Of a stretch of 64,000 nt of DNA, positions 1-64,000 are shown one piece after another. The notes beneath the pieces were generated by a model that was not told the origin of the DNA, did no database searches, and saw nothing but the letters and a program-made list of their open reading frames with translations. The stretch covers positions 1,297,033 to 1,361,032 of the forward strand of contig NZ_BLXY01000001.1 in the NCBI RefSeq assembly GCF_014193585.1, written 5' to 3'. Every line of letters starts with the position of its first letter. Position 1 is the first letter of the stretch. Source of the DNA: Geomonas paludis. Lineage in GTDB: Bacteria; Desulfobacterota; Desulfuromonadia; Geobacterales; Geobacteraceae. A program made the position numbers and the translations under genes.

Positions 1-1686
1 ATTGTCATCCCTGCGGGTGCCCAGGTCGTTTTGCGGGTGGACGAGGTGAGCTTCGTCGGAGCCCGGCAGGCACGGCATCTTTTGCAGGTAGTGCGGGAGC
101 TGCAATACCAGGGAGTGCAGACAAAGCTGCAGTTGTCGGGTGACACGAGGCAACTGCAGGCGATCCAGGCGGGCGATCTTTTCCGGCAGGTGCTGGAGCT
201 GGAAAAGGAAGGGGTTTGCGACGTGGCGCGCTTAAACGAGATCCGCAGGCAGCGCGACCCGGAACTTCTGGAGGTGACAAAGACACTGAACCGTGAGGGA
301 CGGCTTCCCGGGGAGAATGCCAGGGAGGCGCTGGAGCTTTTGAAGGAGAAGGGCGAGGTGTTCGAATTGCCGCACGAGGAGATGGTGGCAGCCGCGGTCA
401 AGCGATACCGGACGGAAAGCATGACCCCCGCGCACGATCAGGAAAAGGCGGCGTTGGGCGAAAAGCAGTCGGTGCTGCTGGTCACCTCTACCAACGCCGA
501 CCGTATTCTGTTGAACCGGGAGATTCGGGAGGCCCGCATCCGTGACGGTGAAATAGGAGAGGGGGTGCGAACCAGGGTGCTGGTGCCGGTCCCCGAAGGG
601 AGCACGGCGGACTGCTATCGGGAAGGTGACCTGATCCTCTTCTCAGGTTACCGCGGCGGGGATGGCAGGATGCAGCGCTGGGGTGCCCGGCTGAACACGA
701 AAGGGACCGTGTCGAAGATCGACCCGGATAAGAACCGGGTGGCGGTTACCTATATCTTTGCATTGAAGGATAAAGCGGGGCGGGAGGTCACCCGGACCGT
801 GACCAAGAACCTACCGGCGGCCGAGATGGTGGGGAAGACCACAGCATACCGGGAGGATGAGCGGTTTTTCTCGGCGGGGGACCGGATTGTCGCGCTGAAA
901 AACGATCGCACCCTGCACCTGCAAAATGGATCGCTCGGGGTGATCAGGAGCATCGAGGCGAACGGCGTTGCTCAGGTGGAATTCGAAGGGCGGCAGGTCG
1001 CCTTGGACCTGAACCGCTATTCCCATCTCGATCACGCCTACGCGGTCACCATTCACAAGAGCCAGGGCTCGACGGTGGAGCACTCCATCTGGTTCGCCCC
1101 GGTGCGAACAGGCGGAGTGGAGCGTGGAGAGTTCGAGGAGGGGGTTCCCCGGGAAAGCTTTGGTCGGGCGAGTTACAACGCCTTCAACGTCGCGGTCACC
1201 CGTGCCCAGTACGGGGCCACTGTGTTCACCAACTCGCTTGCCGACCTCGCCCGGGAAGTAGAGCGGGTGGATGTGAAGAGTTCGAGTCTGGATCGGGAGG
1301 CAACAAACAAGGTAGTGCCCCCCGCTGTCGTGAAGCTGCCGAACGGGGAGGATGGGGCGCGTAAGGAGGTGAGTGAGGTTGCGCCACCGGAGGTGCTGCG
1401 ACGGGTACCGGGAAAAGAAAAGGAGGTGATGCCGGAGAGAACGGTGTGGTCTGTGGGCGAGGCAGCATTGGGGAGAACGGAGCCTAGTATGAAACATCCA
1501 GGCTTCGACCGTGGGGCGGCGTTGAAAAGCCGTCTGGACGAGTTGGCGCGGGTCAGTGGACACGCGGTGAAACTGCCCGACGATATCCTGCCCAAGGTGC
1601 GTGGGCCGGCGCTGCCGGGGAGGACCATCACGGTCGCGGCTTCCCGGTTGCCGGTGAAGGAAATCGACCACGGTTTCGGTAAGTGA
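1..1686 (+). CDS. MobF-type conjugative relaxase, C-terminal helicase part (5' truncated by window)
   Basis: The reading frame is open from base 1, so the N-terminal relaxase domain lies outside the window. What is visible is the C-terminal superfamily-1 helicase half of a TrwC/TraI-like protein. It begins at the Walker B-like VDEVSF, is followed by a GDTRQLQAI motif, and has a UvrD-like C-terminal motif, HAYAVTIHKSQGST, then VAVTRAQYGATVF. Such proteins nick oriT and unwind the transferred strand during conjugation. The coupling protein and ribbon-helix-helix gene downstream fit a conjugation module. The last ~130 residues are low in recognisable motifs. The family call is firm; the exact relaxase subtype cannot be judged without the N-terminus. 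Confidence 0.85.
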   Translation: MVIPAGAQVVLRVDEVSFVGARQARHLLQVVRELQYQGVQTKLQLSGDTRQLQAIQAGDLFRQVLELEKEGVCDVARLNEIRRQRDPELLEVTKTLNREGRLPGENAREALELLKEKGEVFELPHEEMVAAAVKRYRTESMTPAHDQEKAALGEKQSVLLVTSTNADRILLNREIREARIRDGEIGEGVRTRVLVPVPEGSTADCYREGDLILFSGYRGGDGRMQRWGARLNTKGTVSKIDPDKNRVAVTYIFALKDKAGREVTRTVTKNLPAAEMVGKTTAYREDERFFSAGDRIVALKNDRTLHLQNGSLGVIRSIEANGVAQVEFEGRQVALDLNRYSHLDHAYAVTIHKSQGSTVEHSIWFAPVRTGGVERGEFEEGVPRESFGRASYNAFNVAVTRAQYGATVFTNSLADLAREVERVDVKSSSLDREATNKVVPPAVVKLPNGEDGARKEVSEVAPPEVLRRVPGKEKEVMPERTVWSVGEAALGRTEPSMKHPGFDRGAALKSRLDELARVSGHAVKLPDDILPKVRGPALPGRTITVAASRLPVKEIDHGFGK

Positions 1687-2003
1687 TGGTCTTGCTTTGG
1701 AGGGCGGCAATGCACGGTGCTGGGAAGCGTTTTCCTGTCGTGTATGATAGGGGCTTTTGTGCAGCGTCTTTGCCTGGTCGAGGGAGGCGAAAAACGAAGC
1801 GGGCCTCGCGACCGCTCGGCGTCTTATCCTTTCACACCCCATGCACCCTTCGGGGTACGGTCTGAGGGGAGGAAGTTGCAAGTAGCTGGAATGTTATGCC
1901 TGGTTGTGCTACAGCGTGCTACGAAGGGGGGACTTTGTCGGGTAAACGGCTGATGTCACAGGTGTAACCGCGTGCTACGTGGCTAAAGCCGTGGGAGGTC
2001 GCC
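1687..2003. other. Intergenic gap, candidate oriT region
   Basis: This 317-bp gap lies between the relaxase and the ribbon-helix-helix gene. It holds three copies of GTGCTAC (1906, 1916, 1972); two of them extend to GCGTGCTACG (1915 and 1970). There is also a G-rich run at 1925-1931 and a small inverted repeat, GGCTAAAGCC, at 1981-1990. In MobF systems such as R388, oriT lies beside the trwA-like gene and carries repeats bound by that protein. Placement plus repeats make this the best oriT candidate here. No nic site can be identified by eye. Confidence 0.35.
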
Positions 2004-2531
2004 ATGAAGAGCATCCATGTAAGGCTTTCGGACGAGGAAGAGGAGCAGCTTTTACGGCTCGCGGAAGCCTCGGGCAGGACCGTTTCGGAGGTGGTGCGCG
2101 AGGCGCTTTTTGCCCATCCAGAGCGAAGCGCGGCGCTTCGGCCTGCCACCTCTGCCGAGGTGGAGGAGTTGGGGAAAAGGCTTGATGTCTGGGCCGGAAA
2201 GGTGGATCTCACCTGCGAAAAACTGGCGGTTCTGGAGGGGGTGCTCGCAGAGGTTTTCGAGCTTAAAGGGGGGCAGGCGGAACTGGCCGGCAGGGTGGAA
2301 AACGCGGAGGAGGAGCTTCGCGCCCTGTCGCAAAACGTAACCAGGCTGGTGGATCTTCAGGTGGAGGAAAGGGAGGCCCCGTTCGGCATGAGCCGGGCCT
2401 TTATGCAGGTCGCGACCATGGCGGCCTTCACCCTGGCCCGAGGGACCTTCAGCCACAACCCCGAGGCGTGGGAGCCGTACAAGGAAGAAGCGCGGCGCCG
2501 CGCCTTGAAGACGGAAGGAGGTACGCCATGA
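2004..2531 (+). CDS. Ribbon-helix-helix (CopG/TrwA-like) conjugation accessory protein
   Basis: The first ~45 residues (MKSIHVRLSDEEEEQLLRLA then GRTVSEVVREALF) form a typical ribbon-helix-helix DNA-binding domain. The rest is charged and heptad-like, suggesting a coiled coil, with a C-terminal segment containing TMAAFTLARGTF. Position between a MobF relaxase and a type IV coupling protein matches TrwA-like proteins that bind oriT and stimulate nicking. Its stop overlaps the next start (ATGA at 2528-2531), indicating translational coupling. A GGAGG-like site precedes the start. Role is inferred from fold and context. Confidence 0.75.
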   Translation: MKSIHVRLSDEEEEQLLRLAEASGRTVSEVVREALFAHPERSAALRPATSAEVEELGKRLDVWAGKVDLTCEKLAVLEGVLAEVFELKGGQAELAGRVENAEEELRALSQNVTRLVDLQVEEREAPFGMSRAFMQVATMAAFTLARGTFSHNPEAWEPYKEEARRRALKTEGGTP

Positions 2532-4360
2532 GCTTCGGAACGTCGAACAATTCGGGGTACCAGGGGATCGGCATGTGGGCGGCCGATCTCAAACTCAAGG
2601 TCCGGATCTGGACCAGGATCAGCGCCTTCGCCTTCGTCCTTTACATTTGCACCTTCGGTTTCCTGGTCTACAAAATCATCCCTGCCTACTACTTTGAGGT
2701 GAGCTGGAAACTTGAGGTGGCGAAGCTGTTCAAGGGCTCTCCCCTGCAGCCGACCTTCACCATCCGGGGGGGCCGTTACCCGGCTTCGTACCTCCGGGCC
2801 CAGCCGGTTGCTTACCGGATCGAGGAGATCGTCGTCAAGCAGTCGAAGGGGTGCGGACTTCTCGCCGCGCTGGTATTTCCCCTGACCTACGGGCTCGCCT
2901 TTTATCTCCTGCGCGCCAAAAAGGCGAAGCTCGAAAAGGGGGAACACATTCGGGGGATGCGGCTCATTCCTGAGAAGGAACTCGCCAAGAAAGCGGCCAA
3001 ACAGGAGGGGCGTCTTCCCTTCGGTTCGGTCTACCTGCCGGTTCGGTACGAGGCGGAGCACGTCATGATCGCAGGGAAGACCCAGGTCGGGAAAACGGTC
3101 GCCCTCATGCAGCAGTTGGAGGAGATCAGGGAGGCCGGGCTCCCAGCCGTCATCTACGACTTCAAGGGAGAGTACGTCCAGAAGTTCTACACGCCGGGGA
3201 TCGATTACATCGCCAACCCGCTCGACGAGCGGGGGCTCAAGTGGAACATATTCGACGACATCGACACCATTCCCGACATCTCCGCGGTGACCGGTTCGCT
3301 CATCCCTCCCGGTGCCGGAGAGGAGCATTTCTGGTGCAAGGCGGCCCAGGATGTATTGCGCGGGGTGATCGCCGGGCTCTACCAGCGGGGCGATCGCACC
3401 AACGAGGACCTTTGGCGTGCGCTCTCCTCGCACACGAGGGATGTGGCCGAGATCTGCGATTCGATAGAGCAGGGGGCGGCGGGGCTCAAGTACATCGAGG
3501 ACGTTTCGGGGAAGCAGGCGGCCATCGTGGGAGCGGTGCTCATGTCCTACGTTTCCTGGCTGGAGTTTGCCTGCAACGGCTGCGGTTTCACCATCAAGGA
3601 CTGGATCAACAATGACCGCGGCAGCTTCATCTTCATCACGGGAAGGCCAGAGGTGGAGAACACCTTGCGCCCCTACCTTTCGCTCTTCATCGACCTTCTC
3701 GGCAAAAGGCTCCTCTCCAGTCCGGACGATCCTGATCGGCGCGTCTATTTCCTGCTGGATGAGTTCGGCAACCTGCAGCGGCTCCCTACCATAACGAGGC
3801 TTCTGACTGCGGGCGGGAGCAAGGGGGCCTCCATGATACTGGGCTTCCAGGACTTCGCGGCGATAGCCAAAACCTATGGCAACAACGACGCGGCGACCAT
3901 CATGAACAGCTGCGGTACTTCTCTCGTTTTGAAGCTTGCGGACGAGGCGACGGCGAAGATCTTCTCGGGGCGTTTCGGTGAGACGCAGGACTGGGAGATC
4001 ACGGAAACGCGTTCCATCGGGCAGGGGAAAAGCCGCGACAGTGTCTCCTATTCCCGGGTGAAACGGACCGACCGGCTGATCCTTCCCTCGGAGATCCAGG
4101 GGCTCCCGAAGTTGGCCGGTTACCTCCTCATTCCGGAGCACGAACCGGCGAAGATCGAGCTTCAGATCCGGGCGGCTAACCGGCTTCCGGTGCGAAACCG
4201 GGACTTCATTCTCCGCTCGGGACTCTCTCTCGACACTATACGGGTCAGGGAGCGGCAGTTGGCACAGGTCCGGAAGTTGATGGAGAAGGGGGCTCTGGAG
4301 CCTGCGCAGGGCTACGTTCCCGGGACCACCGGCGGGCTCGATCATGATTACGATTTTTGA
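2528..4360 (+). CDS. traD: Type IV secretion coupling protein, TraD/TrwB family
   Basis: The start at ATG 2528 has GGAGG just upstream and overlaps the stop of the previous gene; the open frame extends further upstream but lacks such a site. About 610 residues. Two N-terminal membrane segments are visible (around residues 28-50 and 110-130). They are followed by a Walker A motif, IAGKTQVGKTVA, near residue 180, and Walker B, VYFLLDEFGNL, near residue 405. These are the hallmarks of hexameric coupling ATPases that hand the relaxase-DNA complex to the secretion channel. No mating-pair formation genes are in the window, so those must lie to the left or on another replicon. Confidence 0.88.
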   Translation: MSFGTSNNSGYQGIGMWAADLKLKVRIWTRISAFAFVLYICTFGFLVYKIIPAYYFEVSWKLEVAKLFKGSPLQPTFTIRGGRYPASYLRAQPVAYRIEEIVVKQSKGCGLLAALVFPLTYGLAFYLLRAKKAKLEKGEHIRGMRLIPEKELAKKAAKQEGRLPFGSVYLPVRYEAEHVMIAGKTQVGKTVALMQQLEEIREAGLPAVIYDFKGEYVQKFYTPGIDYIANPLDERGLKWNIFDDIDTIPDISAVTGSLIPPGAGEEHFWCKAAQDVLRGVIAGLYQRGDRTNEDLWRALSSHTRDVAEICDSIEQGAAGLKYIEDVSGKQAAIVGAVLMSYVSWLEFACNGCGFTIKDWINNDRGSFIFITGRPEVENTLRPYLSLFIDLLGKRLLSSPDDPDRRVYFLLDEFGNLQRLPTITRLLTAGGSKGASMILGFQDFAAIAKTYGNNDAATIMNSCGTSLVLKLADEATAKIFSGRFGETQDWEITETRSIGQGKSRDSVSYSRVKRTDRLILPSEIQGLPKLAGYLLIPEHEPAKIELQIRAANRLPVRNRDFILRSGLSLDTIRVRERQLAQVRKLMEKGALEPAQGYVPGTTGGLDHDYDF

Positions 4361-4372
4361 CCGGAGGCGATC

Positions 4373-4675
4373 ATGGAAGCGGACAAGGTGATCAGAAGAA
4401 GAGAGCTTTTGCAGATGATTGGAGTGAGTGCGGCGACGCAGTGGCGCCTGGAAAAGGCAGGGCTTTTCCCGCGACGCATCAGGGTGGGGAGAGGTGCGGT
4501 GGGATGGCATCTTGCCGAGGTGGAAGAGTGGCTGAAAAGCAGGGACCGGGTGGAGCGGCACATGGTTCAGAGGACTTCCGGGCGCCGTGCGGCGGACCGC
4601 GCGTTGAGGGAAGGAGTCTTGGATTTCCGGGAGGTGGCCTCGCCGTCTTCGGGCGTTTCCCTGGACAGGACCTAG
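4373..4675 (+). CDS. AlpA/MerR-like excisionase-type regulator
   Basis: A 100-residue protein beginning 12 bp after the coupling protein, with GGAGG upstream. Residues 5-60 (RRRELLQMIGVSAATQWRLE, then FPRRIRVG and VGWHLAEVEEWL) form the small winged-helix fold of AlpA-type regulators. These commonly control integrase expression or act as excision factors in islands. The tail is basic and unremarkable. Within this element it could regulate the minus-strand integrase 6 kb away or the transfer genes; the sequence does not decide which. Confidence 0.7.
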   Translation: MEADKVIRRRELLQMIGVSAATQWRLEKAGLFPRRIRVGRGAVGWHLAEVEEWLKSRDRVERHMVQRTSGRRAADRALREGVLDFREVASPSSGVSLDRT

Positions 4676-5530
4676 GACGCCTTGAGGGGGGACTTCTCCC
4701 GCAACGCCCCCGGTTGAAAGGGCGGATAAATTGGACCAAAGCCGCCGGCACTTCCGTACCGGCCGCTTTATCGGTCCCGGCCCGTTGGCAGGCTGCCGGT
4801 TGCACCGGCTGTCTGTCAACCGGCCTTAAACCTTACAGCGGGGAGTGCCCCGCGCCCCCCTGGGAAGCGGGATCTCCCGCCCCTCCAGGTGGACCAAAGC
4901 CGTCGGCTGGCGCCGACAGCTTTAGGCGGTCTCCGGCCGGTCCCGAAGAAGCCGGGCCTCGCCTCGTTTTCTGCTCCCACCCCGATCCCGCTTGAGACCC
5001 GCAGGTATTTAGCCTTTATGCAAGCTGGAAAGGTATTTCAATTCGCACTGCTGCTACGACAGGTAATCAGGACCCGATAATAGGGGCGCTTGCTGAGTAG
5101 AAGTGGATGAGACTAGGGTCGGTTATTTAGAGGGGCGAGCTGATGCTATTGCTTCGGGAGCAGGGGGCGGAGGCTCTAAGCCCCTCATTCCTATTAAAGA
5201 GGTCCTCGGCATTTGCTGGAGGGGCTTTTGCGTTGGGGTTCCGGTCCGCCTCCGGTCCACGCGTAAGATTCCTTTGATTGTTTCCCGCTTTCGTGCTTGG
5301 CCCCGCCAACTCGCCGGGTCTGCCACGTAAGAGCGGTGCATCACCACAAATAACCGGCTCACAAAAAAAGAAACGATTGACTCAGAACCACGAAATCGAC
5401 TTGTCAGGAAGGATTAATTGTTCTAAATTGTTTGGACTCTCCCCAAAAAAGAACTCTTGCCATGTGTGAATTATACCTCTTCAAAGGACTGCTTCGCAGG
5501 ACGATATATTGTCACTCTAGAGGCCTACCG
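4676..5530. other. Long non-coding stretch with repeat copy A
   Basis: About 850 bp without a convincing gene. Positions 4686-4832 hold a GC-rich segment that recurs, diverged, at 7707-7853; both share CCCGCAACGCCCCCGGT and TTGGACCAAAGCCGCCGGCA and a series of ACCGG-rich hairpins. A third short match (TGGACCAAAGCCG) is at 4889-4901. The rest, 5000-5530, shows short open frames on both strands with no family features and a fall in GC toward 5350-5450. Confidence 0.5.
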
Positions 5531-6169
5531 ATGGCACAGAAACACACCATTCATTTTGACCTTCTATCGAATGCCACCGATTCGTTCAAACGGGTCGTAG
5601 AACTGTTGGCCTGGAAGGAATTTGGTTCCAACCATGCCCGCCTCAAGCAAGCACTTGCAGGCTCTGCTCACTGTGTTGAGTTGCTCCTTAAGGCAAGACT
5701 TCATGACAAAGATCCAGAATTGATATGGTGCAACCCTCAAAAAACTAAAACCGTTAGTATTCTTTCTGCTGTTCGCCTCCTTAAGAAAATAGGTGTTGCT
5801 TTCTCTTCAGACGATGAAAGTTTTCTCGACCATTTGCGGGAAACCCGTAACAACCTTCAGCATCACGAGTGGCGAACGACAGAGAAGGAGGCGCAAGCGA
5901 CAATCGGGAATGCTCTCAGCTTCGCCTTGGCTTTTGCAAACTACGAGTTAGGCCAAGATATGGCAACTGTCTTCAAAGAAGATGACACGTGGACCCTTTT
6001 CGTAAGTGAACTGCCTGAATTCGTCCGTGCTCATGGAAAAAGGTTAGAAGCGAGAATTAGAGCTCAAGGAGATTACCCTTCTTGTTGTGATGAGTGTGGT
6101 GAGCTCACGGTGCCAAGCAATGATGGGACTTGCGCGCTGTGCGGTCATTGGCAATCCTTTCAAGAATGA
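5531..6169 (+). CDS. HEPN-like domain protein with C-terminal zinc ribbon
   Basis: The proposed start is ATG 5531 (MAQKHTIHF); the frame is open further upstream but that part looks non-coding. About 212 residues, mostly helical. The segment LRETRNNLQHHEW near residue 115 contains an R-N-x3-H arrangement like the catalytic Rx4-6H motif of HEPN ribonucleases. The C-terminus has a CDEC...CALC zinc ribbon. It sits in an AT-richer insert of the conjugative element, as cargo genes often do. HEPN proteins are frequent toxins or defence RNases, but no antitoxin partner is adjacent. Function remains a hypothesis. Confidence 0.5.
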   Translation: MAQKHTIHFDLLSNATDSFKRVVELLAWKEFGSNHARLKQALAGSAHCVELLLKARLHDKDPELIWCNPQKTKTVSILSAVRLLKKIGVAFSSDDESFLDHLRETRNNLQHHEWRTTEKEAQATIGNALSFALAFANYELGQDMATVFKEDDTWTLFVSELPEFVRAHGKRLEARIRAQGDYPSCCDECGELTVPSNDGTCALCGHWQSFQE

Positions 6170-6218
6170 TATAAAAGGTGCTTCAGTGCACGTTTAAGGG
6201 TTACACGGGGGTGAATTG

Positions 6219-7064
6219 ATGAAAAAGACAACTAAATTACGTTTGTACGGTGGCCTTGTGCTTCTTTTCAACCTATGGCTTGTCGGTTATTACAACCTTG
6301 AGGGTATACCTGTATTGCTACTCACGCTTGGTTTTGCTGCAGGATACGAATTCTTCGTTGTTAATCCTGCATCTAAAGTAACCGGAGATACCTTAGGAAA
6401 TACTACGTCTTCAGGCAAAAATTTTTGCCAGTATATTTTTTCTTTTGTAATCATAGCAATTGCAGTGTGTTCAGTTATGGGAATATGGCAAACAGGCAAA
6501 AAAAAGGGTGATCAGCTTTCTAAATACGCCAGAGATTACGTCCCTAGTGCATCCTCAGTGCCTTCGCAACCCGTCACAGACCAAAAAACTCTATCTCAAC
6601 AGGAATTTGATTCCGAAATTTTTGCAAAACACCCTGACGCACGCGCGCTATTGCCCGAAATTGAAAGGTGGGTTGCAGCACAGTCCCCACAAGCCAAAGC
6701 TCACTACGACTATGTACTGGATCACGGAACCGCTAATGAGGTCATTGAATTACTCAATATTTTCAAACAGTCAACAGGAAGGATGACAACGGCTACGCCC
6801 GTTGGGCAACAACCGGCGGAAATTTTCGCCGGTACCAATCACAAAGGAACAGTTGTCCAGACCATGGACTCTGGCGGTTACACCTACGCAGAGATTGCGG
6901 AAAACGGGCATAAGCTGTGGGTTGCAGCGGTGCAGACTCCGGTAAAGGTAGGTGACATAGTCGAATTTCCCCATTCGCCGCCGATGGTAAACTTCCAAAG
7001 CAAGACCCTGAAGCGCACCTTCGATAACCTCATCTTCGCTCCAGTATTGGCCGTGAACCGCTAA
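6219..7064 (+). CDS. Membrane protein of unknown function
   Basis: Start taken at ATG 6219 (MKKTTKLRLYGG). About 281 residues. Two hydrophobic segments near residues 10-45 and 70-90 are followed by a soluble domain containing QEFDSEIFAKHPDARALLP and a C-terminal part resembling an OB-like or SH3-like fold (TVVQTMDSGGYTYAEIAENG). GC is lower than in the flanking conjugation genes, as for the HEPN-like gene upstream. I do not recognise the N-terminal family. The C-terminal motif is reminiscent of small periplasmic DNA- or metal-binding-like domains but this is only a resemblance. Confidence 0.6.
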   Translation: MKKTTKLRLYGGLVLLFNLWLVGYYNLEGIPVLLLTLGFAAGYEFFVVNPASKVTGDTLGNTTSSGKNFCQYIFSFVIIAIAVCSVMGIWQTGKKKGDQLSKYARDYVPSASSVPSQPVTDQKTLSQQEFDSEIFAKHPDARALLPEIERWVAAQSPQAKAHYDYVLDHGTANEVIELLNIFKQSTGRMTTATPVGQQPAEIFAGTNHKGTVVQTMDSGGYTYAEIAENGHKLWVAAVQTPVKVGDIVEFPHSPPMVNFQSKTLKRTFDNLIFAPVLAVNR

Positions 7065-7706
7065 GCTTTCCATATGGAGAGCGAATAAAAATCTACGGAT
7101 GCTAAATCCGCTTGGTCTAGCCACCTGCTCCCTTATTACGGTCATGCCAATAGTCAAAACCTCTTAGTTGCAGATATAAATTTTTCTTCTTATACTCATT
7201 TATGAGGCGTTCTTTTTGAGAGGAGAATAAAGTTCCAGTGTGATACACAAACACCCGACCTGTGAATTTGAGATCATTATTTTCTACAGGATGTAAACCA
7301 GTTTGACGCCGGGCGGCCAAACTATCCCGCTCCTCCTCTTCCGCATCCTTGCGAAGAATCCGGAGCAGTACCTACTCTTACGTTTGTCACGCGTCTACCT
7401 CCTGTAGGTCCGTCACCTCCAACTTGGACCTCCCTAGCCAGTAACATGCCAGATGGGGCGGGAATCTTCAGCGCCTCGATCTCGCCTTCCGCAAGGCTTT
7501 GCACCCCAAAATCGGCAGCTATCGAGCTCATTTCTCCCTATTTTTGCTAACTAGATAAAATACACTTTCGTTATTTTGCAGGATCAAGTCTTCAAACCGG
7601 AAAAATGGGGGACCTTTTTTTCGGGCGTTCTTCGGGCAGAGAGTAGGAGGCTTTTAGGGGGGAAGTTTCCCCCTCGCTGCGACCGCTGGGCGTTCTCCGC
7701 TCCCCC
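7065..7706. other. Gap with doubtful minus-strand coding remnants
   Basis: Two abutting minus-strand frames (7531-7322 and 7320-7117) lie here. The first starts MSSIAADFGVQSLAEGE; the second contains FTGRVFVYHTGTLFSSQKER. The second begins with TTG and the first ends in TAG at 7324-7322, so together they could be a decayed gene. Neither has a good ribosome site, and I recognise no family. Treated as unassigned. Confidence 0.25.
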
Positions 7707-7853
7707 CTCTGCGGGGGCTTCCCCCGCAACGCCCCCGGTAGAAAAACAGGACAGCTTGGACCAAAGCCGCCGGCACTTTCGTACCGGTCGCTTTACCGGT
7801 CCGGCCCGTTCGGAGACCGCAGCAGGCTGCGGTTTCCGAACCGGCCTCATGCC
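7707..7853. repeat. Repeat copy B of the 4686-4832 segment
   Basis: A direct, diverged copy of the GC-rich stretch at 4686-4832: both carry CCCGCAACGCCCCCGGT, TTGGACCAAAGCCGCCGGCA, a GTACCGG(C/T)CGCTTTA block and GGTCC(C)GGCCCGTT. The copies flank the AT-richer cargo (HEPN-like and membrane genes). The arrangement suggests a cargo segment bounded by direct repeats. Confidence 0.6.
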
Positions 7854-7946
7854 ATCCACTGAAGTGGCGCAGGGTGGAAAAGAAGCCTAGTTGCCGGAGA
7901 AAAGCTCCGGCCAGGACAGCAGGTTCTATCTTTTTTGAAGTGACGC

Positions 7947-8035
7947 TTGACAATAACTCATATACATCCTACAACATTAACTCATATGGTTTGTTCAGCG
8001 TTAACTCATATGGGTTGCCGAACAGCAATTCATAT
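7947..8035 (+). promoter_or_regulatory. Promoter with four 24-bp-spaced operator-like boxes
   Basis: A -35 box TTGACA at 7947-7952 and a weak -10 TACAAC at 7970-7975 (17-bp spacer) precede the DUF4830-fic pair. The box TAACTCATAT occurs at 7954, 7978 and 8002, and a variant CAATTCATAT at 8026: four boxes exactly 24 bp apart, with unrelated sequence between them. The first box lies in the promoter spacer. This looks like a repeat operator for a DNA-binding regulator. Confidence 0.5.
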
Positions 8036-8162
8036 GCATAGGGCGGGTAGGCGTAGGGGGAAGGAGGGGGGCGGAGACTCTCTTCAACCTGGAAGCAGGT
8101 CCGTAGAGTATAGCAACCCGCGACGGCTGGCGCAAAGCTTTCTGACGGAGGACAGATATTCA

Positions 8163-8600
8163 GTGACGAGACTAGTGGCATGTTTTTGTGCACTTGCAAT
8201 CCTACTGTGCACAGGAAAAGGAGAAGCTTCCGATCCTTTACAGGAAAAGGCACTGGGCTTGATGGCAACCTACGGGCTGAGTCCAAAGAGGGATTACAAG
8301 GTAGGGACGCTGGTACTCGACAACAAGCACTGCAACTTCCACTCGATCGTTTCCGCATCAAAGGCAATTGGTCTCGACCCCTCTTCATACCGGGGGAAGA
8401 GGGTTGCCACATACTCCTACACGTTGAGGCCACCCTGTAGAGACACGTTTGTTCATGTTCTTTTCTACCAAGGCAACCTGGTAGGTGCCTTTAGCTATCC
8501 CAAAGGGCTTGTGGGCGGGGTGTTGCCGCTGACCGAGGCGAAAAATTACTGCGAAGAGTCCGTACCGCCGGAACGCCGCGGGGGGAGGAGTCTCAAGTGA
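8163..8600 (+). CDS. Secreted DUF4830-like protein
   Basis: The frame is open from 7947, but the upstream part overlaps the promoter boxes. GTG 8163 follows GGAGG (8145-8149) and starts a clear signal peptide (VTRLVACFCALAILLCTGKGEAS). The mature ~120 residues match the DUF4830 layout: a helix (ALGLMATYGL), a strand pair, then SSYRGKRVATYSYTL and a strand VHVLFYQGNLVGAF. Function of the family is unknown. Four cysteines suggest an oxidised periplasmic fold. The stop overlaps the Fic gene start (GTGA at 8597-8600), so the two are translationally coupled. Pairing with a Fic enzyme is unusual. Confidence 0.65.
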   Translation: MTRLVACFCALAILLCTGKGEASDPLQEKALGLMATYGLSPKRDYKVGTLVLDNKHCNFHSIVSASKAIGLDPSSYRGKRVATYSYTLRPPCRDTFVHVLFYQGNLVGAFSYPKGLVGGVLPLTEAKNYCEESVPPERRGGRSLK

Positions 8601-10126
8601 AAGTGAGTCCGGGGCAGAGGCTTTTTTCGGATGCTCTGCAGGCGCTTAAGGTGCTACAGGATGCAGGAAGGACGGTGTTGAAGTCGGAAGAGCTCTCCCG
8701 GCAGCAGCGGGAGGTCTTGGTCAAGAATGGCTTTCTGCGTCAGGTCGTCAGGGGGTGGTATATGCCGTCACGCCCCGATGACGCGCCGGGGGACACGACC
8801 CCATGGCATGCGGCGCTGAAAACTTTTGTCCGGGAGTACTGCGACGACCGCTTTGACGAGCTGTGGCACGCCTCGCCTGAATACTCGGTGGCGCTCCATG
8901 TGGGAGCGACGGTTCCCCCGCGGCAGATTGTGGTCTGGTCACCAAAAGCAAGCAACCGTATCCTACCGCTTCCCGATACCTTCTCCTTGCTTGACTACCG
9001 CAGGGACATCGATCCGGGGCGGGTGGAACTCGTGTCGGGGGTGCGGGTGATGCCCCTGTCCCTTGCTCTGATCAAGGTGCCGGAGGTCTTCTTCCGCAGT
9101 TCGGTCCGGGACGCACGTATCGCGCTGCACCAGGTTGACCCGTCCGATTTGCTCAGGGATCTGGTGGAAGGAGGGCACTCCGCTATTGCTGGCAGGCTGG
9201 CCGGAGCGCTTCGGGCCGTGGGGCGGGGACAGGTGGCCGATGAAATCCTATCCACCATGCGCGCGGTGGGATACACCGTTACCGAGACGAACCCTTTCGC
9301 TGCTCCCCTGTCGGAGCTTCACCTCGGGGAGGCGAAGTCGCCTTACGTGCTTCGCATGCGGCTCATGTGGCAGGAGATGAGGGGGGCAGTGCTGAAGGCC
9401 TTTCCTGGCGAACCAGGGCCCCCTGCGGACGTGGCCGGATTCATGGACAGCGTCGAGGAAGTCTATGCGAGTGATGCCTATCACTCCCTTTCCATCGAGG
9501 GGTACCGGGTATCCGACGATTTGATCCGCCGGGTGGCCGGAGGGGGATGGAGCCCCGATACTGCTCCGGCTGACCTGGAGGCGAAGAACGCTCTGGCTGC
9601 GAGGGGGTACTGGCTTGCCCACAACAAGGTGAAGGAGACGATGGTCAAGGTGTTCTCAGGCGCGAACCCCGGGGCCGCCTTTCGTAGCGACCATGCGAGT
9701 TGGTACCAGAGCCTTTGGGAGCCTTGTGTTGCCGCTGGAATCCTGAGACCGGTTGATCTCGCCGGCTACCGCAGTCACCCCGTCTACATCAAGAACGCGG
9801 CCCATGTCCCCCCCTCGAAAGAGGCGGTTCGGGAAATGATGCCTGAACTCTGCTCCCTGCTGCAAGCGGAGGAGAGCGCAGCGGTGCGCGCGGTCCTTGG
9901 ACATTTCCTGTTCGTCTACATCCATCCTTACATGGATGGCAACGGCAGGCTGGGAAGGTTCTTGATGAACGCCATGCTCGGGTCGGGAGGGTATCCTTGG
10001 ACGGTAATCCGGGTGGAGCGGCGCGGGGAGTACCTGGATGCGCTTGATGCGGCAAGTTCGCACGGCGACATCGCTCCATTGGCGGCTTTCATACGCAGTT
10101 GCATGGAGGCTGGAGGTTCGCGCTGA
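8597..10126 (+). CDS. fic: Fic family AMP-transferase with N-terminal winged-helix/AbiEi-like domain
   Basis: GTG start with a strong GGGGGAGGAG site. 509 residues. The N-terminus (KSEELSRQQREVLVKNGFLRQV..GWYMPSRP) resembles the winged-helix domain of AbiEi-type antitoxins. The C-terminal Fic domain has the full catalytic motif HPYMDGNGRLGR near residue 443. An S-x3-E-G inhibitory motif (SLSIEG, residues 297-302) lies N-terminal to it, as in class II Fic proteins that are self-inhibited. Such enzymes transfer AMP or another nucleotide part onto a target protein hydroxyl. The fusion with a DNA-binding-type domain suggests autoregulation. An operator array follows the stop. Confidence 0.85.
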   Translation: MKVSPGQRLFSDALQALKVLQDAGRTVLKSEELSRQQREVLVKNGFLRQVVRGWYMPSRPDDAPGDTTPWHAALKTFVREYCDDRFDELWHASPEYSVALHVGATVPPRQIVVWSPKASNRILPLPDTFSLLDYRRDIDPGRVELVSGVRVMPLSLALIKVPEVFFRSSVRDARIALHQVDPSDLLRDLVEGGHSAIAGRLAGALRAVGRGQVADEILSTMRAVGYTVTETNPFAAPLSELHLGEAKSPYVLRMRLMWQEMRGAVLKAFPGEPGPPADVAGFMDSVEEVYASDAYHSLSIEGYRVSDDLIRRVAGGGWSPDTAPADLEAKNALAARGYWLAHNKVKETMVKVFSGANPGAAFRSDHASWYQSLWEPCVAAGILRPVDLAGYRSHPVYIKNAAHVPPSKEAVREMMPELCSLLQAEESAAVRAVLGHFLFVYIHPYMDGNGRLGRFLMNAMLGSGGYPWTVIRVERRGEYLDALDAASSHGDIAPLAAFIRSCMEAGGSR

Positions 10127-10127
10127 G

Positions 10128-10189
10128 TTGTACAGGGAGGTACAATCATTTGTACTGATACGTACAAAAAATTGTATGGAAGGATACAA
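10128..10189. promoter_or_regulatory. Triple palindromic operator array, 22-bp spacing
   Basis: Three 18-bp palindromes of form TTGTAY-N6-RTACAA occur at 10128-10145, 10150-10167 and 10172-10189. The first two arms are perfect (TTGTAC/GTACAA) and the third is TTGTAT/ATACAA. They begin exactly 22 bp apart, about two helical turns. They fall between the fic stop and the xre gene, so they most likely bind the XRE regulator or the N-terminal domain of the Fic protein. Confidence 0.7.
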
Positions 10190-10336
10190 GGCACTTATGC
10201 TGATCTTTCCTCCTCTGAATCGTTCCGCAGTATTCGGAGCAAGATGCACCACCATTTATGACTTTGTGTCTGAATGTTCTATATGTGATACATTTAAGCA
10301 TTGCAGTGTGGTTATGTATTGCATATGATACGCGGC

Positions 10337-10576
10337 ATGTTATTCGAACTTGGCCAAGAGATCCGCAAAGTCCGCAAGCTCCGGAAGGTCACGCAAGAAC
10401 AGATCGCACGTGAACTCGGCATGAGCCGGGCTACCATCAGCCAGCTCGAGGCGGGTACAGTGCAGGAGCTCGGGATCAGAAAGGTGATACGGGTGCTCGA
10501 CTACCTGGGGCTTGAACTGCGTGTTCGTAAGGCCGGTGCTCCCCCCACCCTTGAAGAGTTGAGAGAGGATTTATGA
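10337..10576 (+). CDS. XRE-family (HipB-like) transcriptional regulator
   Basis: A ~79-residue protein; ATG 10337 (MLFELGQEIRKVR) is the usual start for the family, although ATG 10325 is also in frame. Residues 3-60 form a classic helix-turn-helix: RKLRKVTQEQIARELGMSRA then TISQLEAG. It resembles HipB antitoxins. Its stop overlaps an ATG (ATGA, 10573-10576) that opens a 12-codon frame starting MSGTVQVW, like the N-terminus of HipA, so the kinase partner seems to have been lost. It may bind the palindrome array at 10128-10189. Confidence 0.8.
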   Translation: MLFELGQEIRKVRKLRKVTQEQIARELGMSRATISQLEAGTVQELGIRKVIRVLDYLGLELRVRKAGAPPTLEELREDL

Positions 10577-10611
10577 GCGGCACGGTGCAGGTCTGGTCGG
10601 GAACGAAATGA
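10573..10611 (+). pseudogene. Possible hipA remnant (12 codons)
   Basis: ATG 10573 is coupled to the stop of the XRE gene. It encodes MSGTVQVWSGTK and then stops. HipA kinases start with a similar M-x-x-x-V-x-VW pattern and always follow hipB. No HipA motifs occur downstream before the integrase. The evidence is short and positional only. Confidence 0.35.
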
Positions 10612-10743
10612 TGCACGGGTGGCGGATTCCCTCCTCAGGACTCGTTATTCTGTTGATTTAAGTAATATATACTTTGCTTATTTGCCTCAATTAAGCTCGA
10701 AACTGAAATATCGGTCGCATCATAATCAAGAGCCGGAGTTCTG

Positions 10744-12099
10744 CTAAGCCAGAGGTCTGCCGTCCGCTTCAGGCTCCCCCTTAAGGATCTCGATCAGTAG
10801 CTGCTCCCACTTGGTCAGCGCTACTTCCTTTTCCTTGTCATACCGGTACTTGTTGTAGATCCCCACAATCCCCGATTTCTTGTGGTTCACCACCTCCTCG
10901 GCGACCTCTTCGATAATTCCGACTCGTGCCATGTTGGTTCGGGCGGTACGGCGCAGGTCCTGGGGGGACCACGGCTTCATGCCGAAGTAGGGCTTCTTGC
11001 TGGCGTTGATGATCTCTTTGCCGACTGTCTTTGTTCCGGTGTTTTCATAGCTTCGGTTGATCGCCTTCGACAGCACGGTGGGCGAGATGTGGGGGCTCTT
11101 GCCGTCGGAGGGGAAGATGTAGCCATGGGTGTCGCCTATGAGGTTGAGGGCTGTGTCGGTGAGATAGACTCGGTGCTCCCGGCGGTTCTTGGCGACTTCG
11201 GCAGGAATGGTCCACCAGCGCCCCTTGATCTGCTCGCGGTGCATTTGGGTCACCTCGCCGGGGCGCTGAGCCGTAACCAGCACCAGCTTGATGGCGCGCT
11301 TGACCTGCAGCGACATCGCCGACCGGTCGATCTCATTCCAGGCCCTCACGATCTCGTCGTCGTCCAGGTGCCGCTCATCGGCTTTGGGTGCGATCCGGGG
11401 GACGGACTCGGTGATTTCATTGAAGGGCTGGATCTCCGCCCACTCCATCCGATAGGCATATTTGAACATCTGGCGACAGAGCTTCATGGCGTTGCGTGCC
11501 GCCCCGGGTAGGGTAGCTGCGATCTTTTCAATCAGAGCCACTGCGTGCCTTCGTCTGATGGCGTTTATCTCCTCGCCCCCTATAGCCGGGAGAACGTGAA
11601 GCCTGAGACAGGAGAGGACTGTATCGCGCCAGCGCTTGGTGTGGTTGACTTGGGAAAATCTTACCATCCAGACCGCCGCGAGTTGTTCCACCGTCTGAGG
11701 AGTGAATTCTTCCGGAATACCACCCTCAAGGAGATAGTCAAAGGTGCATCTCCCCAACTCTTCCGCGGCACTGGCGGCGGCTTTCGCCTCTTCTACAGCC
11801 TGTTTTGCCGCCTCAAGCTGCTTCTCCGTGGCGGCTTTTTTCTCCTCGCGCGGGTCGATTCCCTTTTTGACTGAGTTATAGGCGACATTATAAAGTCTTC
11901 TGGCCTCGGCAAGGGTACAGCCGGGATACTGGCCAAGTCGCAGATAGCCCTTGCTCCCGTCCAACTCGAATATGTACAAGAAGGTCTTGGTGCCGGTTGG
12001 CATGACCTGCAGGGTGAACCCACGCCCTTCACGGAGGTAATATTTGCGGCTTCTGGGCTTTGCGGCCGCGATCATTTTTTCGGTAAATTGGTTACCCAT
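10744..12099 (-). CDS. int: Tyrosine recombinase (P4-type integrase)
   Basis: The frame is open up to 12327, but that extension reads through the tRNA fragment. ATG 12099 has GGAGG seven bases upstream and starts MGNQFTEKMIAAAKPRSRKY, a typical DUF4102 N-terminus. 451 residues. The catalytic domain shows the first Arg in TAQRPGEV, then PQDLRRTARTN (Gln where many have His) and the nucleophile Tyr in GIYNKYRYD. It sits next to a tRNA-Gly 3' fragment and reads inward, so it is the integrase of the conjugative element occupying the left of the window. Confidence 0.9.
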   Translation of the reverse strand: MGNQFTEKMIAAAKPRSRKYYLREGRGFTLQVMPTGTKTFLYIFELDGSKGYLRLGQYPGCTLAEARRLYNVAYNSVKKGIDPREEKKAATEKQLEAAKQAVEEAKAAASAAEELGRCTFDYLLEGGIPEEFTPQTVEQLAAVWMVRFSQVNHTKRWRDTVLSCLRLHVLPAIGGEEINAIRRRHAVALIEKIAATLPGAARNAMKLCRQMFKYAYRMEWAEIQPFNEITESVPRIAPKADERHLDDDEIVRAWNEIDRSAMSLQVKRAIKLVLVTAQRPGEVTQMHREQIKGRWWTIPAEVAKNRREHRVYLTDTALNLIGDTHGYIFPSDGKSPHISPTVLSKAINRSYENTGTKTVGKEIINASKKPYFGMKPWSPQDLRRTARTNMARVGIIEEVAEEVVNHKKSGIVGIYNKYRYDKEKEVALTKWEQLLIEILKGEPEADGRPLA

Positions 12100-12277
12100 A
12101 TTGCCTCCAAATCCGGCTTGCATCCGTTTGTGCATCCGTTTTGCATCCGGCTTGAGGTGAGGTGGGTTGAAACGGTGTGAAATGATATTATCGGTAAAGC
12201 CGTGTAAAATCAAGTCAATATGTAGGGTCGGTGGTACGGATTGGAAGGCCCTGAAACGCGCTGAGACGGTCAAATAA

Positions 12278-12326
12278 CAGATTCCCAAGCTGAAGGTCGC
12301 GGGTTCGAATCCCGTTTCCCGCTCCA
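12278..12326 (+). tRNA. 3' fragment of tRNA-Gly(CCC): element attachment site
   Basis: The bases contain an anticodon loop TTCCCAA (anticodon CCC), a T arm (GCGGG-TTCGAAT-CCCGT), the acceptor 3' strand TTCCCGC and CCA at 12324-12326. The matching 5' half (expected GCGGGAA start) is absent immediately upstream, and the 5' anticodon stem is mispaired. This is what remains at one end of an element integrated in a tRNA gene; the rebuilt intact tRNA should be at the left end, outside the window. Confidence 0.75.
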
Positions 12327-12336
12327 AAGCAATTCC

Positions 12337-12367
12337 AACCCCGACTGCTAACGCAGCCGGGGTTTTT
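12337..12367 (+). terminator. Rho-independent terminator after tRNA fragment
   Basis: AACCCCGACTGC-TAAC-GCAGCCGGGG stem with one mismatch, followed by TTTTT. It presumably terminates the original tRNA-Gly transcript and marks resumption of chromosomal sequence. Confidence 0.8.
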
Positions 12368-12470
12368 GCATTTAGGCACCTTCTTCCGGCTATTTCCCTT
12401 GTATTCCCCCCCCTCTGCTCTCTTCAATCCCACTAGCTGCCAATATCTTTTCCTTAGCTGTATGACCAGA

Positions 12471-12498
12471 TTGACATCTGCGGACTGGTTGGTAATTT
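12471..12498 (+). promoter_or_regulatory. Possible sigma-70 promoter
   Basis: TTGACA at 12471-12476 and TAATTT at 12493-12498 (16-bp spacer) precede the hydrolase start by 36 bp. The -35 is perfect but the -10 is weak. Confidence 0.35.
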
Positions 12499-12533
12499 TT
12501 AAGTTTTTACTCCTTCGCACGTGGGGGGAAAGG

Positions 12534-13241
12534 ATGAGCTCAGTACTCCAGATTGGAAGTCGTGGCCCCGAGGTCCTACAGTTACAGGTGCTTCTGAATA
12601 AGCTCCTCAGACCTCAGCCACCATTGAAACCTGACGGCATTTTCGGGGCTCACACGGAGAACGCGCTGAGGAAGTATCAAGCGGCCGTTGGAATAGGCAT
12701 TGATGGAGTTGCAGGTCCACACTCTTGGGCTGCTCTTCAACAGGGGATGGTGCCGCAGGCTACAATGCCTCAACATGTGGCTCTGGATTTTTCCCGCGCG
12801 CCGTGGCTCAAAATTGCTGCTGGGGAGATTGGACAAGTGCAATTTAAAGATAATGCCCACAATCCTCGTATTCTCCAATATCACGCAGCAACCCTATGTG
12901 GTGCGACAGATGACGAGACGGCTTGGTGTTCATCCTTTGTAAACTGGTGTCTAAAAGGAGCGGGGATTGTTGGTACGAGGTCTGCTGCTGCAAGAAGCTG
13001 GTTGCACTGGGGCCAGATTTGCGGTCCTATCCTCGGTGCGATCACTGTCATTTATGAGTTTAGTAGGCCATGTACCCGGTCTGGGTATCATGTCGGCTTT
13101 TGGATAGAAGAAACCGGGTCTCACTTCAAGCTCTTGGGGGGCAACCAAAGCCGAATGGTCAAGTTTTCAAATTTCCCCAAATCCGGATATGGGTCGGTAG
13201 GACATCGATGGCCTTTGCAAGTGAATGTAAAGGAGCCGTGA
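12534..13241 (+). CDS. Peptidoglycan-binding TIGR02594-family amidase-like hydrolase
   Basis: ATG 12534 (MSSVLQIGSRGPEVLQLQ) follows GGGGGGAAAGG; 235 residues. Residues 4-70 form a PG_binding_1 domain (DGIFGAHTENALRKYQ). Residues 85-230 match the TIGR02594 cysteine hydrolase family: NPRILQYHAAT, the nucleophile in TAWCSSFVNWCL, YHVGFWIEE with the His, and LGGNQS. No signal peptide is seen, so export would need a holin, secretion system or lysis. The next gene overlaps by one base and encodes a secreted protein. A paralogue with the same layout is at 32102-32581. A cell-wall toxin with periplasmic protector, or a phage-type lysin unit, both fit. Confidence 0.8.
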   Translation: MSSVLQIGSRGPEVLQLQVLLNKLLRPQPPLKPDGIFGAHTENALRKYQAAVGIGIDGVAGPHSWAALQQGMVPQATMPQHVALDFSRAPWLKIAAGEIGQVQFKDNAHNPRILQYHAATLCGATDDETAWCSSFVNWCLKGAGIVGTRSAAARSWLHWGQICGPILGAITVIYEFSRPCTRSGYHVGFWIEETGSHFKLLGGNQSRMVKFSNFPKSGYGSVGHRWPLQVNVKEP

Positions 13242-13666
13242 TGCGAGTGCTGGTCCTTCTTTTGCTGGCAATATCAATCCAGGCCTTGTGCTATGGATCT
13301 GATGAAACTGACAGCGCAGGCAAGTTTTGGACTTCGTTCCGGAAGGCGGTGCTCGTCAATGATCAGGCGAAGTTGCTTGAGATGACGAGTTTCCCCCTGG
13401 ATGTCCGCGGCGTCAGCGACGACATCCCTGCAACCTCATACAACAGGCGGGACTTTCCTGGGATTTTTAAGAAGATCTTGCTGCAACCCCAATACCTTCT
13501 AGTCAATGGTCGCCTTAGGACCAAAACCATGCTCGGCCTTATTTACGACAAAGCCACGCTCACTAAGCAAGATCTCGCAACGCCAACCTTTTTCCGCTTT
13601 CACCAGCTTGAGTTCGAGAAGCGAAAAGGTCGATGGTTTCTTGTTAGGGCGTACTTGGAGGAATGA
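13241..13666 (+). CDS. Secreted partner of the hydrolase (possible immunity protein)
   Basis: ATG 13241 overlaps the hydrolase stop (TGATG). 141 residues with a signal peptide (MRVLVLLLLAISIQALCYG) and a mature domain containing FWTSFRKAVLVNDQAKLLEM and a C-terminal FHQLEFEKRKGRWFLVRAYLEE. The latter resembles SnoaL/DUF4440-like or other cystatin-type small folds, but I cannot name a family. Overlap with a peptidoglycan hydrolase and periplasmic targeting match the pattern of amidase-immunity pairs. The second module in this window has an unrelated secreted partner in the same place, as expected if immunity proteins diversify. Confidence 0.6.
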   Translation: MRVLVLLLLAISIQALCYGSDETDSAGKFWTSFRKAVLVNDQAKLLEMTSFPLDVRGVSDDIPATSYNRRDFPGIFKKILLQPQYLLVNGRLRTKTMLGLIYDKATLTKQDLATPTFFRFHQLEFEKRKGRWFLVRAYLEE

Positions 13667-13696
13667 ACTAGTCAAGCGGTGGCAAGGGAGGATATC

Positions 13697-14002
13697 GTGC
13701 TTGAACACGTCAGAAGAACATGGGAGAACCGAAGAAAGTATAGGCATTTTTCTGATATGCCCTCTTCATTGCTCGTTATAATTGGCACACCAGCTTCTTT
13801 GTTTAGCGGATACCTCACTGTTGTTCTCGGCAGTGTGATGCCTGATTGGTTCCGAATAGCGAACAGTCTTCCATTTTGCAGATGGGGATGGAGTGGTTGG
13901 GTTCTTCTAGTTGTTTTGGCACAGTTGGCTGCCTTGTGCTGGGGATACGGGAATATCGCGTGGCGTTGCAACGGAATCATTCGTGATCGATGGTTCAAAT
14001 AG
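13697..14002 (+). CDS. Small two-helix membrane protein
   Basis: GTG 13697 is chosen because GGGAGG lies five bases upstream; an earlier GTG at 13679 has none. About 101 residues: a basic N-terminus (LEHVRRTWENRRKYRHF), a hydrophobic stretch SSLLVIIGTPASLFSGYL and a second, WVLLVVLAQLAALCWGYG. No family recognised. It follows the hydrolase-partner pair by 31 bp and may share its transcript. Small membrane proteins in such clusters can be holin-like, but nothing in the sequence proves it. Confidence 0.5.
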   Translation: MLEHVRRTWENRRKYRHFSDMPSSLLVIIGTPASLFSGYLTVVLGSVMPDWFRIANSLPFCRWGWSGWVLLVVLAQLAALCWGYGNIAWRCNGIIRDRWFK

Positions 14003-14015
14003 GTCTCTTTTGTAT

Positions 14016-14060
14016 CTCTCAGATTCCCTCAGATTTTCTCCGTGGCCAATGGTTGTGAGG
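14016..14060 (+). repeat. CTCAGA-leader repeat, copy 1
   Basis: Family of ~45 bp: (T)CTCAGATTNYCTCAGA then TTCTCCGTGGCCAATGGTTTTGAGG. This copy ends 108 bp before the Hsp70-like gene. Confidence 0.8.
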
Positions 14061-14168
14061 GCGTTTACAACTTGCCACCGCCCGCGCCTTTCTGTTACAA
14101 CATCCACCTATTTCATTTCTCCGGGCGGGTCCCCAAGGGACCCGCCCTTGTTGTTTTCGGGAGTCTGC

Positions 14169-15445
14169 ATGAAGGCAGTTTTCGGCATCGATTTTGGCAC
14201 CACCAACTCCGCCCTTTCTACCACGACGGCCGCGTCGAAGTCGTCGACATCGACGAGACAAGCGGCAATGCTGCGCTGATGCGCTCGGTCCTGTACTTCA
14301 ACGAGGACGACGAGATCTTCACCGGCCAGGACGCCATCAACCAGTACGTCGGCGACGGCGCGACCGGTCGCTTCATGCAGTCCATCAAGAACTTCCTGCC
14401 CAACCGGAGTTTCGAGGGGACCGAGGTGTTCGGCAAGAAGTACGGCATCGATGACCTGGTCGCCATCATCCTCAGGAGGATCAAGGCGAAAGGGGAAGCG
14501 TACCTCGGCGCTCCCGTGGACAGCGTCGTCCTGGGTCGCCCGGTCGTTTTCTCCGAGGATGCGGAAAAGGACGCCCTGGCGCAAAACCGGTTGGAGAAGG
14601 CCGCGCGCAAGGCGGGCTTTCGCCACATCCACTTCCAGTTCGAGCCCGTCGCCGCCGCCTTGGCATACGAAGAGACCCTTCCCGCCGGCGCCGAAAAGCT
14701 GGTCTTCATCGGCGACTTCGGCGGCGGTACCTCGGACTTCACCGTCATCCGTGTCAAGGGGGGAGACTTTGGCAGGGCTGACCGGCGCGCCGACGTCCTC
14801 TCCATCGGCGGGGTCTATACGGCGGGAGACAAGTTCGACTCGCAGATCATGTGGGAGAAGGTGGCTAAGTACTTCGGCCGCGGCGTGCGGTACAAGGGGA
14901 TGGGGAAGGACGAGCTGTTCGACATCCCGCACAGCATCATCTACACGCTGTGCCAGTGGCACCGGATTCCGCTCCTGAGGGCGAGAAAGACCCGGGAGCA
15001 GATCCGCCTCATCAAGAACGCCGCCACGGACCGGCAGGCCCTGGAAAACCTGGAGCACCTCATCAGCGACAACTATGGTTTCTTCCTGTTCCAGTGCATC
15101 GAGAAGGCGAAGTGCGAGTTGTCGCAGCAGGACGCCGCGCTGGTGAGGTTCCAGGAGCGCGGCCTGGTCATCGAGGAGGGAATCACGAGGGAGGAGTTCG
15201 AGACGATCAACCGTGACAACCTGGCCCGGATCTCCGGCTGCATCGACGAAGTCATCAGCAAGTCCGGAGTCAGCAGCGATCAGATCGACACCGTGTTCCT
15301 CACCGGGGGCACCTCCCGCATCCCGATGATCCGTCGCCTCTTCGAAGACCGTTTCGGCCCTGACAAGCTGGAGCACCGCAACGCCTTCACCAGCGTCGTC
15401 CACGGCCTGGGCGCCAGTGTCCCGCTCTTTTATCAAGGCCGTTAA
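14169..15445 (+). pseudogene. Hsp70-family (YegD-like) chaperone, single-base frameshift
   Basis: ATG 14169 after GGGAG encodes MKAVFGIDFGTTNSALS, the phosphate-1 motif of Hsp70/actin ATPases. The rest of the protein is in another frame from 14219 (YHDGRVEVVDIDE onward to 15445). One base is missing in CCCTTTCTACC around 14214-14221. Downstream motifs are intact: FEPVAAALAYE, VFIGDFGGGTSDFTV (phosphate 2) and VFLTGGTSRIPMIRR (adenosine). No C-terminal substrate-binding domain, as in YegD-type proteins (~425 residues). No -1 slippery heptamer is visible, so this is a real frameshift or a sequencing error. A shortened product could start at ATG 14279. Confidence 0.8.
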
Positions 15446-15504
15446 CACGCCCGCAACGCCGCACCTCCGAAAGGCCGGGACTTTCCTCAGCCCCGGTCTT
15501 GCAT

Positions 15505-15549
15505 TTCTCAGATTTCCTCAGATTTTCTCCGTGGCCAATGGTTTTGAGG
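15505..15549 (+). repeat. CTCAGA-leader repeat, copy 2
   Basis: Same family as 14016-14060, nearly identical over the CTCCGTGGCCAATGG core. It ends 101 bp upstream of the sigma-54 regulator start. Confidence 0.8.
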
Positions 15550-15650
15550 TCTACTGCCGGCCCTTTCTTACCGGATTGACGCGATGCGGCCTATGTGAGA
15601 AACTCCCCCATCGCCTGACACACCCGTCGCTTCTGTCACGAGGTTCCCGG

Positions 15651-17219
15651 ATGGACATCAACCTGAAGCTGAAACTGCTCTTCACTGACCGTGCCGGCAT
15701 ACTGGCAAGCCTCGCTGCGTTGATGGCCGCGGAGCAGTTCAACATCTGCGGCCTCGATGTGGAGAGGGAAGAAGGCAGGGCCACTCTCTACCTGGAAGCA
15801 GAGGGACAGGAGCAGGGGAGGCAGAGGCTCATCGACGCCATCGCCGCCCTTCCGGACCTCCTCGACATCGCCGTCATCCAGACGCTGCCGCACGAAAAGA
15901 GGGAAAAGCGGATGCAGATCCTCTTGGACAGCGTCAGCGACGGGTTCCTGTTCATCGACGAGGCCGGCTGCATCGTCCTCATGAACAGCGTGGCGCACCA
16001 GGTGCTGGGGATCTCACCAGAGTCGAGCCTGGGAAGGCGGATCACGGACCTGCAACTTCCCGACTACACGGTCCTCGAATGCCTGTCGGGCCGCAGCTTT
16101 GTCAACGTGAAGAAGGACATCATCACCAAGACCGGACGCCTGCAGCTCTTCGTCACCTGCAAGCCGATCACCGACAGCCGGGGCAGGATCATCGGCGCCG
16201 TCGAGATCATGAAGGACATGAAGGAGATCAAGAGCCTGGCCCACGCGCTGCTCAAGCCCCGGCAGATCACCTTCAGCGACATCATCGGGGAGAGCCGCGC
16301 CGTCAAGGACGCCCTTTCCTTCGCGCAGAAGATCGCCCGGACCGATTCCTACGTCTCGATACAGGGGGAGAGCGGCACGGGGAAGGAGCTCTTCGCCGCC
16401 GCCATTCACTCTGCCAGCGGCCGCAGCGGCCCCTTCGTGCCGGTGAACTGCGCGGCGCTGCCGGAGCACCTGCTGGAAAGCGAGCTGTTCGGCTTCGTGG
16501 GGGGGAGCTTCACCGGTGCCAGCAAGGAGGGGAAGCCCGGACTGTTCGAGGTGGCCCAGGGGGGGACCATATTCCTGGACGAGATCACCGAGCTCCCCCT
16601 GGCGCTGCAGTCGAAGCTTTTGCGCACGCTCCAGGAAAAAACGGTGCGGCGCATTGGCGGGACGCAGGAGATCCCGGTGAATGCCCGCCTCATCACCGCC
16701 ACCAACAAGCGCCTGGAGCAGATGGTGCAGGAGCGGACCTTCCGCGAGGATCTCTACTACCGGATCAACGTCCTCCCCATCCGCATCCCCCCCCTGCGCG
16801 GGCGCCCCGAGGACATCCCGCTTCTGGCCGAGCACTTCCTGATGCAGCTCAACCCCCTTCTGGACAAGCCGATCGCCGGCTTTACCAGGGAGGCGCTGGC
16901 GGAGCTTGCCGGCCACAGCTGGCCGGGCAACGTCCGCGAACTGCGCAACGTCATAGAGCGCTCCGCCATCCTCTGCAGCGGCGGGGAAATCGACGTCGAC
17001 GTCATCATGTTGAGCTTCGACCTGGATCAGACCAGGAGGGAGATACGCGTCCAGGGCCCCGCCACCGCACCGGGCGCATCGCTGCACGACAAACTGCAGC
17101 GCTACGAGCGGCAGATCATCGAGGAAGCCCTCTCCTGCTCCAAAAGCATCAGGCAGGCGGCAGCCACGCTGGGGCTCTCCCATACGGCGCTTCTGAAAAA
17201 GCTCAAGAAGGAAAGCTGA
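15651..17219 (+). CDS. Sigma-54 enhancer-binding regulator (ACT-PAS-AAA+-HTH, TyrR-like)
   Basis: ATG 15651 opens an ACT domain (LKLLFTDRAGILASLAALMA, residues 4-75). A PAS domain follows (~85-190, SVSDGFLFIDEAGCIVLMNS), then an AAA+ domain with Walker A GESGTGKE near residue 239, a GSFTGA loop (usual GAFTGA with Ala to Ser) near 283, and Walker B GTIFLDEI. The C-terminal ~45 residues hold a Fis/TyrR-type HTH (IRQAAATLGLSHTALLKKLK). 522 residues. ACT plus PAS suggests sensing an amino acid or a related ligand. It is encoded directly upstream of a sigma-54 promoter and the oxidoreductase operon, its probable target. Confidence 0.88.
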   Translation: MDINLKLKLLFTDRAGILASLAALMAAEQFNICGLDVEREEGRATLYLEAEGQEQGRQRLIDAIAALPDLLDIAVIQTLPHEKREKRMQILLDSVSDGFLFIDEAGCIVLMNSVAHQVLGISPESSLGRRITDLQLPDYTVLECLSGRSFVNVKKDIITKTGRLQLFVTCKPITDSRGRIIGAVEIMKDMKEIKSLAHALLKPRQITFSDIIGESRAVKDALSFAQKIARTDSYVSIQGESGTGKELFAAAIHSASGRSGPFVPVNCAALPEHLLESELFGFVGGSFTGASKEGKPGLFEVAQGGTIFLDEITELPLALQSKLLRTLQEKTVRRIGGTQEIPVNARLITATNKRLEQMVQERTFREDLYYRINVLPIRIPPLRGRPEDIPLLAEHFLMQLNPLLDKPIAGFTREALAELAGHSWPGNVRELRNVIERSAILCSGGEIDVDVIMLSFDLDQTRREIRVQGPATAPGASLHDKLQRYERQIIEEALSCSKSIRQAAATLGLSHTALLKKLKKES

Positions 17220-17229
17220 TCCCGCTGCT

Positions 17230-17286
17230 GGTAACTTAGGTTACCGCCTTGACCCAAAAGTTACCACCCGCCGACCCCGAGTTATC
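17230..17286. promoter_or_regulatory. Putative upstream activator sequence
   Basis: An inverted repeat GGTAACTTAGGTTACC (17230-17245) is followed by GTTACC at 17260 and GTTATC at 17281. The direct half-sites begin at 17240, 17260 and 17281, that is 20 and 21 bp apart on one helix face. They lie about 135-190 bp upstream of the sigma-54 promoter, the usual position for binding by a sigma-54 activator, most simply the one encoded next door. Confidence 0.65.
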
Positions 17287-17417
17287 GAGGGTTTAGCCGC
17301 GGTTGCGTCCGAATTGGCAACCTGGGTTTCCATTTCGCCGATCCCCTCGTTCTGCTCTTCCCGTTCCATCCGTTCAATCCCTCGTTTTTTCGCTTAGTTA
17401 ACTGCCGCTTCCCGTAC

Positions 17418-17433
17418 AGGCACACCCCTTGCT
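17418..17433 (+). promoter_or_regulatory. Sigma-54 promoter
   Basis: AGGCACACCCCTTGCT matches the -24/-12 consensus TGGCAC-N5-TTGCW except for the first base. GG (17419-17420) and GC (17431-17432) are separated by the obligatory 10 bases. Transcription would start near 17444, some 37 bp before the oxidoreductase operon. Confidence 0.8.
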
Positions 17434-17480
17434 GTATACGCCCCTGAACATGCGCAGGAGCAGATGGTACGGAGGTGGCC

Positions 17481-19784
17481 ATGCATCCCTTGGGAAACTC
17501 TGACAGCACAAACGGCGTCGTACTGCCGCAAGGAACGGATCTGCCGCTGGAGATCCGCGTGCACGGCCGCGGCGGGCAGGGGGGCGTCACCTGTGCCAAG
17601 CTGATCGCGGCACTCTACGCAAGGATGGGGCTTGCCGTGCAGACCTTCGGGGATTACGGTTCCGAGCGCTCCGGCGCACCGGTGCAGGCGTTCACGCGGG
17701 TGGACCGTCTCGCCATAACCAACCGCAACAAGGTATATCGGCCGGATCATCTGCTGGTCCTCGACGCGGGGCTGCTGGAGACCCCGGTTTTGGCCGGCGT
17801 CGCTCCCGGCGCGCTCATCCTCCTCAACACAAGCGGGGCTCCGGCCGACTTCGGGGCGCGCTACCGCGGCTACCGCCTGGCCACCGTCGACGCCACCGAC
17901 ATCGCGCGGGAACAGGGGATCGGCTCCAGCTCGGTAGTCATCGTCAACACCACCATCGTCGGCGCCTACGCCCGCATCCTGGGACTGCCGCTGCAACTGC
18001 TCGAGGAGGTCTACGCCTCTTTCGGCGTCCCGGGCGACCTCGCCGCCGCGCGACTGGCCCATGAGCGGGTGCGGATACAGGAAGCCTCGGCGGACGGGGC
18101 GTCTCCCGAAAACGCGGCGCCGCAGGCACCCGGCCAGGCTGTCGTCGCCCCCCTCACCGCGCCGGCGCAGGATTTCCCCATCGAACTGAGGACCGGGCTC
18201 TGGAGCAACCAGTCCCCTTCCTACTGCCGCTACACTCCCCCCTGCAACGCGGCCTGCCCGGCCGGCAACGACATCGTCGGCTTCGTGCAGGCCCTCAAGG
18301 AGCAGGGCCCGGAGGCCGCGGCGGCCATCCTTTTGCGCACCCAGGCGCTTCCCTCCGTCTGCGGCAGGGTCTGTCCCGCCCCCTGCATGAACCACTGCAA
18401 CCGCGAGGCGTTCGACGGGGCGGTCAACATCCGCAGCCTGGAGCGCTGGATCGCGGACAACTCCCAGGTCGTCCTGCCCAAACTTGCCGCACTCCGTCCC
18501 CGCCGCGTCGCCGTGGTGGGTGGAGGACCCGCCGGCCTGAGCGCCGCCTATCAGCTCGCCCTGCGCGGGCACGGCGTCACCATCTACGAGGCGGCCCCCG
18601 CCCTGGGCGGGGTGCTCCGCTACGGCATCCCGGCCTTCCGGCTGCCGCTCGACGTCCTGGATCGGGACCTCTCCCGCATCCTCGACCTCGGGGTCAAGGC
18701 CCGCTGCGGCGAGCGCCTCGGCCCTGCGGAACTTTCCCGCCTCGCCGCCGAGTACGACTCCGTCATCGTCTGCACCGGGTTCGGCGCGCCGCACCAGCTG
18801 GCAGTCCCGGGAGAGGAGCTTGCCGGCGTGGAGCAGGGGCTTCCCTTCCTGGACCGGGTCAAGGCGGGCAGCGAAAGCGTCTCGGGGCACGTGGTCGTGG
18901 TGGGGGGAGGCAACAGCGCCATCGACTGCGCCCGCAGCGCCCTGCGCCTGGGCGCCGCATCGGTCAGGCTCGTGTACCGGCGCAGCCGGCAGGACATGCC
19001 CGCCATCGACGAGGAGATCGCGGAGGCGGAGCAGGAAGGGGTGCGCCTGATGACCCGGCGTCAGCCGGTGCGCTGCCTCGGTAGCGGACGGGTCGCCGCC
19101 CTGGTGCTGGCGGAGGTGGAGCAGGGGGCGCCGGACGCGAGCGGACGCTGCCGCCCGGTGGTCACCGAGCGCACCACGGAGCTCCCCTGTGACCGGGTCC
19201 TTTTGGCCCTGGGACAGCAGGATGGCCTGGAGCCGTTACTGCCCGCCCGCTGGAAGGTCGACGCCGGGCGCGCCTGGAGCGAGGGGCAAGCGCTCTCCGT
19301 CTTCTTTGCCGGGGACTGTGCGACGGGCGAGGGGACGGTGACCCACGCCATCGGCAACGGGCATCGCGCCGCCCTGCGCGCACTGGCCGCGCTGGAGGGC
19401 GAGGAGGCCGAAGAGCTGGAAGGCGACCGTGAAGCAGGCGCGACGCAGCGGGTGGTCGCACCGGCGCAGATCCGCTTCTCCCATTTCGAGCCCGATCCCC
19501 CGGGCCGGGACCGGCACCTGCCGCTCAACCAGGCGCGCGCCGGCTTCCAGGAATTCAACCAGGGGCTGGCCGGCCCCGCCGAGGCTGAGCGCTGCTTTTC
19601 CTGCGGCCAGTGCACGAGCTGCGACACCTGCCTCGTCTACTGCCCGGACGGGATCATCTACCGCGCGCAGGATGGCTACCGGATCGATCTGGATCACTGC
19701 AAGGGATGCGGCATGTGCGTCGCGGAGTGCCCGAGAAGCGCCATGGAGATGAAGGACAAAGCCCTGCCGGGAGGTAGCCGATGA
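17481..19784 (+). CDS. 2-oxoacid:ferredoxin oxidoreductase gamma - GltD-like flavoprotein - delta fusion
   Basis: ATG 17481 follows GGAGG; 767 residues. Residues 15-190 are a gamma subunit (HGRGGQGGVTCAKLIAAL, FGDYGSERSGAPVQAF). Residues ~250-660 are a glutamate-synthase small-subunit-like flavoprotein with an N-terminal Fe-S Cys cluster (CNAACPAGNDIVGF, CGRVCPAPCMNHC), FAD motif VVGGGPAGLSAA and NAD(P) motif VVGGGNSAIDC. The end is a delta-type 2x[4Fe-4S] domain (CTSCDTCLVYCP and CKGCGMCVAECP). The fusion could couple oxidative decarboxylation of a 2-oxoacid directly to NAD(P)(H). Its stop overlaps the alpha gene. The substrate cannot be read from sequence; ACT control hints at an amino-acid-derived 2-oxoacid. 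Confidence 0.88.
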   Translation: MHPLGNSDSTNGVVLPQGTDLPLEIRVHGRGGQGGVTCAKLIAALYARMGLAVQTFGDYGSERSGAPVQAFTRVDRLAITNRNKVYRPDHLLVLDAGLLETPVLAGVAPGALILLNTSGAPADFGARYRGYRLATVDATDIAREQGIGSSSVVIVNTTIVGAYARILGLPLQLLEEVYASFGVPGDLAAARLAHERVRIQEASADGASPENAAPQAPGQAVVAPLTAPAQDFPIELRTGLWSNQSPSYCRYTPPCNAACPAGNDIVGFVQALKEQGPEAAAAILLRTQALPSVCGRVCPAPCMNHCNREAFDGAVNIRSLERWIADNSQVVLPKLAALRPRRVAVVGGGPAGLSAAYQLALRGHGVTIYEAAPALGGVLRYGIPAFRLPLDVLDRDLSRILDLGVKARCGERLGPAELSRLAAEYDSVIVCTGFGAPHQLAVPGEELAGVEQGLPFLDRVKAGSESVSGHVVVVGGGNSAIDCARSALRLGAASVRLVYRRSRQDMPAIDEEIAEAEQEGVRLMTRRQPVRCLGSGRVAALVLAEVEQGAPDASGRCRPVVTERTTELPCDRVLLALGQQDGLEPLLPARWKVDAGRAWSEGQALSVFFAGDCATGEGTVTHAIGNGHRAALRALAALEGEEAEELEGDREAGATQRVVAPAQIRFSHFEPDPPGRDRHLPLNQARAGFQEFNQGLAGPAEAERCFSCGQCTSCDTCLVYCPDGIIYRAQDGYRIDLDHCKGCGMCVAECPRSAMEMKDKALPGGSR

Positions 19785-20938
19785 AAGGACAACTGTTAAG
19801 CGCAAACCACGCCGCCGCCCTGGCCGCCACGCTGGCGGCGAGAGCCAACCGGACCGGACGCGGTTTTTGCAGCGGCGTCTATCCCATCACCCCCTCCACC
19901 GAGTGCATGGAGTTTCTCTGCGCCCAGCAGATCGAGAAGGGCAGGGTGGTGCGGGTCGAGAGCGAGCATAGCGCCATGGGGGTCTGCATCGGCGCCGCGG
20001 CGGCCGGAGCCCGCTCCTTCACCGCCACCGCCTCCAACGGCCTGGCCTACATGGCCGAGAACTGCGTCGCCGCCGCGGGGCTCAGGCTTCCCGTCGTGAT
20101 GGCCGTCGCCAACCGGACCATGGGGCCCCCCTGGAACATCTGGGCCGACCACGGCGACGCCCTGATGCTCAGGGACCTGGGGCTGATCCAGATCTACTGC
20201 GCCGACAACCAGGAACTCTTCGATACCGTGCTCTCCGCCTTCCGGCTGGCCGAGGACCAGCGGGTGCTGATGCCGGCCATGGTCTGCATGGAGGGCTTCA
20301 TCCTTTCCCACACGGTGGCGCAGACCGAGATACCCTCCCAGGAGCAGGTGGACCGTTTCCTGCCGCTCACGAGCGTCCCGCAGCAGCTAGGCAGCACGCC
20401 GCATTCCCTGGGGCAGATCGAGCTCCCGGCCCAGACCGAGACGCACCGCATGCAGCATCACCAGGCCATGCTGGCGGCCGAAACGGTCTTCGAGGAGGTG
20501 CGCGGGCATTTCGCTGACATCTTCGGACGGGAACTGCAGGGGGCGCTGGTCCCGTACCGGACCGAGGATGCCGACACCCTGATCGTCTCCCTGGGGACCA
20601 TGGGGCTCACCGCCCAGCGGGTGGTGGACCGGGCCAGGGAGAGGGGAGAGAAGGTCGGCTCGCTGCGGATCAGGATGCTGAGGCCGCTGCCCGTCGCCGC
20701 CATCGCCCGGGAGTTCGCGGGCAAGAGCCGCATCGCCATCCTGGACCGCGACATAAGCCTCGGTTTCGGCGGCGTACTCTGGGGCGAGCTGGCCCGCCTG
20801 GCGCAGGCCCCGGTGGTGCAGAACTACCTGGCCGGCATCGGCGGGGGCGACGTCCGTCCCGAACACCTGGAGCGGGTCCTGGCCGACCTCAAGGGGCGGC
20901 GCCAGTCGGGGACCCCGGTCAACGTGGAGGCCATATGA
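19781..20938 (+). CDS. porA: 2-oxoacid:ferredoxin oxidoreductase, alpha subunit
   Basis: Overlaps the fusion gene by ATGA. 385 residues. The pyrimidine-binding domain is evident: GVYPITPSTECMEFL, VVRVESEHSAMGVCIGAAAAGA with the conserved Glu, and FTATASNGLAYMAEN. A C-terminal transketolase-like domain II follows (DTLIVSLGTMG). It forms the catalytic core with the beta subunit, binding thiamine diphosphate between them, and converts a 2-oxoacid plus CoA to acyl-CoA and CO2. The gene symbol follows the pyruvate enzyme; 2-oxoisovalerate or an aryl pyruvate substrate is equally possible. Confidence 0.85.
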   Translation: MKGQLLSANHAAALAATLAARANRTGRGFCSGVYPITPSTECMEFLCAQQIEKGRVVRVESEHSAMGVCIGAAAAGARSFTATASNGLAYMAENCVAAAGLRLPVVMAVANRTMGPPWNIWADHGDALMLRDLGLIQIYCADNQELFDTVLSAFRLAEDQRVLMPAMVCMEGFILSHTVAQTEIPSQEQVDRFLPLTSVPQQLGSTPHSLGQIELPAQTETHRMQHHQAMLAAETVFEEVRGHFADIFGRELQGALVPYRTEDADTLIVSLGTMGLTAQRVVDRARERGEKVGSLRIRMLRPLPVAAIAREFAGKSRIAILDRDISLGFGGVLWGELARLAQAPVVQNYLAGIGGGDVRPEHLERVLADLKGRRQSGTPVNVEAI

Positions 20939-21867
20939 GAAACGAACCCCTGTTGGGCGGCATGGCCCAGAGCGCCGTGGACCGCGAGACCCCGCTCCTG
21001 CGCCCAGGCAACACCAACTGCGGCGGCTGCGGCATGTCCAACCTGCTCCAGATGATGCGCCGCGCCGTGGCCGACCGTCCGGTACAGCTGGTGATCCCCG
21101 CCTGCTGCGCGGCGATCAGCGCCGGCGCCTTTCCCCAGGCGGGGCTGGGCGCCCCGACCGTATTGACCACCTTCGCGTCGGCCGCCGCTGTCGCCACCGG
21201 CGCCGCCGCCGTGGCGCGGCTCAACGGCGAGGAGACCCGCGTCATCTGCCTGGCCGGGGACGGCGGCAGCTACGACATCGGCTTTGCCACCATGTCCGCG
21301 GCGGCCGAGCGCAACGAGGACATCCTCTACATCTGCTACGACAACGAGATCTACGGCAACACCGGCGGCCAGCGCTCCTCGGCCACCCCGGCGGGGGCGG
21401 TCACCACCAGCACCCCCGGCGGCAAGGTCGAGCAGAAAAAGGACATCATGGCCATCATGGCTGCGCACCGGATCCCGTACGCGGCCTCCCTGTCGCTGGC
21501 CCACGCCGACGACACCCTGAGGAAGCTGCGGCACGCCCTGGACCTGCGCGGCTTCCGCTTCCTGCACGTCCTCTCCCCCTGTCCCACCGGCTGGAAGTCC
21601 GAGCCGGCCCTGGGTATGGAGCTGGTGCGGCTGGCGGTGCGCTCCGGGCTCTACCCGGTGCTGGAGGTATTCGACGGCAGGAGGCACCAGATCAACATCG
21701 AGCCGGAGTTCTCGGACGAGGCGCTGGAGATGTACCTCTCCCTGCAGCGCCGTTTCCAGAACACCGGGCTCAAGGCCTCCGATCTCAGGCCCGCCATCGA
21801 GCGGCATTGGCTGAACCTGCGCGTCCTGAGCGGCCGCATCGTGCCGGCCCGGCGCGAAACACGCTAG
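20935..21867 (+). CDS. porB: 2-oxoacid:ferredoxin oxidoreductase, beta subunit
   Basis: ATGA overlap with the alpha gene. 310 residues. The thiamine diphosphate/Mg motif is GDGGSYDIGF then NEIYGNTGGQRS. A CGGCG near residue 27 with further cysteines (PACCAA and SPCPTGW) would ligate the proximal [4Fe-4S] cluster. The sequence around NTGGQ.S.ATP.GA.T resembles archaeal-type PorB. It completes a three-cistron operon in which gamma and delta functions are fused to a flavoprotein. A REP-like hairpin follows the stop and may end the transcript. Confidence 0.87.
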   Translation: MRNEPLLGGMAQSAVDRETPLLRPGNTNCGGCGMSNLLQMMRRAVADRPVQLVIPACCAAISAGAFPQAGLGAPTVLTTFASAAAVATGAAAVARLNGEETRVICLAGDGGSYDIGFATMSAAAERNEDILYICYDNEIYGNTGGQRSSATPAGAVTTSTPGGKVEQKKDIMAIMAAHRIPYAASLSLAHADDTLRKLRHALDLRGFRFLHVLSPCPTGWKSEPALGMELVRLAVRSGLYPVLEVFDGRRHQINIEPEFSDEALEMYLSLQRRFQNTGLKASDLRPAIERHWLNLRVLSGRIVPARRETR

Positions 21868-21872
21868 GCAGA

Positions 21873-21982
21873 AAGGGACAGGCTCCGTCAGGTGCCTGTC
21901 CCTCTAGCGGAACGCCCCTTTCAGCTCAGCAAGCTTGAATAGCACCAAGGGGACAGGCACCTGGCGGAGCCAGTCCCCTTCT
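21873..21982. repeat. Two REP-like hairpins, opposite orientation
   Basis: Core GGGACAGGCACC-n4-GGAGCCAGTCCC folds as an imperfect hairpin with A-A mismatches. The first copy (21873-21925) is inverted and carries the associated AAAGGGGCGTTCCGCTA flank; the second (21948-21982) is direct. Related copies are at 35317-35424, 38741-38793 and 50321-50354. Confidence 0.8.
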
Positions 21983-22048
21983 CCGGGCAAGTCCCCCTTT
22001 GCGAAGGGGGATTTAGGGGGATTTGCCTTTGGTGGGGATCCAAGGGGG

Positions 22049-22094
22049 CTCTCAGACTTTCTCAGATGTTCTCCGTGGCCAATGGTTTTAAGGA
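22049..22094 (+). repeat. CTCAGA-leader repeat, copy 3
   Basis: Same family as 14016-14060. Here its 3' end (GGTTTTAAGG) itself forms part of the ribosome-binding site of the gene starting at 22103. Confidence 0.8.
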
Positions 22095-22102
22095 GGAAGC
22101 AC

Positions 22103-22660
22103 ATGCGCAAATATGTAGGCGAAAGGGTAAAGAAGCTGCGCGAGGCACAGGGGCTCACCCTGGACCAGGTCTGCAAACTCACCGGGATCCCAGCGGAGCG
22201 GCTGCGGGCCTTCGAGGAAGGGACCGCGGTCCCCGCCATCGGGGCGGTCATCAAGCTCTCCCGTGTCTTCGGCTCCCGGGTCGAGGGGCTTTTGCACGGC
22301 GGCGGCGTGGTCTCGGAGGCGCTCACCATCTGTCGCAGCGGCGAATCGCTGGCAGGGGAGCAGGGGGACACCGACCAGGGGTATTCGTACAAGTCCCTGA
22401 CCCGTCCCGGCACCGCCGGCCACCTCATGGAGCCCTTCCTGCTCACTTTCGATCCGGCCGCCGAGCCCGGCGTCCCCATCGCGCACGACGGGCAGGAATA
22501 CGTCTACGTGCTGGAGGGTAGCGTCGAACTTTTCTATGACGGACGGACCCAGGTACTGGGCCAGGGAGACAGCGCCTATCTCGACGCCGGTCGCCCCCAC
22601 ACCTTCCGCGGTCTGGGCGACTCTCCCGCGCGCCTGCTGGCCGTGGTGAGTTCCGCCTGA
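22103..22660 (+). CDS. XRE-family regulator with C-terminal cupin sensor
   Basis: ATG 22103 after AAGGAGG; 185 residues. Residues 5-60 form a helix-turn-helix ([20 protein letters not shown] then [12 protein letters not shown]). Residues 115-180 form a cupin_2 barrel ([20 protein letters not shown], then [16 protein letters not shown] with metal-ligand-like His/Glu). HTH-cupin proteins usually sense a small metabolite and control an adjacent gene. Here the CoA-transferase follows after 41 bp on the same strand, so both are probably co-transcribed. Confidence 0.85.
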
Positions 22661-22701
22661 TTTGTTATTTGAACGAGGTACCGGCAAGGAGGAGACGTAC
22701 G

Positions 22702-24033
22702 ATGTCGTTGCAACAGTATAGGGAGAAGCAGGTCAGCGCCGAGGAAGCGGTGAAGATCGTCAAGTCGGGGGACTGGGTCGATTACGGGATCTGCCTGGGA
22801 CAGCCGATAGCGGCCGACCAGGCGCTCGCCGCACGCGCGGGGGAGCTCTCGGGGGTCCAGGTCAGAGGCATGGTGAGCATGCGCTTGCCCGCCATCTGCG
22901 CCATCCCCGAACCCGAAAAGCACTTCACCTGGAATACCTGGCACTGCACCGGCGTGGACCGCGAGATCCTCAGGAAGGGGTGTGGCTACTTCAGCCCGAT
23001 GCGCTACTCGGAGCTGCCCCGGTTCTACCGCGAGAACATCACCAAGATCGACGCGGCCATTTTCCAGGTCGCGCCCATGGACGACCAGGGGTACTTTAAC
23101 TTCGGGCCGCAGGGCTCCCACATGAAGGCGGTCTGCGACCGTGCGGAAAACATCATCGTCGAAGTCAACGAGAACATGCCGCGCTGCGTCGGCGATGAAC
23201 ACGCCATCCACGTTTCGCGGGTGAAGTACGTGGTGCAGGGGGAAAACCCGGTCCTCCCTGAAGTGAAGGGGGCGGAGCCCAGCCCGGTGGACCGCAGGGT
23301 GGCCGAGCTGATCATCGACGACATCCCCAACGGCGCCTGCCTGCAGCTCGGCATCGGCGACATGCCCGCCGCGGTTGGAGCGCTGATCGCGGAAACCGAC
23401 CTGCGCGACCTGGGCGTGCACACCGAGCTTTACACCGACGTCTTCGCCGAACTCTCCCTGCAGGGGAAGGTCACCGGCTCCAAGAAGAGCATCGACCGTT
23501 TCCGCCAGGTGTACACCTTCGCCCTCGGGACGCAGAAGCTGTACGATTTCATGCACGACAACCCGGAACTGCTCTGCCGCCCGGCCGACTACACCAACGA
23601 CGTTCAGAAGGTGGCGCAGTTGGACAACTTCATCTCCATCAACAACGCCGTCGAGGTCGACCTGTTCGGCCAGGTCTCCTCCGAGTCCTCCGGCGTCAGG
23701 CATATCAGCGGCACCGGCGGCCAGCTCGATTTCGTGACCGGCGCCTACCTCTCCAGGGGGGGCAAGAGCTTCATCTGTCTCTCCTCCACCTACGGCAAGA
23801 ACGGCAGCGCCAAGTCGCGCATCGTGCCCACCTTGCCCGTCGGCAGCATCGTCACCGCCCCGCGCAGTTGCACCCATTGGGTGGTGACCGAATTCGGGAA
23901 GGTGAATCTGAAGGGGCTCAGCACCTGGGAGAGGGCCGAGGCCCTCATCTCCATAGCCCATCCCGATTTCCAGGAAGAACTGATAAAGCAGGCCGAGCAG
24001 ATGAACATCTGGAGAAACAGCAACCGGATCTAA
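22702..24033 (+). CDS. Acetyl-CoA hydrolase/transferase family CoA-transferase
   Basis: ATG 22702 follows AAGGAGGAG; 443 residues. It matches the 4-hydroxybutyrate/butyryl-CoA:acetate CoA-transferase group: [14 protein letters not shown] at the N-terminus, [17 protein letters not shown] mid-protein, then [11 protein letters not shown] with a candidate catalytic Glu and [17 protein letters not shown]. The enzyme swaps CoA between acetate and another acyl-CoA. With the 2-oxoacid oxidoreductase upstream it could convert the resulting acyl-CoA to the free acid while saving CoA as acetyl-CoA. Donor specificity is not visible. Confidence 0.87.
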
Positions 24034-24207
24034 GGGGCGCCAGCCGCTGCGACGATTGCTGGAAGACAAGGACAAGTAGATTATTCCTTTACCCGTAGTG
24101 GGGGGTGAGATAAAATCGCGCAGTGCGCGGGAGGGGGAAAAGGAGGGGATGGCAATACCTGCTCTTCACGAGGAATGTTGTCAATTTTTTCAAACAGAGG
24201 CCGCTGT

Positions 24208-24393
24208 ATGAACGCTACCCGGAAAAGTGCTGCATCTACAGAAGCGCAGCTTGTGCTGGAAAACCTTAAGGAGGCGGTAGCGCAGGCGTTGGAGAAGAAA
24301 AGACGGCTGGGTCAGTACGCGGTGATCTGGAAAGATGGCAAGCCGGTACTGACTGGTGACGATGCGCCGAAAACTGCCGAAACTCAGAAATGA
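24208..24393 (+). CDS. Small hypothetical protein
   Basis: ATG 24208 (MNATRKSAASTEAQLVLENL); 61 residues, one amphipathic helix then WKDGKPVLTGDDAP. No family recognised. It lies 50 bp before the DUF2442 gene on the same strand, an arrangement like small two-gene stress or toxin-antitoxin modules. Upstream spacing to the CoA-transferase is 174 bp with a purine-rich stretch but no clear promoter. Confidence 0.45.
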   Translation: MNATRKSAASTEAQLVLENLKEAVAQALEKKRRLGQYAVIWKDGKPVLTGDDAPKTAETQK

Positions 24394-24443
24394 GGTTTCC
24401 TAGATGAACAGAAACTTTCGGACGATATAAAGGGCCAGACGAC

Positions 24444-24698
24444 GTGAAAAAGGTAGCATCGATCAGTGCAAATGATGACTGGACCCTCGATGTCTGCTTC
24501 GCCAACGGCGAACTGCGCAGATACGATGTGAGCCCCCTGTTGCAAAGAGAGGCATTCAGAGGGCTGGAAGATGCCGCAATGTTCAAAACCGCCCGTAACG
24601 GCGGCTACTTCGTTGCGTGGGACAACGATGCCGACCTGAGTGCCGACACCCTCTATCAGGAAGGCGCACCCCTTCCGCCCACGTTTCATCCCACCTGA
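24444..24698 (+). CDS. DUF2442 domain protein
   Basis: GTG start, 84 residues. The sequence WTLDVCFANGELRRYDVSPLL, then FRGLEDAAMFKTARNGGYFVAWDNDADLSADTLY, spans the whole DUF2442 domain. DUF2442 proteins are often encoded beside DUF4160 proteins in putative toxin-antitoxin pairs. No DUF4160 gene is seen here. Function is unknown. Confidence 0.75.
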   Translation: MKKVASISANDDWTLDVCFANGELRRYDVSPLLQREAFRGLEDAAMFKTARNGGYFVAWDNDADLSADTLYQEGAPLPPTFHPT

Positions 24699-24708
24699 TC
24701 CGCACCAC

Positions 24709-24975
24709 TCACTTCAGTTGACTATCTTTGCTGCCTCTCCGGTTGTAGAGCGCTGCTGCCTTCTCCTTCTTTTCAAGTTCCGATTGGCAGGCAACACAGT
24801 ATCTAACTCCTGGAATTGCCTTGCGACGCGCTTCAGGAATCGGAACCTCGCACTCCTCGCAATGGGTGAGACTTTCGCCTTTAGGCAAACGGCTCTTAGC
24901 CCGTTCGACTGCGGATTCCACCGTGGCATCTATCTGTTCCTGCACCGCTCCATCTCTCGACCATCCAACCGCCAT
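24709..24975 (-). CDS. ybiI: TraR/DksA-type C4 zinc-finger protein (YbiI-like)
   Basis: 88 residues, minus strand, convergent with the DUF2442 gene. It closely follows the YbiI pattern: MAVGWSRDGAVQEQIDATVE, then CEEC and CVAC zinc ligands around PIPEARRKAIPGVRY, and the C-terminal YNRRGSKDSQLK. The DksA family modulates RNA polymerase via its secondary channel, but YbiI-like short forms lack the coiled-coil tip and their role is unclear. Confidence 0.85.
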   Translation of the reverse strand: MAVGWSRDGAVQEQIDATVESAVERAKSRLPKGESLTHCEECEVPIPEARRKAIPGVRYCVACQSELEKKEKAAALYNRRGSKDSQLK

Positions 24976-25122
24976 GGCTTGTTCCTCTGGTTCTTATATG
25001 ACTGCACGTGAAGGCCGATTAGCCACCGACTCAGTATACTCTTTCCTCCCCCATTTGGGTTTGAATTCGGTCGAGCCCACCCAGTCGATATCCTCGGCCA
25101 TTGCCCCCAGACTCCAGTCGCC

Positions 25123-25168
25123 TCTCTCAGATTTCCTCAGACTTTCTCCGTGGCCAATGATTTGGGGT
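25123..25168 (+). repeat. CTCAGA-leader repeat, copy 4
   Basis: Same family as 14016-14060 with small changes (GGCCAATGATTTGGGG). It ends 98 bp upstream of the DUF2845 gene. Confidence 0.75.
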
Positions 25169-25266
25169 GTTCTAATATAAAGTCTTTATCAAAACTTAAG
25201 CATTTGCTATAACAAATGCGTTTTTCTGAAGTATACCTCCAATAGTGAGCCTGGAGAGGACCGTGT

Positions 25267-25950
25267 ATGGCAGTGAGGCACGAATCAAAGGTCAGCGGTG
25301 CTTTAGGTAATCTCTTAGGCATTGCAATGTTCATAATCGTGGCAGGTTCAGCGTTGCTGAATGTCAATCTCACCAGTCTGATCTTTGGAGTTGGAACCCC
25401 TGCTCCGCCACCTAACCCGACTGTAGTAAACCCTATAAAGCCGCCAGAGGTACAAGTTGAACAGCCGGTTCCACAGGCGAACTCGGATGGTTACGAGCAC
25501 TACACCGACAAAAATGGGAATGAGGTGGTAATTGTCCCGGCGAGATACCAAGCGGACCACCAATCAGCCCCTGTTCAGACAGCACCGGTGCCAGACTATT
25601 CAGCAGTTTCCCCGTCAGCATCCCAACCAGTAATGCAGAGCATGAATGCACCTGTGCAGGCCTCACCACCGCCAAATCTCGCTTCAATTGCCATGAACGC
25701 CGTGGCAAAGGGTCGTACAGGCATGAACGTGTTTGAATCGTGCCGGTGCAATAACGGCCTGGCAACAAAAGGTGACTCAAGGCAAGAGGTGTTAGAGAAA
25801 TGCGCGCAACCCGCCGGTAGATTTCGCGGTGACAGGGATTGCCCCGAGATCTGGGTGTACAACTTCGGCGCCAATGAATTCATGCAAGGGATCTGTTTTG
25901 ACCGCCGCAGTCGTGTGACCAAAGTCCTCAGTCTCGACCACGGTTACTGA
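25267..25950 (+). CDS. Membrane-anchored DUF2845-like protein
   Basis: 227 residues. One hydrophobic segment (residues 12-40, GNLLGIAMFIIVAGSALL) is followed by a long Pro/Gln-rich linker (residues 43-130). The C-terminal domain, FESCRCNNGLATKGDSRQEV then KCAQPAGR and WVYNFGANEFMQGICFDRR, fits DUF2845, a small periplasmic domain of unknown function related to SmpA/BamE folds. The GC content is lower than in neighbours. Start supported by GGAGAGG upstream. Confidence 0.65.
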   Translation: MAVRHESKVSGALGNLLGIAMFIIVAGSALLNVNLTSLIFGVGTPAPPPNPTVVNPIKPPEVQVEQPVPQANSDGYEHYTDKNGNEVVIVPARYQADHQSAPVQTAPVPDYSAVSPSASQPVMQSMNAPVQASPPPNLASIAMNAVAKGRTGMNVFESCRCNNGLATKGDSRQEVLEKCAQPAGRFRGDRDCPEIWVYNFGANEFMQGICFDRRSRVTKVLSLDHGY

Positions 25951-26025
25951 AACCAATCTACCCTTCTTCCAGAAACCCTGGCGCTGACATGTGCAGCAAC
26001 AGATCGTATAAATCAGGATGAGCAG

Positions 26026-26157
26026 ATGAATAACAAATGCGAAGTGTGTGGTAGGGAGATGGTGTTACGCACCAGGTTGTCTGGAGACAAAAGTGGGCAC
26101 AGGTACTGGGTCTGCTCTGATTATCCCCGTTGCAGGTTCACACAGCTATATGCTTAA
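26026..26157 (+). CDS. Topoisomerase-type zinc-ribbon miniprotein
   Basis: A 43-residue frame: MNNKCEVCGREMVLRT then SGHRYWVCSDYPRCRF, ending QLYA. The C-x2-C...C-x5-C arrangement and YWVCSDYPRC match the zf-C4_Topoisom ribbon found at the C-terminus of topoisomerase I and in some NERD nucleases. It precedes a defence-like cluster containing a NERD gene. It may be a free-standing ribbon or a fragment. Confidence 0.5.
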   Translation: MNNKCEVCGREMVLRTRLSGDKSGHRYWVCSDYPRCRFTQLYA

Positions 26158-26336
26158 CAAGGCAAGCCGGGAGTATGGGGGTGGTTTCTGGAAAAGGGAG
26201 TATTCACCATGAAGAAGAGAGGTTGAAGATTCTTTCGATTTGCTTAGTCATTCTCTGGGGCAGCAAGGGTGGCGCGCTCTCAGGCCCCTGGAAGGAAACT
26301 AGATAAATTCCAAAAGTGAGTTTGGATTGAGGTTAA

Positions 26337-29300
26337 ATGCACTTAGCACACGGCATATATGAGGCACTTCTCGACGAAGTCTTACAGGAAGCGCTGGCAA
26401 AGCGCCCGGAGTTGCGGCGCATCTTCGGAAAGATAGATGCCGAGGAACAACCGGCACTTTATGCCAGCTTCGTTGCTAAGGTGCTTGAGCAGGCTCTGCG
26501 TGAGGAGGCGGACGCTGAGAAACGGCTGGCGCTGTGCAACCGCATCCTTGGCACCGTAGCAACTGAGCCGGGAAGGGGCCATTTAGCAAAGCATCGCCTG
26601 GTTCCTGACGCCAAGCCGCTCCTGCTGGAAATTACCCCACCAAATTACAATCGGACCGGACTCCCCAGACCCCACACCTCCCTGACAGAGAGCAGCCTGT
26701 TTACAGGTTCACCACAAGAACCGCAACTGGCTCATGAACTGCTGGAAGAGATGCGCTCCGCTGATGGCGTAGATATCCTGGTTTCTTTCATCAAATGGTC
26801 TGGTCTACGGTTGTTGATGCCGGCGTTTGAGGATCTCCGCGACCGTCATGTGCCGGTACGACTGATTACCACCTCTTACATGGGGGCGTCCGATGCCCCG
26901 GCGGTGGAGTGGTTGGCGCAATTCCCAAATGTGCAGGTTCGTGTCTCCTACGACACAGAACGGACTCGCCTGCATGCCAAGGCGTACCACTTCCGGAGGC
27001 AGAGTGGTTTCTCGACAGCATATATCGGTTCGGCCAACATGTCACACGTCGCCATCACCAGTGGTCTCGAGTGGAACCTCAAGGTTACCGCCCAGGATAT
27101 GGCACACATTCTGGAAAAATTTTCCGTGGAGTTTGAGACCTACTGGAACAGTCGAGAGTTCGTCCCGTTTGATCCGAACCGGCCCGAACTGTTCCGAAGT
27201 GCTCTGGCCCGTGCCAAGGACAAGGGGACAAGTGCCCAGGCAGTGTTCTTCGACCTTCGCCCCCACCCCTTTCAGGAGCGGATACTAGAGGCACTGGAGC
27301 GGGAGCGGAGCGCCCACGACCGCTGGCGTAATCTCGTCATCGCCGCTACCGGCACCGGCAAGACGGTAGTGGCTGCTTTTGACTTCCAGCGGTTCTATCA
27401 GCAGCGGCAACGCCAAGCACGCCTGCTTTTTTTGGCTCACCGACAAGAGATCCTCCAGCAGGCACAGACGACGTTTCGCAATATTCTGCGCGACCAAAAC
27501 TTTGGCGAGTTGCAGGTCGGCCCCTATGAAGCAACCCGACTGGAGCACCTGTTCTGTTCCGTCGGTATGCTTACCTCCCGTCGGTTCTGGGACCAAGTTG
27601 GGACGGAGTTCTACGATTACATTGTTGTTGACGAAGCCCACCATGGCACAGCTACCAGCTATCGCCCCATCTTCGACCATTTTGCGCCGAAGATTCTACT
27701 CGGTCTGACCGCAACACCTGAGAGGATGGACGGAGACAACGTCGCCGCCGATTTCGGAAATCGCTTTGCTGCAGAAATACGCCTGCCTGAAGCCCTGGAA
27801 GAAAAACTCCTCTGCCCCTTCCACTATTTCGGAGTTGCCGACCCAATAGCTATCAATGGTGATCAGTTCTGGCGCAATGGCAAATATGACGCCGCGGCCC
27901 TGGAGAGTGTGTACGTGCTGGATCAAGCCCGAGCCCGCCAGCGGGTGGAGGCCATCATTACTGCTCTGCATCGCTATGAACCTGACGCGGCGATACTGAA
28001 GGGGATCGGCTTCTGCGTTACCATCGGCCATGCCGAATACATGGCGGAGCAGTTCAACGAACGGGGCATCCCGTCAGCCCCCTTTGTCTCGGGCATTGAC
28101 TCAGAGCGGTCTGCTGACCTGCTGGCCAAGCTGAGAAATGGTGAACTCACCTTTCTGTTCACTGTGGACAAGTTAAGCGAAGGGGTAGACGTGCCGGAGA
28201 TTAATACGGTCCTCTTTCTTCGGCCTACAGAGAGCCTGACGGTTTTTCTCCAGCAACTTGGCCGTGGTCTGCGGCATGCACCGGAAAAAGACTGCCTAAC
28301 CGTCCTCGACTTTGTCGGCCAAGCCCACCGCCGCTACCGTATTGATACAAAGCTGAAAGCGCTTCTCCCCAGGCACCGTTTTGCGATTGACAAGGAAGTG
28401 GAGCAGGATTTTCCTCACCTACCGGCTGGCTGCGCCATTCAACTCGACCGACTCTCCCGGCAGTATGTACTCGAAAACATTCGTGAGAACTTCGGTCGCC
28501 TCGCCGTGCAGGTGCCGGATCGGCTGCAGACCTTTACCAGCGAGACAGGGCAGGAGCTTACCTTTGGCAACTTTATCAACTACCACGATTACGAGCCGGA
28601 GGTGCTGCTGGCCAAAGAATCATGGAGCGAGTGGAAAGCCAAGGCCCTACTAGCGCCGATCCCCATTGATCCCGACCTAGCTCGACTGAAAAAGGCCATG
28701 CTCCGCGCAGCCTTTATCAATGGACCACTGGAAGCCACACTGTTGCGTAAGGTTTTGGTGAAGCTAACAGCCGGAAAGGTGACTGAGGCATTAGGCTTGG
28801 CCGGATCATCAGCCATGCTGCTCTATTACCGCATCTGGGGGGACACAGCGGAACGGTTCGGGATTACATCGCTGGAGGATGCCTTCCGGCGGTTGGCTGG
28901 CAACCCAACAGTTTGCGCCGATATGGACGAGATCCTGGCCTGGTCGCTGGACTGCACTGAGGTTGCTGGTGCGGTCCCGGAACTGCCGTTTAATGCGCCA
29001 CTGGAACTGCACGCCCAATATGGCATCAGGGAAGTTCAAGCAGCGTTTGGCCGGGCAAACCTGAAGAGTAGCGGTCAGACCGGAGTCGGGGTGATGCACT
29101 TTGCGGAGGTAAAGGCCTATGCGTTGCTGGTGACGTTCCAGAAAACGGAAAAGGAATTCTCCCCCAGCACCATGTATGCGGATTACCCCATCAACCGGGA
29201 GCTACTGCACTGGGAATCCCAAGCCAACACCGCTCAGCACCACGTGGATGGACAGAATCTGATCTATCATCAGGACCGGGGCTACACCGTATTGGTATTT

Positions 29301-29462
29301 GCCCGTGGCATGAAAAAGCGCAACGGTGTGACAGTCCCTTTTACCTATTTGGGACCGGTTGATCTGGTGAATTACGAGAGCGAGCGGCCGATAAAGATGG
29401 TCTGGCGACTTCGGCGTCCCATGCCGGTACAGATGTTTGAGGATAATAGAAGGGGGGGGTAA
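26337..29462 (+). CDS. PLD nuclease - DEAD/DEAH helicase - DUF3427 protein
   Basis: 1041 residues. Residues ~110-300 hold a phospholipase-D-like nuclease domain with RLHAKAYHF (HxK, ~211) and IGSANMSHVAITSGLEWN. A superfamily-2 helicase follows: Walker A ATGTGKTV (~341), VVDEAHHG (~431), LTATPER, and motif VI QQLGRGLRH (~640). The C-terminal ~250 residues (ELHAQYGIREVQAAFG, NLIYHQDRGYTVLVFAR) fit DUF3427. This architecture recurs in genomic defence islands and is thought to act on foreign nucleic acid. It is followed by a NERD protein and an HNH nuclease on the opposite strand. Confidence 0.85.
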   Translation: MHLAHGIYEALLDEVLQEALAKRPELRRIFGKIDAEEQPALYASFVAKVLEQALREEADAEKRLALCNRILGTVATEPGRGHLAKHRLVPDAKPLLLEITPPNYNRTGLPRPHTSLTESSLFTGSPQEPQLAHELLEEMRSADGVDILVSFIKWSGLRLLMPAFEDLRDRHVPVRLITTSYMGASDAPAVEWLAQFPNVQVRVSYDTERTRLHAKAYHFRRQSGFSTAYIGSANMSHVAITSGLEWNLKVTAQDMAHILEKFSVEFETYWNSREFVPFDPNRPELFRSALARAKDKGTSAQAVFFDLRPHPFQERILEALERERSAHDRWRNLVIAATGTGKTVVAAFDFQRFYQQRQRQARLLFLAHRQEILQQAQTTFRNILRDQNFGELQVGPYEATRLEHLFCSVGMLTSRRFWDQVGTEFYDYIVVDEAHHGTATSYRPIFDHFAPKILLGLTATPERMDGDNVAADFGNRFAAEIRLPEALEEKLLCPFHYFGVADPIAINGDQFWRNGKYDAAALESVYVLDQARARQRVEAIITALHRYEPDAAILKGIGFCVTIGHAEYMAEQFNERGIPSAPFVSGIDSERSADLLAKLRNGELTFLFTVDKLSEGVDVPEINTVLFLRPTESLTVFLQQLGRGLRHAPEKDCLTVLDFVGQAHRRYRIDTKLKALLPRHRFAIDKEVEQDFPHLPAGCAIQLDRLSRQYVLENIRENFGRLAVQVPDRLQTFTSETGQELTFGNFINYHDYEPEVLLAKESWSEWKAKALLAPIPIDPDLARLKKAMLRAAFINGPLEATLLRKVLVKLTAGKVTEALGLAGSSAMLLYYRIWGDTAERFGITSLEDAFRRLAGNPTVCADMDEILAWSLDCTEVAGAVPELPFNAPLELHAQYGIREVQAAFGRANLKSSGQTGVGVMHFAEVKAYALLVTFQKTEKEFSPSTMYADYPINRELLHWESQANTAQHHVDGQNLIYHQDRGYTVLVFARGMKKRNGVTVPFTYLGPVDLVNYESERPIKMVWRLRRPMPVQMFEDNRRGG

Positions 29463-29596
29463 AGGCTCGAAGAAGGGAAGAGATGCGCTCGCATATTCAC
29501 CTTATTCGGCGCTATTGTGGGCGGTGCCGATAAGTTATGTAGCTTATTAATGCTGTTATTCCCATATCGTAATTTTAAGTTGCAACGCCGGTTTAG

Positions 29597-30484
29597 TTAG
29601 TCCTTTTTATATGCTTGCGGAGCAACGTCTCGGCATTTGTGCTCTAATTGGTGCGATATCCTCTGAATCATTTGTGGAGATAGCAGCGACTCAGTACGTA
29701 GTTTGGTGAGAAACTGTGGGTTCTTCCCGTTGAAAATAATTAAGTCTGCCTTCTTCCGGTCTACATACCATCCAGGCAATGCCAGTGCTGGCTTAACATA
29801 CACCTGGTCCCCTACCGCTTTCGTTAGCCACTCTGACAACCAAAATGCCTGACGTTTGGCTTGATCTATTGGCTCCGGCTCCCGCCACGTTGGAAATTGC
29901 AGAGTCTGCCCATCATAGATTACTCTCGCGTCCTCCTGTCCTTTGCCTCTGTCTGGTTTAGCCCGGCCCTTTGTCTCAATCGCGAAAACCCCATTTTCGC
30001 TGACGACGATGTGGTCGATGTTGAACTTCTCAGCTTGGAAGTCATGAAAAACGCGGCATCCGTCGAGCATTAGTTGGTTCAGCTCTTGTCCGACCGCACG
30101 CTCGCAATCCAGGCCAAGTTTTTCATTATGCCTTTGTCGAAGTGCCTTGTTTAACCGATAAGTAAAATAGCCTAAAAGGCCAAGTGCTAAGGCAAAATAG
30201 GCCCAGGGCGAAGTTTTAGCGTTAGTGAAATATCGAGTGCTTAAAAAGCCTGAGTAGCAGAACAAGGGCATGATGCCTGTGAAAGCAAAATACGACTGGA
30301 TGTCATCGTTCAATTGCTCGATTCGTTCGCTGATGGATTCTCCAGGATTGCGGAGCATCTGGAACGTCAGCGGGTTTCTTCGCCGCTTGCGTTGGTGGCG
30401 AATCCACAAAGTAAGGCAAAGGGGCACGGTAAGGGAGACGGCGAAGAATGCTAGTGGCAAAAGCTGGACGTAAAGAAGGTTCAT
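29597..30484 (-). CDS. Membrane-anchored NERD-domain protein
   Basis: 295 residues. N-terminal hydrophobic helix (LLPLAFFAVSLTVPLCLTLW) and a second pair around residues 65-110. The C-terminal half is a NERD domain: Glu in RAVGQELNQL, NIDHIVVSENGVFAIETKGR with the D-ExK catalytic pattern of PD-(D/E)XK nucleases. NERD proteins are common in mobile and defence loci and are presumed DNA-processing enzymes. The gene ends 24 bp after the HNH nuclease start region on the same strand, so both are probably one transcript with the HNH gene first. Confidence 0.8.
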   Translation of the reverse strand: MNLLYVQLLPLAFFAVSLTVPLCLTLWIRHQRKRRRNPLTFQMLRNPGESISERIEQLNDDIQSYFAFTGIMPLFCYSGFLSTRYFTNAKTSPWAYFALALGLLGYFTYRLNKALRQRHNEKLGLDCERAVGQELNQLMLDGCRVFHDFQAEKFNIDHIVVSENGVFAIETKGRAKPDRGKGQEDARVIYDGQTLQFPTWREPEPIDQAKRQAFWLSEWLTKAVGDQVYVKPALALPGWYVDRKKADLIIFNGKNPQFLTKLRTESLLSPQMIQRISHQLEHKCRDVAPQAYKKD

Positions 30485-30508
30485 GGACCTCTCGCTTGTT
30501 TGGATTTC

Positions 30509-31483
30509 TTATAACCGCCATTCTTTCCGATGTTCCGACAGGTATTCCTGGGCCGGCCAGAGGTCATGGTCCTGGGGCGGGATCATGGCGCGGCCGTTGA
30601 GGGTTAGCAAAAAACCTGGGACATTAGGATCTGCCATGATCTGACGGGATGTAAGGACATTGTAGTTGGTGGAGACGCCCATCATCCCTTCGTCAAAAGC
30701 CCAGTGGCAAAGCTTGCAGAGGGCCATGCCGTTTCGGATGTCGTCGTTTTGGGTTTTGCGCCACGGGACGATGTGGGCGGCGTCTACTGCGGTGTGCTGC
30801 TCTGGGGTGATGATGCGAACCCCGCACAAGGCACAGCGGTGGTCGTAGGCTTTGATGACCATCCTTCGAAAAGCCTGGGCACGCGCGGCGGGACGGTAAA
30901 TCTCTGCCTCAACGATTTCCTTCACCAGCGGCAGGTGCGACTTTTCTTCAAGGATGCGGCTGTACTCGGAGGCTTCACGATTGATGGCCGACTGTTCGCG
31001 CAGTAGCAGTTGCGCCATCTCAGAAAAACACGACTGCAGTAAGGCTTCTCTCAAGGCCTCGCGGCCTGCTTCTGACTTCATAAGCAGGAAGAGGTCGTCA
31101 TCCAAGGTGGCTCCAAGGACGTGCTTCCTTAAATAGGTGACTGTGGCAGTATTGTTGATGACGGCATCGGAGAGTTGTTTACCCGGCTGAGGAACGAGGT
31201 GCCAGAACGGTTCCCTGTCCAGCCGCGAAAAGGGAAAGGCGATGCTGCTGGTCTGACCAAGAGGAATGATGCGTCGCCAGTAGAGACAGAAGAGTTCGTT
31301 CAACTCGAGGAGGTCGCTTGATGCATCTATGAACGGGGCGGTTATTACACCACGCTGCACCAGGTCCATGACAGCCAACAGGAGGAACGGCTTGTGGGGG
31401 GCCCTGCCTTTGGTCGAATCGGTCCAGACGGGACCGGGAGCGCGTTTAAGGGTGGTGAATTGCTTGATGTAATCTGCTGGCAT
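30509..31483 (-). CDS. HNH restriction endonuclease, probable phosphorothioate-DNA type (SBD-HNH)
   Basis: 324 residues. The N-terminus (RAPHKPFLLLAVMDLVQRGVI, and FPFSRLDREPFWHL) resembles the sulfur-binding domain of ScoMcrA-like type IV enzymes. The C-terminal HNH domain is complete: CALCGVRII, DAAHIVPW, then NGMALCKLCHWAFDEG with Cys and His ligands and the active His. Such enzymes cut DNA carrying phosphorothioate (and sometimes methyl) marks. No dnd or ssp modification genes are in view, consistent with a type IV role against modified invaders. The HNH call is firm; the recognised modification is inferred. Confidence 0.75.
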   Translation of the reverse strand: MPADYIKQFTTLKRAPGPVWTDSTKGRAPHKPFLLLAVMDLVQRGVITAPFIDASSDLLELNELFCLYWRRIIPLGQTSSIAFPFSRLDREPFWHLVPQPGKQLSDAVINNTATVTYLRKHVLGATLDDDLFLLMKSEAGREALREALLQSCFSEMAQLLLREQSAINREASEYSRILEEKSHLPLVKEIVEAEIYRPAARAQAFRRMVIKAYDHRCALCGVRIITPEQHTAVDAAHIVPWRKTQNDDIRNGMALCKLCHWAFDEGMMGVSTNYNVLTSRQIMADPNVPGFLLTLNGRAMIPPQDHDLWPAQEYLSEHRKEWRL

Positions 31484-31604
31484 CTCGCCCTCGTCAGGTC
31501 AGCTAGGCGGTAAGTTAGATGCAATTTAGATTAACGGAGGGAAAGAATCAAGCTTAATGATGGTGGGAGCGATGGCAGGCGAGGATGTGAGGGCATGGGA
31601 TGGT

Positions 31605-32084
31605 TTACCGTTTTCTCAGATGCATCGACTCAGCTGACAGCTTGCAGTCTGGTCTGCACTCGGCAGACTCCTGTATTGTTGCCTGTGTCCAATCTCCTTC
31701 ATCGATCCGAAGGCTGATAGTACACTTGCTGTTTTTGCTATTGACGTATTCCTGCACGGCAACAGCTACTCCGGCCTGGTTATCATCTGTCTCTGCTCCT
31801 AACCACCAGTAACCCGCGATCCTGGCTTTCCCGTGCTCATCTCGTCTGCAGGTCCCGGACTTTGCAATTTTGAAGTCGATTGTCTTGGAATCAATGTAGG
31901 TGACTTCCAGTGACTGCCGCTCGTTTCCTTTTACCAGCGTGAAACGCAAGGGTGACTGGGGAGGGTGCGGCGTGGCTCGTCGAGGCTCCTGCCGTTGCTC
32001 GTCACGCGACGGTAGCTCGGCTGCGGCGACTTTGGCTGCTGTCATGAGCACCACGATTACCCACGTGAGGGGCATGATCTTCAT
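31605..32084 (-). CDS. Secreted partner of second hydrolase (possible immunity protein)
   Basis: ATG 32084 (MKIMPLTWVIVVLMTAAK) has a GAGGTG site; GTG 32105, overlapping the upstream stop, is an alternative. ~159 residues with a signal peptide, then a Pro/Arg-rich linker and a domain RFTLVKGNERQSLEVTYIDS...GYWWLGAETDD. Four cysteines (TCRRD, KCTI, ECRPDC) suggest disulfides. Not similar to the partner at 13241, though it holds the same place after a TIGR02594 hydrolase. Periplasmic targeting and pairing suggest protection from, or delivery of, the hydrolase. Confidence 0.55.
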   Translation of the reverse strand: MKIMPLTWVIVVLMTAAKVAAAELPSRDEQRQEPRRATPHPPQSPLRFTLVKGNERQSLEVTYIDSKTIDFKIAKSGTCRRDEHGKARIAGYWWLGAETDDNQAGVAVAVQEYVNSKNSKCTISLRIDEGDWTQATIQESAECRPDCKLSAESMHLRKR

Positions 32085-32101
32085 TGCAGCACCTCGTATT
32101 C

Positions 32102-32581
32102 TCACTGGTGACTATTCTCGGGCCAGCGTAGCCCCAGCAAGGTCCAAGTCTTCTTCGGAAAGCTCGACTCCTTCACGGTATTGCTTTGATTTCCTCCGAG
32201 CAGTTTAAAGTGGGTGGCGGTCTCTTTGATGAGGAAGCCGACGTGGGCGCCGGAGGTTGAGAAGCTCCTGTCTGTCGCCTTGCTGCTGCAGATCACGGTG
32301 ATCGCCCCCGGGACAGGGCCTGACGGGATACCCCAATGGACCCAACTTTTTGCAGCAGCGGAGTCGGTGCCTTTGATGCCCGCCTGCTTCAGGCACCAGT
32401 TGACGAAGGAGGAACACCACGGCGTTTCGTCGTCGGTGGCCTTGAGCGTGGTCGTGGCGTGGTAGGCAAGGATGCGCGGGTTGTCTTCATGGCCGACGAT
32501 TTCCTTTTGCCCAACCTCTTGTCTAGCAATATCCAGCCAAGGGGCATGCTGCAGAGGAGATCTTTTGCTGTTGCTGGTCAT
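32102..32581 (-). CDS. TIGR02594-family amidase-like hydrolase (second copy)
   Basis: ATG 32581 (MTSNSKRSPLQ) follows GGAGGTG; 159 residues. The catalytic domain matches the 12534 gene closely: NPRILAYHATT, TPWCSSFVNWCLKQAG, AAKSWVHWG, HVGFLIKE and LLGGNQS. Unlike that paralogue it lacks a peptidoglycan-binding domain. No signal peptide. It sits in a three-gene minus-strand unit: zinc-ribbon miniprotein, hydrolase, secreted partner. Likely a cell-wall peptidase or amidase; toxin, phage-lysin or remodelling roles are all open. Confidence 0.8.
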   Translation of the reverse strand: MTSNSKRSPLQHAPWLDIARQEVGQKEIVGHEDNPRILAYHATTTLKATDDETPWCSSFVNWCLKQAGIKGTDSAAAKSWVHWGIPSGPVPGAITVICSSKATDRSFSTSGAHVGFLIKETATHFKLLGGNQSNTVKESSFPKKTWTLLGLRWPENSHQ

Positions 32582-32599
32582 GGTTAGCACCTCCGGGAC

Positions 32600-32767
32600 T
32601 TATTCCTCATCCTCCTGCAGACTGCAGTCCGGGCACTGTGGCTCTCCGTTATCATCCAACCCGTATGTCTTCCCTTCCGAAAACTTCCTGCCGCACCGGG
32701 CACAGGAGACCGGCTCGTCTTGGGTGGCATAGAAGAAAGCCAGCAGGTCTTCAAGCAAGTCACTCAT
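32600..32767 (-). CDS. Zinc-ribbon miniprotein
   Basis: A 55-residue frame starting at ATG 32767: MSDLLEDLLAFFYATQDEP, then CARC and CPDC pairs 23 residues apart and an acidic tail QEDEE. It ends 18 bp before the hydrolase start on the same strand, so it is probably co-transcribed. The two CxxC pairs indicate a zinc ribbon. No family is recognised. The first hydrolase module lacks this gene. Confidence 0.5.
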   Translation of the reverse strand: MSDLLEDLLAFFYATQDEPVSCARCGRKFSEGKTYGLDDNGEPQCPDCSLQEDEE

Positions 32768-32879
32768 GGGCTATCTCCGTTAGACGGTGTTCACGCTTGC
32801 TCGTTCTCGTGGAATGTTGCCACACCCCTTCGCATTAGCAACGGGGAAGAGTCTCACGATGAGAATTAAAAAAATATAA

Positions 32880-32907
32880 TTGACTTCGCGGTTGCGGACG
32901 CTATCCT
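32880..32907 (+). promoter_or_regulatory. Possible promoter for the FN3 gene
   Basis: TTGACT (32880-32885) and TATCCT (32902-32907) with a 16-bp spacer, 48 bp before the start. Preceded by an AT-rich run, as UP elements are. Confidence 0.3.
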
Positions 32908-32954
32908 CAACGGGAGCACGTTGAGAGAAATCCTTAGCCCAAGGAGGGATAAGC

Positions 32955-33632
32955 ATGTTCCCATCGGTGATTCCCGTAACAAACAATGTCTTCGTCATGA
33001 ACCACTTCGCGGATATGAACCACCATCAGCTGATAGGGTGGCTGCTGGATGCGGCGACAAAACAGGAGCAGCACCACTATCATGGAAAAAACACGCCCGA
33101 TTGGGTGGCTGGATTCACCCGTTTCCGGGAACATGCGGCTGCCCTGTCACAGAAGGAGGAGGCGGCAAAGAATAAGGACATTCAAGCCATCAAGGAGCGT
33201 GACCTCGAGCGTGCCGCCACCCTGGAGTCGATCCACTTCAACGCGAGCTACATCGTCATGAGGGTCCGGCACGAAAACGATGAAAGCCTGCTCCACAACG
33301 TTGGCCACGAACTGAAGGAAAAGACAAAGAGGACTCATGCGCCCACTTCTGTTACCAAGTTGCCGCTGAAGGTGACGGCGAAGAGAGGTGACGAACCGGG
33401 AACGATAGTGCTGACCATAGAAAGGGACCCGGGCGCCGGTGTGTACGAAGTCCAGTTCTGCAAAGGCACCCCGGTTGACGAGAAGTCATGGCAGCTGCTG
33501 GGTAACTTCAAAAAGGTAAGGATCTTCATCCCGGACCTGGAGCGGTCAGGCTGGTATTACTTCAGGGTTCGGAGCCACGGCGACAACGAAACGAGCCCCT
33601 GGAGCATGCCGGTCGACATCATCGTAGGTTGA
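32955..33632 (+). CDS. FN3-domain protein with unknown N-terminal helical domain
   Basis: AAGGAGGG precedes ATG 32955. 225 residues. The N-terminal ~125 residues are helical and rich in His, Gln and Lys (MNHHQLIGWLLDAATKQEQHH). Residues 135-225 are a fibronectin type III fold (LKVTAKRGDEPGTIVLTIE, then YEVQFCKG and GWYYFRVRSHGDNETSPWS). No signal peptide is seen. A strong terminator follows. The N-terminal domain is not recognised; ligand-binding or structural roles are possible. Confidence 0.65.
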   Translation: MFPSVIPVTNNVFVMNHFADMNHHQLIGWLLDAATKQEQHHYHGKNTPDWVAGFTRFREHAAALSQKEEAAKNKDIQAIKERDLERAATLESIHFNASYIVMRVRHENDESLLHNVGHELKEKTKRTHAPTSVTKLPLKVTAKRGDEPGTIVLTIERDPGAGVYEVQFCKGTPVDEKSWQLLGNFKKVRIFIPDLERSGWYYFRVRSHGDNETSPWSMPVDIIVG

Positions 33633-33651
33633 TGCACGAACATTTAGAAAC

Positions 33652-33700
33652 GAGGGCGGCATGGGACGCGATAGGTGTCCCCGCCGCCCTCATTTTGTTT
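33652..33700 (+). terminator. Rho-independent terminator
   Basis: GAGGGCGGC and GCCGCCCTC arms, with an inner GGGAC/GTCCC extension, followed by ATTTTGTTT. It ends the FN3 gene transcript. Confidence 0.85.
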
Positions 33701-33820
33701 GCCACTCCTCCATTGCAACGACCTTCTCTTCCTACCGCTCTATCCCTTACGCATAACCGCTAATCAGAGGCAGCCGTTACCGGCCTGCGCCCCCCCGTAG
33801 CAATGCCGTGACTACATTTA

Positions 33821-34275
33821 AAACTGCTGCCGAAGAATTCGAATCACGGGCGAGGAATTAAAACTGCCGGCGAGGAATTCGAATCGCTGGCGAGCGTTCA
33901 AAACTGGCGCCGAGGAATTTGAATCTCCAGCGAGCAGTTAAAACCAACGGCGAGGCACTCGAATCCCTGGCAAGAAATTAAATCCGCGGCGGAGCATTTG
34001 AATTGCTGGCGAGCAATTAAAAACGGGCGGCGGGGAATCCGAATTGCCGGCGACCAGTTAAAACTGCTGGCGGAGAATCTGAATTGCTGCCGAGGAATCA
34101 AAACCGACGGCGAGGAATTCGAGTCGCTGGCGAGGAATTAAAACTGGCGGCGGGGACTCCGAATGGTTGGGAAACAATTAAAACTGCCGGCGGAGTATTC
34201 GAATCTTAGGCGAGCAATTAAAATTCGAGGTCCAGAATTTGAATTGCTGGCGAGGAACTAAAACTGGGCGGGACT
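33821..34275. repeat. Tandem array with strict 20-bp period and alternating half-units
   Basis: About 23 consecutive 20-bp units that alternate between two types, consensus AAACTGCCGGCGAGGAATTC and GAATCGCTGGCGAGCAATTA. The true period is therefore 40 bp (about 11 units). Phase is kept over 450 bp; one base lost near 33980 is restored by 34020. Units vary at many positions but the central GGCGAG and the AATT edges persist. The array has no spacers and no coding frame, and lies between the FN3 gene and the QueG-like gene. Confidence 0.9.
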
Positions 34276-34364
34276 GAAAGGGTGTGCCGGTTCCCAAGGC
34301 TGGGAGACCGGCAACCATCCTGATGATATTGCGTCTTGTGTCGTATGGCGTGTGAATGCTTCCC

Positions 34365-35204
34365 CTAATTACAACCAGCAGGGTTGCGTGCTTCGCAGGG
34401 CACTCCTACCTGGCAAAGGGCGCAGCCGGCGGGTCCCTCCACACCACGTTCTTTAGCCAGACGGACTGAGTCGGGACCGTAGCCGAAGATCATGCAGCGG
34501 ACTTTGTCATGTCCTGCTGTTGAGACGGCTTGGGCGGGGCAGCGGCGGATGCAGGCGCCGCAGGCGCCGGTTTTGAAGTGGAGACAGTCGGCGCGATGGT
34601 GCTCGGCGGTGCGCTGGTCGGGGTCGAGCACGGCATCGATGACAACGGAATTGAGCACGATGGCCATCCCTTTGGCGCTGAGAAAGGCGCTGTTCAGACC
34701 GAAGGTGCCGAGCCCGGCGGCGTATGCTACGTGCCGGTCGGACCAGGGGGAGGTCTTGCCGTTGGGGGCGTCCATGATGCGGAACCACTCGGCATCGGCC
34801 GGGGCCACGCCGTGTACGCCGTGCCGCTCCATCTCCTGCAACAGCCCTCTCCGTACCTCTTTTTGCAGCACCTTGGCGCACAGGTCGTAGGCCTTGGTCC
34901 ACTCGACGGAGGGCTTATCGGTACAGCGACGGTTGCTGTCCCGTAACGCCTTGCTCCAGGGCATCACCCAACTGACGACGGTGCCGCCACGCCAGCTCCC
35001 CTCGCCGTGCGCGGCTTCGTAGGCCTCCCGTGGCGTTCTGTGCCAGGGACCTATGATCTGCTTGAACTCCTCGAAGATCGGGTCGTCACCGGCAGCGAAA
35101 TTAACCAGCGGTTCGTCGAAGTAGCGGTCCGCCAGTGAGTCGGACCAGTTCCCCTTGTGGTCGACGATGGACTGCGTGATCACTTCGCGTATCAGGTCCT
35201 TCAT
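34365..35204 (-). CDS. QueG-like Fe-S protein (epoxyqueuosine reductase relative)
   Basis: ATG 35204 with GGAGGTG eight bases upstream; 279 residues. The C-terminus carries two ferredoxin-type clusters: CGACIRRCPAQAV plus CALCQVGVPCEA, with an upstream Cys in DCLHFKTGAC. The middle part, HVAYAAGLGTFGLNSAFLSAKGMA, matches the cobamide-binding core of QueG and reductive-dehalogenase-like proteins. It is shorter than true QueG and lacks its C-terminal HEAT part, so the substrate is probably not epoxyqueuosine. A MarR regulator upstream shares its operator, suggesting a role in a xenobiotic or redox response. Confidence 0.75.
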   Translation of the reverse strand: MKDLIREVITQSIVDHKGNWSDSLADRYFDEPLVNFAAGDDPIFEEFKQIIGPWHRTPREAYEAAHGEGSWRGGTVVSWVMPWSKALRDSNRRCTDKPSVEWTKAYDLCAKVLQKEVRRGLLQEMERHGVHGVAPADAEWFRIMDAPNGKTSPWSDRHVAYAAGLGTFGLNSAFLSAKGMAIVLNSVVIDAVLDPDQRTAEHHRADCLHFKTGACGACIRRCPAQAVSTAGHDKVRCMIFGYGPDSVRLAKERGVEGPAGCALCQVGVPCEARNPAGCN

Positions 35205-35267
35205 GTTCACCTCCATTTAACGCGCTGAAAAACAGACGTTGGTGCATCGGCAAAGTTCAGGCTTGTT

Positions 35268-35284
35268 ATGTTGTATATGCAACT
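35268..35284. promoter_or_regulatory. MarR-type operator upstream of QueG-like gene
   Basis: ATGTTGTATATGCAACT, a palindrome centred 72 bp upstream of the QueG-like start. It is the same element as at 35946-35963. Confidence 0.75.
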
Positions 35285-35316
35285 TTGCGGACAAAAAAAA
35301 TACCGATTGGCGACGG

Positions 35317-35424
35317 AGGGGACTGACTCCGAAGGTGCCTGTCCCCTTCAGCTTCTGGACGTTGGCTGGGCTGAAAGGGGCGTTCCGCTAAAGGGACAGG
35401 CACCTGACGGAGCCAGTCCCTTCT
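35317..35424. repeat. Inverted pair of REP-like hairpins
   Basis: A reverse copy at 35317-35347 (GACTCCGAAGGTGCCTGTCC) and a direct copy at 35373-35424 (AAAGGGACAGGCACC then GGAGCCAGTCCC) surround GCTGGGCTGAAAGGGGCG. Same family as 21873-21982. Confidence 0.8.
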
Positions 35425-35500
35425 GATTGTTGTAGGTCCTTCCGCCTAACCAAAGCAAATCCCGCTAAATCCCGCTTTGACCAGGGGCACTTTAAAAAAA

Positions 35501-35947
35501 TTAGCAGCTTACTCTGAGACGGTCGGCGATGGCTTTGAGGGAGGAGGCGCCTTCCTCGCCTAACAGGGCCAATGCGCGCTGCTGGGCTTCCTGCCACTGT
35601 TCGTGGCAATCCACCATGAGCTGCCTGCCGCTTTCGGTGACTCGAACGATCTGTCCCGGCCCTTTCCCTGAGACCTGGATCCAGCCGCTCTTTGCCATGC
35701 GGTCGACGGTGCGGCTCACGGTGGACTTTTCCATCTGCAGGCGCGCGCCGATCTCACCGGGACTCGCGTCCCCGACAGTCAGCAGGCACACGAGGATGCT
35801 GGCCTGGTTGATCTTGATGCCGTACGGCTGCAGCGCCCGGTCGTACAGGCCGGTGATGACGCGGTTCAAGCGCCTGGCCCGGCCGGCGATGCACTGGGCG
35901 GCAACCAGCTCGGCAATCTCGTTTGCGGACTTACCTGGAGTGTTCAT
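35501..35947 (-). CDS. MarR-family transcriptional regulator
   Basis: 148 residues. A winged helix is clear: INQASILVCLLTVGDASPGE, then RLQMEKSTVSRTVDRMAKSG (recognition helix) and QIVRVTESGRQLM (wing). Start ATG 35947 directly overlaps a palindrome and lacks a ribosome site, so the mRNA may be leaderless. The same palindrome precedes the QueG-like gene downstream. MarR proteins usually repress and are released by small aromatic ligands or oxidation. Confidence 0.87.
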   Translation of the reverse strand: MNTPGKSANEIAELVAAQCIAGRARRLNRVITGLYDRALQPYGIKINQASILVCLLTVGDASPGEIGARLQMEKSTVSRTVDRMAKSGWIQVSGKGPGQIVRVTESGRQLMVDCHEQWQEAQQRALALLGEEGASSLKAIADRLRVSC

Positions 35948-35963
35948 GTTGCATATACAACAT
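35946..35963. promoter_or_regulatory. MarR-type operator overlapping its own start codon
   Basis: ATGTTGCATATACAACAT, a near-perfect palindrome spanning the marR start (35945-35947). Bound repressor would block both transcription and a leaderless start. Confidence 0.75.
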
Positions 35964-36034
35964 CATCACTGCCAGATTGTCAACGAATTTCCTGCATTCA
36001 ATAACAATCATCTTAAACGGGGGGGCAGGTGCGA

Positions 36035-36068
36035 AAGTGCCGGTTTCCGAACTGGGAAACCGGCACTT
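36035..36068 (-). terminator. Strong hairpin, probable end of the protease transcript
   Basis: AAGTGCCGGTTTCC pairs with GGAAACCGGCACTT around a 6-base loop. It lies 44 bp beyond the stop of the minus-strand protease gene. The T-run is weak, so termination is likely but not certain. Confidence 0.55.
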
Positions 36069-36111
36069 GTCGTCGTGATAAATCTTGTGTGGGGCGGGCC
36101 TGAGCCTTCCG

Positions 36112-38388
36112 CTACTGCGTCTTGAAGTAGTAGGTCTGCGACGTGACGGTGCTGCTCCCGGCGCTGGAGGAGACCTGGAAGTAGTAGATGGTCCTCCGGG
36201 CGAGGGAGGATAACGTCAGCACGTGCGAGGTGACCAGCGTGCTGCTGGACAGCGACTTGGTCAGACTGCCGGACGAAGTGCCGTAGCGGATCACGGAACT
36301 GGAGGCCAGGTTGGTGCTCCACTGGATCTTGGCGGACGTCGTACCGATGGTGCCGTACACGCCGCTGCTAAAGGCGAGCGGCGCGGTTGGGGTGGCGTAG
36401 GCCTCGTTGGAGAGCGCGGACCTGCCGGCGCTGTTCACGGCGGCGACCTTGTAATAGTAGGTGGCGCCGTTGGCGACGCTGTCGGTGAAGGAGGTGGCGG
36501 TGATGCCGGTCCTGACCGGGGTAGTCCCCTCCCGCCCGGCGGCGGTGCCGCGGTACACGTTGTAGCTGGTGGCGCCGCTGCTTGCGGTCCAGCTGAGGGC
36601 CACAGTGGCGTTACCGGCCGAAGCCTTCAGCCCGGCCGGAGCGGCGGGCGCGGTGACGGTGGGCGTGGTCGAGGTCGAGGTGGTTGAGGAGGATGCGGGC
36701 GCCAGTGCCGCCAAGAGGTTGGCGCCGTTGAAGGAACCCCAGCCGGTGGCGTTGTCGTAGCCGGTGATGGCGGGGTAATAAAGATTGGTGGTGCTGTCGG
36801 CGACGTCGTGGAAGGTGGTGCCGTAGCCGGTGCCGGTGCCTACCTGGTACAGCACCGGGTTGGCAAAGCCAAGCGGCGCCAGGCCACCGGCGGCGCGCTG
36901 CTGGTTCACCCTGGCGGTGAAGGCGGCCCACAAGGGAGCGGCGCAGCTGGTGCCGCCGTAGATCCACCACTTGCCCTGGAAGTAGATGGAGTAGCCGGTG
37001 CCGGGGTCGGAGTTGAGAGCGACGTCAGGGACGTTCCTCATCACGGAGGAGGCGACGTTGCCCAGCTGCTGCTGCCAGGTGGGGATGGGCCAGAAGGCGC
37101 TAACGCCGCCCCCCCCGGCGCCGCCGTTGATGGTGCCGGCGTTCCAGGTGGACTCGCGGTTGTAGCTGCCGCTGCTCAGGTAAAGGGTGGTCCCGCCGAC
37201 GCCGGTGACGTAGGGCTGGGAGGCGGGGTCGTCCACGCTGAGGGTGTTGCCGTTGTCGTAGGCGCCGCTGTCGCCGGCGGCGGCGTAGACGGTCTGCCCT
37301 TGGGCGGCCATCTGCCGAAAGATGGCGTTCTCGCTGTTCAGGAAGGAGGAACCGCTCTCACCTTCGCTGAGCCCCCAGGAACTGCTGATCTGCTTGGCGA
37401 TGTTGTCGGTGGCGATCCGGTTGTAGGTGTCCAGGACCCCTTTGCTGGTGTTGGGGCCCATGTAGACCATTATCTTGCTGGCGCCGGGTGCAAGCGCCAT
37501 CTGCAACTCGATGTCAAGCGTGACCTCGCCGGCGCCGGACCCGGGCGCGCCGGAGAAGCTGTCCACCAGCACGTTTTGCAGCGGCACGGCACGCAGCCCG
37601 TAGTAGCTGGCGTACGTGGCGATGTCGGAAGGTGTATAGCCGTCCAGTTGGAATAGGGCCAGAGTTTGGCCGGCGCCGTTAGCGCTGACCGAACCGAGGT
37701 TGTAGGCGGTGGTGATATCTTTCGGGGTCATGCCACCGCCGGGGCCGGTGCCGATCTGGTAAGGCGTGGCCATGGGGGCGTCCGTGGCGCGGGCGGCATG
37801 GCTGTGGGTGTGCCAGGCGGCGGAGCTGTCCAGGCCGACCATGCCGGAGATGCAGGAGGCGATCGCGTTGGGGACGCCGGGTTCGCGGTCGGGGGCAAAG
37901 AAGCTGTGGCCGCTGTGGGCCTGGAACTGGTGCATCTGCACGTCGAAGGCCGCCTCGACGACGGCGGCGGGGCCGGCGACGTCGAGGACGGTGCGGTTGG
38001 CGTGGGTGCCGGTGATGGTTAGGCCCAGCCCGCGGGCGTAGCGCTTGACCGCCTCGTAATCGGCGACGGAGGGGGCGAAGCGCTCGATGAACTGGGGAAC
38101 GGTGAGGTAGTGGCCGTAGAGCGGGTCGGCCGGGTCGTAGATGCGCCGCAGCAGGTCGTCCAGCGCCTGCTGGTTGCGCAAGGGCAGGGTGAAGGAGAAC
38201 CTCATCTGCGCCACCGCGGGTAGTCTGCCCAGCCGTCTGGCGCTGGCCATGCTGCGCGCCGGGACGTGTCCCGCGAGGCGGACCCGTGCCGAGCTGTCGG
38301 CCCAGCATGATGGCGGGGCTCCCGCCGCCATGGCGACGGCAACAAGGAGTCCGAGGCAAAGGGGGAACTGTTTCAACGCGACTTTCAA
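36112..38388 (-). CDS. S53 family (sedolisin/kumamolisin-like) secreted protease with FN3 domains
   Basis: 758 residues. Signal peptide (LCLGLLVAVAMAAGAPPSCWA), activation prodomain (residues ~60-200) and S53 catalytic domain. The triad is visible: E288 and D292 in GEVTLDIELQMA, oxyanion D373 in AAGDSGAY, and S481 in YGGTSCAAP. A C-terminal Ca-site region (FHDVADSTT, GYDNATGWG) follows. Two FN3 domains end the protein (SWTASSGATSYNVYR; IQWSTNLASSSVIRYG). Sedolisins are usually acid-active endopeptidases, secreted and self-processed. A second, unrelated secreted protease is at the right edge of the window. Confidence 0.92.
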   Translation of the reverse strand: MKVALKQFPLCLGLLVAVAMAAGAPPSCWADSSARVRLAGHVPARSMASARRLGRLPAVAQMRFSFTLPLRNQQALDDLLRRIYDPADPLYGHYLTVPQFIERFAPSVADYEAVKRYARGLGLTITGTHANRTVLDVAGPAAVVEAAFDVQMHQFQAHSGHSFFAPDREPGVPNAIASCISGMVGLDSSAAWHTHSHAARATDAPMATPYQIGTGPGGGMTPKDITTAYNLGSVSANGAGQTLALFQLDGYTPSDIATYASYYGLRAVPLQNVLVDSFSGAPGSGAGEVTLDIELQMALAPGASKIMVYMGPNTSKGVLDTYNRIATDNIAKQISSSWGLSEGESGSSFLNSENAIFRQMAAQGQTVYAAAGDSGAYDNGNTLSVDDPASQPYVTGVGGTTLYLSSGSYNRESTWNAGTINGGAGGGGVSAFWPIPTWQQQLGNVASSVMRNVPDVALNSDPGTGYSIYFQGKWWIYGGTSCAAPLWAAFTARVNQQRAAGGLAPLGFANPVLYQVGTGTGYGTTFHDVADSTTNLYYPAITGYDNATGWGSFNGANLLAALAPASSSTTSTSTTPTVTAPAAPAGLKASAGNATVALSWTASSGATSYNVYRGTAAGREGTTPVRTGITATSFTDSVANGATYYYKVAAVNSAGRSALSNEAYATPTAPLAFSSGVYGTIGTTSAKIQWSTNLASSSVIRYGTSSGSLTKSLSSSTLVTSHVLTLSSLARRTIYYFQVSSSAGSSTVTSQTYYFKTQ

Positions 38389-38546
38389 GACGTGCCTCCG
38401 AGCAAGGGGTGGAAAAGGGGAGTTTGTGCGGCTGGATTCACCATCGGCAGCGTTGCTCGGAACTTTAATGCTTCGGCAAAGAAAAACATTGTGGCGGGCG
38501 AAGTTAGCGGAACCTTTGTTCCCTTTATCCCCGATTGAATGTTTAG

Positions 38547-38793
38547 CAGTTCTTTGCGGCTTTGCGGCTTTGCGTTAAGAAAGCCTTGAGTTTTCAACCA
38601 AAAGGCGTAGAGGCGGAAAGGCTTATTTCTTAACGCAATGGCGCAAAGACGCTAAGCAACAAAAGACTATTGGGTTACCCCCATAATCTTTGTGTCTTGC
38701 TCCTTTACGTTACAAAAAGTGTGGGGGCGGTGGCTGAGCCGAAAGGGGCGTTCCGCTAAAGGGACAGGCACCTAACGGAGCCAGTCCCTTCTG
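38547..38793. repeat. Intergenic repeats (CGCAAAG family and one REP-like hairpin)
   Basis: GCGGCTTTGCGTTAAGA (38563-38582) and inverted TTAACGCAATGGCGCAAAGA (38631-38650) belong to a family seen many times to the right. A REP-like copy with its AAAGGGGCGTTCCGCTA flank fills 38741-38793. No gene is seen between 38400 and 39129 otherwise. Confidence 0.75.
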
Positions 38794-39129
38794 CTTCTTG
38801 ACTAGCCAAGGCAAATCCCCTTTGCCGCTTTTGCGGGAAGTCTTAGATGAACCATTTTTTTGCACTACTGCGAAAAAGGCTGCCAAATGACGGTATACGG
38901 TGCAAGTGGCCGGAGTTGCGCCGATCTTGCCGGCACGTTTGCCGGGTAGCGGTAGCTATTTCGCAAACCTGCAAAAACGGTCCAATGCTGACACGGGATG
39001 GTGGTGCCGTAACTGCTGAAAAATCGAACGTTCTTTTGATGTGGTGATCAGGAGCGATGGGCGGTACGGTTATTGCGTATACGGAATGATTTAGCGACGT
39101 GATATCGCAATGCAAACAGGAGGGTAATA

Positions 39130-39759
39130 ATGAGTAATGTGAAACTGGGAAATCCTGCGGTAGTCGGTCTGGCCGGGTTCGGGCTGACGACATTCGTGCT
39201 GCAATGCCACAACCTGGGCTGGTGCGGTATCGCTCCCGTGCTCTGGCTCGGTCTCTGCTTCGGCGGTACGGCACAGATGATTGCGGGCCTGATGGAGTTC
39301 AAGACCGGCAACAACTTCGGCTTCTGCGCCTTCACCGGCTACGGGGCCTTCTGGATCTCGCTCTGCCTCATGATCATCTTCGGCAAGAACGCGGACCTGG
39401 TGAAAGCCTATCCGACCCTGGCCTTCAACGCCAACGACCTCGGCTTCTACCTGGTGGCCTGGACCGTGTTCACCTTCATCCTCTTCATCGCCTCCATGAA
39501 GCACCACGCGACGCTGGCCTTCATCTTCCTCACCCTGCTGCTGGGCTTCATCGGGCTGGACGTGAAGGAGTTCACCGGCAGCGCGCTGGCCGGCACCTTC
39601 GCGGCTTACGACCTGCTGGTCTGCGCTTTCTCCGCCCTTTACCTGATGACCGTTGCGGTTTACGCCGAGTCCGGCATCAACCTGCCGGTGGGTGAGCCGT
39701 GGATCAAGGAAAGCACCGCGGCGGAAGGGGTGCTCGCGGCTGAGAAGGTTAAGGCATAA
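39130..39759 (+). CDS. satP: Acetate transporter, GPR1/FUN34/YaaH (SatP) family
   Basis: AGGAGGG precedes the ATG; 209 residues with six membrane segments. The signature NPAVVGLAGFG is at residues 8-18 (family motif NPAPLGL), with FGGTAQMIAGLMEFKTGN and FTGYGAFWISLCL further on. These proteins carry acetate or succinate with protons across the inner membrane. Acetate is the main electron donor of Geobacter-like bacteria. A terminator follows, so it is monocistronic. Confidence 0.92.
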   Translation: MSNVKLGNPAVVGLAGFGLTTFVLQCHNLGWCGIAPVLWLGLCFGGTAQMIAGLMEFKTGNNFGFCAFTGYGAFWISLCLMIIFGKNADLVKAYPTLAFNANDLGFYLVAWTVFTFILFIASMKHHATLAFIFLTLLLGFIGLDVKEFTGSALAGTFAAYDLLVCAFSALYLMTVAVYAESGINLPVGEPWIKESTAAEGVLAAEKVKA

Positions 39760-39786
39760 GTAGTTCGGGTACAGAGAAGTGAAAGG

Positions 39787-39819
39787 AAGAGCCATGGCAT
39801 TGCCGTGGCTCTTTTTTTT
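39787..39819 (+). terminator. Rho-independent terminator of satP
   Basis: AAGAGCCATGGC-ATT-GCCGTGGCTCTT stem (one G-T) followed by a run of T. Confidence 0.9.
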
Positions 39820-39996
39820 GAGGCAAAACCTGGAATCATTTAACAGGGATAAAAGGGATCAAAGGGATAACACCTGAAACCATAAGATTTTGGTTAAAAC
39901 AAAAAACCACCTTAGGTTTGCATGGTTGCGCCTTTGCGGCTTTGCGTTAGGTAAACGCCTTTGGGGGTGCAGGGGGGGGAGACCTTGTAGTTCGGA

Positions 39997-40434
39997 CTAC
40001 CAGAGGTAAATGGACTTGTTGTCGAAGCGGTCTTTGTGGAAGTAGAGGAAGACGTTGAGGAGAAGGAACAATAGGAAGACACAGAAGGCGTTGATGCGGT
40101 AGCCGTAGTCGGGGACCAGGGTCCCGGAAGCAGTAAGGACCTGCTGGACGGGGAGCATGATGAGGTTCGCCATGCCGCTGGCGCTGGCGGCAAAGTTGTA
40201 GGCGATGAGCAGCCAGAGGGTGAGCCGCTGCCGCTTCAGGATGCCGACGATGAGGTAAAGGGTGATGATGCTGTTGGTGAAGATCAGGTGCTCGGCCTGG
40301 TCGCCGGTGTACAGCTGCCCCATGAAGGGGAAGGTGCCCCCCAGGTCGGAAAGGGTGACCATCATGGCAAGGAGGTAGACGCCGGTCAGCGGGACCAGTA
40401 CCAAACTCCTTTTCCTATCGTCGCCAGAAGGCAT
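39997..40434 (-). CDS. Four-helix membrane protein of unknown function
   Basis: The open frame runs upstream into repeats; ATG 40434 (MPSGDDRKRSLVLVPLTGVY) is the sensible start. 145 residues with four hydrophobic segments (VLVPLTGVYLLAMMV; IFTNSIITLYLIVGIL; LTLWLLIAYNFAASASG; INAFCVFLLFLLLNVFLYF). No family recognised. The gene is isolated between repeat arrays and convergent with satP. Confidence 0.6.
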   Translation of the reverse strand: MPSGDDRKRSLVLVPLTGVYLLAMMVTLSDLGGTFPFMGQLYTGDQAEHLIFTNSIITLYLIVGILKRQRLTLWLLIAYNFAASASGMANLIMLPVQQVLTASGTLVPDYGYRINAFCVFLLFLLLNVFLYFHKDRFDNKSIYLW

Positions 40435-40549
40435 GACCCTGTCCGTTTCTTTCAACTCTTTCCTCGTTTGGCAGCGTTTTCTGGAGCCGCGACATAGTAG
40501 CAGGAGGGTGGCTCGATTGACAATTGATAATTGACAATCGACAACCCGA

Positions 40550-41280
40550 AGCTTTAACGCAAAGGCGCAGAGACGCGGAGACGCTAAGAGAACCAAGAAC
40601 AATAGGGTTACCCAACTTATAATCTTTGCGCCTTTGCGGCTTTGCGTTAAGACAGGCTTGAGGTTTAAACCCAAAGGCACAGAGACGAAAGGCCTGATTT
40701 TAACGCAATAACGCAGAGACGCTAAGAGAAACAAAAGGCATTAGTGGTTTTATCCCTTTTATCCCCGTTATCCCTGTTTGAATGTTTTTAGCACTTCTTT
40801 GCGCCTTTGCGGCTTTGCGTTAAGACAGGCTTGAGGTTTAAACCCAAAGGCAGAGGCGAAAGGCCTGATTTTAACGCAATGACGCAAAGACGCTAAGAGA
40901 AACAAAAGGCATTAGGTTGCCCATAATCTTTGGGTCTTGAGCCTTTACGTTACAAAAACATGTTTTTGACTTATCCTTTTTATCCCCTTATCCTTGTTTG
41001 AATGTTTTTAGCACTTCTTTGCGCCTTTGCCGCTTTGCGTTAAGACAGGCTTGAGGTTTAAACCCAAAGGCACAGAGGCGAAAGGCCTGATTTTAACGCA
41101 ATGACGCAAAGACGCTAAGAGAAACAAAAGGCATTAGGTTGCCCATAATCTTTGGGTCTTGAGCCTTTACGTTACAAAAACATGCTTTTGACTTATCCCT
41201 TTTATCCCCTTTATCCCTGTTTGAATGTTTTTAGCAGTGTTTGCGCCTTCGCGCCTTGGCGGCTTTGCGTCAATAGAATA
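40550..41280. repeat. Direct array of long intergenic repeats
   Basis: Composite units containing GCGCCTTTGCGGCTTTGCGT, then TTTTAACGCAATGACGCA and a TTTATCCC/TTATCCCTGTTTGAATG block recur at about 40625, 40798, 41018 and 41230 (spacings 173 and 220 bp for the first three). Units within 40790-41170 are almost identical, so the array probably grew by recent duplication. No gene is seen. Confidence 0.85.
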
Positions 41281-41333
41281 GGCCTTTGCCTTTACTCTTG
41301 CAAAAATCATCGGGAGCGGGTACGGATGCTGTC

Positions 41334-42515
41334 ATGGGAAAGCTCTCCGACAACATCCGCAAGCTGTACCTTTTTTCCTTCCTCCAGATGATGCTGTTCC
41401 CCATGGCGATCATCACCCTCTTCTGGAAGGACCACGCCGGGCTGTCACTGACCCAGATCCTGCTCCTGCAGAGCATCTTCTCGGTGGCCACGCTCGCGCT
41501 CGACTACCCCGCGGGGTACGTGAGCGACCGGCTCGGCTACCGCTGCGCCCTTAACATCGCCTCGGTCCTCGGCATCATCGGCTGGGGCATCTACATCTGG
41601 GCCGACTCGTTCGCCACGGTGCTCTTGGCGGAGATCACCCTGGGGATGTCGCTTTCCTTCATCAGCGGCTCGGACAGCGCCCTTCTCTTCGAGACGCTGC
41701 GGGCACAGGGTGAGGAGCAGTCCTACGCGCGCCACCAGGGACGCATGCACGGCTTCGCACAGGCGGGGGAGGCGGCCGGCGCGGTCCTGGCCGGCGTGAT
41801 CTACGCCTATCAACCGAGACTTCCCTTCATCCTGCAGGTGGCGGTGTGGGGCGCCGGACTCCTGGTGACCAGGCGACTGGTGGAGTCCCCGAGAGCTCAC
41901 GCGCCGGCCCGCTCCCACCTCGCCGAGGCCCTCGCCACCGCACGCTACGCCTTCCGGGATAACCGGCACCTGCGCTACACCATCCTGCTCAACACGGTGC
42001 TGGGCGTGGCATCCTTCTACCCGGTCTGGTTGATCCAGCCCTACATGCAGCACGCCGGAGTGCCGGTGGCCTGGTTCGGCCCGGTCTGGGCCGGCGCCAA
42101 CCTCACCGTGGCCCTGTGCGCCCTCGCCAGTCACCGCCTGCACGAGCACCTGGGGGACCGGGGCATGGTGCTGCTCTTTTTGCTCCTGGTCGTGGTCGGC
42201 TACCTGGGGCTCGGCCTTGCCGGCGGGATGTGGGGCTTTCTCTTCTACTACCTTTTGACCTGCATGCGCGGCCTGCGCGGGCCCATGATGCTGGCCCACA
42301 CCCAGCGCGAATCCGCCAGCGCCAACCGCGCCGCAACGCTGTCGCTGCAGTCGGTGTCGTTCCGGCTCCTCTTCGTGGTCACCGGGCCGCTGGTGGGGAA
42401 GCTCGCCGACCAGGGGGGAGTGGGGCAGAGCTTCTATCTGCTCTTCTACGCGTTTTTGGTGAGCCTGCCGATTCTTGCCGTTCTCTTCCTAAGGTACGCG
42501 CCGCGGGAGGGGTAA
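41334..42515 (+). CDS. Major facilitator superfamily transporter
   Basis: ATG 41334 (MGKLSDNIRKLYLFSFLQMM). 393 residues with about 12 membrane segments. The loop 2-3 motif is DYPAGYVSDRLGYRCA (MFS motif A: G-x3-D-R-x-G). A second similar loop is GKLADQGGVGQSF. No substrate is implied by sequence; the group resembles drug/metabolite efflux carriers. An upstream repeat array and lack of a clear promoter leave regulation open. Confidence 0.82.
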   Translation: MGKLSDNIRKLYLFSFLQMMLFPMAIITLFWKDHAGLSLTQILLLQSIFSVATLALDYPAGYVSDRLGYRCALNIASVLGIIGWGIYIWADSFATVLLAEITLGMSLSFISGSDSALLFETLRAQGEEQSYARHQGRMHGFAQAGEAAGAVLAGVIYAYQPRLPFILQVAVWGAGLLVTRRLVESPRAHAPARSHLAEALATARYAFRDNRHLRYTILLNTVLGVASFYPVWLIQPYMQHAGVPVAWFGPVWAGANLTVALCALASHRLHEHLGDRGMVLLFLLLVVVGYLGLGLAGGMWGFLFYYLLTCMRGLRGPMMLAHTQRESASANRAATLSLQSVSFRLLFVVTGPLVGKLADQGGVGQSFYLLFYAFLVSLPILAVLFLRYAPREG

Positions 42516-42539
42516 GCTGAAGGCAAATCCCCCCTGGGG

Positions 42540-42725
42540 CACCGGTAGCGTGAGCAAAGGGGGGGGCGTTGAGGCACCGGCAGCGGTTTTTGCAGGCAGC
42601 ATTGCTGGTTCCCAAGCTCCAGCTTGGGAACCCCATATGGCGCAAAGCTCCAGCTTTGCATCCGAGGGAAGTTGGAGCTTCGGGGAGAGGCTTTGCGTTC
42701 CCAAGGTGGACCTTGGGAACGAGAT
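42540..42725. repeat. Hairpin-rich intergenic repeat
   Basis: GGTTCCCAAGCTCCAGCTTG (42608-42627) folds on itself, and a relative GCGTTCCCAAGGTGGACCTT is at 42697-42716. Between them is GCGCAAAGCTCCAGCTTTGC. Three related hairpins in 120 bp; no gene. Confidence 0.7.
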
Positions 42726-42752
42726 CAAGGGTAGGGGAGCCATTCTGATATG

Positions 42753-42782
42753 AAAAAAGCTGGTCCCCGGTAGGGCCAGCTT
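42753..42782 (-). terminator. Rho-independent terminator (minus strand)
   Basis: On the minus strand, AAGCTGG-n12-CCAGCTT followed by TTTT. It ends the small basic gene at 42817. Confidence 0.8.
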
Positions 42783-42816
42783 CATGATTGAGTGCGGAGT
42801 CTGTGGCGGGAGGACA

Positions 42817-43002
42817 TTACATGGTGCGCCCCTTGCGACCGGAGTGGATCTTGCCATGGTGGGTGATGACATGGACGTTGTGGTTGGGCTCGCGCCGCAT
42901 CATCATCTCGTGCTTGGGAGGCACCATGGCCTTGCTTGTCTTCCTTTCACGCTCCATCATGACCTTCATCTTCGGTGTCATAGGCACTTTCGTATCTCTC
43001 AT
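42817..43002 (-). CDS. Small basic Met/His-rich protein
   Basis: 61 residues from ATG 43002, with AAGGAGGTG eight bases upstream and a terminator 34 bp after the stop. Sequence: MRDTKVPMTPKMKVMMERER, then PPKHEMMMRREPNHNVHVIT. Twenty-odd basic residues and ten Met. No family is recognised. The signals make it a real gene; a nucleic-acid-binding or metal-binding role is conceivable. Confidence 0.6.
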   Translation of the reverse strand: MRDTKVPMTPKMKVMMERERKTSKAMVPPKHEMMMRREPNHNVHVITHHGKIHSGRKGRTM

Positions 43003-43167
43003 AGCCGACACCTCCTTTCTCTCTGGTTGTAAGTATATCACTCCGAGGCTGCAACTCCCATAGTCATAGCGAGGCCGATTGCATCTTTCTTATTGAAAGA
43101 TCTGCTTTCCGCGCCATAATTGTGCACTGGCTGCATGACATGAGAAACCGATGCAAGGAGGAAGAGT

Positions 43168-44064
43168 ATGAAGCGCAATCTGTTGTTTTGTCTCTCAGTG
43201 CTGGTGTGCTTCGCCCTGTCGGGGTGTGTTACGAGCGGTACCTATCAGAAGAAGGAGCTCGAGGCCCAGAACCTGGAGAAGAGCCTCCAGGAGCAGCGGG
43301 GACAGTACAACATCCTCTTGGGCGAGAACGACCAGCTCAAAAACGACATCAAGAGGCTGACCACGGAACTGGCCGCCATGACTGGCGAGAAGAACGCACT
43401 CATGGCGGACAAGAAGGGGCTGGAGGAGACGCTGAAGTCGACCTCGGACGCCAAGAACCAGAAGATCGGCGAGCTGAGCCAGAAGGTGGGGGACCTCAAC
43501 GTGAAGGTGGGAGACCTGACCCAGAAGTCGGCGGACCTGGAGGCGGAGAACAAGCGGCTCAAGGACGAGGTGGCCCGCCTGCAAAAGCAGAAGGAGGAAG
43601 TCCAGAAGACCAGCAAGACCTACGGCGACCTGCTGGAACAGATGAAGGGGGAGATCGCCAAGGGGCAGGTGACCATCTCGGAGCTGAAGGGGAAGCTCAC
43701 CGTGAACATGGTGGACTCGGTGCTCTTCGATTCCGGCAAGGCCGAGGTGAAGCCTGAAGGCCTGGTGGTGCTGCAGAAGGTGGTGGACATCCTGAAGACC
43801 GTGAAGGACAAGGCGGTTCGCATCGAGGGGCACACCGACAACGTGCAGATCGTCGGGCAGCTGGCCAAGCGCTACCCCACCAATTGGGAGCTTTCGGCGG
43901 CGCGCGCCATCAACGTGACCCGCTACCTGCAGCAGCAGGGACTCGACCCGGCGCTCTTGGGTGCGGTCGCCTACGGCGAGTTCAAGCCGGTGGCGCCCAA
44001 CGACACCGACGAGGGGCGGGCCAAGAACCGCAGGATCGAGATCGTACTGGTGGCAAAGGAATAA
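43168..44064 (+). CDS. OmpA-family lipoprotein with coiled-coil stalk
   Basis: AAGGAGGAAG precedes the ATG; 298 residues. The lipobox LSGC puts the mature Cys at residue 20. Residues 30-170 form a long heptad coiled coil (QKKELEAQNLEKSLQEQRGQ). The C-terminal OmpA/MotB domain has VNMVDSVLFDSGKAEVKPEG, IEGHTDNVQI and the peptidoglycan-binding GRAKNRRIEIVL. The protein probably links outer membrane to cell wall. Confidence 0.9.
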   Translation: MKRNLLFCLSVLVCFALSGCVTSGTYQKKELEAQNLEKSLQEQRGQYNILLGENDQLKNDIKRLTTELAAMTGEKNALMADKKGLEETLKSTSDAKNQKIGELSQKVGDLNVKVGDLTQKSADLEAENKRLKDEVARLQKQKEEVQKTSKTYGDLLEQMKGEIAKGQVTISELKGKLTVNMVDSVLFDSGKAEVKPEGLVVLQKVVDILKTVKDKAVRIEGHTDNVQIVGQLAKRYPTNWELSAARAINVTRYLQQQGLDPALLGAVAYGEFKPVAPNDTDEGRAKNRRIEIVLVAKE

Positions 44065-44069
44065 GCGCT

Positions 44070-44190
44070 CGCGCAAAGCCGCAAAGGCGCAAAAAAGGCG
44101 GACCCAAAAACAATCAGGGATGAAAGGGATGAAGGGGATGAACCACGACTTGGTTATATCCCTTTTATCCCCTTCATCCCTGTTTGCTTT
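44070..44190. repeat. CGCAAAG and TATCCC intergenic repeats
   Basis: CGCAAAGCCGCAAAGGCGCA (44073-44092) then a GGGATGAAAGGGATGAAGGG / CCCTTTTATCCCCTTCATCC inverted pair (44116-44181), whose arms could form a hairpin between the OmpA and diguanylate cyclase genes. Confidence 0.7.
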
Positions 44191-44191
44191 G

Positions 44192-45148
44192 TTACTGCGA
44201 CACTCTGTTGCGGCCGAGGGCCTTGGCGCGGTAGAGGGCGGCGTCGGCGGCGGCGATCACGTCGTCGACACCATGGCCGCTACTGACACCGGCCACGCCG
44301 ATGGAAACGGTGACCGGCGCAAGCGGAGCGGGGGAGTGCGGGATCGGCGTGGCTGCGACGGCCTCGCGCAACCTCTCGGCAATTTCGAGGGCCTGCCCCA
44401 CCACCACCCCGGGTACGGCAACGAAAAACTCGTCACCGCCGTAGCGCGCGGTAAGGACGGTGGGCCTCAGGTTGTCCAGGATGGTCTGGGCCACGGTGTG
44501 GATGGCCCGGTCGCCGCACAGGTGCCCGTAGCTGTCGTCGAACTCCTTGAAGTTGTCGATGTCGATCATCATCACGGCCAAGGGCGTGCCGCTGCGTATG
44601 CTGCGGGTGACCATCCGCCCCAGCATGTCGTTCAGCCAGTACCGGTTGTGCATGCCGGTCAGGGCGTCGACGGTGCCGTAACAGTGAAAGGAACGCTCCC
44701 TCAGCATCTGCTCGGTGATGGTGCGGTCCGCCTGGCGCACCCGGCCCGACAGGATGGTAAGGAGGTTGCAGGCGGCGGCGTGGGACACGGTGGCGAGACT
44801 CCAGACCAGCTCCCGCGGCATCACCATGACCCGGCCGGGCTCGTCGACGACCACGTAAGCGGAAGTAGGCTTCCCGTCCAGCACCGAGAGCTCGCCGGCC
44901 ACTTCTCCCGGCTCCAGGGTGGCCACCGGGTCGGAATCGAGGTCTTTCAGGTGCACGCGCAGCCGCCCCGCGAGCAGGATGAAGAGCTCGTGGTTGACGC
45001 TCTCCGGCCTCAGCAGGATCTCCCCGGAGGCAATTTCCCTTAAGTCGCAGCTGTCGACGATGCCCTGGAGCGACTCCCGGGTGACATCGCGAAACAGCTG
45101 GACTCTCTCTAGAGGGAGCTCACCCAAAACCTGCATCATCTTGGACAT
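44192..45148 (-). CDS. Diguanylate cyclase with N-terminal cyclic-nucleotide-binding domain
   Basis: ATG 45148 follows GGAGG; 318 residues. Residues 10-125 form a cNMP-binding (CRP-like) domain (ASGEILLRPESVNHELFILL, LEPGEVAGELSVLDGKPTSA). Residues 155-318 form a GGDEF domain with MIDIDNFKEFDDSYGH and an intact ARYGGDEFF active site. The product would be c-di-GMP. The RxxD product-inhibition site is not present before GGDEF. The CNB domain points to a ligand-gated, soluble enzyme. Confidence 0.9.
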   Translation of the reverse strand: MSKMMQVLGELPLERVQLFRDVTRESLQGIVDSCDLREIASGEILLRPESVNHELFILLAGRLRVHLKDLDSDPVATLEPGEVAGELSVLDGKPTSAYVVVDEPGRVMVMPRELVWSLATVSHAAACNLLTILSGRVRQADRTITEQMLRERSFHCYGTVDALTGMHNRYWLNDMLGRMVTRSIRSGTPLAVMMIDIDNFKEFDDSYGHLCGDRAIHTVAQTILDNLRPTVLTARYGGDEFFVAVPGVVVGQALEIAERLREAVAATPIPHSPAPLAPVTVSIGVAGVSSGHGVDDVIAAADAALYRAKALGRNRVSQ

Positions 45149-45239
45149 GCAGAACCTCCGACGTTACTGTCACAGGCACCCCTGTTACAGGCGGGGCCCG
45201 CTCTCTTGATTGTACAGCACAAAATGCATAAAGCATCAA

Positions 45240-45512
45240 CGCAGAGGGCACATCAAAAGCTAAACACAGAGGTCACGGAGGTCCACTGAGGACACAGAGA
45301 ACAACTTACAGGCTGGTATGTAACGCAAAGCCGCAAAGGCGCAAGGAACGACAAAGGCTCGATCGATTCGGGAACCCACAGGAAGCATGAACACAGAGGA
45401 CACGGAGGCCCATTGAGGACACAGAGAAAACATCTCCGGGATTAACCCCAAAGATTGTCTTTTCTCTGTGCCCGCACTGGCTTTTCCTCCGTGTCCTCTG
45501 TGTTCCGTCTTT
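45240..45512. repeat. CACAGAGGACACGGAGG repeats plus CGCAAAG repeat
   Basis: Several interleaved copies of ACACAGAGGnCACGGAGG and GAGGACACAGAGAA (45240-45300, 45389-45430), an inverted form CTCCGTGTCCTCTGTGTT (45487-45504) and AACGCAAAGCCGCAAAGGCG (45321-45340). No gene. Confidence 0.8.
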
Positions 45513-45517
45513 TGGTC

Positions 45518-46912
45518 TTAACGGATCTCGAAGATGCGCACCATGCCTGGCTTGAGCCGCACCTGGCTCAGCACCCGGCCGTCGAAGGAGGTGAAGGGCA
45601 TGGGGGTACCGTCCAGGGAATATTCGGTGACCGTGGTGCCGGGACGCGTCCTGATGCGCAGGGTGGGGCTCCCCTTCTTGTCCCAGACCAGGAGCACCTG
45701 CCGCCCGTCGGGGCGCACGAACAGGTGCTGGTACAACTCGCCCCTGCTTCCTTCCGACACCTCCACGCCGAGTTGGGCATCGGCGACGGTGAGGTTGCCG
45801 ACGTTGAGCAGGGCGAGCAGGCGCTTCACGGTGTGGAAGGCGAGCTTCTTGCGGCGGTCGGCCTTGAGCAGCCCCAGGTAGTAGTTTTCGCTCTCGCCGA
45901 TCACCTTGGTCTGCGGCTGACGGTCCCGGATCTGGTAAATGCCCAGGTGCTCCACCCGGGGATCGGCCAGGAAGGTGGCGAAGGCCCTGGCCCACCAGTT
46001 GGCCTGATCCAGTTCGCTCTTGCCGGGCGGGGTGGCGTAGCCGACTTCGTTCAGCCAGATCGGCTTGCCCGAACAGGCGCGGTCCACAACCGGAAGGAAC
46101 TCCCGGCGAAAGAATCCCGGGCGCCCCTGGTCCAGGTAGTTCTCCACGGTGACCTCCTTCGGGGTCCAGGTTTCCGGGTAGGCGTGGATGGGGATCACGT
46201 CGAACCTGCCGGCGTTGCCGTAGGTGGTGCAGGCCTGCCGCACCCACTCCGCATCAGGCCAGACCATCCCCCCCATGATGATCAGCTTCAGGGGGGCCGT
46301 CTTCCGTATTACCTCCGATGCGACCCGCAGGACCTGGTTGTAGTCCGCGGCGGTGCCGTCCCACCACTGCTTCACGTTCTCCTCGTTGTACACCTCGTAC
46401 GATTCGATGTTCCGGTACGGCTTCAACTCGGTCACGGTCCTGGACACGAACCGCCGCCAGTCCTCGATGTGCCGGGGGGGATCGTTCCACTCCACCCGGT
46501 CCGTGCCCCCGCCGCGGGCCGCCCACTCCGGCGTGTAGGCGAGGTAGGGCTGGAGCATTATGCCCTCTTTGGCGGCCAGGTCCAGGAAGCGGTGCAGCCA
46601 GGTGTAGTCGAAGCGCCCCCGCTGCGGTTCGTAATCGATCCAGCTGAAACTTCCGCGCCAGGTATTCACACCCAGCTCCTTCATGATCTGGAAGTCGCTG
46701 GCAACCTCTTGCAAGCTCTCCCCCTTGGGGTAGTCCTGCAAGATCGCGAACGAGATCCGTTTGGTGATGGCGGAAGCGGGGCTCGGGCCACGGAACGCAG
46801 CCGAGCCCGGGGCGGGGCCGGCCGGCTCCTGTGCCGGAGCGTCGGGGGGGGCAGTGACGAGGGTAAGTGTCAGCAGCACCAGCGGGAGCAGGAACCGGGG
46901 CATTCTCTTCAC
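45518..46912 (-). CDS. Secreted clan GH-A glycoside hydrolase
   Basis: The GTG 46912 start has AAGGAGG six bases upstream; the frame is open further but unsupported. 464 residues with a signal peptide (MPRFLLPLVLLTLTLVTAPP). A TIM-barrel is implied by WRGSFSWIDYEPQRGRFDYT, the acid/base Asn-Glu pair in EVYNEEN (E177) and the nucleophile in IWLNEVGYAT (E289), 112 residues apart as in retaining GH5/GH39-type enzymes. The C-terminus has an all-beta domain (GTTVTEYSLDGTPMPF). Substrate is not evident; beta-xyloside or glucan-type targets are usual. Confidence 0.8.
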   Translation of the reverse strand: MKRMPRFLLPLVLLTLTLVTAPPDAPAQEPAGPAPGSAAFRGPSPASAITKRISFAILQDYPKGESLQEVASDFQIMKELGVNTWRGSFSWIDYEPQRGRFDYTWLHRFLDLAAKEGIMLQPYLAYTPEWAARGGGTDRVEWNDPPRHIEDWRRFVSRTVTELKPYRNIESYEVYNEENVKQWWDGTAADYNQVLRVASEVIRKTAPLKLIIMGGMVWPDAEWVRQACTTYGNAGRFDVIPIHAYPETWTPKEVTVENYLDQGRPGFFRREFLPVVDRACSGKPIWLNEVGYATPPGKSELDQANWWARAFATFLADPRVEHLGIYQIRDRQPQTKVIGESENYYLGLLKADRRKKLAFHTVKRLLALLNVGNLTVADAQLGVEVSEGSRGELYQHLFVRPDGRQVLLVWDKKGSPTLRIRTRPGTTVTEYSLDGTPMPFTSFDGRVLSQVRLKPGMVRIFEIR

Positions 46913-47071
46913 TGGAGACCTCCTTGGGTGGAAAGATTGGAGGATTATAACAAAAACATCCGCCTGTCCATTGAAGAGGCGGCCTTTATGTGACAACTGT
47001 CACTTCCTTTTTGGCCGGATCTCTCTACTTTCATGGGGAGCAACAACCACTTCCATCCACACGAGGCCCCG

Positions 47072-48850
47072 ATGTTTTCAGCTTTAGCCGCGTTGGCCGG
47101 CATGGACGGCAGGAAGGTCCAGCAGGCACGGCGCGCCCTTTCTTTCATCGCACCGCACCGTAAAACCATTTCCGTGATCCTGGTACTCATGCTGCTGGTG
47201 GCCGCACTCGGCGCACTGGAGCCACTGATCTACAAGCTGGTCTTCGACCGGTTGGGGAGCAACACCGGCTTCGCCCGCCTTTTGATGGCAGTGGGCGCCA
47301 TCGTGGCCGCCGCACTGGTCAAGGAGGCGCTGAACGGGCTCAGCAACTGGCTCAGCTGGAAGGTCCGGCTGTCGGTGAACTACAAGCTCCTCGACGTGAC
47401 CACGGCCAGGCTCCACTCCCTGCCGCTTTCCTACCACCGTGAAGAGACCGTGGGGGGGCTGATGACCAGGCTGAACCATGGCATCAACGGGTTCGTGACC
47501 GGTATCTCCGACCTCGCTTTCAACATCCTCCCCGGGCTCATCTACCTCTCCATCTCGGTGGTGGTCATGTTCCGTCTCGACTGGCGTCTCTCCCTGCTGG
47601 TGGTGTTCTTCGCCCCGCTGCCGGCGATGATCGGGGTGGCCGCCTCCCACGAGCAGACCGCCCGGGAGAGTTCGCTGCTCTACCGCTGGGGCGTCATCTT
47701 CTCCCGGTTCAACGAGGTGCTCTCCGGCATCGTCACGGTGAAGAGTTTCGCCATGGAGGAAGCGGAGCGCAGGCGTTTTATGGGGGACGTGGCGCAGGCG
47801 CACGGCATCGTCAGGAAAGGGGTGCTGACCGACACCCGGATCGGCGCGGCGCAGAACCTGGTGGTGATGCTGGCCAAATCGGCATCGATCGGCCTTGCCA
47901 TCTACCTGATTCAGCGCGGTGAGACCACGGTGGGGACCCTGATGGCGTTTCTGGGGTACCAGGGGGGGATCTTCGGACCGGTGAACAGCCTTACCGGCGT
48001 TTACCAGACCCTCAGGAAGGCGGGCATTTCCTTCGATATCGTGTTCTCCATCCTCGATGCGGAGGACCGGCTGCGGGACGCCCCGCACGCGCTGCCGCTG
48101 CACGACGTCAAGGGAGAGGTTGTCTTTTCCCAGGTAAGCTTCGGCTACAACGAGGAGCGGCGGGTCTTAAACGGCATCGACCTGCACGTGCAGCCGGGGC
48201 AGACCATCGCCATCGTCGGTCCCAGCGGCTCGGGCAAGACCACGCTGATCTCGCTGCTGCAGCGCTTCTACGACCCGACCACCGGCTGCATCAAACTCGA
48301 CGGCAACGACCTGAGGGAGTTGCAGCAGCGCTCCCTGCGGCGGCAGATCGGGGTGGTGCTGCAGGACGCCCTGGTCTTCAACGACACCATCCGCAACAAC
48401 ATCGCCTACGGCAGGCCCGACGCCACTGACGCCGAGATCGAGGACGCAGCCCGGGCCGCCAACGCCCACGGCTTCATCGGCAACCTGCCGGGCGGGTACG
48501 ACTTCGTCGTGGGGGAGCGGGGCTGCCGCATTTCTGTGGGTGAACGCCAGCGCATCAGCATCGCGCGCGCCCTCTTGAAGAACCCTTCCCTGTTGATCCT
48601 GGACGAGGCGACTTCAGCCTTGGACGCGGAGTCGGAGGTGCTGGTGCAGGAGGCGCTGGACCGGCTGGTGCAGGGACGCACCAGCTTCATCATCGCCCAC
48701 CGCCTCTCCACGGTGGTCGGCGCCCACAGGATCCTGGTGCTGAAGGACGGCGAAATCATCGAGTCGGACAGCCACGAGTCGCTCATGGAGCAGGACGGCT
48801 ACTACGCCTCGCTGGTCAGGTGCCAGTCGCGGGGGCTGCTGCCGGCGTAA
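47072..48850 (+). CDS. ABC transporter, fused permease/ATPase (MsbA/Atm1-like)
   Basis: ATG 47072 has GAGG five bases upstream. 592 residues. Six membrane segments are followed by an ATPase with Walker A GPSGSGKTT, a Q loop (VVLQDAL), signature ISVGERQ (variant of LSGGQ), Walker B LLILDEATSALD and the His switch in AHRLS. Forms a homodimeric exporter. MsbA-type, peptide or heme exporters are alternatives; the signature change is notable. Confidence 0.88.
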   Translation: MFSALAALAGMDGRKVQQARRALSFIAPHRKTISVILVLMLLVAALGALEPLIYKLVFDRLGSNTGFARLLMAVGAIVAAALVKEALNGLSNWLSWKVRLSVNYKLLDVTTARLHSLPLSYHREETVGGLMTRLNHGINGFVTGISDLAFNILPGLIYLSISVVVMFRLDWRLSLLVVFFAPLPAMIGVAASHEQTARESSLLYRWGVIFSRFNEVLSGIVTVKSFAMEEAERRRFMGDVAQAHGIVRKGVLTDTRIGAAQNLVVMLAKSASIGLAIYLIQRGETTVGTLMAFLGYQGGIFGPVNSLTGVYQTLRKAGISFDIVFSILDAEDRLRDAPHALPLHDVKGEVVFSQVSFGYNEERRVLNGIDLHVQPGQTIAIVGPSGSGKTTLISLLQRFYDPTTGCIKLDGNDLRELQQRSLRRQIGVVLQDALVFNDTIRNNIAYGRPDATDAEIEDAARAANAHGFIGNLPGGYDFVVGERGCRISVGERQRISIARALLKNPSLLILDEATSALDAESEVLVQEALDRLVQGRTSFIIAHRLSTVVGAHRILVLKDGEIIESDSHESLMEQDGYYASLVRCQSRGLLPA

Positions 48851-48852
48851 AA

Positions 48853-49115
48853 GCCCATCACAGAGGACACCGAGAAAATTAAAGGCTGGTATTAACGCAA
48901 AGCCGCAAAGGCGCAAAGAACGGCAAAAGGCTCGGGGAAACCTCGGGCCTTTTTGTTCAACCCTCACCACAGAGGACACGGAGGTACACAGAGGGCACAG
49001 AGGGCACAGAGGGCACAGATGGCACAGAGGGCACAGAGGAACGGTTTGAGGGGAGAAACAAAACATTCTGGTACTCTGTGTCCGCCGTGTCTTTTCCTTC
49101 GTGTCCTCTGTGTTT
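48853..49115. repeat. CACAGAGGACACGGAGG / CGCAAAG repeats
   Basis: ACAGAGGACACCGAGAA (48859-), TTAACGCAAAGCCGCAAAGG (48893-48912), a pure GGCACAGA(G/T) run at 48993-49040 (nine-base units), and inverted TCCTTCGTGTCCTCTGTGTT (49095-49114). No gene. Confidence 0.8.
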
Positions 49116-49197
49116 CGCTTTTCTGGTTTTGATGTCGGCCTGGGAGGTGGTACAACTTAAGGGTGATTGTTAACGCGGGAAGGGAAGGAGCTTCATT

Positions 49198-50244
49198 ATG
49201 ACGACGCCTGCGGAAACCTCGTTCCTGCATACCCTGTCGCTGGGCGACGACCTGGCGCTGCGGCGCCGCTTCATGGTGGTGGACGAGGACTTGTTAGGGA
49301 ACCTGCGCTTCGGACTGCTCCTGGAGATCCTGGATAAGGTGGCGGAGGAGACTGCACTGCGCTATGTGAACCGGTTCTACCCGGACGCGCGGGTGGTGAC
49401 GGCCGCCATTGACAACATCATCGTGCGCCACGTGGCGGATGTGACGCGGGATATCGTGTGCGAGGCGCGCATCAACCAGGTGGGGAGGTCGTCGCTGGTA
49501 ATCGGGATTCGCGTGGAGCAGCCGGGTGAGCCGGCCAACCATGTCGCCTCCTGCTACTTCACCATGGTGGCGCGGTCAGGCATGGGGGAGGGGGCGGTGA
49601 GCGTGGCCCTGCCGCCGCTCGAATACGCGACGGAGCGGGAACAGGCACGGGCGAGAAAGGCCGTGGCGCGCCGGGAGGAGTACCGGCAGCAGCAGGCGCT
49701 CATGTCAGGGCCACCGAGCTCGGAGGAGTACCGGATGCTGGCCGCGCTGCACAAGGCACAGGACGAGCCGGATTTCCAAGGGCTTTTGGCGGGGCGTGTC
49801 GTGACGGATTCCTGGGAGAGGATGTACCCGGAGTTCGAGAATGTGCCGCAGAAGATCTTCGGCGGGTACCTGGTACGCAAGGCGTACGAACTTTCTTCGA
49901 TCTGCTCGGAGCTGGTAGCGCCGGACCGGTCGGTCATGGCGGCGGTGAACCGCATCAACTTTTTCCACCCGGTGCGCATGGGGGACAAACTGCACTATAC
50001 CAGCCGCGTGGTGTTCACCTGCGGCAGCTACATCTGCGTTGAGGCCAATATCGAGCGCATCAGCCGCGACCGCACCAGCAAGGCGCTATCCAACTCCTGC
50101 CTCTTCACCTTCGTCAATGTGGACCAGGATCTGGTGCACCGGCCGGTGCCGGCGGTCTACCCGACCACCTACGCCGAGGATGCCAGGTACCTGGAGGCCG
50201 AGCGGAGCTTCAAGGCGCTTTCCGAGCATATCCACCTTATTTAA
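49198..50244 (+). CDS. Double hotdog acyl-CoA thioesterase
   Basis: GGAAGGAG precedes the ATG; 348 residues made of two hotdog domains. The first has LRFGLLLEILDKVAEETALR with the Asp/Glu of the fold; the second has IFGGYLVRKAYELSSICSEL and VMAAVNRINFFHPVRMGDKL. It resembles the brown-fat-inducible/ACOT9 type of thioesterase. Predicted to hydrolyse acyl-CoA to free acid plus CoA in the cytosol. Flanked by repeats, so probably monocistronic. Confidence 0.82.
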   Translation: MTTPAETSFLHTLSLGDDLALRRRFMVVDEDLLGNLRFGLLLEILDKVAEETALRYVNRFYPDARVVTAAIDNIIVRHVADVTRDIVCEARINQVGRSSLVIGIRVEQPGEPANHVASCYFTMVARSGMGEGAVSVALPPLEYATEREQARARKAVARREEYRQQQALMSGPPSSEEYRMLAALHKAQDEPDFQGLLAGRVVTDSWERMYPEFENVPQKIFGGYLVRKAYELSSICSELVAPDRSVMAAVNRINFFHPVRMGDKLHYTSRVVFTCGSYICVEANIERISRDRTSKALSNSCLFTFVNVDQDLVHRPVPAVYPTTYAEDARYLEAERSFKALSEHIHLI

Positions 50245-50320
50245 ATGGACGTTCAACGTTCTACGTTCTACGTTCTACGGCGCCCAGGGGTGACGGAAAG
50301 ACCCTCGCCTGTGGCTTGCG

Positions 50321-50354
50321 AAAGGGGACAGGCACCTGCGGAGCCAGTCCCCTC
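50321..50354. repeat. REP-like hairpin
   Basis: AAAGGGGACAGGCACC then GGAGCCAGTCCCCT; same family as 21873-21982. Confidence 0.8.
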
Positions 50355-50375
50355 GGTCATTCCGTCTTTGTTTTA

Positions 50376-50435
50376 TCAGATTTTCTCCGAGCCTTCGCGC
50401 CGAGCGCTATGGCCCGCAAGCGTGGCCGATGGTTT
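50376..50435 (+). repeat. CTCAGA-family repeat, long variant
   Basis: ATCAGATTTTCTCCGAGCC then CGCTATGGCCCGCAAGCGTG and GCCGATGGTTT. It has an internal insertion compared with 14016-14060. The same long form occurs inverted at 51714-51795. Confidence 0.75.
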
Positions 50436-50693
50436 ACCGTAGCAGAGGGGAGCGGCTGCGCAGTTGGCGCACATCGAGGGGATGCCACGGGCTGACGCGA
50501 TCTGCATCGCACGCTCCTGCACCTCTCCGGAAACCCCTTCCGAGCCTATCACCAGGGCGTCCACCCCTTCCATATCTTCCAAACTGGTAACCAGCGCGGG
50601 ATGCACCATGCGCAGGTCGAACCCCGCCCGTGCGGCGGCCGTCATCCAGTCCCATCCTACCGTCTTCTCATTGCCCACAACCGCTATGCACAT
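50376..50693 (-). CDS. Hypothetical protein whose C-terminus is encoded by a repeat
   Basis: ATG 50693 (MCIAVVGNEKTVGWDWMTAA) follows AGGGGGC. ~105 residues; a Rossmann-like start then VDALVIGSEGVSGEVQE and CANCAAAPLCYGKP with three Cys. The last ~18 residues (SATLAGHSARREGSEKI) are read from an intergenic repeat, which also supplies the stop. The original end of the gene has probably been replaced. No family recognised. Confidence 0.55.
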   Translation of the reverse strand: MCIAVVGNEKTVGWDWMTAAARAGFDLRMVHPALVTSLEDMEGVDALVIGSEGVSGEVQERAMQIASARGIPSMCANCAAAPLCYGKPSATLAGHSARREGSEKI

Positions 50694-50817
50694 ACTGCCC
50701 CCTGCTGGAACGGGCAACCCGTTTTCGAGACACCTCGTTGGAAAGTGAATGTTATTTTCAATAGCACTGCCCGACGGTGGTTGTCAATAAGAAAACCGGT
50801 GCCGGGGGGCGCGATGG

Positions 50818-50958
50818 TCAGGGGGGGAGGAATGGGAGGAATGGGAGGAATGGGAGGCGGAGGAGAGAAGGGGGACTAGAGCGACGAGAGCGACGAGAGC
50901 GACGAGAGAGGGCAGGGGCAGGGGGCAGGGGGCAGGGGGCAGGGGGCAGGGGGCGCGG
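50818..50958. repeat. Three adjacent simple tandem repeats
   Basis: (GGGAGGAAT)n at 50824-50852, (GAGCGACGA)n at 50879-50908 and (GGGGGCA)n at 50912-50957, i.e. 9-, 9- and 7-bp units one after another. The G-rich strand is all on the plus side. Confidence 0.85.
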
Positions 50959-51265
50959 TTTGCAACTTTGCAAAGACGCTTTTTGCGCTTGCGCGAAATA
51001 GCGGGGGGTGGGAACTGTTTCGAACCCGGTGATGCCTCCTTAGCAAAATCTCCTGTGGAAAACTTAAGGGGGAATCGGAACACCTCGTTGTGTTAAAGTG
51101 GCGCATCTTGCGACATTTTTGAGCATGGGGCGCTGCGATGTGTGCGCCTGCGACAAGGACTGTCGCGCATTTCGGGTGTGCCTGCTGCATTGGTATACAT
51201 CATGCTATTTGACGGAGCATACCACTTACCACTGCTTTAGTGACGGAGCAGAATCGAGGGCGGAG

Positions 51266-51697
51266 ATGGACACATACACGATCGATGTCGAACTGGAACA
51301 CTACTATGGCGACCGCATGGCTACCAGCAGCAGGGAAGCCTGCCGCCGTTTCTACCTGCGCGCCGTATCGCGCTGCAACGGCGCGGAACTGGAGCGCTAC
51401 CTCAAGCTGGTCAAGGCGCACGCGTCGGTGTACTCATCGGTGCACCACATGTTTCGCTCTCCGTTCAAGCACGTCGAACTGCCGCTTTTGCTGACGAGCC
51501 TCGTGCTCCTGGTCTCCAGCCTGGTCATGGTCTTTTCCGGTGAAACCAGCGCCCTGATCGCAGGGGGGACCTCGGCGGGGTTGATCGGCGTGCTGCAGTG
51601 CGTCCGGCAGCTGATCCGGAACTGGCAGCAGCACTCGGTACGCGAGGCGGTCTTCACCGAGTTCGCCGAGTTCCTGCAGCGGGAAACCCTGCAGTAA
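51266..51697 (+). CDS. Small membrane protein
   Basis: ATG 51266 (MDTYTIDVELEHYYGDRMAT) after GGGCGGAG. 143 residues. A cytosolic helical N-terminal half is followed by two hydrophobic stretches (VELPLLLTSLVLLVSSLVMVF and ALIAGGTSAGLIGVLQCV) and a short basic/acidic tail. I recognise no family. The hydrophobic pair looks like a hairpin anchor. Flanked on both sides by repeats. Confidence 0.6.
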   Translation: MDTYTIDVELEHYYGDRMATSSREACRRFYLRAVSRCNGAELERYLKLVKAHASVYSSVHHMFRSPFKHVELPLLLTSLVLLVSSLVMVFSGETSALIAGGTSAGLIGVLQCVRQLIRNWQQHSVREAVFTEFAEFLQRETLQ

Positions 51698-51713
51698 CCA
51701 AAACAAAAAAACC

Positions 51714-51874
51714 AAACCATTGGCCACGCTTGCGGGCCATAGCGCTTCAGCGCAACGGCTCGGAGCAAATCTGAGGACTTCTGAGAAAACCTGAAACCGT
51801 AACAGGCTTTAGGTTACAATCTTTTGCTTCTCTCAGATTTTCTCAGATGTTCTCCGTGGCAAATGGTTTTGAGG
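51714..51874. repeat. Inverted pair of CTCAGA-family repeats
   Basis: Long variant on the minus strand (51714-51795) facing a short-form copy on the plus strand (51831-51874). The inner CTCAGA/TCTGAG parts can pair. The plus copy ends 59 bp before the next start. Confidence 0.8.
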
Positions 51875-51933
51875 TTAGGTATAGTGTTTCCTGCCTGTTG
51901 CGGCATATCATTCCATTGATGGAGGTAGGAAAC

Positions 51934-52401
51934 ATGAAACGCCTGATTTTACTTTCGCTGGTTCTCGTGCTTGTGGTGCCCATGACTGCGTTTGCCAGTC
52001 TGGATTCGTTCCTCTCCAGCCTCAACGTTCAGGCCCGCGCCGATATGAACGGGTTCTCCGCCAAAGTGAGCGCCCAGTTCGGAGTGCCGACGGCCAAGGT
52101 CCAGATGGTGCTGCAATCGGTCCCGGAGCCGGCGGATGCCTTCATGCTGTTCCAACTGGGGCAGTTCTCGGGCAAGCCGGTGGACCAGGTTTACCAGGTA
52201 TACCAGCCCAACAAGAAAAAGGGGTGGGGCGCCATCGCCAAGGAACTGGGGATCAAGCCGGGCTCTCCCGAGTTCCATGCGCTCAAGAGGGGGGACCTGC
52301 GCCTGACCGGACAGCCGATGGGACATGGCGGACAGGAAGATGGCGGCCCGGGCAAGGGCAAAGGCAAAGGCAAAGGGCACGGCAAGGGGCACAACAAATA
52401 G
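51934..52401 (+). CDS. Secreted protein with lysine/glycine-rich tail
   Basis: GGAGGTAGG precedes the ATG; 155 residues with a signal peptide (LILLSLVLVLVVPMTAFA). The mature part, SLDSFLSSLNVQARADMNGF then FGVPTAKVQMVLQSV and KKGWGAIAKELGIKPGSPEF, is a compact helical domain. The tail is GPGKGKGKGKGHGKG. A terminator follows. Similar secreted proteins of unknown role occur in Geobacter-like genomes; I cannot assign a function. Confidence 0.7.
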   Translation: MKRLILLSLVLVLVVPMTAFASLDSFLSSLNVQARADMNGFSAKVSAQFGVPTAKVQMVLQSVPEPADAFMLFQLGQFSGKPVDQVYQVYQPNKKKGWGAIAKELGIKPGSPEFHALKRGDLRLTGQPMGHGGQEDGGPGKGKGKGKGHGKGHNK

Positions 52402-52433
52402 AGGACAATAGTCCACAAAAAAAGAATTCAATG

Positions 52434-52462
52434 AAGGCCGGAGCTCTGCCCCGGCCTTTTTT
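52434..52462 (+). terminator. Rho-independent terminator
   Basis: AAGGCCGG-n9-CCGGCCTTTTTT; 32 bp after the stop of the secreted protein. Confidence 0.9.
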
Positions 52463-52612
52463 GTGTCGTAATTGTGGCAAAAACCCCTTTTTATGGGCAA
52501 AAAAGCGCTTACGACGGTGTTTGTTCTGGTTTTTGTTGAATTCTCATGATAGCGTAAACGCTATTTTATTTTATGTATGTGGTGCATCTATCATGTCAAG
52601 GGAGGAGTGTTT

Positions 52613-55600
52613 GTGAAAAGGAGAATGGGAAAAGTCATCGCAGCACTGCTGCTCGCCGCGACGACAACTCTGGCCGCGCCGTCGGCCTGGGCCATGTCGG
52701 TCGCCAGGGTGAACGGCAGCTACAACTTCGTAAGTCAGGAGGCAGGGTTTTACGCGCCCACCGGCGGCGGGGTAAGGGATAACTTCCACGGCGGCAACGG
52801 GACGATAAACTTCAACGGTGCCGGGGCCTGTTCCCTCACCTATGTCGACCATGGTTACGAGAGCGCGGTCGGGAACTCCACGGTGGAAACCTGGACCGAT
52901 CCGGTAACGGACGCAGCCTGCACCTACACCGTGTCGCCGGCCGGGGGCATGACTATCCGCTTCCCTGACGGCGGGTCCAAGGACTTCCAGCTAAGCCAGA
53001 ACGGCAACTTGTTCATTGCAGGATCAGGCACCAGGGAGGTGGATGGCACCTACGGCACCGACTACTGGGCGGACCAGATCATTGCGGTCAAAAGCGGCAG
53101 CGGCATGAGTGCGGCATCCCTGAACGGCACGTTCCACTTCGTGAGTCAGGAGTTCGCCTTATGGCAGTCCACAGGCTCCGGCTCGTCCTATATTGCTGAC
53201 AACATTTATGGCAATACCGGAACGATCAGCTTCGACGGCAGCGGCGGCTGCAGCGTGGGCTACTCCGGGAGCACCTACGAGGTCGGGCTGACCGCTGACA
53301 GGAGCAGCGTCAACGAGTGGCCGGATGCCATGGGGCCTGTTTCCTGTAGCTACACGGTTTCTGGAACCGGGCATGTCTCGATCACCACCCCCGACGGCGG
53401 GAAGGATTTCGAGCTGAGCCCCGATGGCACAGTGCTCGTGGCCGGATCCCCGCTCCAGGAGACCTCCTCCGACGGCACCTACTATAGCGCAGACCAAGTG
53501 GTCGGCGTGAAGCAGGGAGAGAGCTTCACCTTTGCGTCCGTGGCTGGAAGGTATAACTTCGTCTACCAAGAGTCCGCCTTCTATGCCTATAACGGCAGTG
53601 TAACCGACGGCATCTTCGTCAACAACGGCTCGCTTGTCCTCGATGCCAACGGCGGGTGCACCATGAGCTACACCGGCACCATGTTCGAGGCGAACCTGGC
53701 TGCCAACTCGGGGGTTATCAGCCAGCCCGACAACGCCGGCCCCTTCCCCTGCAGTTACACCATTTCCCCCTCGGGGCACATGACCCTTGACCTGGGCGAC
53801 GGCGACGGCGGCACCTTGTGGTTCAGTGCCGACGGTAAATTTCTTCTCGGTGGCGGCCTCTTCAGTGAGACGACCGCGAATGGGACTGACTATGACGTCT
53901 TCCAGGTCTTTGCGACCAGGGGGCCTGAGGCCACCTGCGTTCAGCCCCCCACCATCACGGTCCCCGCGGCTGACGCGGATGGCAGCTACACGGTTTCATG
54001 GGGCGCCTCGACCACCAAAGGGGTCACCTACATCCTCGAGGAGTCGACTGACGCCGACTTCAACGAAAACGTGCAGTCCTACAGCACCTCCGGCGTAAGC
54101 CAAGTCGTGAACGGCAAGAGCCTCGGCAGCACCTTCTTCTACCGGGTCAAGGCGACAGCCTCGGGCTATTCCGACAGCAGCTGGAAAACTGCCGGCGCCG
54201 GATGCGCCGTTCCCGGTACCGCCCTGCCGACCCTGACCACCATCACCGTGCCGCTCGTCGACGCCGACGGCGCCTACACGGTTTCCTGGAGCGCCTCTGC
54301 CACCCCGGGCGTCACCTACGTGCTCCAGGAAGCGATCAACTCCACCTTCACCGCCGGCGTTCAGGAGGTCTACAGCGGCAGCGAAACCAGCGCCTCCATC
54401 ATCGGGGGGGTGCTGGGCGCCACCTACTACTACCGCGTCAAAACCGTGGCAGGGGGCTACAAGGACGGCCTCTGGAAGAGTTCGACCACCGGGTGCACGG
54501 TGATCGGCCCGGACGTCGCAGCCGTGGCACCGGCCGGCCTCACCGTTCCGGCGGCCGATCCGGATGGCTCCTACATCGTTTCCTGGACCGCCTCGACCAC
54601 CAAGGGGGTAAGCTACCTCCTGCAGGAGGCCACCGACGCGGACTTCACTCAGAACGTCACTGACTACATCGTGACGGGCCTCAGCAAGGCGTTCACCGGC
54701 AAGAGCCTCGGCACCACCTTCTTCTACCGCGTCAAGGCCGTGCATCCCGAATACGTCGACAGCGCCTGGAAAACCGCCGCTGCCGGTTGTGCCGTGCCGG
54801 GCACCGCGCTCCCGACGCTCACCACCCTCACCGTGCCGCCGGTCGACGCCGACGGCAGCTACACGGTTTCCTGGGGCGCCTCGGCCGTCCAGGGGGTGAC
54901 CTACGTGCTGCAGGAGGCCACTAACGCCACCTTCACCGGTGCGCAGGAGGTCTACAGTGGCAGCGATACCAGTGCCATCATCTCCGGGCACAGTGCCGGC
55001 GCGACCTATTTTTACCGCGTCAAGACCATCGAGGGGGGCTACAAGGACGGCCTCTGGAAGAGCTCGACCACAGGCTGCAAGGTCATCGGCCCGGATGTTC
55101 CGGCCGCGGCGCCGCTCACCCTTACCGTGCCGCTTGGCGACCCGGACGGCTCCTACACCGTTTCCTGGGGTGCTTCCGCCACCAAGGGGGTGACCTACCT
55201 CCTCGAGGAGGCCACCGACGCCGCCTTCACCCAGAACGTCATTGATTACCCGGTGACCGGCCTCACCAAGGCCATCTCCGGCAAGAGTCTCGCCACCACC
55301 TACTTCTACCGGGTGAAGGCGGTGCACCCCGAATACGTCGACAGCAGCTGGAAGACGGCTGCCGCAGGCTGTGCCGTACCCGGTACCATCCTGGCGACCC
55401 TGACCGGCCTGGTCGTCCCCGCCGTCGATGCCGACGGCAACTACACCGTTTCCTGGGGCGCCTCCGCCGTCCCGGGCGTCACCTACGTCCTGCAGGAGGC
55501 GACCAACGCCACCTTCACCGGCGCGCAGGAGGTGTACCGCGGCAGCGACGCCGGCGCGGCCATCACCGGGAAAAGCGTGGGCGTCACCTACTTCTACCGG

Positions 55601-56269
55601 GTCAAGGCCATTGAAGGGGGCTACAAGGACAGCGCCTGGAAGAGCCTCCCCACCGGGTGCAAAGTGATCGGTGCGGGTGTCCCGGCAGCGGCCCCGCTCA
55701 CCATCACCGTGCCGGCTTCCGATCTGGACGGTCTTTACACGGTTTCCTGGGGGGCTTCGGCCACCAAGGGGGTGACCTACATCCTCGAGGAGGCAACCGA
55801 TGCCGGCTTCACCCAGAACGTGGTAGATTACCCGGTCACCGGGATCACCAAGGCCCTCACCAAGACGCTCCCCGCCACCTTCTACTACCGCGTCAAGGCG
55901 GTGCATCCCGAGTACGCGGACAGCGCCTGGAAAACCGCCCTGGCACCGTGCCGTGCGCCGGGAACCATCATCCCCATACCGGCCACCCTGACCGTGCCGG
56001 CAACCTACACGGACGGCACCATCAGCCTGAACTGGAGCGCTGCGGCGGTACCGGGGGTGAGCTACGTGGTCCAGGAGGCGACCAACAGCACCTTCACCGC
56101 CGGCGTGCGCGAGGTCTACGCCGGGACCGATACCGCAACGGTGGTCACTGTCCTCAATGCCGGCCCGACCTACACCTACTACTACCGGGTCAAGGCTGTT
56201 GCCACCGGCTACAAGGACAGCGCCTGGAAGAGCTTCCTGGCCGGGTCCAAATACGCAGGTTTCCTGTAA
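52613..56269 (+). CDS. Large secreted protein: three N-terminal beta modules plus eight FN3-like repeats
   Basis: GTG 52613 follows GGAGGAG; 1218 residues with a signal peptide (MGKVIAALLLAATTTLAAPS). Three ~135-residue modules (VNGSYNFVSQEAGFYA, LNGTFHFVSQEFALWQ, VAGRYNFVYQESAFYA) each end with DG(T)xY-like DQ(I/V). Eight FN3-like repeats follow, alternating type A (TKGVTYILEE, HPEYVDSAWKTA, AVPGT) and type B (VPGVTYVLQEA, GYKDGLWKSS, KVIGPDV) with a ~195-residue super-period. The protein is probably exported to the surface or medium. No enzyme motif is visible. DNA of successive AB units is highly similar, implying tandem duplication. Confidence 0.85.
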   Translation: MKRRMGKVIAALLLAATTTLAAPSAWAMSVARVNGSYNFVSQEAGFYAPTGGGVRDNFHGGNGTINFNGAGACSLTYVDHGYESAVGNSTVETWTDPVTDAACTYTVSPAGGMTIRFPDGGSKDFQLSQNGNLFIAGSGTREVDGTYGTDYWADQIIAVKSGSGMSAASLNGTFHFVSQEFALWQSTGSGSSYIADNIYGNTGTISFDGSGGCSVGYSGSTYEVGLTADRSSVNEWPDAMGPVSCSYTVSGTGHVSITTPDGGKDFELSPDGTVLVAGSPLQETSSDGTYYSADQVVGVKQGESFTFASVAGRYNFVYQESAFYAYNGSVTDGIFVNNGSLVLDANGGCTMSYTGTMFEANLAANSGVISQPDNAGPFPCSYTISPSGHMTLDLGDGDGGTLWFSADGKFLLGGGLFSETTANGTDYDVFQVFATRGPEATCVQPPTITVPAADADGSYTVSWGASTTKGVTYILEESTDADFNENVQSYSTSGVSQVVNGKSLGSTFFYRVKATASGYSDSSWKTAGAGCAVPGTALPTLTTITVPLVDADGAYTVSWSASATPGVTYVLQEAINSTFTAGVQEVYSGSETSASIIGGVLGATYYYRVKTVAGGYKDGLWKSSTTGCTVIGPDVAAVAPAGLTVPAADPDGSYIVSWTASTTKGVSYLLQEATDADFTQNVTDYIVTGLSKAFTGKSLGTTFFYRVKAVHPEYVDSAWKTAAAGCAVPGTALPTLTTLTVPPVDADGSYTVSWGASAVQGVTYVLQEATNATFTGAQEVYSGSDTSAIISGHSAGATYFYRVKTIEGGYKDGLWKSSTTGCKVIGPDVPAAAPLTLTVPLGDPDGSYTVSWGASATKGVTYLLEEATDAAFTQNVIDYPVTGLTKAISGKSLATTYFYRVKAVHPEYVDSSWKTAAAGCAVPGTILATLTGLVVPAVDADGNYTVSWGASAVPGVTYVLQEATNATFTGAQEVYRGSDAGAAITGKSVGVTYFYRVKAIEGGYKDSAWKSLPTGCKVIGAGVPAAAPLTITVPASDLDGLYTVSWGASATKGVTYILEEATDAGFTQNVVDYPVTGITKALTKTLPATFYYRVKAVHPEYADSAWKTALAPCRAPGTIIPIPATLTVPATYTDGTISLNWSAAAVPGVSYVVQEATNSTFTAGVREVYAGTDTATVVTVLNAGPTYTYYYRVKAVATGYKDSAWKSFLAGSKYAGFL

Positions 56270-56323
56270 CGGCGACACCGCTCCCCCGGCGTCAGCCGGG
56301 GAGTACCTGCCGCAACAAAAGAG

Positions 56324-56354
56324 GGGCCAGGCGTTTCGCCTGGCCCGTCTTTTT
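56324..56354 (+). terminator. Rho-independent terminator
   Basis: GGGCCAGGC-GTTTC-GCCTGGCCC then GTCTTTTT. It ends the large FN3 gene; a further hairpin without T-run is at 56281-56303. Confidence 0.85.
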
Positions 56355-56376
56355 CCTTTCGCCCCTGTGACCGCTT

Positions 56377-58002
56377 TTACAGCCGGAACTGCCGCACCAG
56401 GCTTTCCAGGCTCTGGGCGCTGTGCGCCAGCTGCGACGCCGCGGCAGCGGTCTCGTTGGCGCCGCGCGCCGTGTGCTGCACCACGTCGGTGACCTGCTGC
56501 ACGTTCATGGTGATCTCGCTGGTGGTCGCGGTCTGCTCCTCGGCCGCGGTGGCGATCTGGTTCACCTGCATGGTGACCTCGCCGATCTGCTGCAGGATCA
56601 TCTGCAGCGCCTCGCCCGACTGCTGGGACGACTGGGTCCCCTTTTCCACCTCGACCACCCCCTCCTCCATGGCGCTGACCGCCGCCTTGGTTTCGTCCTG
56701 GATGGCCTTGATCATGTTGCCGATCTCCTTGGTGGCCCTGGTGGTCCGCTCCGCAAGGGCGCGCACCTCGTCAGCCACCACGGCGAAGCCGCGTCCCTGC
56801 TCGCCGGCGCGCGCCGCCTCGATGGCGGCGTTGAGCGCGAGGAGATTGGTCTGGTCGGCGATGTCCTCTATGGTGGCGATGATGTCGCCGATCTGCTCCG
56901 AGCGCGCCCCGAGGCTCTCCACCGTGGCGGCGCTGTCCTTGACCCGCTCGGCGATGCGCACCATGCCCGCTATGGTCTCCTGCACCACGTGCCCCCCCTG
57001 CGCCGCCGACTCGCTGCTCTGGCGGGAGGCCTCGGCGGCGCGGACGCAGTTTTGGGCGATATCGCCGCTGGTGGCCGCCATCTCCTCGCTGGCGACTGCC
57101 ACCGACCCGGTCTGGGAGGCGAGCTCCTCGGCGCCGGTGGCGATCTGTTCGGCGGTGGCCTTTAGCTGCTGCGATGCGGAGGCGATCTCGCTGGAGTTCT
57201 CCGATACCCTGCCGAGCATCTCGCGCAGGTTGCCGACCACCTTGCGGGCGGAGTCGGCGAGGTGCCCCAACTCGTCGTTGCCGCTCAGGGTGATGGTCAC
57301 GGTGAGGTCATTGTCAGCCAGCCGGTCGTTGACCGCGATCAGTTCCGCGACCGGGGCGGTGATGCTGTGCACGATCATCATGGCCAGCAGGACCGAGAGG
57401 ATGACGGCAAGGACCAGGAGCCCTATCACCACCATGCGCGCCTGGTCGATCATCTGCTTCGACTCTTCTCCGACCCGCACCATTTCCTTGTCCTGGTGGG
57501 AGAGCATCTTGTCCATCGCCCCGAAGTACGCACTCTGCGCCTTGCGCATGGGCCCGATCAGTTCCTGCCCCGCCTTATCCTTGTTCCCCTCCTTGAGGGT
57601 GGCAATGACGTGGTGCTGGGCTTCCTGGTAGGCCGTCCTGGCATCGATCAGCTCCTTCAGAGCCGCCTTGCCGGAGTCGCTGCGCACGGTCTTTCCAAGC
57701 TCCTCGATGCGCTTGTCGGCCGCCTGGAGGCACTCCCCGATGCGCTTCTCTTCCTTTTGCACCTCCTGCGGGTCCTGGAGGATGACCATGTTGCGCAGCC
57801 CGCGGGCCACCACGTTGACCTGGGACTTGAGGTCGTTGAGCGCCACCGTCTTGGGCCACTTGTCCTCGATCAGGGACCGGACCTTGCCGTCGAAGAGCGC
57901 CATCCTGTTGATGGAGTACCCTCCGACCACTGTCATAAGGACCACTACCACGGCAAAGGCTATCCCAAGTCTTGTGCGAAGCTTGACTCCGGAAAGGGTC
58001 AT
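56377..58002 (-). CDS. Methyl-accepting chemotaxis protein
   Basis: ATG 58002 after AGGAGG; 541 residues. N-terminal membrane helix, periplasmic four-helix bundle (4HB_MCP, residues ~35-185), second helix ([20 protein letters not shown]), HAMP and a long signalling coiled coil with the invariant hairpin tip region ([40 protein letters not shown]). It would signal to CheA/CheW. The sensed ligand is unknown; 4HB domains often bind small organic acids or redox-related cues. Confidence 0.93.
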
Positions 58003-58126
58003 CGTTGTTTCCTCCTGGGTTCATAGTCTCAGAGCCACATGTCGTCTTCTCTCAGACAGGATCGACATAAAGATCTGTCATCTTGAGTGAAAAACCGCCA
58101 TAGCCGGAGACTTCAGACTTTTGCAG

Positions 58127-58167
58127 TTGACTTGTCGTATGAAACACCATACTGTATTTAACAGTAT
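58127..58167 (+). promoter_or_regulatory. Promoter and palindromic operator for the permease-padR unit
   Basis: TTGACT (58127-58132), 17-bp spacer, TACTGT (58150-58155). A palindrome ATACTGT-ATTTA-ACAGTAT (58149-58167) covers the -10 box. The padR gene at the end of the unit is the natural candidate to bind it. Confidence 0.65.
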
Positions 58168-58200
58168 TGCGTGCACGGGTTGACAGTGGAGGAAGAAGTC

Positions 58201-58674
58201 ATGATGTCGGCAGTTTTGTACGGCGGGACGGTGTTGGCAGTGCTGGTATCCTGGCGGCTGGACCCCGAGAAGACGAAGCGGGCCCTGCGCATCGGCGCGA
58301 AGTCGCTGCACGGGCTGGCCCCGCGCATCCTGGGCATGGTGGCCCTGGTCGGGCTGGTGCTCGCCCTGGTCCCGCCGGAGGCGATCAGGAAGCTGTTCAG
58401 CCATGGCGGAATAGGGGGCTTCAGCCTGGTGGCAGCCATCGGCTCCATCGTGACCATGCCGGCACCGATCGCCTTCGCGCTGGTGGGTTCGCTGTTCAAG
58501 CTGGGGGCCGCCCCAGCCAGCCTGGCCACCTTCGTCACCACGCTGACCATGGTGGGGGTCATGACCGCACCCATGGAGATCTCGTGCTTCGGCAAACGCT
58601 TCACGCTGCTGCGGCAGGCCTTGAGCTTCGTGGTGGCCATCGTCATCGGACTGGCCATGGGGGTGCTGCTATGA
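58201..58674 (+). CDS. Permease (COG0701/DUF318-like), first half
   Basis: ATG 58201 with GGAGGAAG upstream; 157 residues and about five membrane segments, including FSLVAAIGSIVTMPAPIAFA and ASLATFVTTLTMVGVMTAPM. This corresponds to one half of COG0701 permeases (ArsP-like/DUF318), which normally are single proteins of ~320 residues. The stop overlaps the next start (ATGA). Substrate unknown; relatives export organoarsenicals or other small compounds. Confidence 0.7.
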   Translation: MMSAVLYGGTVLAVLVSWRLDPEKTKRALRIGAKSLHGLAPRILGMVALVGLVLALVPPEAIRKLFSHGGIGGFSLVAAIGSIVTMPAPIAFALVGSLFKLGAAPASLATFVTTLTMVGVMTAPMEISCFGKRFTLLRQALSFVVAIVIGLAMGVLL

Positions 58675-59201
58675 GGGAAAAACTGGTCGACTACCGGCTC
58701 TTTTTCGTCGTGCTCGCCGCCAACCTGGCCCTTTCTTGGTGGCAGCCGGAGACGGCGCGGCTGGCCGCGCTCAATTCCAGCGGGTTTCTCCTGGAGGTGC
58801 TCGCGATAGTGCCGCCGGTCATGGTGCTCATGGGGCTTTTGGACGTCTGGGTGCCGCGCCGGCTGGTAGAAGCGCACCTGGGACCGGATTCGGGTGCGCT
58901 GGGCGCGGGGGTCGCCATGCTGCTGGGGACCGCGGCCGCCGGTCCGCTGTATGCCGCCTTCCCGGTGGCGGTCTCGCTCCGGAAAAAGGGGGCGCGCCTG
59001 GCCAACATCGTCATCTTTTTGGGGACCTGGGGCGCCATCAAGATCCCCATGATACTGATGGAGAGCAGTTTCATCAGCCTGCGTTTCGCCCTGCTGCGGC
59101 TTGTGCTCACTGTCCCCTGTATCCTCGCCTGTGGCTACCTGATGGAGCGGCTCCTGCCGGAACGGGAGCTCGAGGAAGAAACCGGCGCCGCCCAGGCCTG
59201 A
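58671..59201 (+). CDS. Permease (COG0701/DUF318-like), second half
   Basis: ATGA overlap with the first half; 176 residues. Membrane segments include GTAAAGPLYAAFPVAVSLRK and LGTWGAIKIPMILMESSFIS, matching the repeat unit seen in COG0701 proteins. Together with the previous gene it would make a two-subunit carrier. Each half carries one pseudo-symmetric repeat, so the split falls where the ancestral fusion joint is expected. Confidence 0.72.
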   Translation: MREKLVDYRLFFVVLAANLALSWWQPETARLAALNSSGFLLEVLAIVPPVMVLMGLLDVWVPRRLVEAHLGPDSGALGAGVAMLLGTAAAGPLYAAFPVAVSLRKKGARLANIVIFLGTWGAIKIPMILMESSFISLRFALLRLVLTVPCILACGYLMERLLPERELEEETGAAQA

Positions 59202-59246
59202 GCGCGCCTTCCCTGCCTGAGAGTTGTGACCGAGAAAGGAACCGAG

Positions 59247-59600
59247 ATGCCTCCCAGAAGAAAGCAACAGTACCGACACCTCCCGGCCTTCATCCTGCTT
59301 GCCCTGGCCGAGGAACCGATTCACGGCGGCGCCGTCCTCAACGTGCTGTCCCAGCGCATCCCGCTCTTCAAGCCGGACAGCGCCGCCGTCTACCGCACCC
59401 TGCAGCAGCTCGAGGACGAGGCCCAGGTAGTGTCCAGCTGGGATACCAGCGGCAGCGGCCCGGCACGCAGGGTGTACCGGCTGACGCAAGCGGGGTGGGA
59501 CAAGCTGGAGGGATGGCGCGAAGACATCGAGATGCGCATGGCGAACCTGCGCTACTTCCTCGATACCTATGCGGAAATCAGAAGTCACAGGAAGGTGTGA
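59247..59600 (+). CDS. PadR-family transcriptional regulator
   Basis: ATG 59247 (MPPRRKQQYRHLPAFILLAL) with AAGGA upstream; GTG 59226 is an alternative. ~117 residues. The winged helix is typical of PadR: AEEPIHGGAVLNVLSQRIPL, PDSAAVYRTLQQLEDEAQVV, then ARRVYRLTQAG and a C-terminal dimerisation helix. Lying at the end of the permease unit and matched by a palindrome over that unit's promoter, it probably represses itself and the permease. Confidence 0.85.
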   Translation: MPPRRKQQYRHLPAFILLALAEEPIHGGAVLNVLSQRIPLFKPDSAAVYRTLQQLEDEAQVVSSWDTSGSGPARRVYRLTQAGWDKLEGWREDIEMRMANLRYFLDTYAEIRSHRKV

Positions 59601-59666
59601 ATAACGCTGCTGATAGAACCCCAGCGTATCAGAGAGTGCGCAGGTGCGAGATCATCATGCCGGCTC

Positions 59667-59694
59667 TTGACAGTGGCCAAGCTGCTGCTAGTCT
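59667..59694 (+). promoter_or_regulatory. Possible promoter of the LuxR-type gene
   Basis: TTGACA (59667-59672), 16-bp spacer, TAGTCT (59689-59694), 76 bp before the start. Confidence 0.35.
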
Positions 59695-59769
59695 GGTGAG
59701 CGTCGCGCGTATGCGGTTTGGGATCAGGAAGAGCCGGGCAGATGCCTGATACTTGGTAGGAGGTGCGCT

Positions 59770-60474
59770 ATGAGTGAAGATTCCCTCGCCAATAGCACCG
59801 ATTCTCGAGTAGTGATCGTCGGCCCCAACCATTTTCAGAACACCCTCCTGGCCACTTTCATTGAAAATTACAGCATCTGCAGCTGCTGCGTCATGGACAG
59901 CCTGGACAGCTTCATCCTCTGCCATCAGCAGACCTTCCCCTGCCGCATCGCCCTGCTCTACGACTGTTTTCATCTGCAGCAAAAGGCGCTGAGCGAATCC
60001 CTGCAGCTCAAAATGGGCCAACTCCCCTGTGAGATCTCACTGGTGCTCTTCAACCTCGACCGGCAGGCCAGGATAGAGAAACAGGCCATCGAGGTCGGGG
60101 TCCAAGGGTTCTTCTATGCCGAGGATTCGGTGCAGACCGTGTTGAAGGGGTTGGCGGCGATCTTCGAGGGGGGGCTGTGGATCTCGCGCCAGATGATGAC
60201 CGAGGTGATCCTGGAGCACGGTTTCGCCCACCGACGCAGAAAGGTCGTCGCGCACGACATGGTGCAGCACAGTCTGACCCACCGCGAGGTCGAGATCCTG
60301 GGGCTGCTCTCTGCGGGCGCCACCAACAAGTGCATCTCGGACACCCTTTTCATAAGCCCCCACACCGTGCGCACCCACCTCAACAACATCTTCCGCAAGA
60401 TCAACGTCTCCAGCCGGCTCGAGGCCGCGGTCTGGGCGGCTGATTCCCTTTTCCTGCCCCAGTACCGGAACTGA
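59770..60474 (+). CDS. LuxR-family response regulator-like protein (CsgD-like)
   Basis: GGTAGGAGG precedes the ATG; 234 residues. The N-terminal ~140 residues look like a receiver fold (VVIVGPNHFQNTLLATFIEN) but the acidic pocket is incomplete (no clear DD pair and the phospho-Asp position is not obvious), as in CsgD-type atypical receivers. The C-terminal HTH is LTHREVEILGLLSAGATNKC then ISPHTVRTHLNNIFRKINVS. Probably controls surface or exopolysaccharide traits; targets unknown. Confidence 0.82.
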   Translation: MSEDSLANSTDSRVVIVGPNHFQNTLLATFIENYSICSCCVMDSLDSFILCHQQTFPCRIALLYDCFHLQQKALSESLQLKMGQLPCEISLVLFNLDRQARIEKQAIEVGVQGFFYAEDSVQTVLKGLAAIFEGGLWISRQMMTEVILEHGFAHRRRKVVAHDMVQHSLTHREVEILGLLSAGATNKCISDTLFISPHTVRTHLNNIFRKINVSSRLEAAVWAADSLFLPQYRN

Positions 60475-60766
60475 AGATTGCCCGCCCCATGGCGCGTAGG
60501 AAACTGGCGCGGCTACGTCATCCTGCGTAGGAGCCGGGGGGGAGCAATATACCGCAGCAAATACTCCAATCCTCGTATTTATTCCTCTTGAAGCCTGGAT
60601 GTACAATCGGCCCAGTAACATCAGCAGCGTCTGTCGCCACCTTGCGGAGGGAGCCTCCAACGCAAAGAACAGCATGAAACCTTGATGTCTTCAGCACTTG
60701 ATATGCCTCTATTTTGGGACGGCAGCGCATGGTCGCCGGGAACACCAAAAGAGACAGGAGGATGCC
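60475..60766. other. Intergenic gap, no gene found
   Basis: 292 bp between the LuxR-type and subtilase genes. No repeat of the window's families and no convincing open frame. The stretch AGGAGG at 60757-60762 is the ribosome site of the next gene. Confidence 0.5.
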
Positions 60767-63700
60767 ATGTGCGGTCAGAAGGTGCTTGCCTCGTTCGTAG
60801 TTCTCTCCATCCTTTCCCTCACCAGCCCACAAGGACCCACGTGCTGGGCCAAAGATACCGTGAGGCACCAGGTTAGCGTAAACGGCCTCGCCGTGGGGGG
60901 CGCCGGCGACGGTGTCGTCCCCGCGGTGCTGCAGGCCCGCTCGGAGCGGGGTGTGCGGTTGTGGGTGTTGCAGTTCAGGGGCCCGATTACCGAACAGCAG
61001 CGGGGAACCGTGGAGCGGTTGGGGGTGCATCTGGATGATTACCTGCCGGAATTCGCCTTCCTGGCCGGCATGGATGACGCGACCAGAAAGAAGGTGCTGG
61101 CACTTTCCTTTATCGAGGGGGTCACCCGCTTCCATCCCGGTCACAAGATGAATGGCAAGTTGCGCGAGATGGCGCTGCAGCCCGCGCCGGGCGAGCCGGT
61201 GACCCTGCAGTTGAAGCTCGATAACCCGGCGTCGCTGACGGCGGTACTGTCGGAACTACGTCGGCAGGGAGTGGCGCTGCTGGACGTGGGGCGCGACACG
61301 GTCAGGGTACGGGCGGAGGCGGGCGGCATTGCGGACATCGCCGCGCTGGAGCAGGTCATCTGGGTGGGCGAGCACTTCGAGATGGAACTCTTCAACGACA
61401 ACGCCCGCTGGGTCATCCAGAGCAACGTCCCCGGCCGCCTCTCCATCTGGGACAGGGGGATCTACGGCGAAGGGGAGACCGTTGGGGTGGGGGACTCGGG
61501 GCTGGACCACGACATCCCCTGGATCCGCGACCCGGCCGGCACCGCGATCGGGGCGGCGCACCGCAAGCTGGTGGGCTACGACACTACCTACGGCGACGAC
61601 TACGACAGCGCCTACCCCGGGCATGGCACCCACGTCTGCGGAACGCTGGCAGGCGACCGCACCCCGGTGGACGGGCTGGACAGCGCCAACGGCATGGCCC
61701 CCAAGGCCAGGCTCTTCCTGCAGGACCTCACCCCGGGGGCCAGCAGTTATGTCTACCCCCCCGACGATCTCGGCCTGCTCTTCGGCCGTGCCTACCAGGC
61801 AGGTGCGCGCCTGCACAGCAACAGCTGGGGGAACAGCGACCGGAACTACAGCCTGTTCACCCAAAGCGCCGACCGGTTCCTGTGGGAGCACAAGGAGTTC
61901 CTGGTGCTGGTGGCCAACGGCAACTCCGGCTCCGCACTCTCCACGGTGGGGAGTCCCGCCAACGCCAAGAACGTGATCAGCGTGGGGGCGAGCTACAACG
62001 GCAGCACTGCCCAGAACCTGGCCTCCTTCAGCAGCAGGGGGCCTACGGCCGACGGCCGCATCAAACCGACCCTGACCGCGCCGGGGGTGAACCTGGTATC
62101 TGCCGATTCCGACGGGGTCAAGGACAGCTTCAACAGCGGCACCGTGGCCATGAGCGGGACCTCCATGGCGACCCCGACCGTAGCCGGTGCGGCCGCCCTG
62201 GTGCGCCAGTACTTCACCCTCGGCTATTACCCCCTGGGCACCCCCACCCCTGCCAACGCCTTCTTCCCCTCGGGCGCTCTGGTGAAAGCGGTGCTGATCA
62301 ACAGCGCGCAGGATATGACCGGTTCCGGGACCGAGGGGGCGATCCCTTCCCCGGGACAGGGGTGGGGACGGATCCAGCTGGACCGGGTGCTTCCTTTTTC
62401 GGTCGAGGCCGGCAGGCTGGCCGTGGTCAACAACGAGGCAGGACTCGCGACCGGAGGGACGTGGGACGCAGAATTCCCGGTGGCAGGAGGAGAGCCCGTC
62501 AAGGTCACCCTGGCGTGGACTGATTACCCCGGCGCGATCGGGGCGGCGAAAGCTCTGGTCAACGACCTGGACCTCACGGTGACGGCACCGGACGGTACGC
62601 GATTGGCGGGCAATGTCTTCGCTGCGGGCGAGTCGGTGCCGGGTGGCGCGGCGGACCGGCTGAACGTGGAGGAACAGGTGCTGGTCAAGGCTCCGCTGGC
62701 GGGGATGTACCGGGTCACCGTGTCCGGCTACAACGTGCCGCTTGGACCGCAGCCGTTCGCCCTGGTCGTCACCGGAGTCGTCGGCGCAAGCCAGCGCGGT
62801 ACGGTGAGCCTCGACCGCAAGAGCTACCGTACCGGGTCGACGATGCAGGTCCGGTTGATCGACACGGGACTGGACCGCGACCACCTGGCCGTGGAGCAGG
62901 TCTCGATCAGGGTGACCAGTTCCGGTGAACCTGCCGGTGAAATGGTGTCCCTACGGGAAACCGCCCCCGACAGCGCAATCTTTACCGGTCAGCTTAGTCT
63001 GGCAGCGCCGCCCGCGTTGTCGGGCGATGGGGTGCTGCAGGTAAACGGCAGCGACACCGTTACCGTCAGCTACCAGGACGCCGATGACGGGTCGGGAAGG
63101 GGGACCGTGGTGACGGCGAGCGCGGTGGTGGAAAACGTGGCGCCGGTCTGCTCCGGGCTCGGCGTCAGCGCGAAAACGGACACCAGCGCCACCGTGGTCT
63201 GGCGTACCGATGAACCGTCAGGGACGCTGCTCGGGTACGGGACGACGCCGGCCCTGGGCGCCAGCGTCACCGACAAAAGGCTGCTCACGCAGCACGAGAT
63301 GACCCTTGCCGCACTCAGGGAGGCGAGCGGCTATTACGTTACCGTCACCGCGACCGACGAGGCGGGCAACTCCTCCACCTGCAGCACCAGCTTCGCTACC
63401 CTGAGCCTGCCACCGTCGCTGCTGGCCACCGCCTCCACCGGAAGCACCACCTACCGTGCCACCACGGTCATCTCGGGGACCAGCACCGACCCCTCCGGGG
63501 TGGCGTCGGTAACCGTCAATGGCGTTGTCGCGAATTACCGGTCCAGCGACGGCTATTTCGAGGTGGAACTGCCGCTCGCGCTGGGGGACAACCTCTTCCG
63601 CGTCCTTGCCAGCGACACCCTCGGCAACACCAAAAGCCAGGATCTCACCGTGACCCGCTTGGCCAAAGCGGACCTGACGGTGCAGTCGGTAGCGGGGCCG

Positions 63701-64000
63701 CCCACGGCAGTCCAGGGGGGGAGCATCACGGTTACCGACACCGTCTGCAACAACGGACCGGGTGCCACGACCTCTTTCCTGGTGGGATTCGTGCTCTCCG
63801 CCGATGCCGCCTATTCCGCCGACGATCGCTTTGTCGGCAGCCGCAGCCTTACTGCACCTCTGGCCGCGGGAAGCTGTGTCAGCGCCAGCACGCAGGTTTC
63901 CATCCCTGCTTCCCTGCCCGGCGGCACCTTCTACCTCATTGCCTGCGCCGACTACAGCAACCAGGTAGAAGAAGAGAATGAAACCAACAACTGCCGGGTC
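60767..64000 (+). CDS. Secreted S8 subtilisin-like protease with CARDB domain (3' truncated by window)
   Basis: AGGAGG precedes ATG 60767 (MCGQKVLASFVVLSILSLTS), a signal peptide. The frame stays open to the window end (1078 codons). The catalytic triad is complete: D243 in GVGDSGLDHD, H286 in PGHGTHVCGT, S466 in MSGTSMATPTVAGAAA, with Asn in NSWGN. An N-terminal propeptide region (residues 30-190), a P-domain-like beta-sandwich (~560-690), Ig-like segments and a CARDB domain (DLTVQSVAGPPTAVQGGSIT, ~965-1075) follow. Extracellular endopeptidase; ending in CARDB suggests cell-surface binding. Confidence 0.9.
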   Translation, partial: MCGQKVLASFVVLSILSLTSPQGPTCWAKDTVRHQVSVNGLAVGGAGDGVVPAVLQARSERGVRLWVLQFRGPITEQQRGTVERLGVHLDDYLPEFAFLAGMDDATRKKVLALSFIEGVTRFHPGHKMNGKLREMALQPAPGEPVTLQLKLDNPASLTAVLSELRRQGVALLDVGRDTVRVRAEAGGIADIAALEQVIWVGEHFEMELFNDNARWVIQSNVPGRLSIWDRGIYGEGETVGVGDSGLDHDIPWIRDPAGTAIGAAHRKLVGYDTTYGDDYDSAYPGHGTHVCGTLAGDRTPVDGLDSANGMAPKARLFLQDLTPGASSYVYPPDDLGLLFGRAYQAGARLHSNSWGNSDRNYSLFTQSADRFLWEHKEFLVLVANGNSGSALSTVGSPANAKNVISVGASYNGSTAQNLASFSSRGPTADGRIKPTLTAPGVNLVSADSDGVKDSFNSGTVAMSGTSMATPTVAGAAALVRQYFTLGYYPLGTPTPANAFFPSGALVKAVLINSAQDMTGSGTEGAIPSPGQGWGRIQLDRVLPFSVEAGRLAVVNNEAGLATGGTWDAEFPVAGGEPVKVTLAWTDYPGAIGAAKALVNDLDLTVTAPDGTRLAGNVFAAGESVPGGAADRLNVEEQVLVKAPLAGMYRVTVSGYNVPLGPQPFALVVTGVVGASQRGTVSLDRKSYRTGSTMQVRLIDTGLDRDHLAVEQVSIRVTSSGEPAGEMVSLRETAPDSAIFTGQLSLAAPPALSGDGVLQVNGSDTVTVSYQDADDGSGRGTVVTASAVVENVAPVCSGLGVSAKTDTSATVVWRTDEPSGTLLGYGTTPALGASVTDKRLLTQHEMTLAALREASGYYVTVTATDEAGNSSTCSTSFATLSLPPSLLATASTGSTTYRATTVISGTSTDPSGVASVTVNGVVANYRSSDGYFEVELPLALGDNLFRVLASDTLGNTKSQDLTVTRLAKADLTVQSVAGPPTAVQGGSITVTDTVCNNGPGATTSFLVGFVLSADAAYSADDRFVGSRSLTAPLAAGSCVSASTQVSIPASLPGGTFYLIACADYSNQVEEENETNNCRV

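Follow-up and report, generated by a model that had tools for sequence, protein, structure and literature searches.

What kind of element keeps a step of 20 bp, close to two turns of the helix, over nearly 450 bp of intergenic DNA while its letters drift, and does it stand alone? The question is raised by an array in the window, by which is meant the whole 64,000-nucleotide stretch of Geomonas paludis analysed here. A sequence-only reading had described the array as unlike any familiar type of repeat element; what that reading missed is that the array is linked to a family of genes, one member of which lies ~190 bp upstream. The features concerned are these:

32955 to 33632, plus strand: family gene for a 225-aa protein whose N-terminal part, roughly residues 11-127, is predicted to be helical and whose C-terminal domain is Fn3 (ORF, structure model, family profile against PDB, Foldseek)

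33652 to 33691, plus strand: terminator-like inverted repeat, then ATTTTGTTTG, lying after the gene and before the array (from a hairpin search and folding; a stricter scan, with loops of 3-8, gave no terminator)

33820 to 34266, no strand assigned: tandem array of 22 units of 20 bp, of two alternating half-unit types (TRF, autocorrelation, segmentation)

33980 to 34020, no strand assigned: cancelling -1/+1 phase slip (segmentation and alignment to the array of Geomonas anaerohicana)

The array occupies 447 bp, and its 20-bp periodicity with alternating half-units, giving a true period of 40 bp, was borne out by all three methods at coordinates within about 10 bp of those first proposed. TRF calls it twice, at 33818-34266 with a period of 40 (score 334) and at 33814-34267 with a period of 120 (score 407), and autocorrelation over the 447 bp is 0.52 at lag 20, 0.66 at 40, 0.50 at 60, 0.64 at 80 and 0.65 at 120. 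Lags that are multiples of 40 give 0.64-0.74 and odd multiples of 20 give 0.49-0.57, with 0.22 between peaks, and the peaks themselves do not decay as far out as lag 380. The half-unit consensuses are AAAACTGGCGGCGAGGAATT and CGAATCGCTGGCGAGCAATT. Units adjoin directly, as had been claimed in saying that there are no spacers, and every step between them is 20 bp except one of 19 and, two steps on, one of 21, so that the one-base loss noticed near 33980 is indeed made good within ~40 bp. The longest listed open frame (at least 60 aa) within the array is a 67-aa reverse frame and 20 is not a multiple of three, in keeping with the claim of no coding frame, and a Pfam scan of seven window neighbours found no cas genes among them. 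By blastn there is no second copy in the same genome, the 12 other matches all having E values of at least 0.3. Repetition of other sorts is present elsewhere in the window: a 222-bp tandem duplication at 40750-41249 (2.3 copies, 95% matches) and, at 43168-44064, coding 21-bp periodicity in what is by inspection a lipoprotein-like coiled-coil protein, an illustration that a 21-bp period alone can be coding.

No Pfam family matches the protein encoded upstream. The Fn3 assignment of its C-terminal half comes from the family profile against PDB and from Foldseek. With a cut-off of E 1, Pfam fn3 is found in 14 of 26 family members, the lowest E value being 8.4e-6, but not in the window protein. 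In the structure model the N-terminal half is helical, at a mean pLDDT of 69.6 that is fair only, with four close sequences to draw on; neither the PDB profile search nor Foldseek gave a DNA-binding match for this domain, the matches listed being of Fn3 type only. PHROGs gave no match and NCBIfam nothing near cut-off (two proteins each), and PADLOC-DB defence protein models gave no family for the 26 members. The pI is 7.25 for the whole protein and 6.87 for its N-terminal part, against a family median of 8.8. Translated members run from 202 to 395 aa as open frames, mostly 210-245, and there are shorter ones without the Fn3 part. At E 1e-8 the family is present in 22 of 48 Geobacteraceae genomes, with 8-18 paralogs in each of all 19 Geomonas genomes and 22, 4 and 2 in single genomes of three other genera. 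Clustered at 45% identity it falls into 40 clusters, 28 of them with an array. Over 247 genomes sampled from the phylum, profile A2 matched the genome of the window only; profile A3, over 395 genomes, matched it and three others, the latter only over the Fn3 part in frames of 413 to 1296 residues. Single paralogs, used as queries in place of the window protein, gave no sign of mobile or viral origin among plasmids, phages and viral contigs, the one plasmid match (E 0.8, a Hydrogenimonas plasmid) having no array in its flanks. A possible resemblance to short Fn3 proteins of other phyla is given no weight here.

How general is the pairing of gene and array? After removal of repeats of the same protein core and of loci with less than 1 kb of 3' flank, 177 raw family rows became 95 distinct loci, and these were searched with lags of 12 to 60 allowed. 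At a score of 0.5, a 3' array of two-turn period (lag 19-22 or 39-44) is present at 62 of the 95, nine more have one 5' only, and 24 have none on either side; at 0.55 the counts are 52 and eight. For comparison, random 1.3-kb stretches, taken in two genomes (2 Mb in all) and clear of the family genes recognised in the tiles, have such arrays in 22 of 1274 cases at 0.5, a slightly high figure since the stretches of L109 and L202 were kept, and in 10 of 1274 at 0.55. Among gaps of at least 300 bp without a family gene the count is 6 of 208, which is slightly low because the L109 and L202 gaps, with a family gene just outside the tile, were left out by hand and one array between draT and draG, described below, is missing from it. 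The lags themselves set the family apart: all 63 arrays (any lag from 12 to 60) in its 3' flanks at 0.5 are best at lag 20, 21, 40, 41, 42 or 60, whereas those of control arrays are widely spread and mostly multiples of three. Members without Fn3 are no exception, 21/42-bp periodicity at 0.51 or more being found at seven of their eight loci.

A second census started from the arrays. In 1.59 Mb of another species, G003, amounting to a third of the genome, there are 26 periodic stretches scoring at least 0.55, among them nine of two-turn period at 0.75 or above, a cut chosen after the rows were seen. Seven of these nine are beside a family gene, five at 18-138 bp, a sixth 1.6 kb off with a transposase frame between, and a seventh adjoining an Fn3-less family ORF absent from the genome search list. 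The remaining two, one between draT-like and draG-like genes (by inspection) and one with a period of 43 bp, have no family gene. The link between gene and array is strong and not exclusive.

Several individual loci merit description. At L202:18604-19203 (G003) a family array has apparently been separated from its gene by a transposase gene. A 21-bp array lies between convergent draT-like and draG-like genes, so named by inspection, both in the genome of the window (L145:16902-17438) and in G003 (L192:3768-4432), in the same place in the two species, with different units and no family gene. Also without a family gene, and between convergent genes, is the 43-bp (2 x 21.5) array at L115:4258-5165 of G003.

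Comparison of orthologous loci bears directly on whether it is spacing or sequence that is kept. With the window array as query, blastn over 58 genomes gave matches in six including its own, all of one genus; Geomonas anaerohicana (G002) and G. propionica are among the close relatives, and the match in G013 is a single one of 35 bp. The loci L019, L015, L016 and L018, found through the array, and L026, found through the gene, all adjoin an ortholog of the window gene. Had the spacing been incidental, units at random distances might have been expected here, an outcome the sequence-only reading had named as telling against it; instead a period of 20 or 40 is kept in all six genomes with a close ortholog (at least 65% identity, the window genome included) while the units drift. 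The array of G. anaerohicana (L019/L021) has no slip, and between it and that of the window are 128 substitutions and four short gaps that form two cancelling pairs; 180 bp of 5' flank differ by 40 substitutions and by four gaps, which fail to cancel one another, the numbers being small. In G004 homogenisation has left a single 20-bp unit throughout the array, which gives 0.97 at lag 20. In the arrays of G010 and G011 only about half of the unit bases are common and phase is kept, L018 having one slip and L026 none. The best conserved positions, ATT-NN-AAY, recur in both of these drifted arrays as in that of the window, an agreement that segmentation started from the window consensus may favour.

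Some neighbouring observations belong here. In the window two reverse-strand genes (34365-35947; 283 aa and a MarR-type regulator) stand between the array and a sedolisin-like gene, unlike G. anaerohicana, where the sedolisin-like gene comes directly after it (L019). The latter species has a second 40-bp array of the window type, 3' of a gene that is RelA/SpoT-like by inspection, with no family gene nearby (L160:6023-6618). The lone 35-bp stretch of G013 (L017:1501-1535) is 89% identical to window units and may be a remnant or chance; the best relative of the window protein in that genome is only 48% identical.

Among more distant paralogs the arrays have no common unit sequence; what is common is a step close to two turns, of 20-21 bp where units are uniform and of 40-43 bp where half-units alternate. 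The 67 loci with arrays by a criterion that tried lags of 40-43 only show unit identity declining together with that of the proteins: it is 0.81 where the proteins are more than 80% identical, then 0.61 and 0.52, and finally 0.44 where they are less than 45% identical, as against 0.42 for shuffled units. Pairs of the same period number, in order of falling protein identity, 18 of 19, 76 of 98, 14 of 37, 117 of 345 and 301 of 852, the random expectation being 0.36. Mapped onto the protein tree, the exact period proves stable: it needs 11 changes, where 200 shuffles have a mean of 29.4 and a minimum of 23. Among orthologs, similarity in unit and period could be plain descent. Of what was first suggested about the array, the part that is supported is that the spacing looks maintained. 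In its favour are the period kept by orthologs and the stability of the period on the tree. The count of slips is less clear: dropping arrays with fewer than five units leaves 64 of the 67, and the 48 diverged ones (504 units, ~5500 mismatches) have 64 slips, where simulation gives ~94 if indels are 3% of substitutions and ~190 if they are 10%, so that a shortage of slips stands out clearly only with a neutral indel ratio close to 10% and is modest at 3%.

Might the arrays be idle? Some property of the locus, such as a protein acting on nearby DNA or low constraint past a terminator, could repeatedly amplify a two-turn unit and leave a satellite as its by-product. Units do turn over fast and some arrays consist of near-perfect copies (0.97-1.0), as such amplification would have it; the 24 array-less loci fit too, several being seemingly decayed, since among the 28 that are array-less by the 40-43 criterion 11 still score best at a two-turn lag, as do 163 of 1211 controls. 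However, phase is kept where only half of the unit bases are common, as in the slip-free L026, slips are fewer than simulated, and a neutral process explains neither the tie to one family nor the single class of spacing. By-product origin is a serious rival, if on balance an unlikely one.

The other serious rival concerns topology, on which the anatomy of the loci bears. Arrays have a median length of 348 bp and lie at a median of 166 bp from the stop codon. The next gene is convergent toward the array in 39 of 51 loci; among background gene-ends that have a long 3' gap the figure is 44 of 101. This count rests on a home-made gene finder and related loci, with no next gene called in nine of 60. 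A general factor, such as gyrase or a nucleoid protein, might bind the arrays and so buffer supercoils between convergent genes, a role already proposed for BIME elements, the family gene being a mere frequent neighbour; two arrays without a family gene, L145 and L115, are also between convergent genes, and a passage of PMC1525189 has REP/BIME elements binding gyrase and IHF and sitting in just such places. Against this, the units have no palindromes, the bias toward one family (62 of 95 against 6 of 208) is left unexplained, as is a period that follows the protein tree, and the orientation count has the qualifications just given. We think it improbable.

That the arrays are transcribed, into structured or sponge-like RNA, is considerably harder to credit. 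On either strand the window array does fold better than its dinucleotide shuffles, with z-scores of -3.4 and -4.0, though such shuffles destroy repeats; Rfam gave no match at E 1 or better for window positions 31000-38600, no promoter-like site is listed within the array, the units of paralogs are unrelated, and 30 of 60 loci, as against 4.8 in shuffles, have a terminator-like hairpin after the gene and ahead of the array. As for the remnant of a repetitive coding gene, another outcome that the sequence-only reading had held would count against it, arrays of 21 and 42 bp could be translated as repeats of 7 or 14 residues and a coding 21-bp heptad is present in the window, but periods of 20, 40 and 41, which are not multiples of three, are found at 38 of the 67 loci (40-43 criterion), the window locus and its close orthologs included, and we give the notion almost no credence.

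Bending of the DNA, initially put forward as one consequence of the regular spacing, found no support. In a wedge model with wedge values from general background the window array is less curved than its shuffles (0.75 versus 0.94), and a curved-DNA element was rejected; over 13 arrays the outcome is mixed, with only L026, L046 and L192 clearly above shuffles on the maximum. Nor did 56 unit consensuses yield a common dyad or motif, the mean best dyad being 5.02 of 7 versus 4.77 in shuffles, with L088 alone beating all 200 of its own.

The reading that we tentatively prefer, while putting it at somewhat under an even chance, is that the window array makes up the cis DNA side of a gene-array pair that recurs, with the helical domain of the protein binding its own array cooperatively. 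The array, its association with the family, the shared spacing and the stability of period on the protein tree are observations. Most family members have a tandem array next to them, as a rule on the 3' side of the gene and in most cases opposite a convergent gene, and the convergent neighbours and terminator-like hairpins also speak for this reading. In the simplest scheme the helical domain, as the part common to all members, would bind cooperatively and advance by one step for every two turns, meeting the same face of the helix at each unit, to give a regular nucleoprotein filament or solenoid, and Fn3 might be the contact for a partner. The sequence of the unit would then be free to drift while its paralog follows. 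The weakest part is that the complex may serve as a locus-specific chromosome anchor or insulator, by analogy with ParR on parC repeats. Points that count against binding are a near-neutral window protein, a helical domain with no match to a known DNA-binding fold, the 24 loci of 95 that are array-less and the arrays that have no gene.

Extension from one locus to the genus is more tentative again: many of the 8-18 Geomonas paralogs would have a private array with protein-specific two-turn spacing, forming a nucleoprotein filament, and would together make a new class of chromosomal protein-array pairs. Were this so, one genome would have many independent centromere-like or anchor-like sites, with a code that consists of spacing plus a fast-evolving unit. 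Intergenic tandem repeats of bacteria are often viewed as junk or as typing markers, and here is a class of them tied to one family. If the proteins do read their arrays, nature has provided a replicated experiment on the co-evolution of protein paralogs and DNA repeats, and perhaps also a level of organisation, hitherto undescribed, in the chromosomes of metal-reducing soil bacteria.

Where, then, does the pairing stand among known systems? We found no prior report of it in the literature searched, which comprised articles without their supplements. In a part of the G. bemidjiensis genome paper (PMC2996986) intergenic direct repeats of 6 to 42 nucleotides are described, which may include this class of array, and that part names no linked gene family or helical spacing. 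Bacterial VNTRs and minisatellites are likewise tandem arrays with internal homogenisation; here a period near two turns extends across unrelated units and is tied to one protein family. CRISPR arrays differ in having unique spacers between units. BIME/REP elements resemble the window array in being intergenic, often between convergent genes, and in alternating unit types, and differ from it in that here there are no palindromes, the unit has one copy in its own genome and there is the tie to a gene family. Fn3-domain proteins are alike in the C-terminal domain and differ in the helical N-terminal one, and some members without Fn3 still have arrays. The closest likeness is to ParR-parC of ParMRC, exemplified by the 20-bp repeats of pSK41 ParR, where a small adaptor gene also adjoins its own direct-repeat array and where, according to a section of PMC9426499, repeats vary in sequence and spacing between families. 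The present case is chromosomal, with many paralogs per genome and ~22 units in the window array; no ParM gene is among the few window neighbours scanned with Pfam, and in place of a ribbon-helix-helix, for which there is no match, there is a helical part plus Fn3. Since membership in ParMRC fails on the fold of the protein, the likeness would be one of working and not of kinship. Every known class tested failed in a defining feature; should binding be demonstrated, some may prefer to see the pairing as a variety of protein-bound direct repeats.
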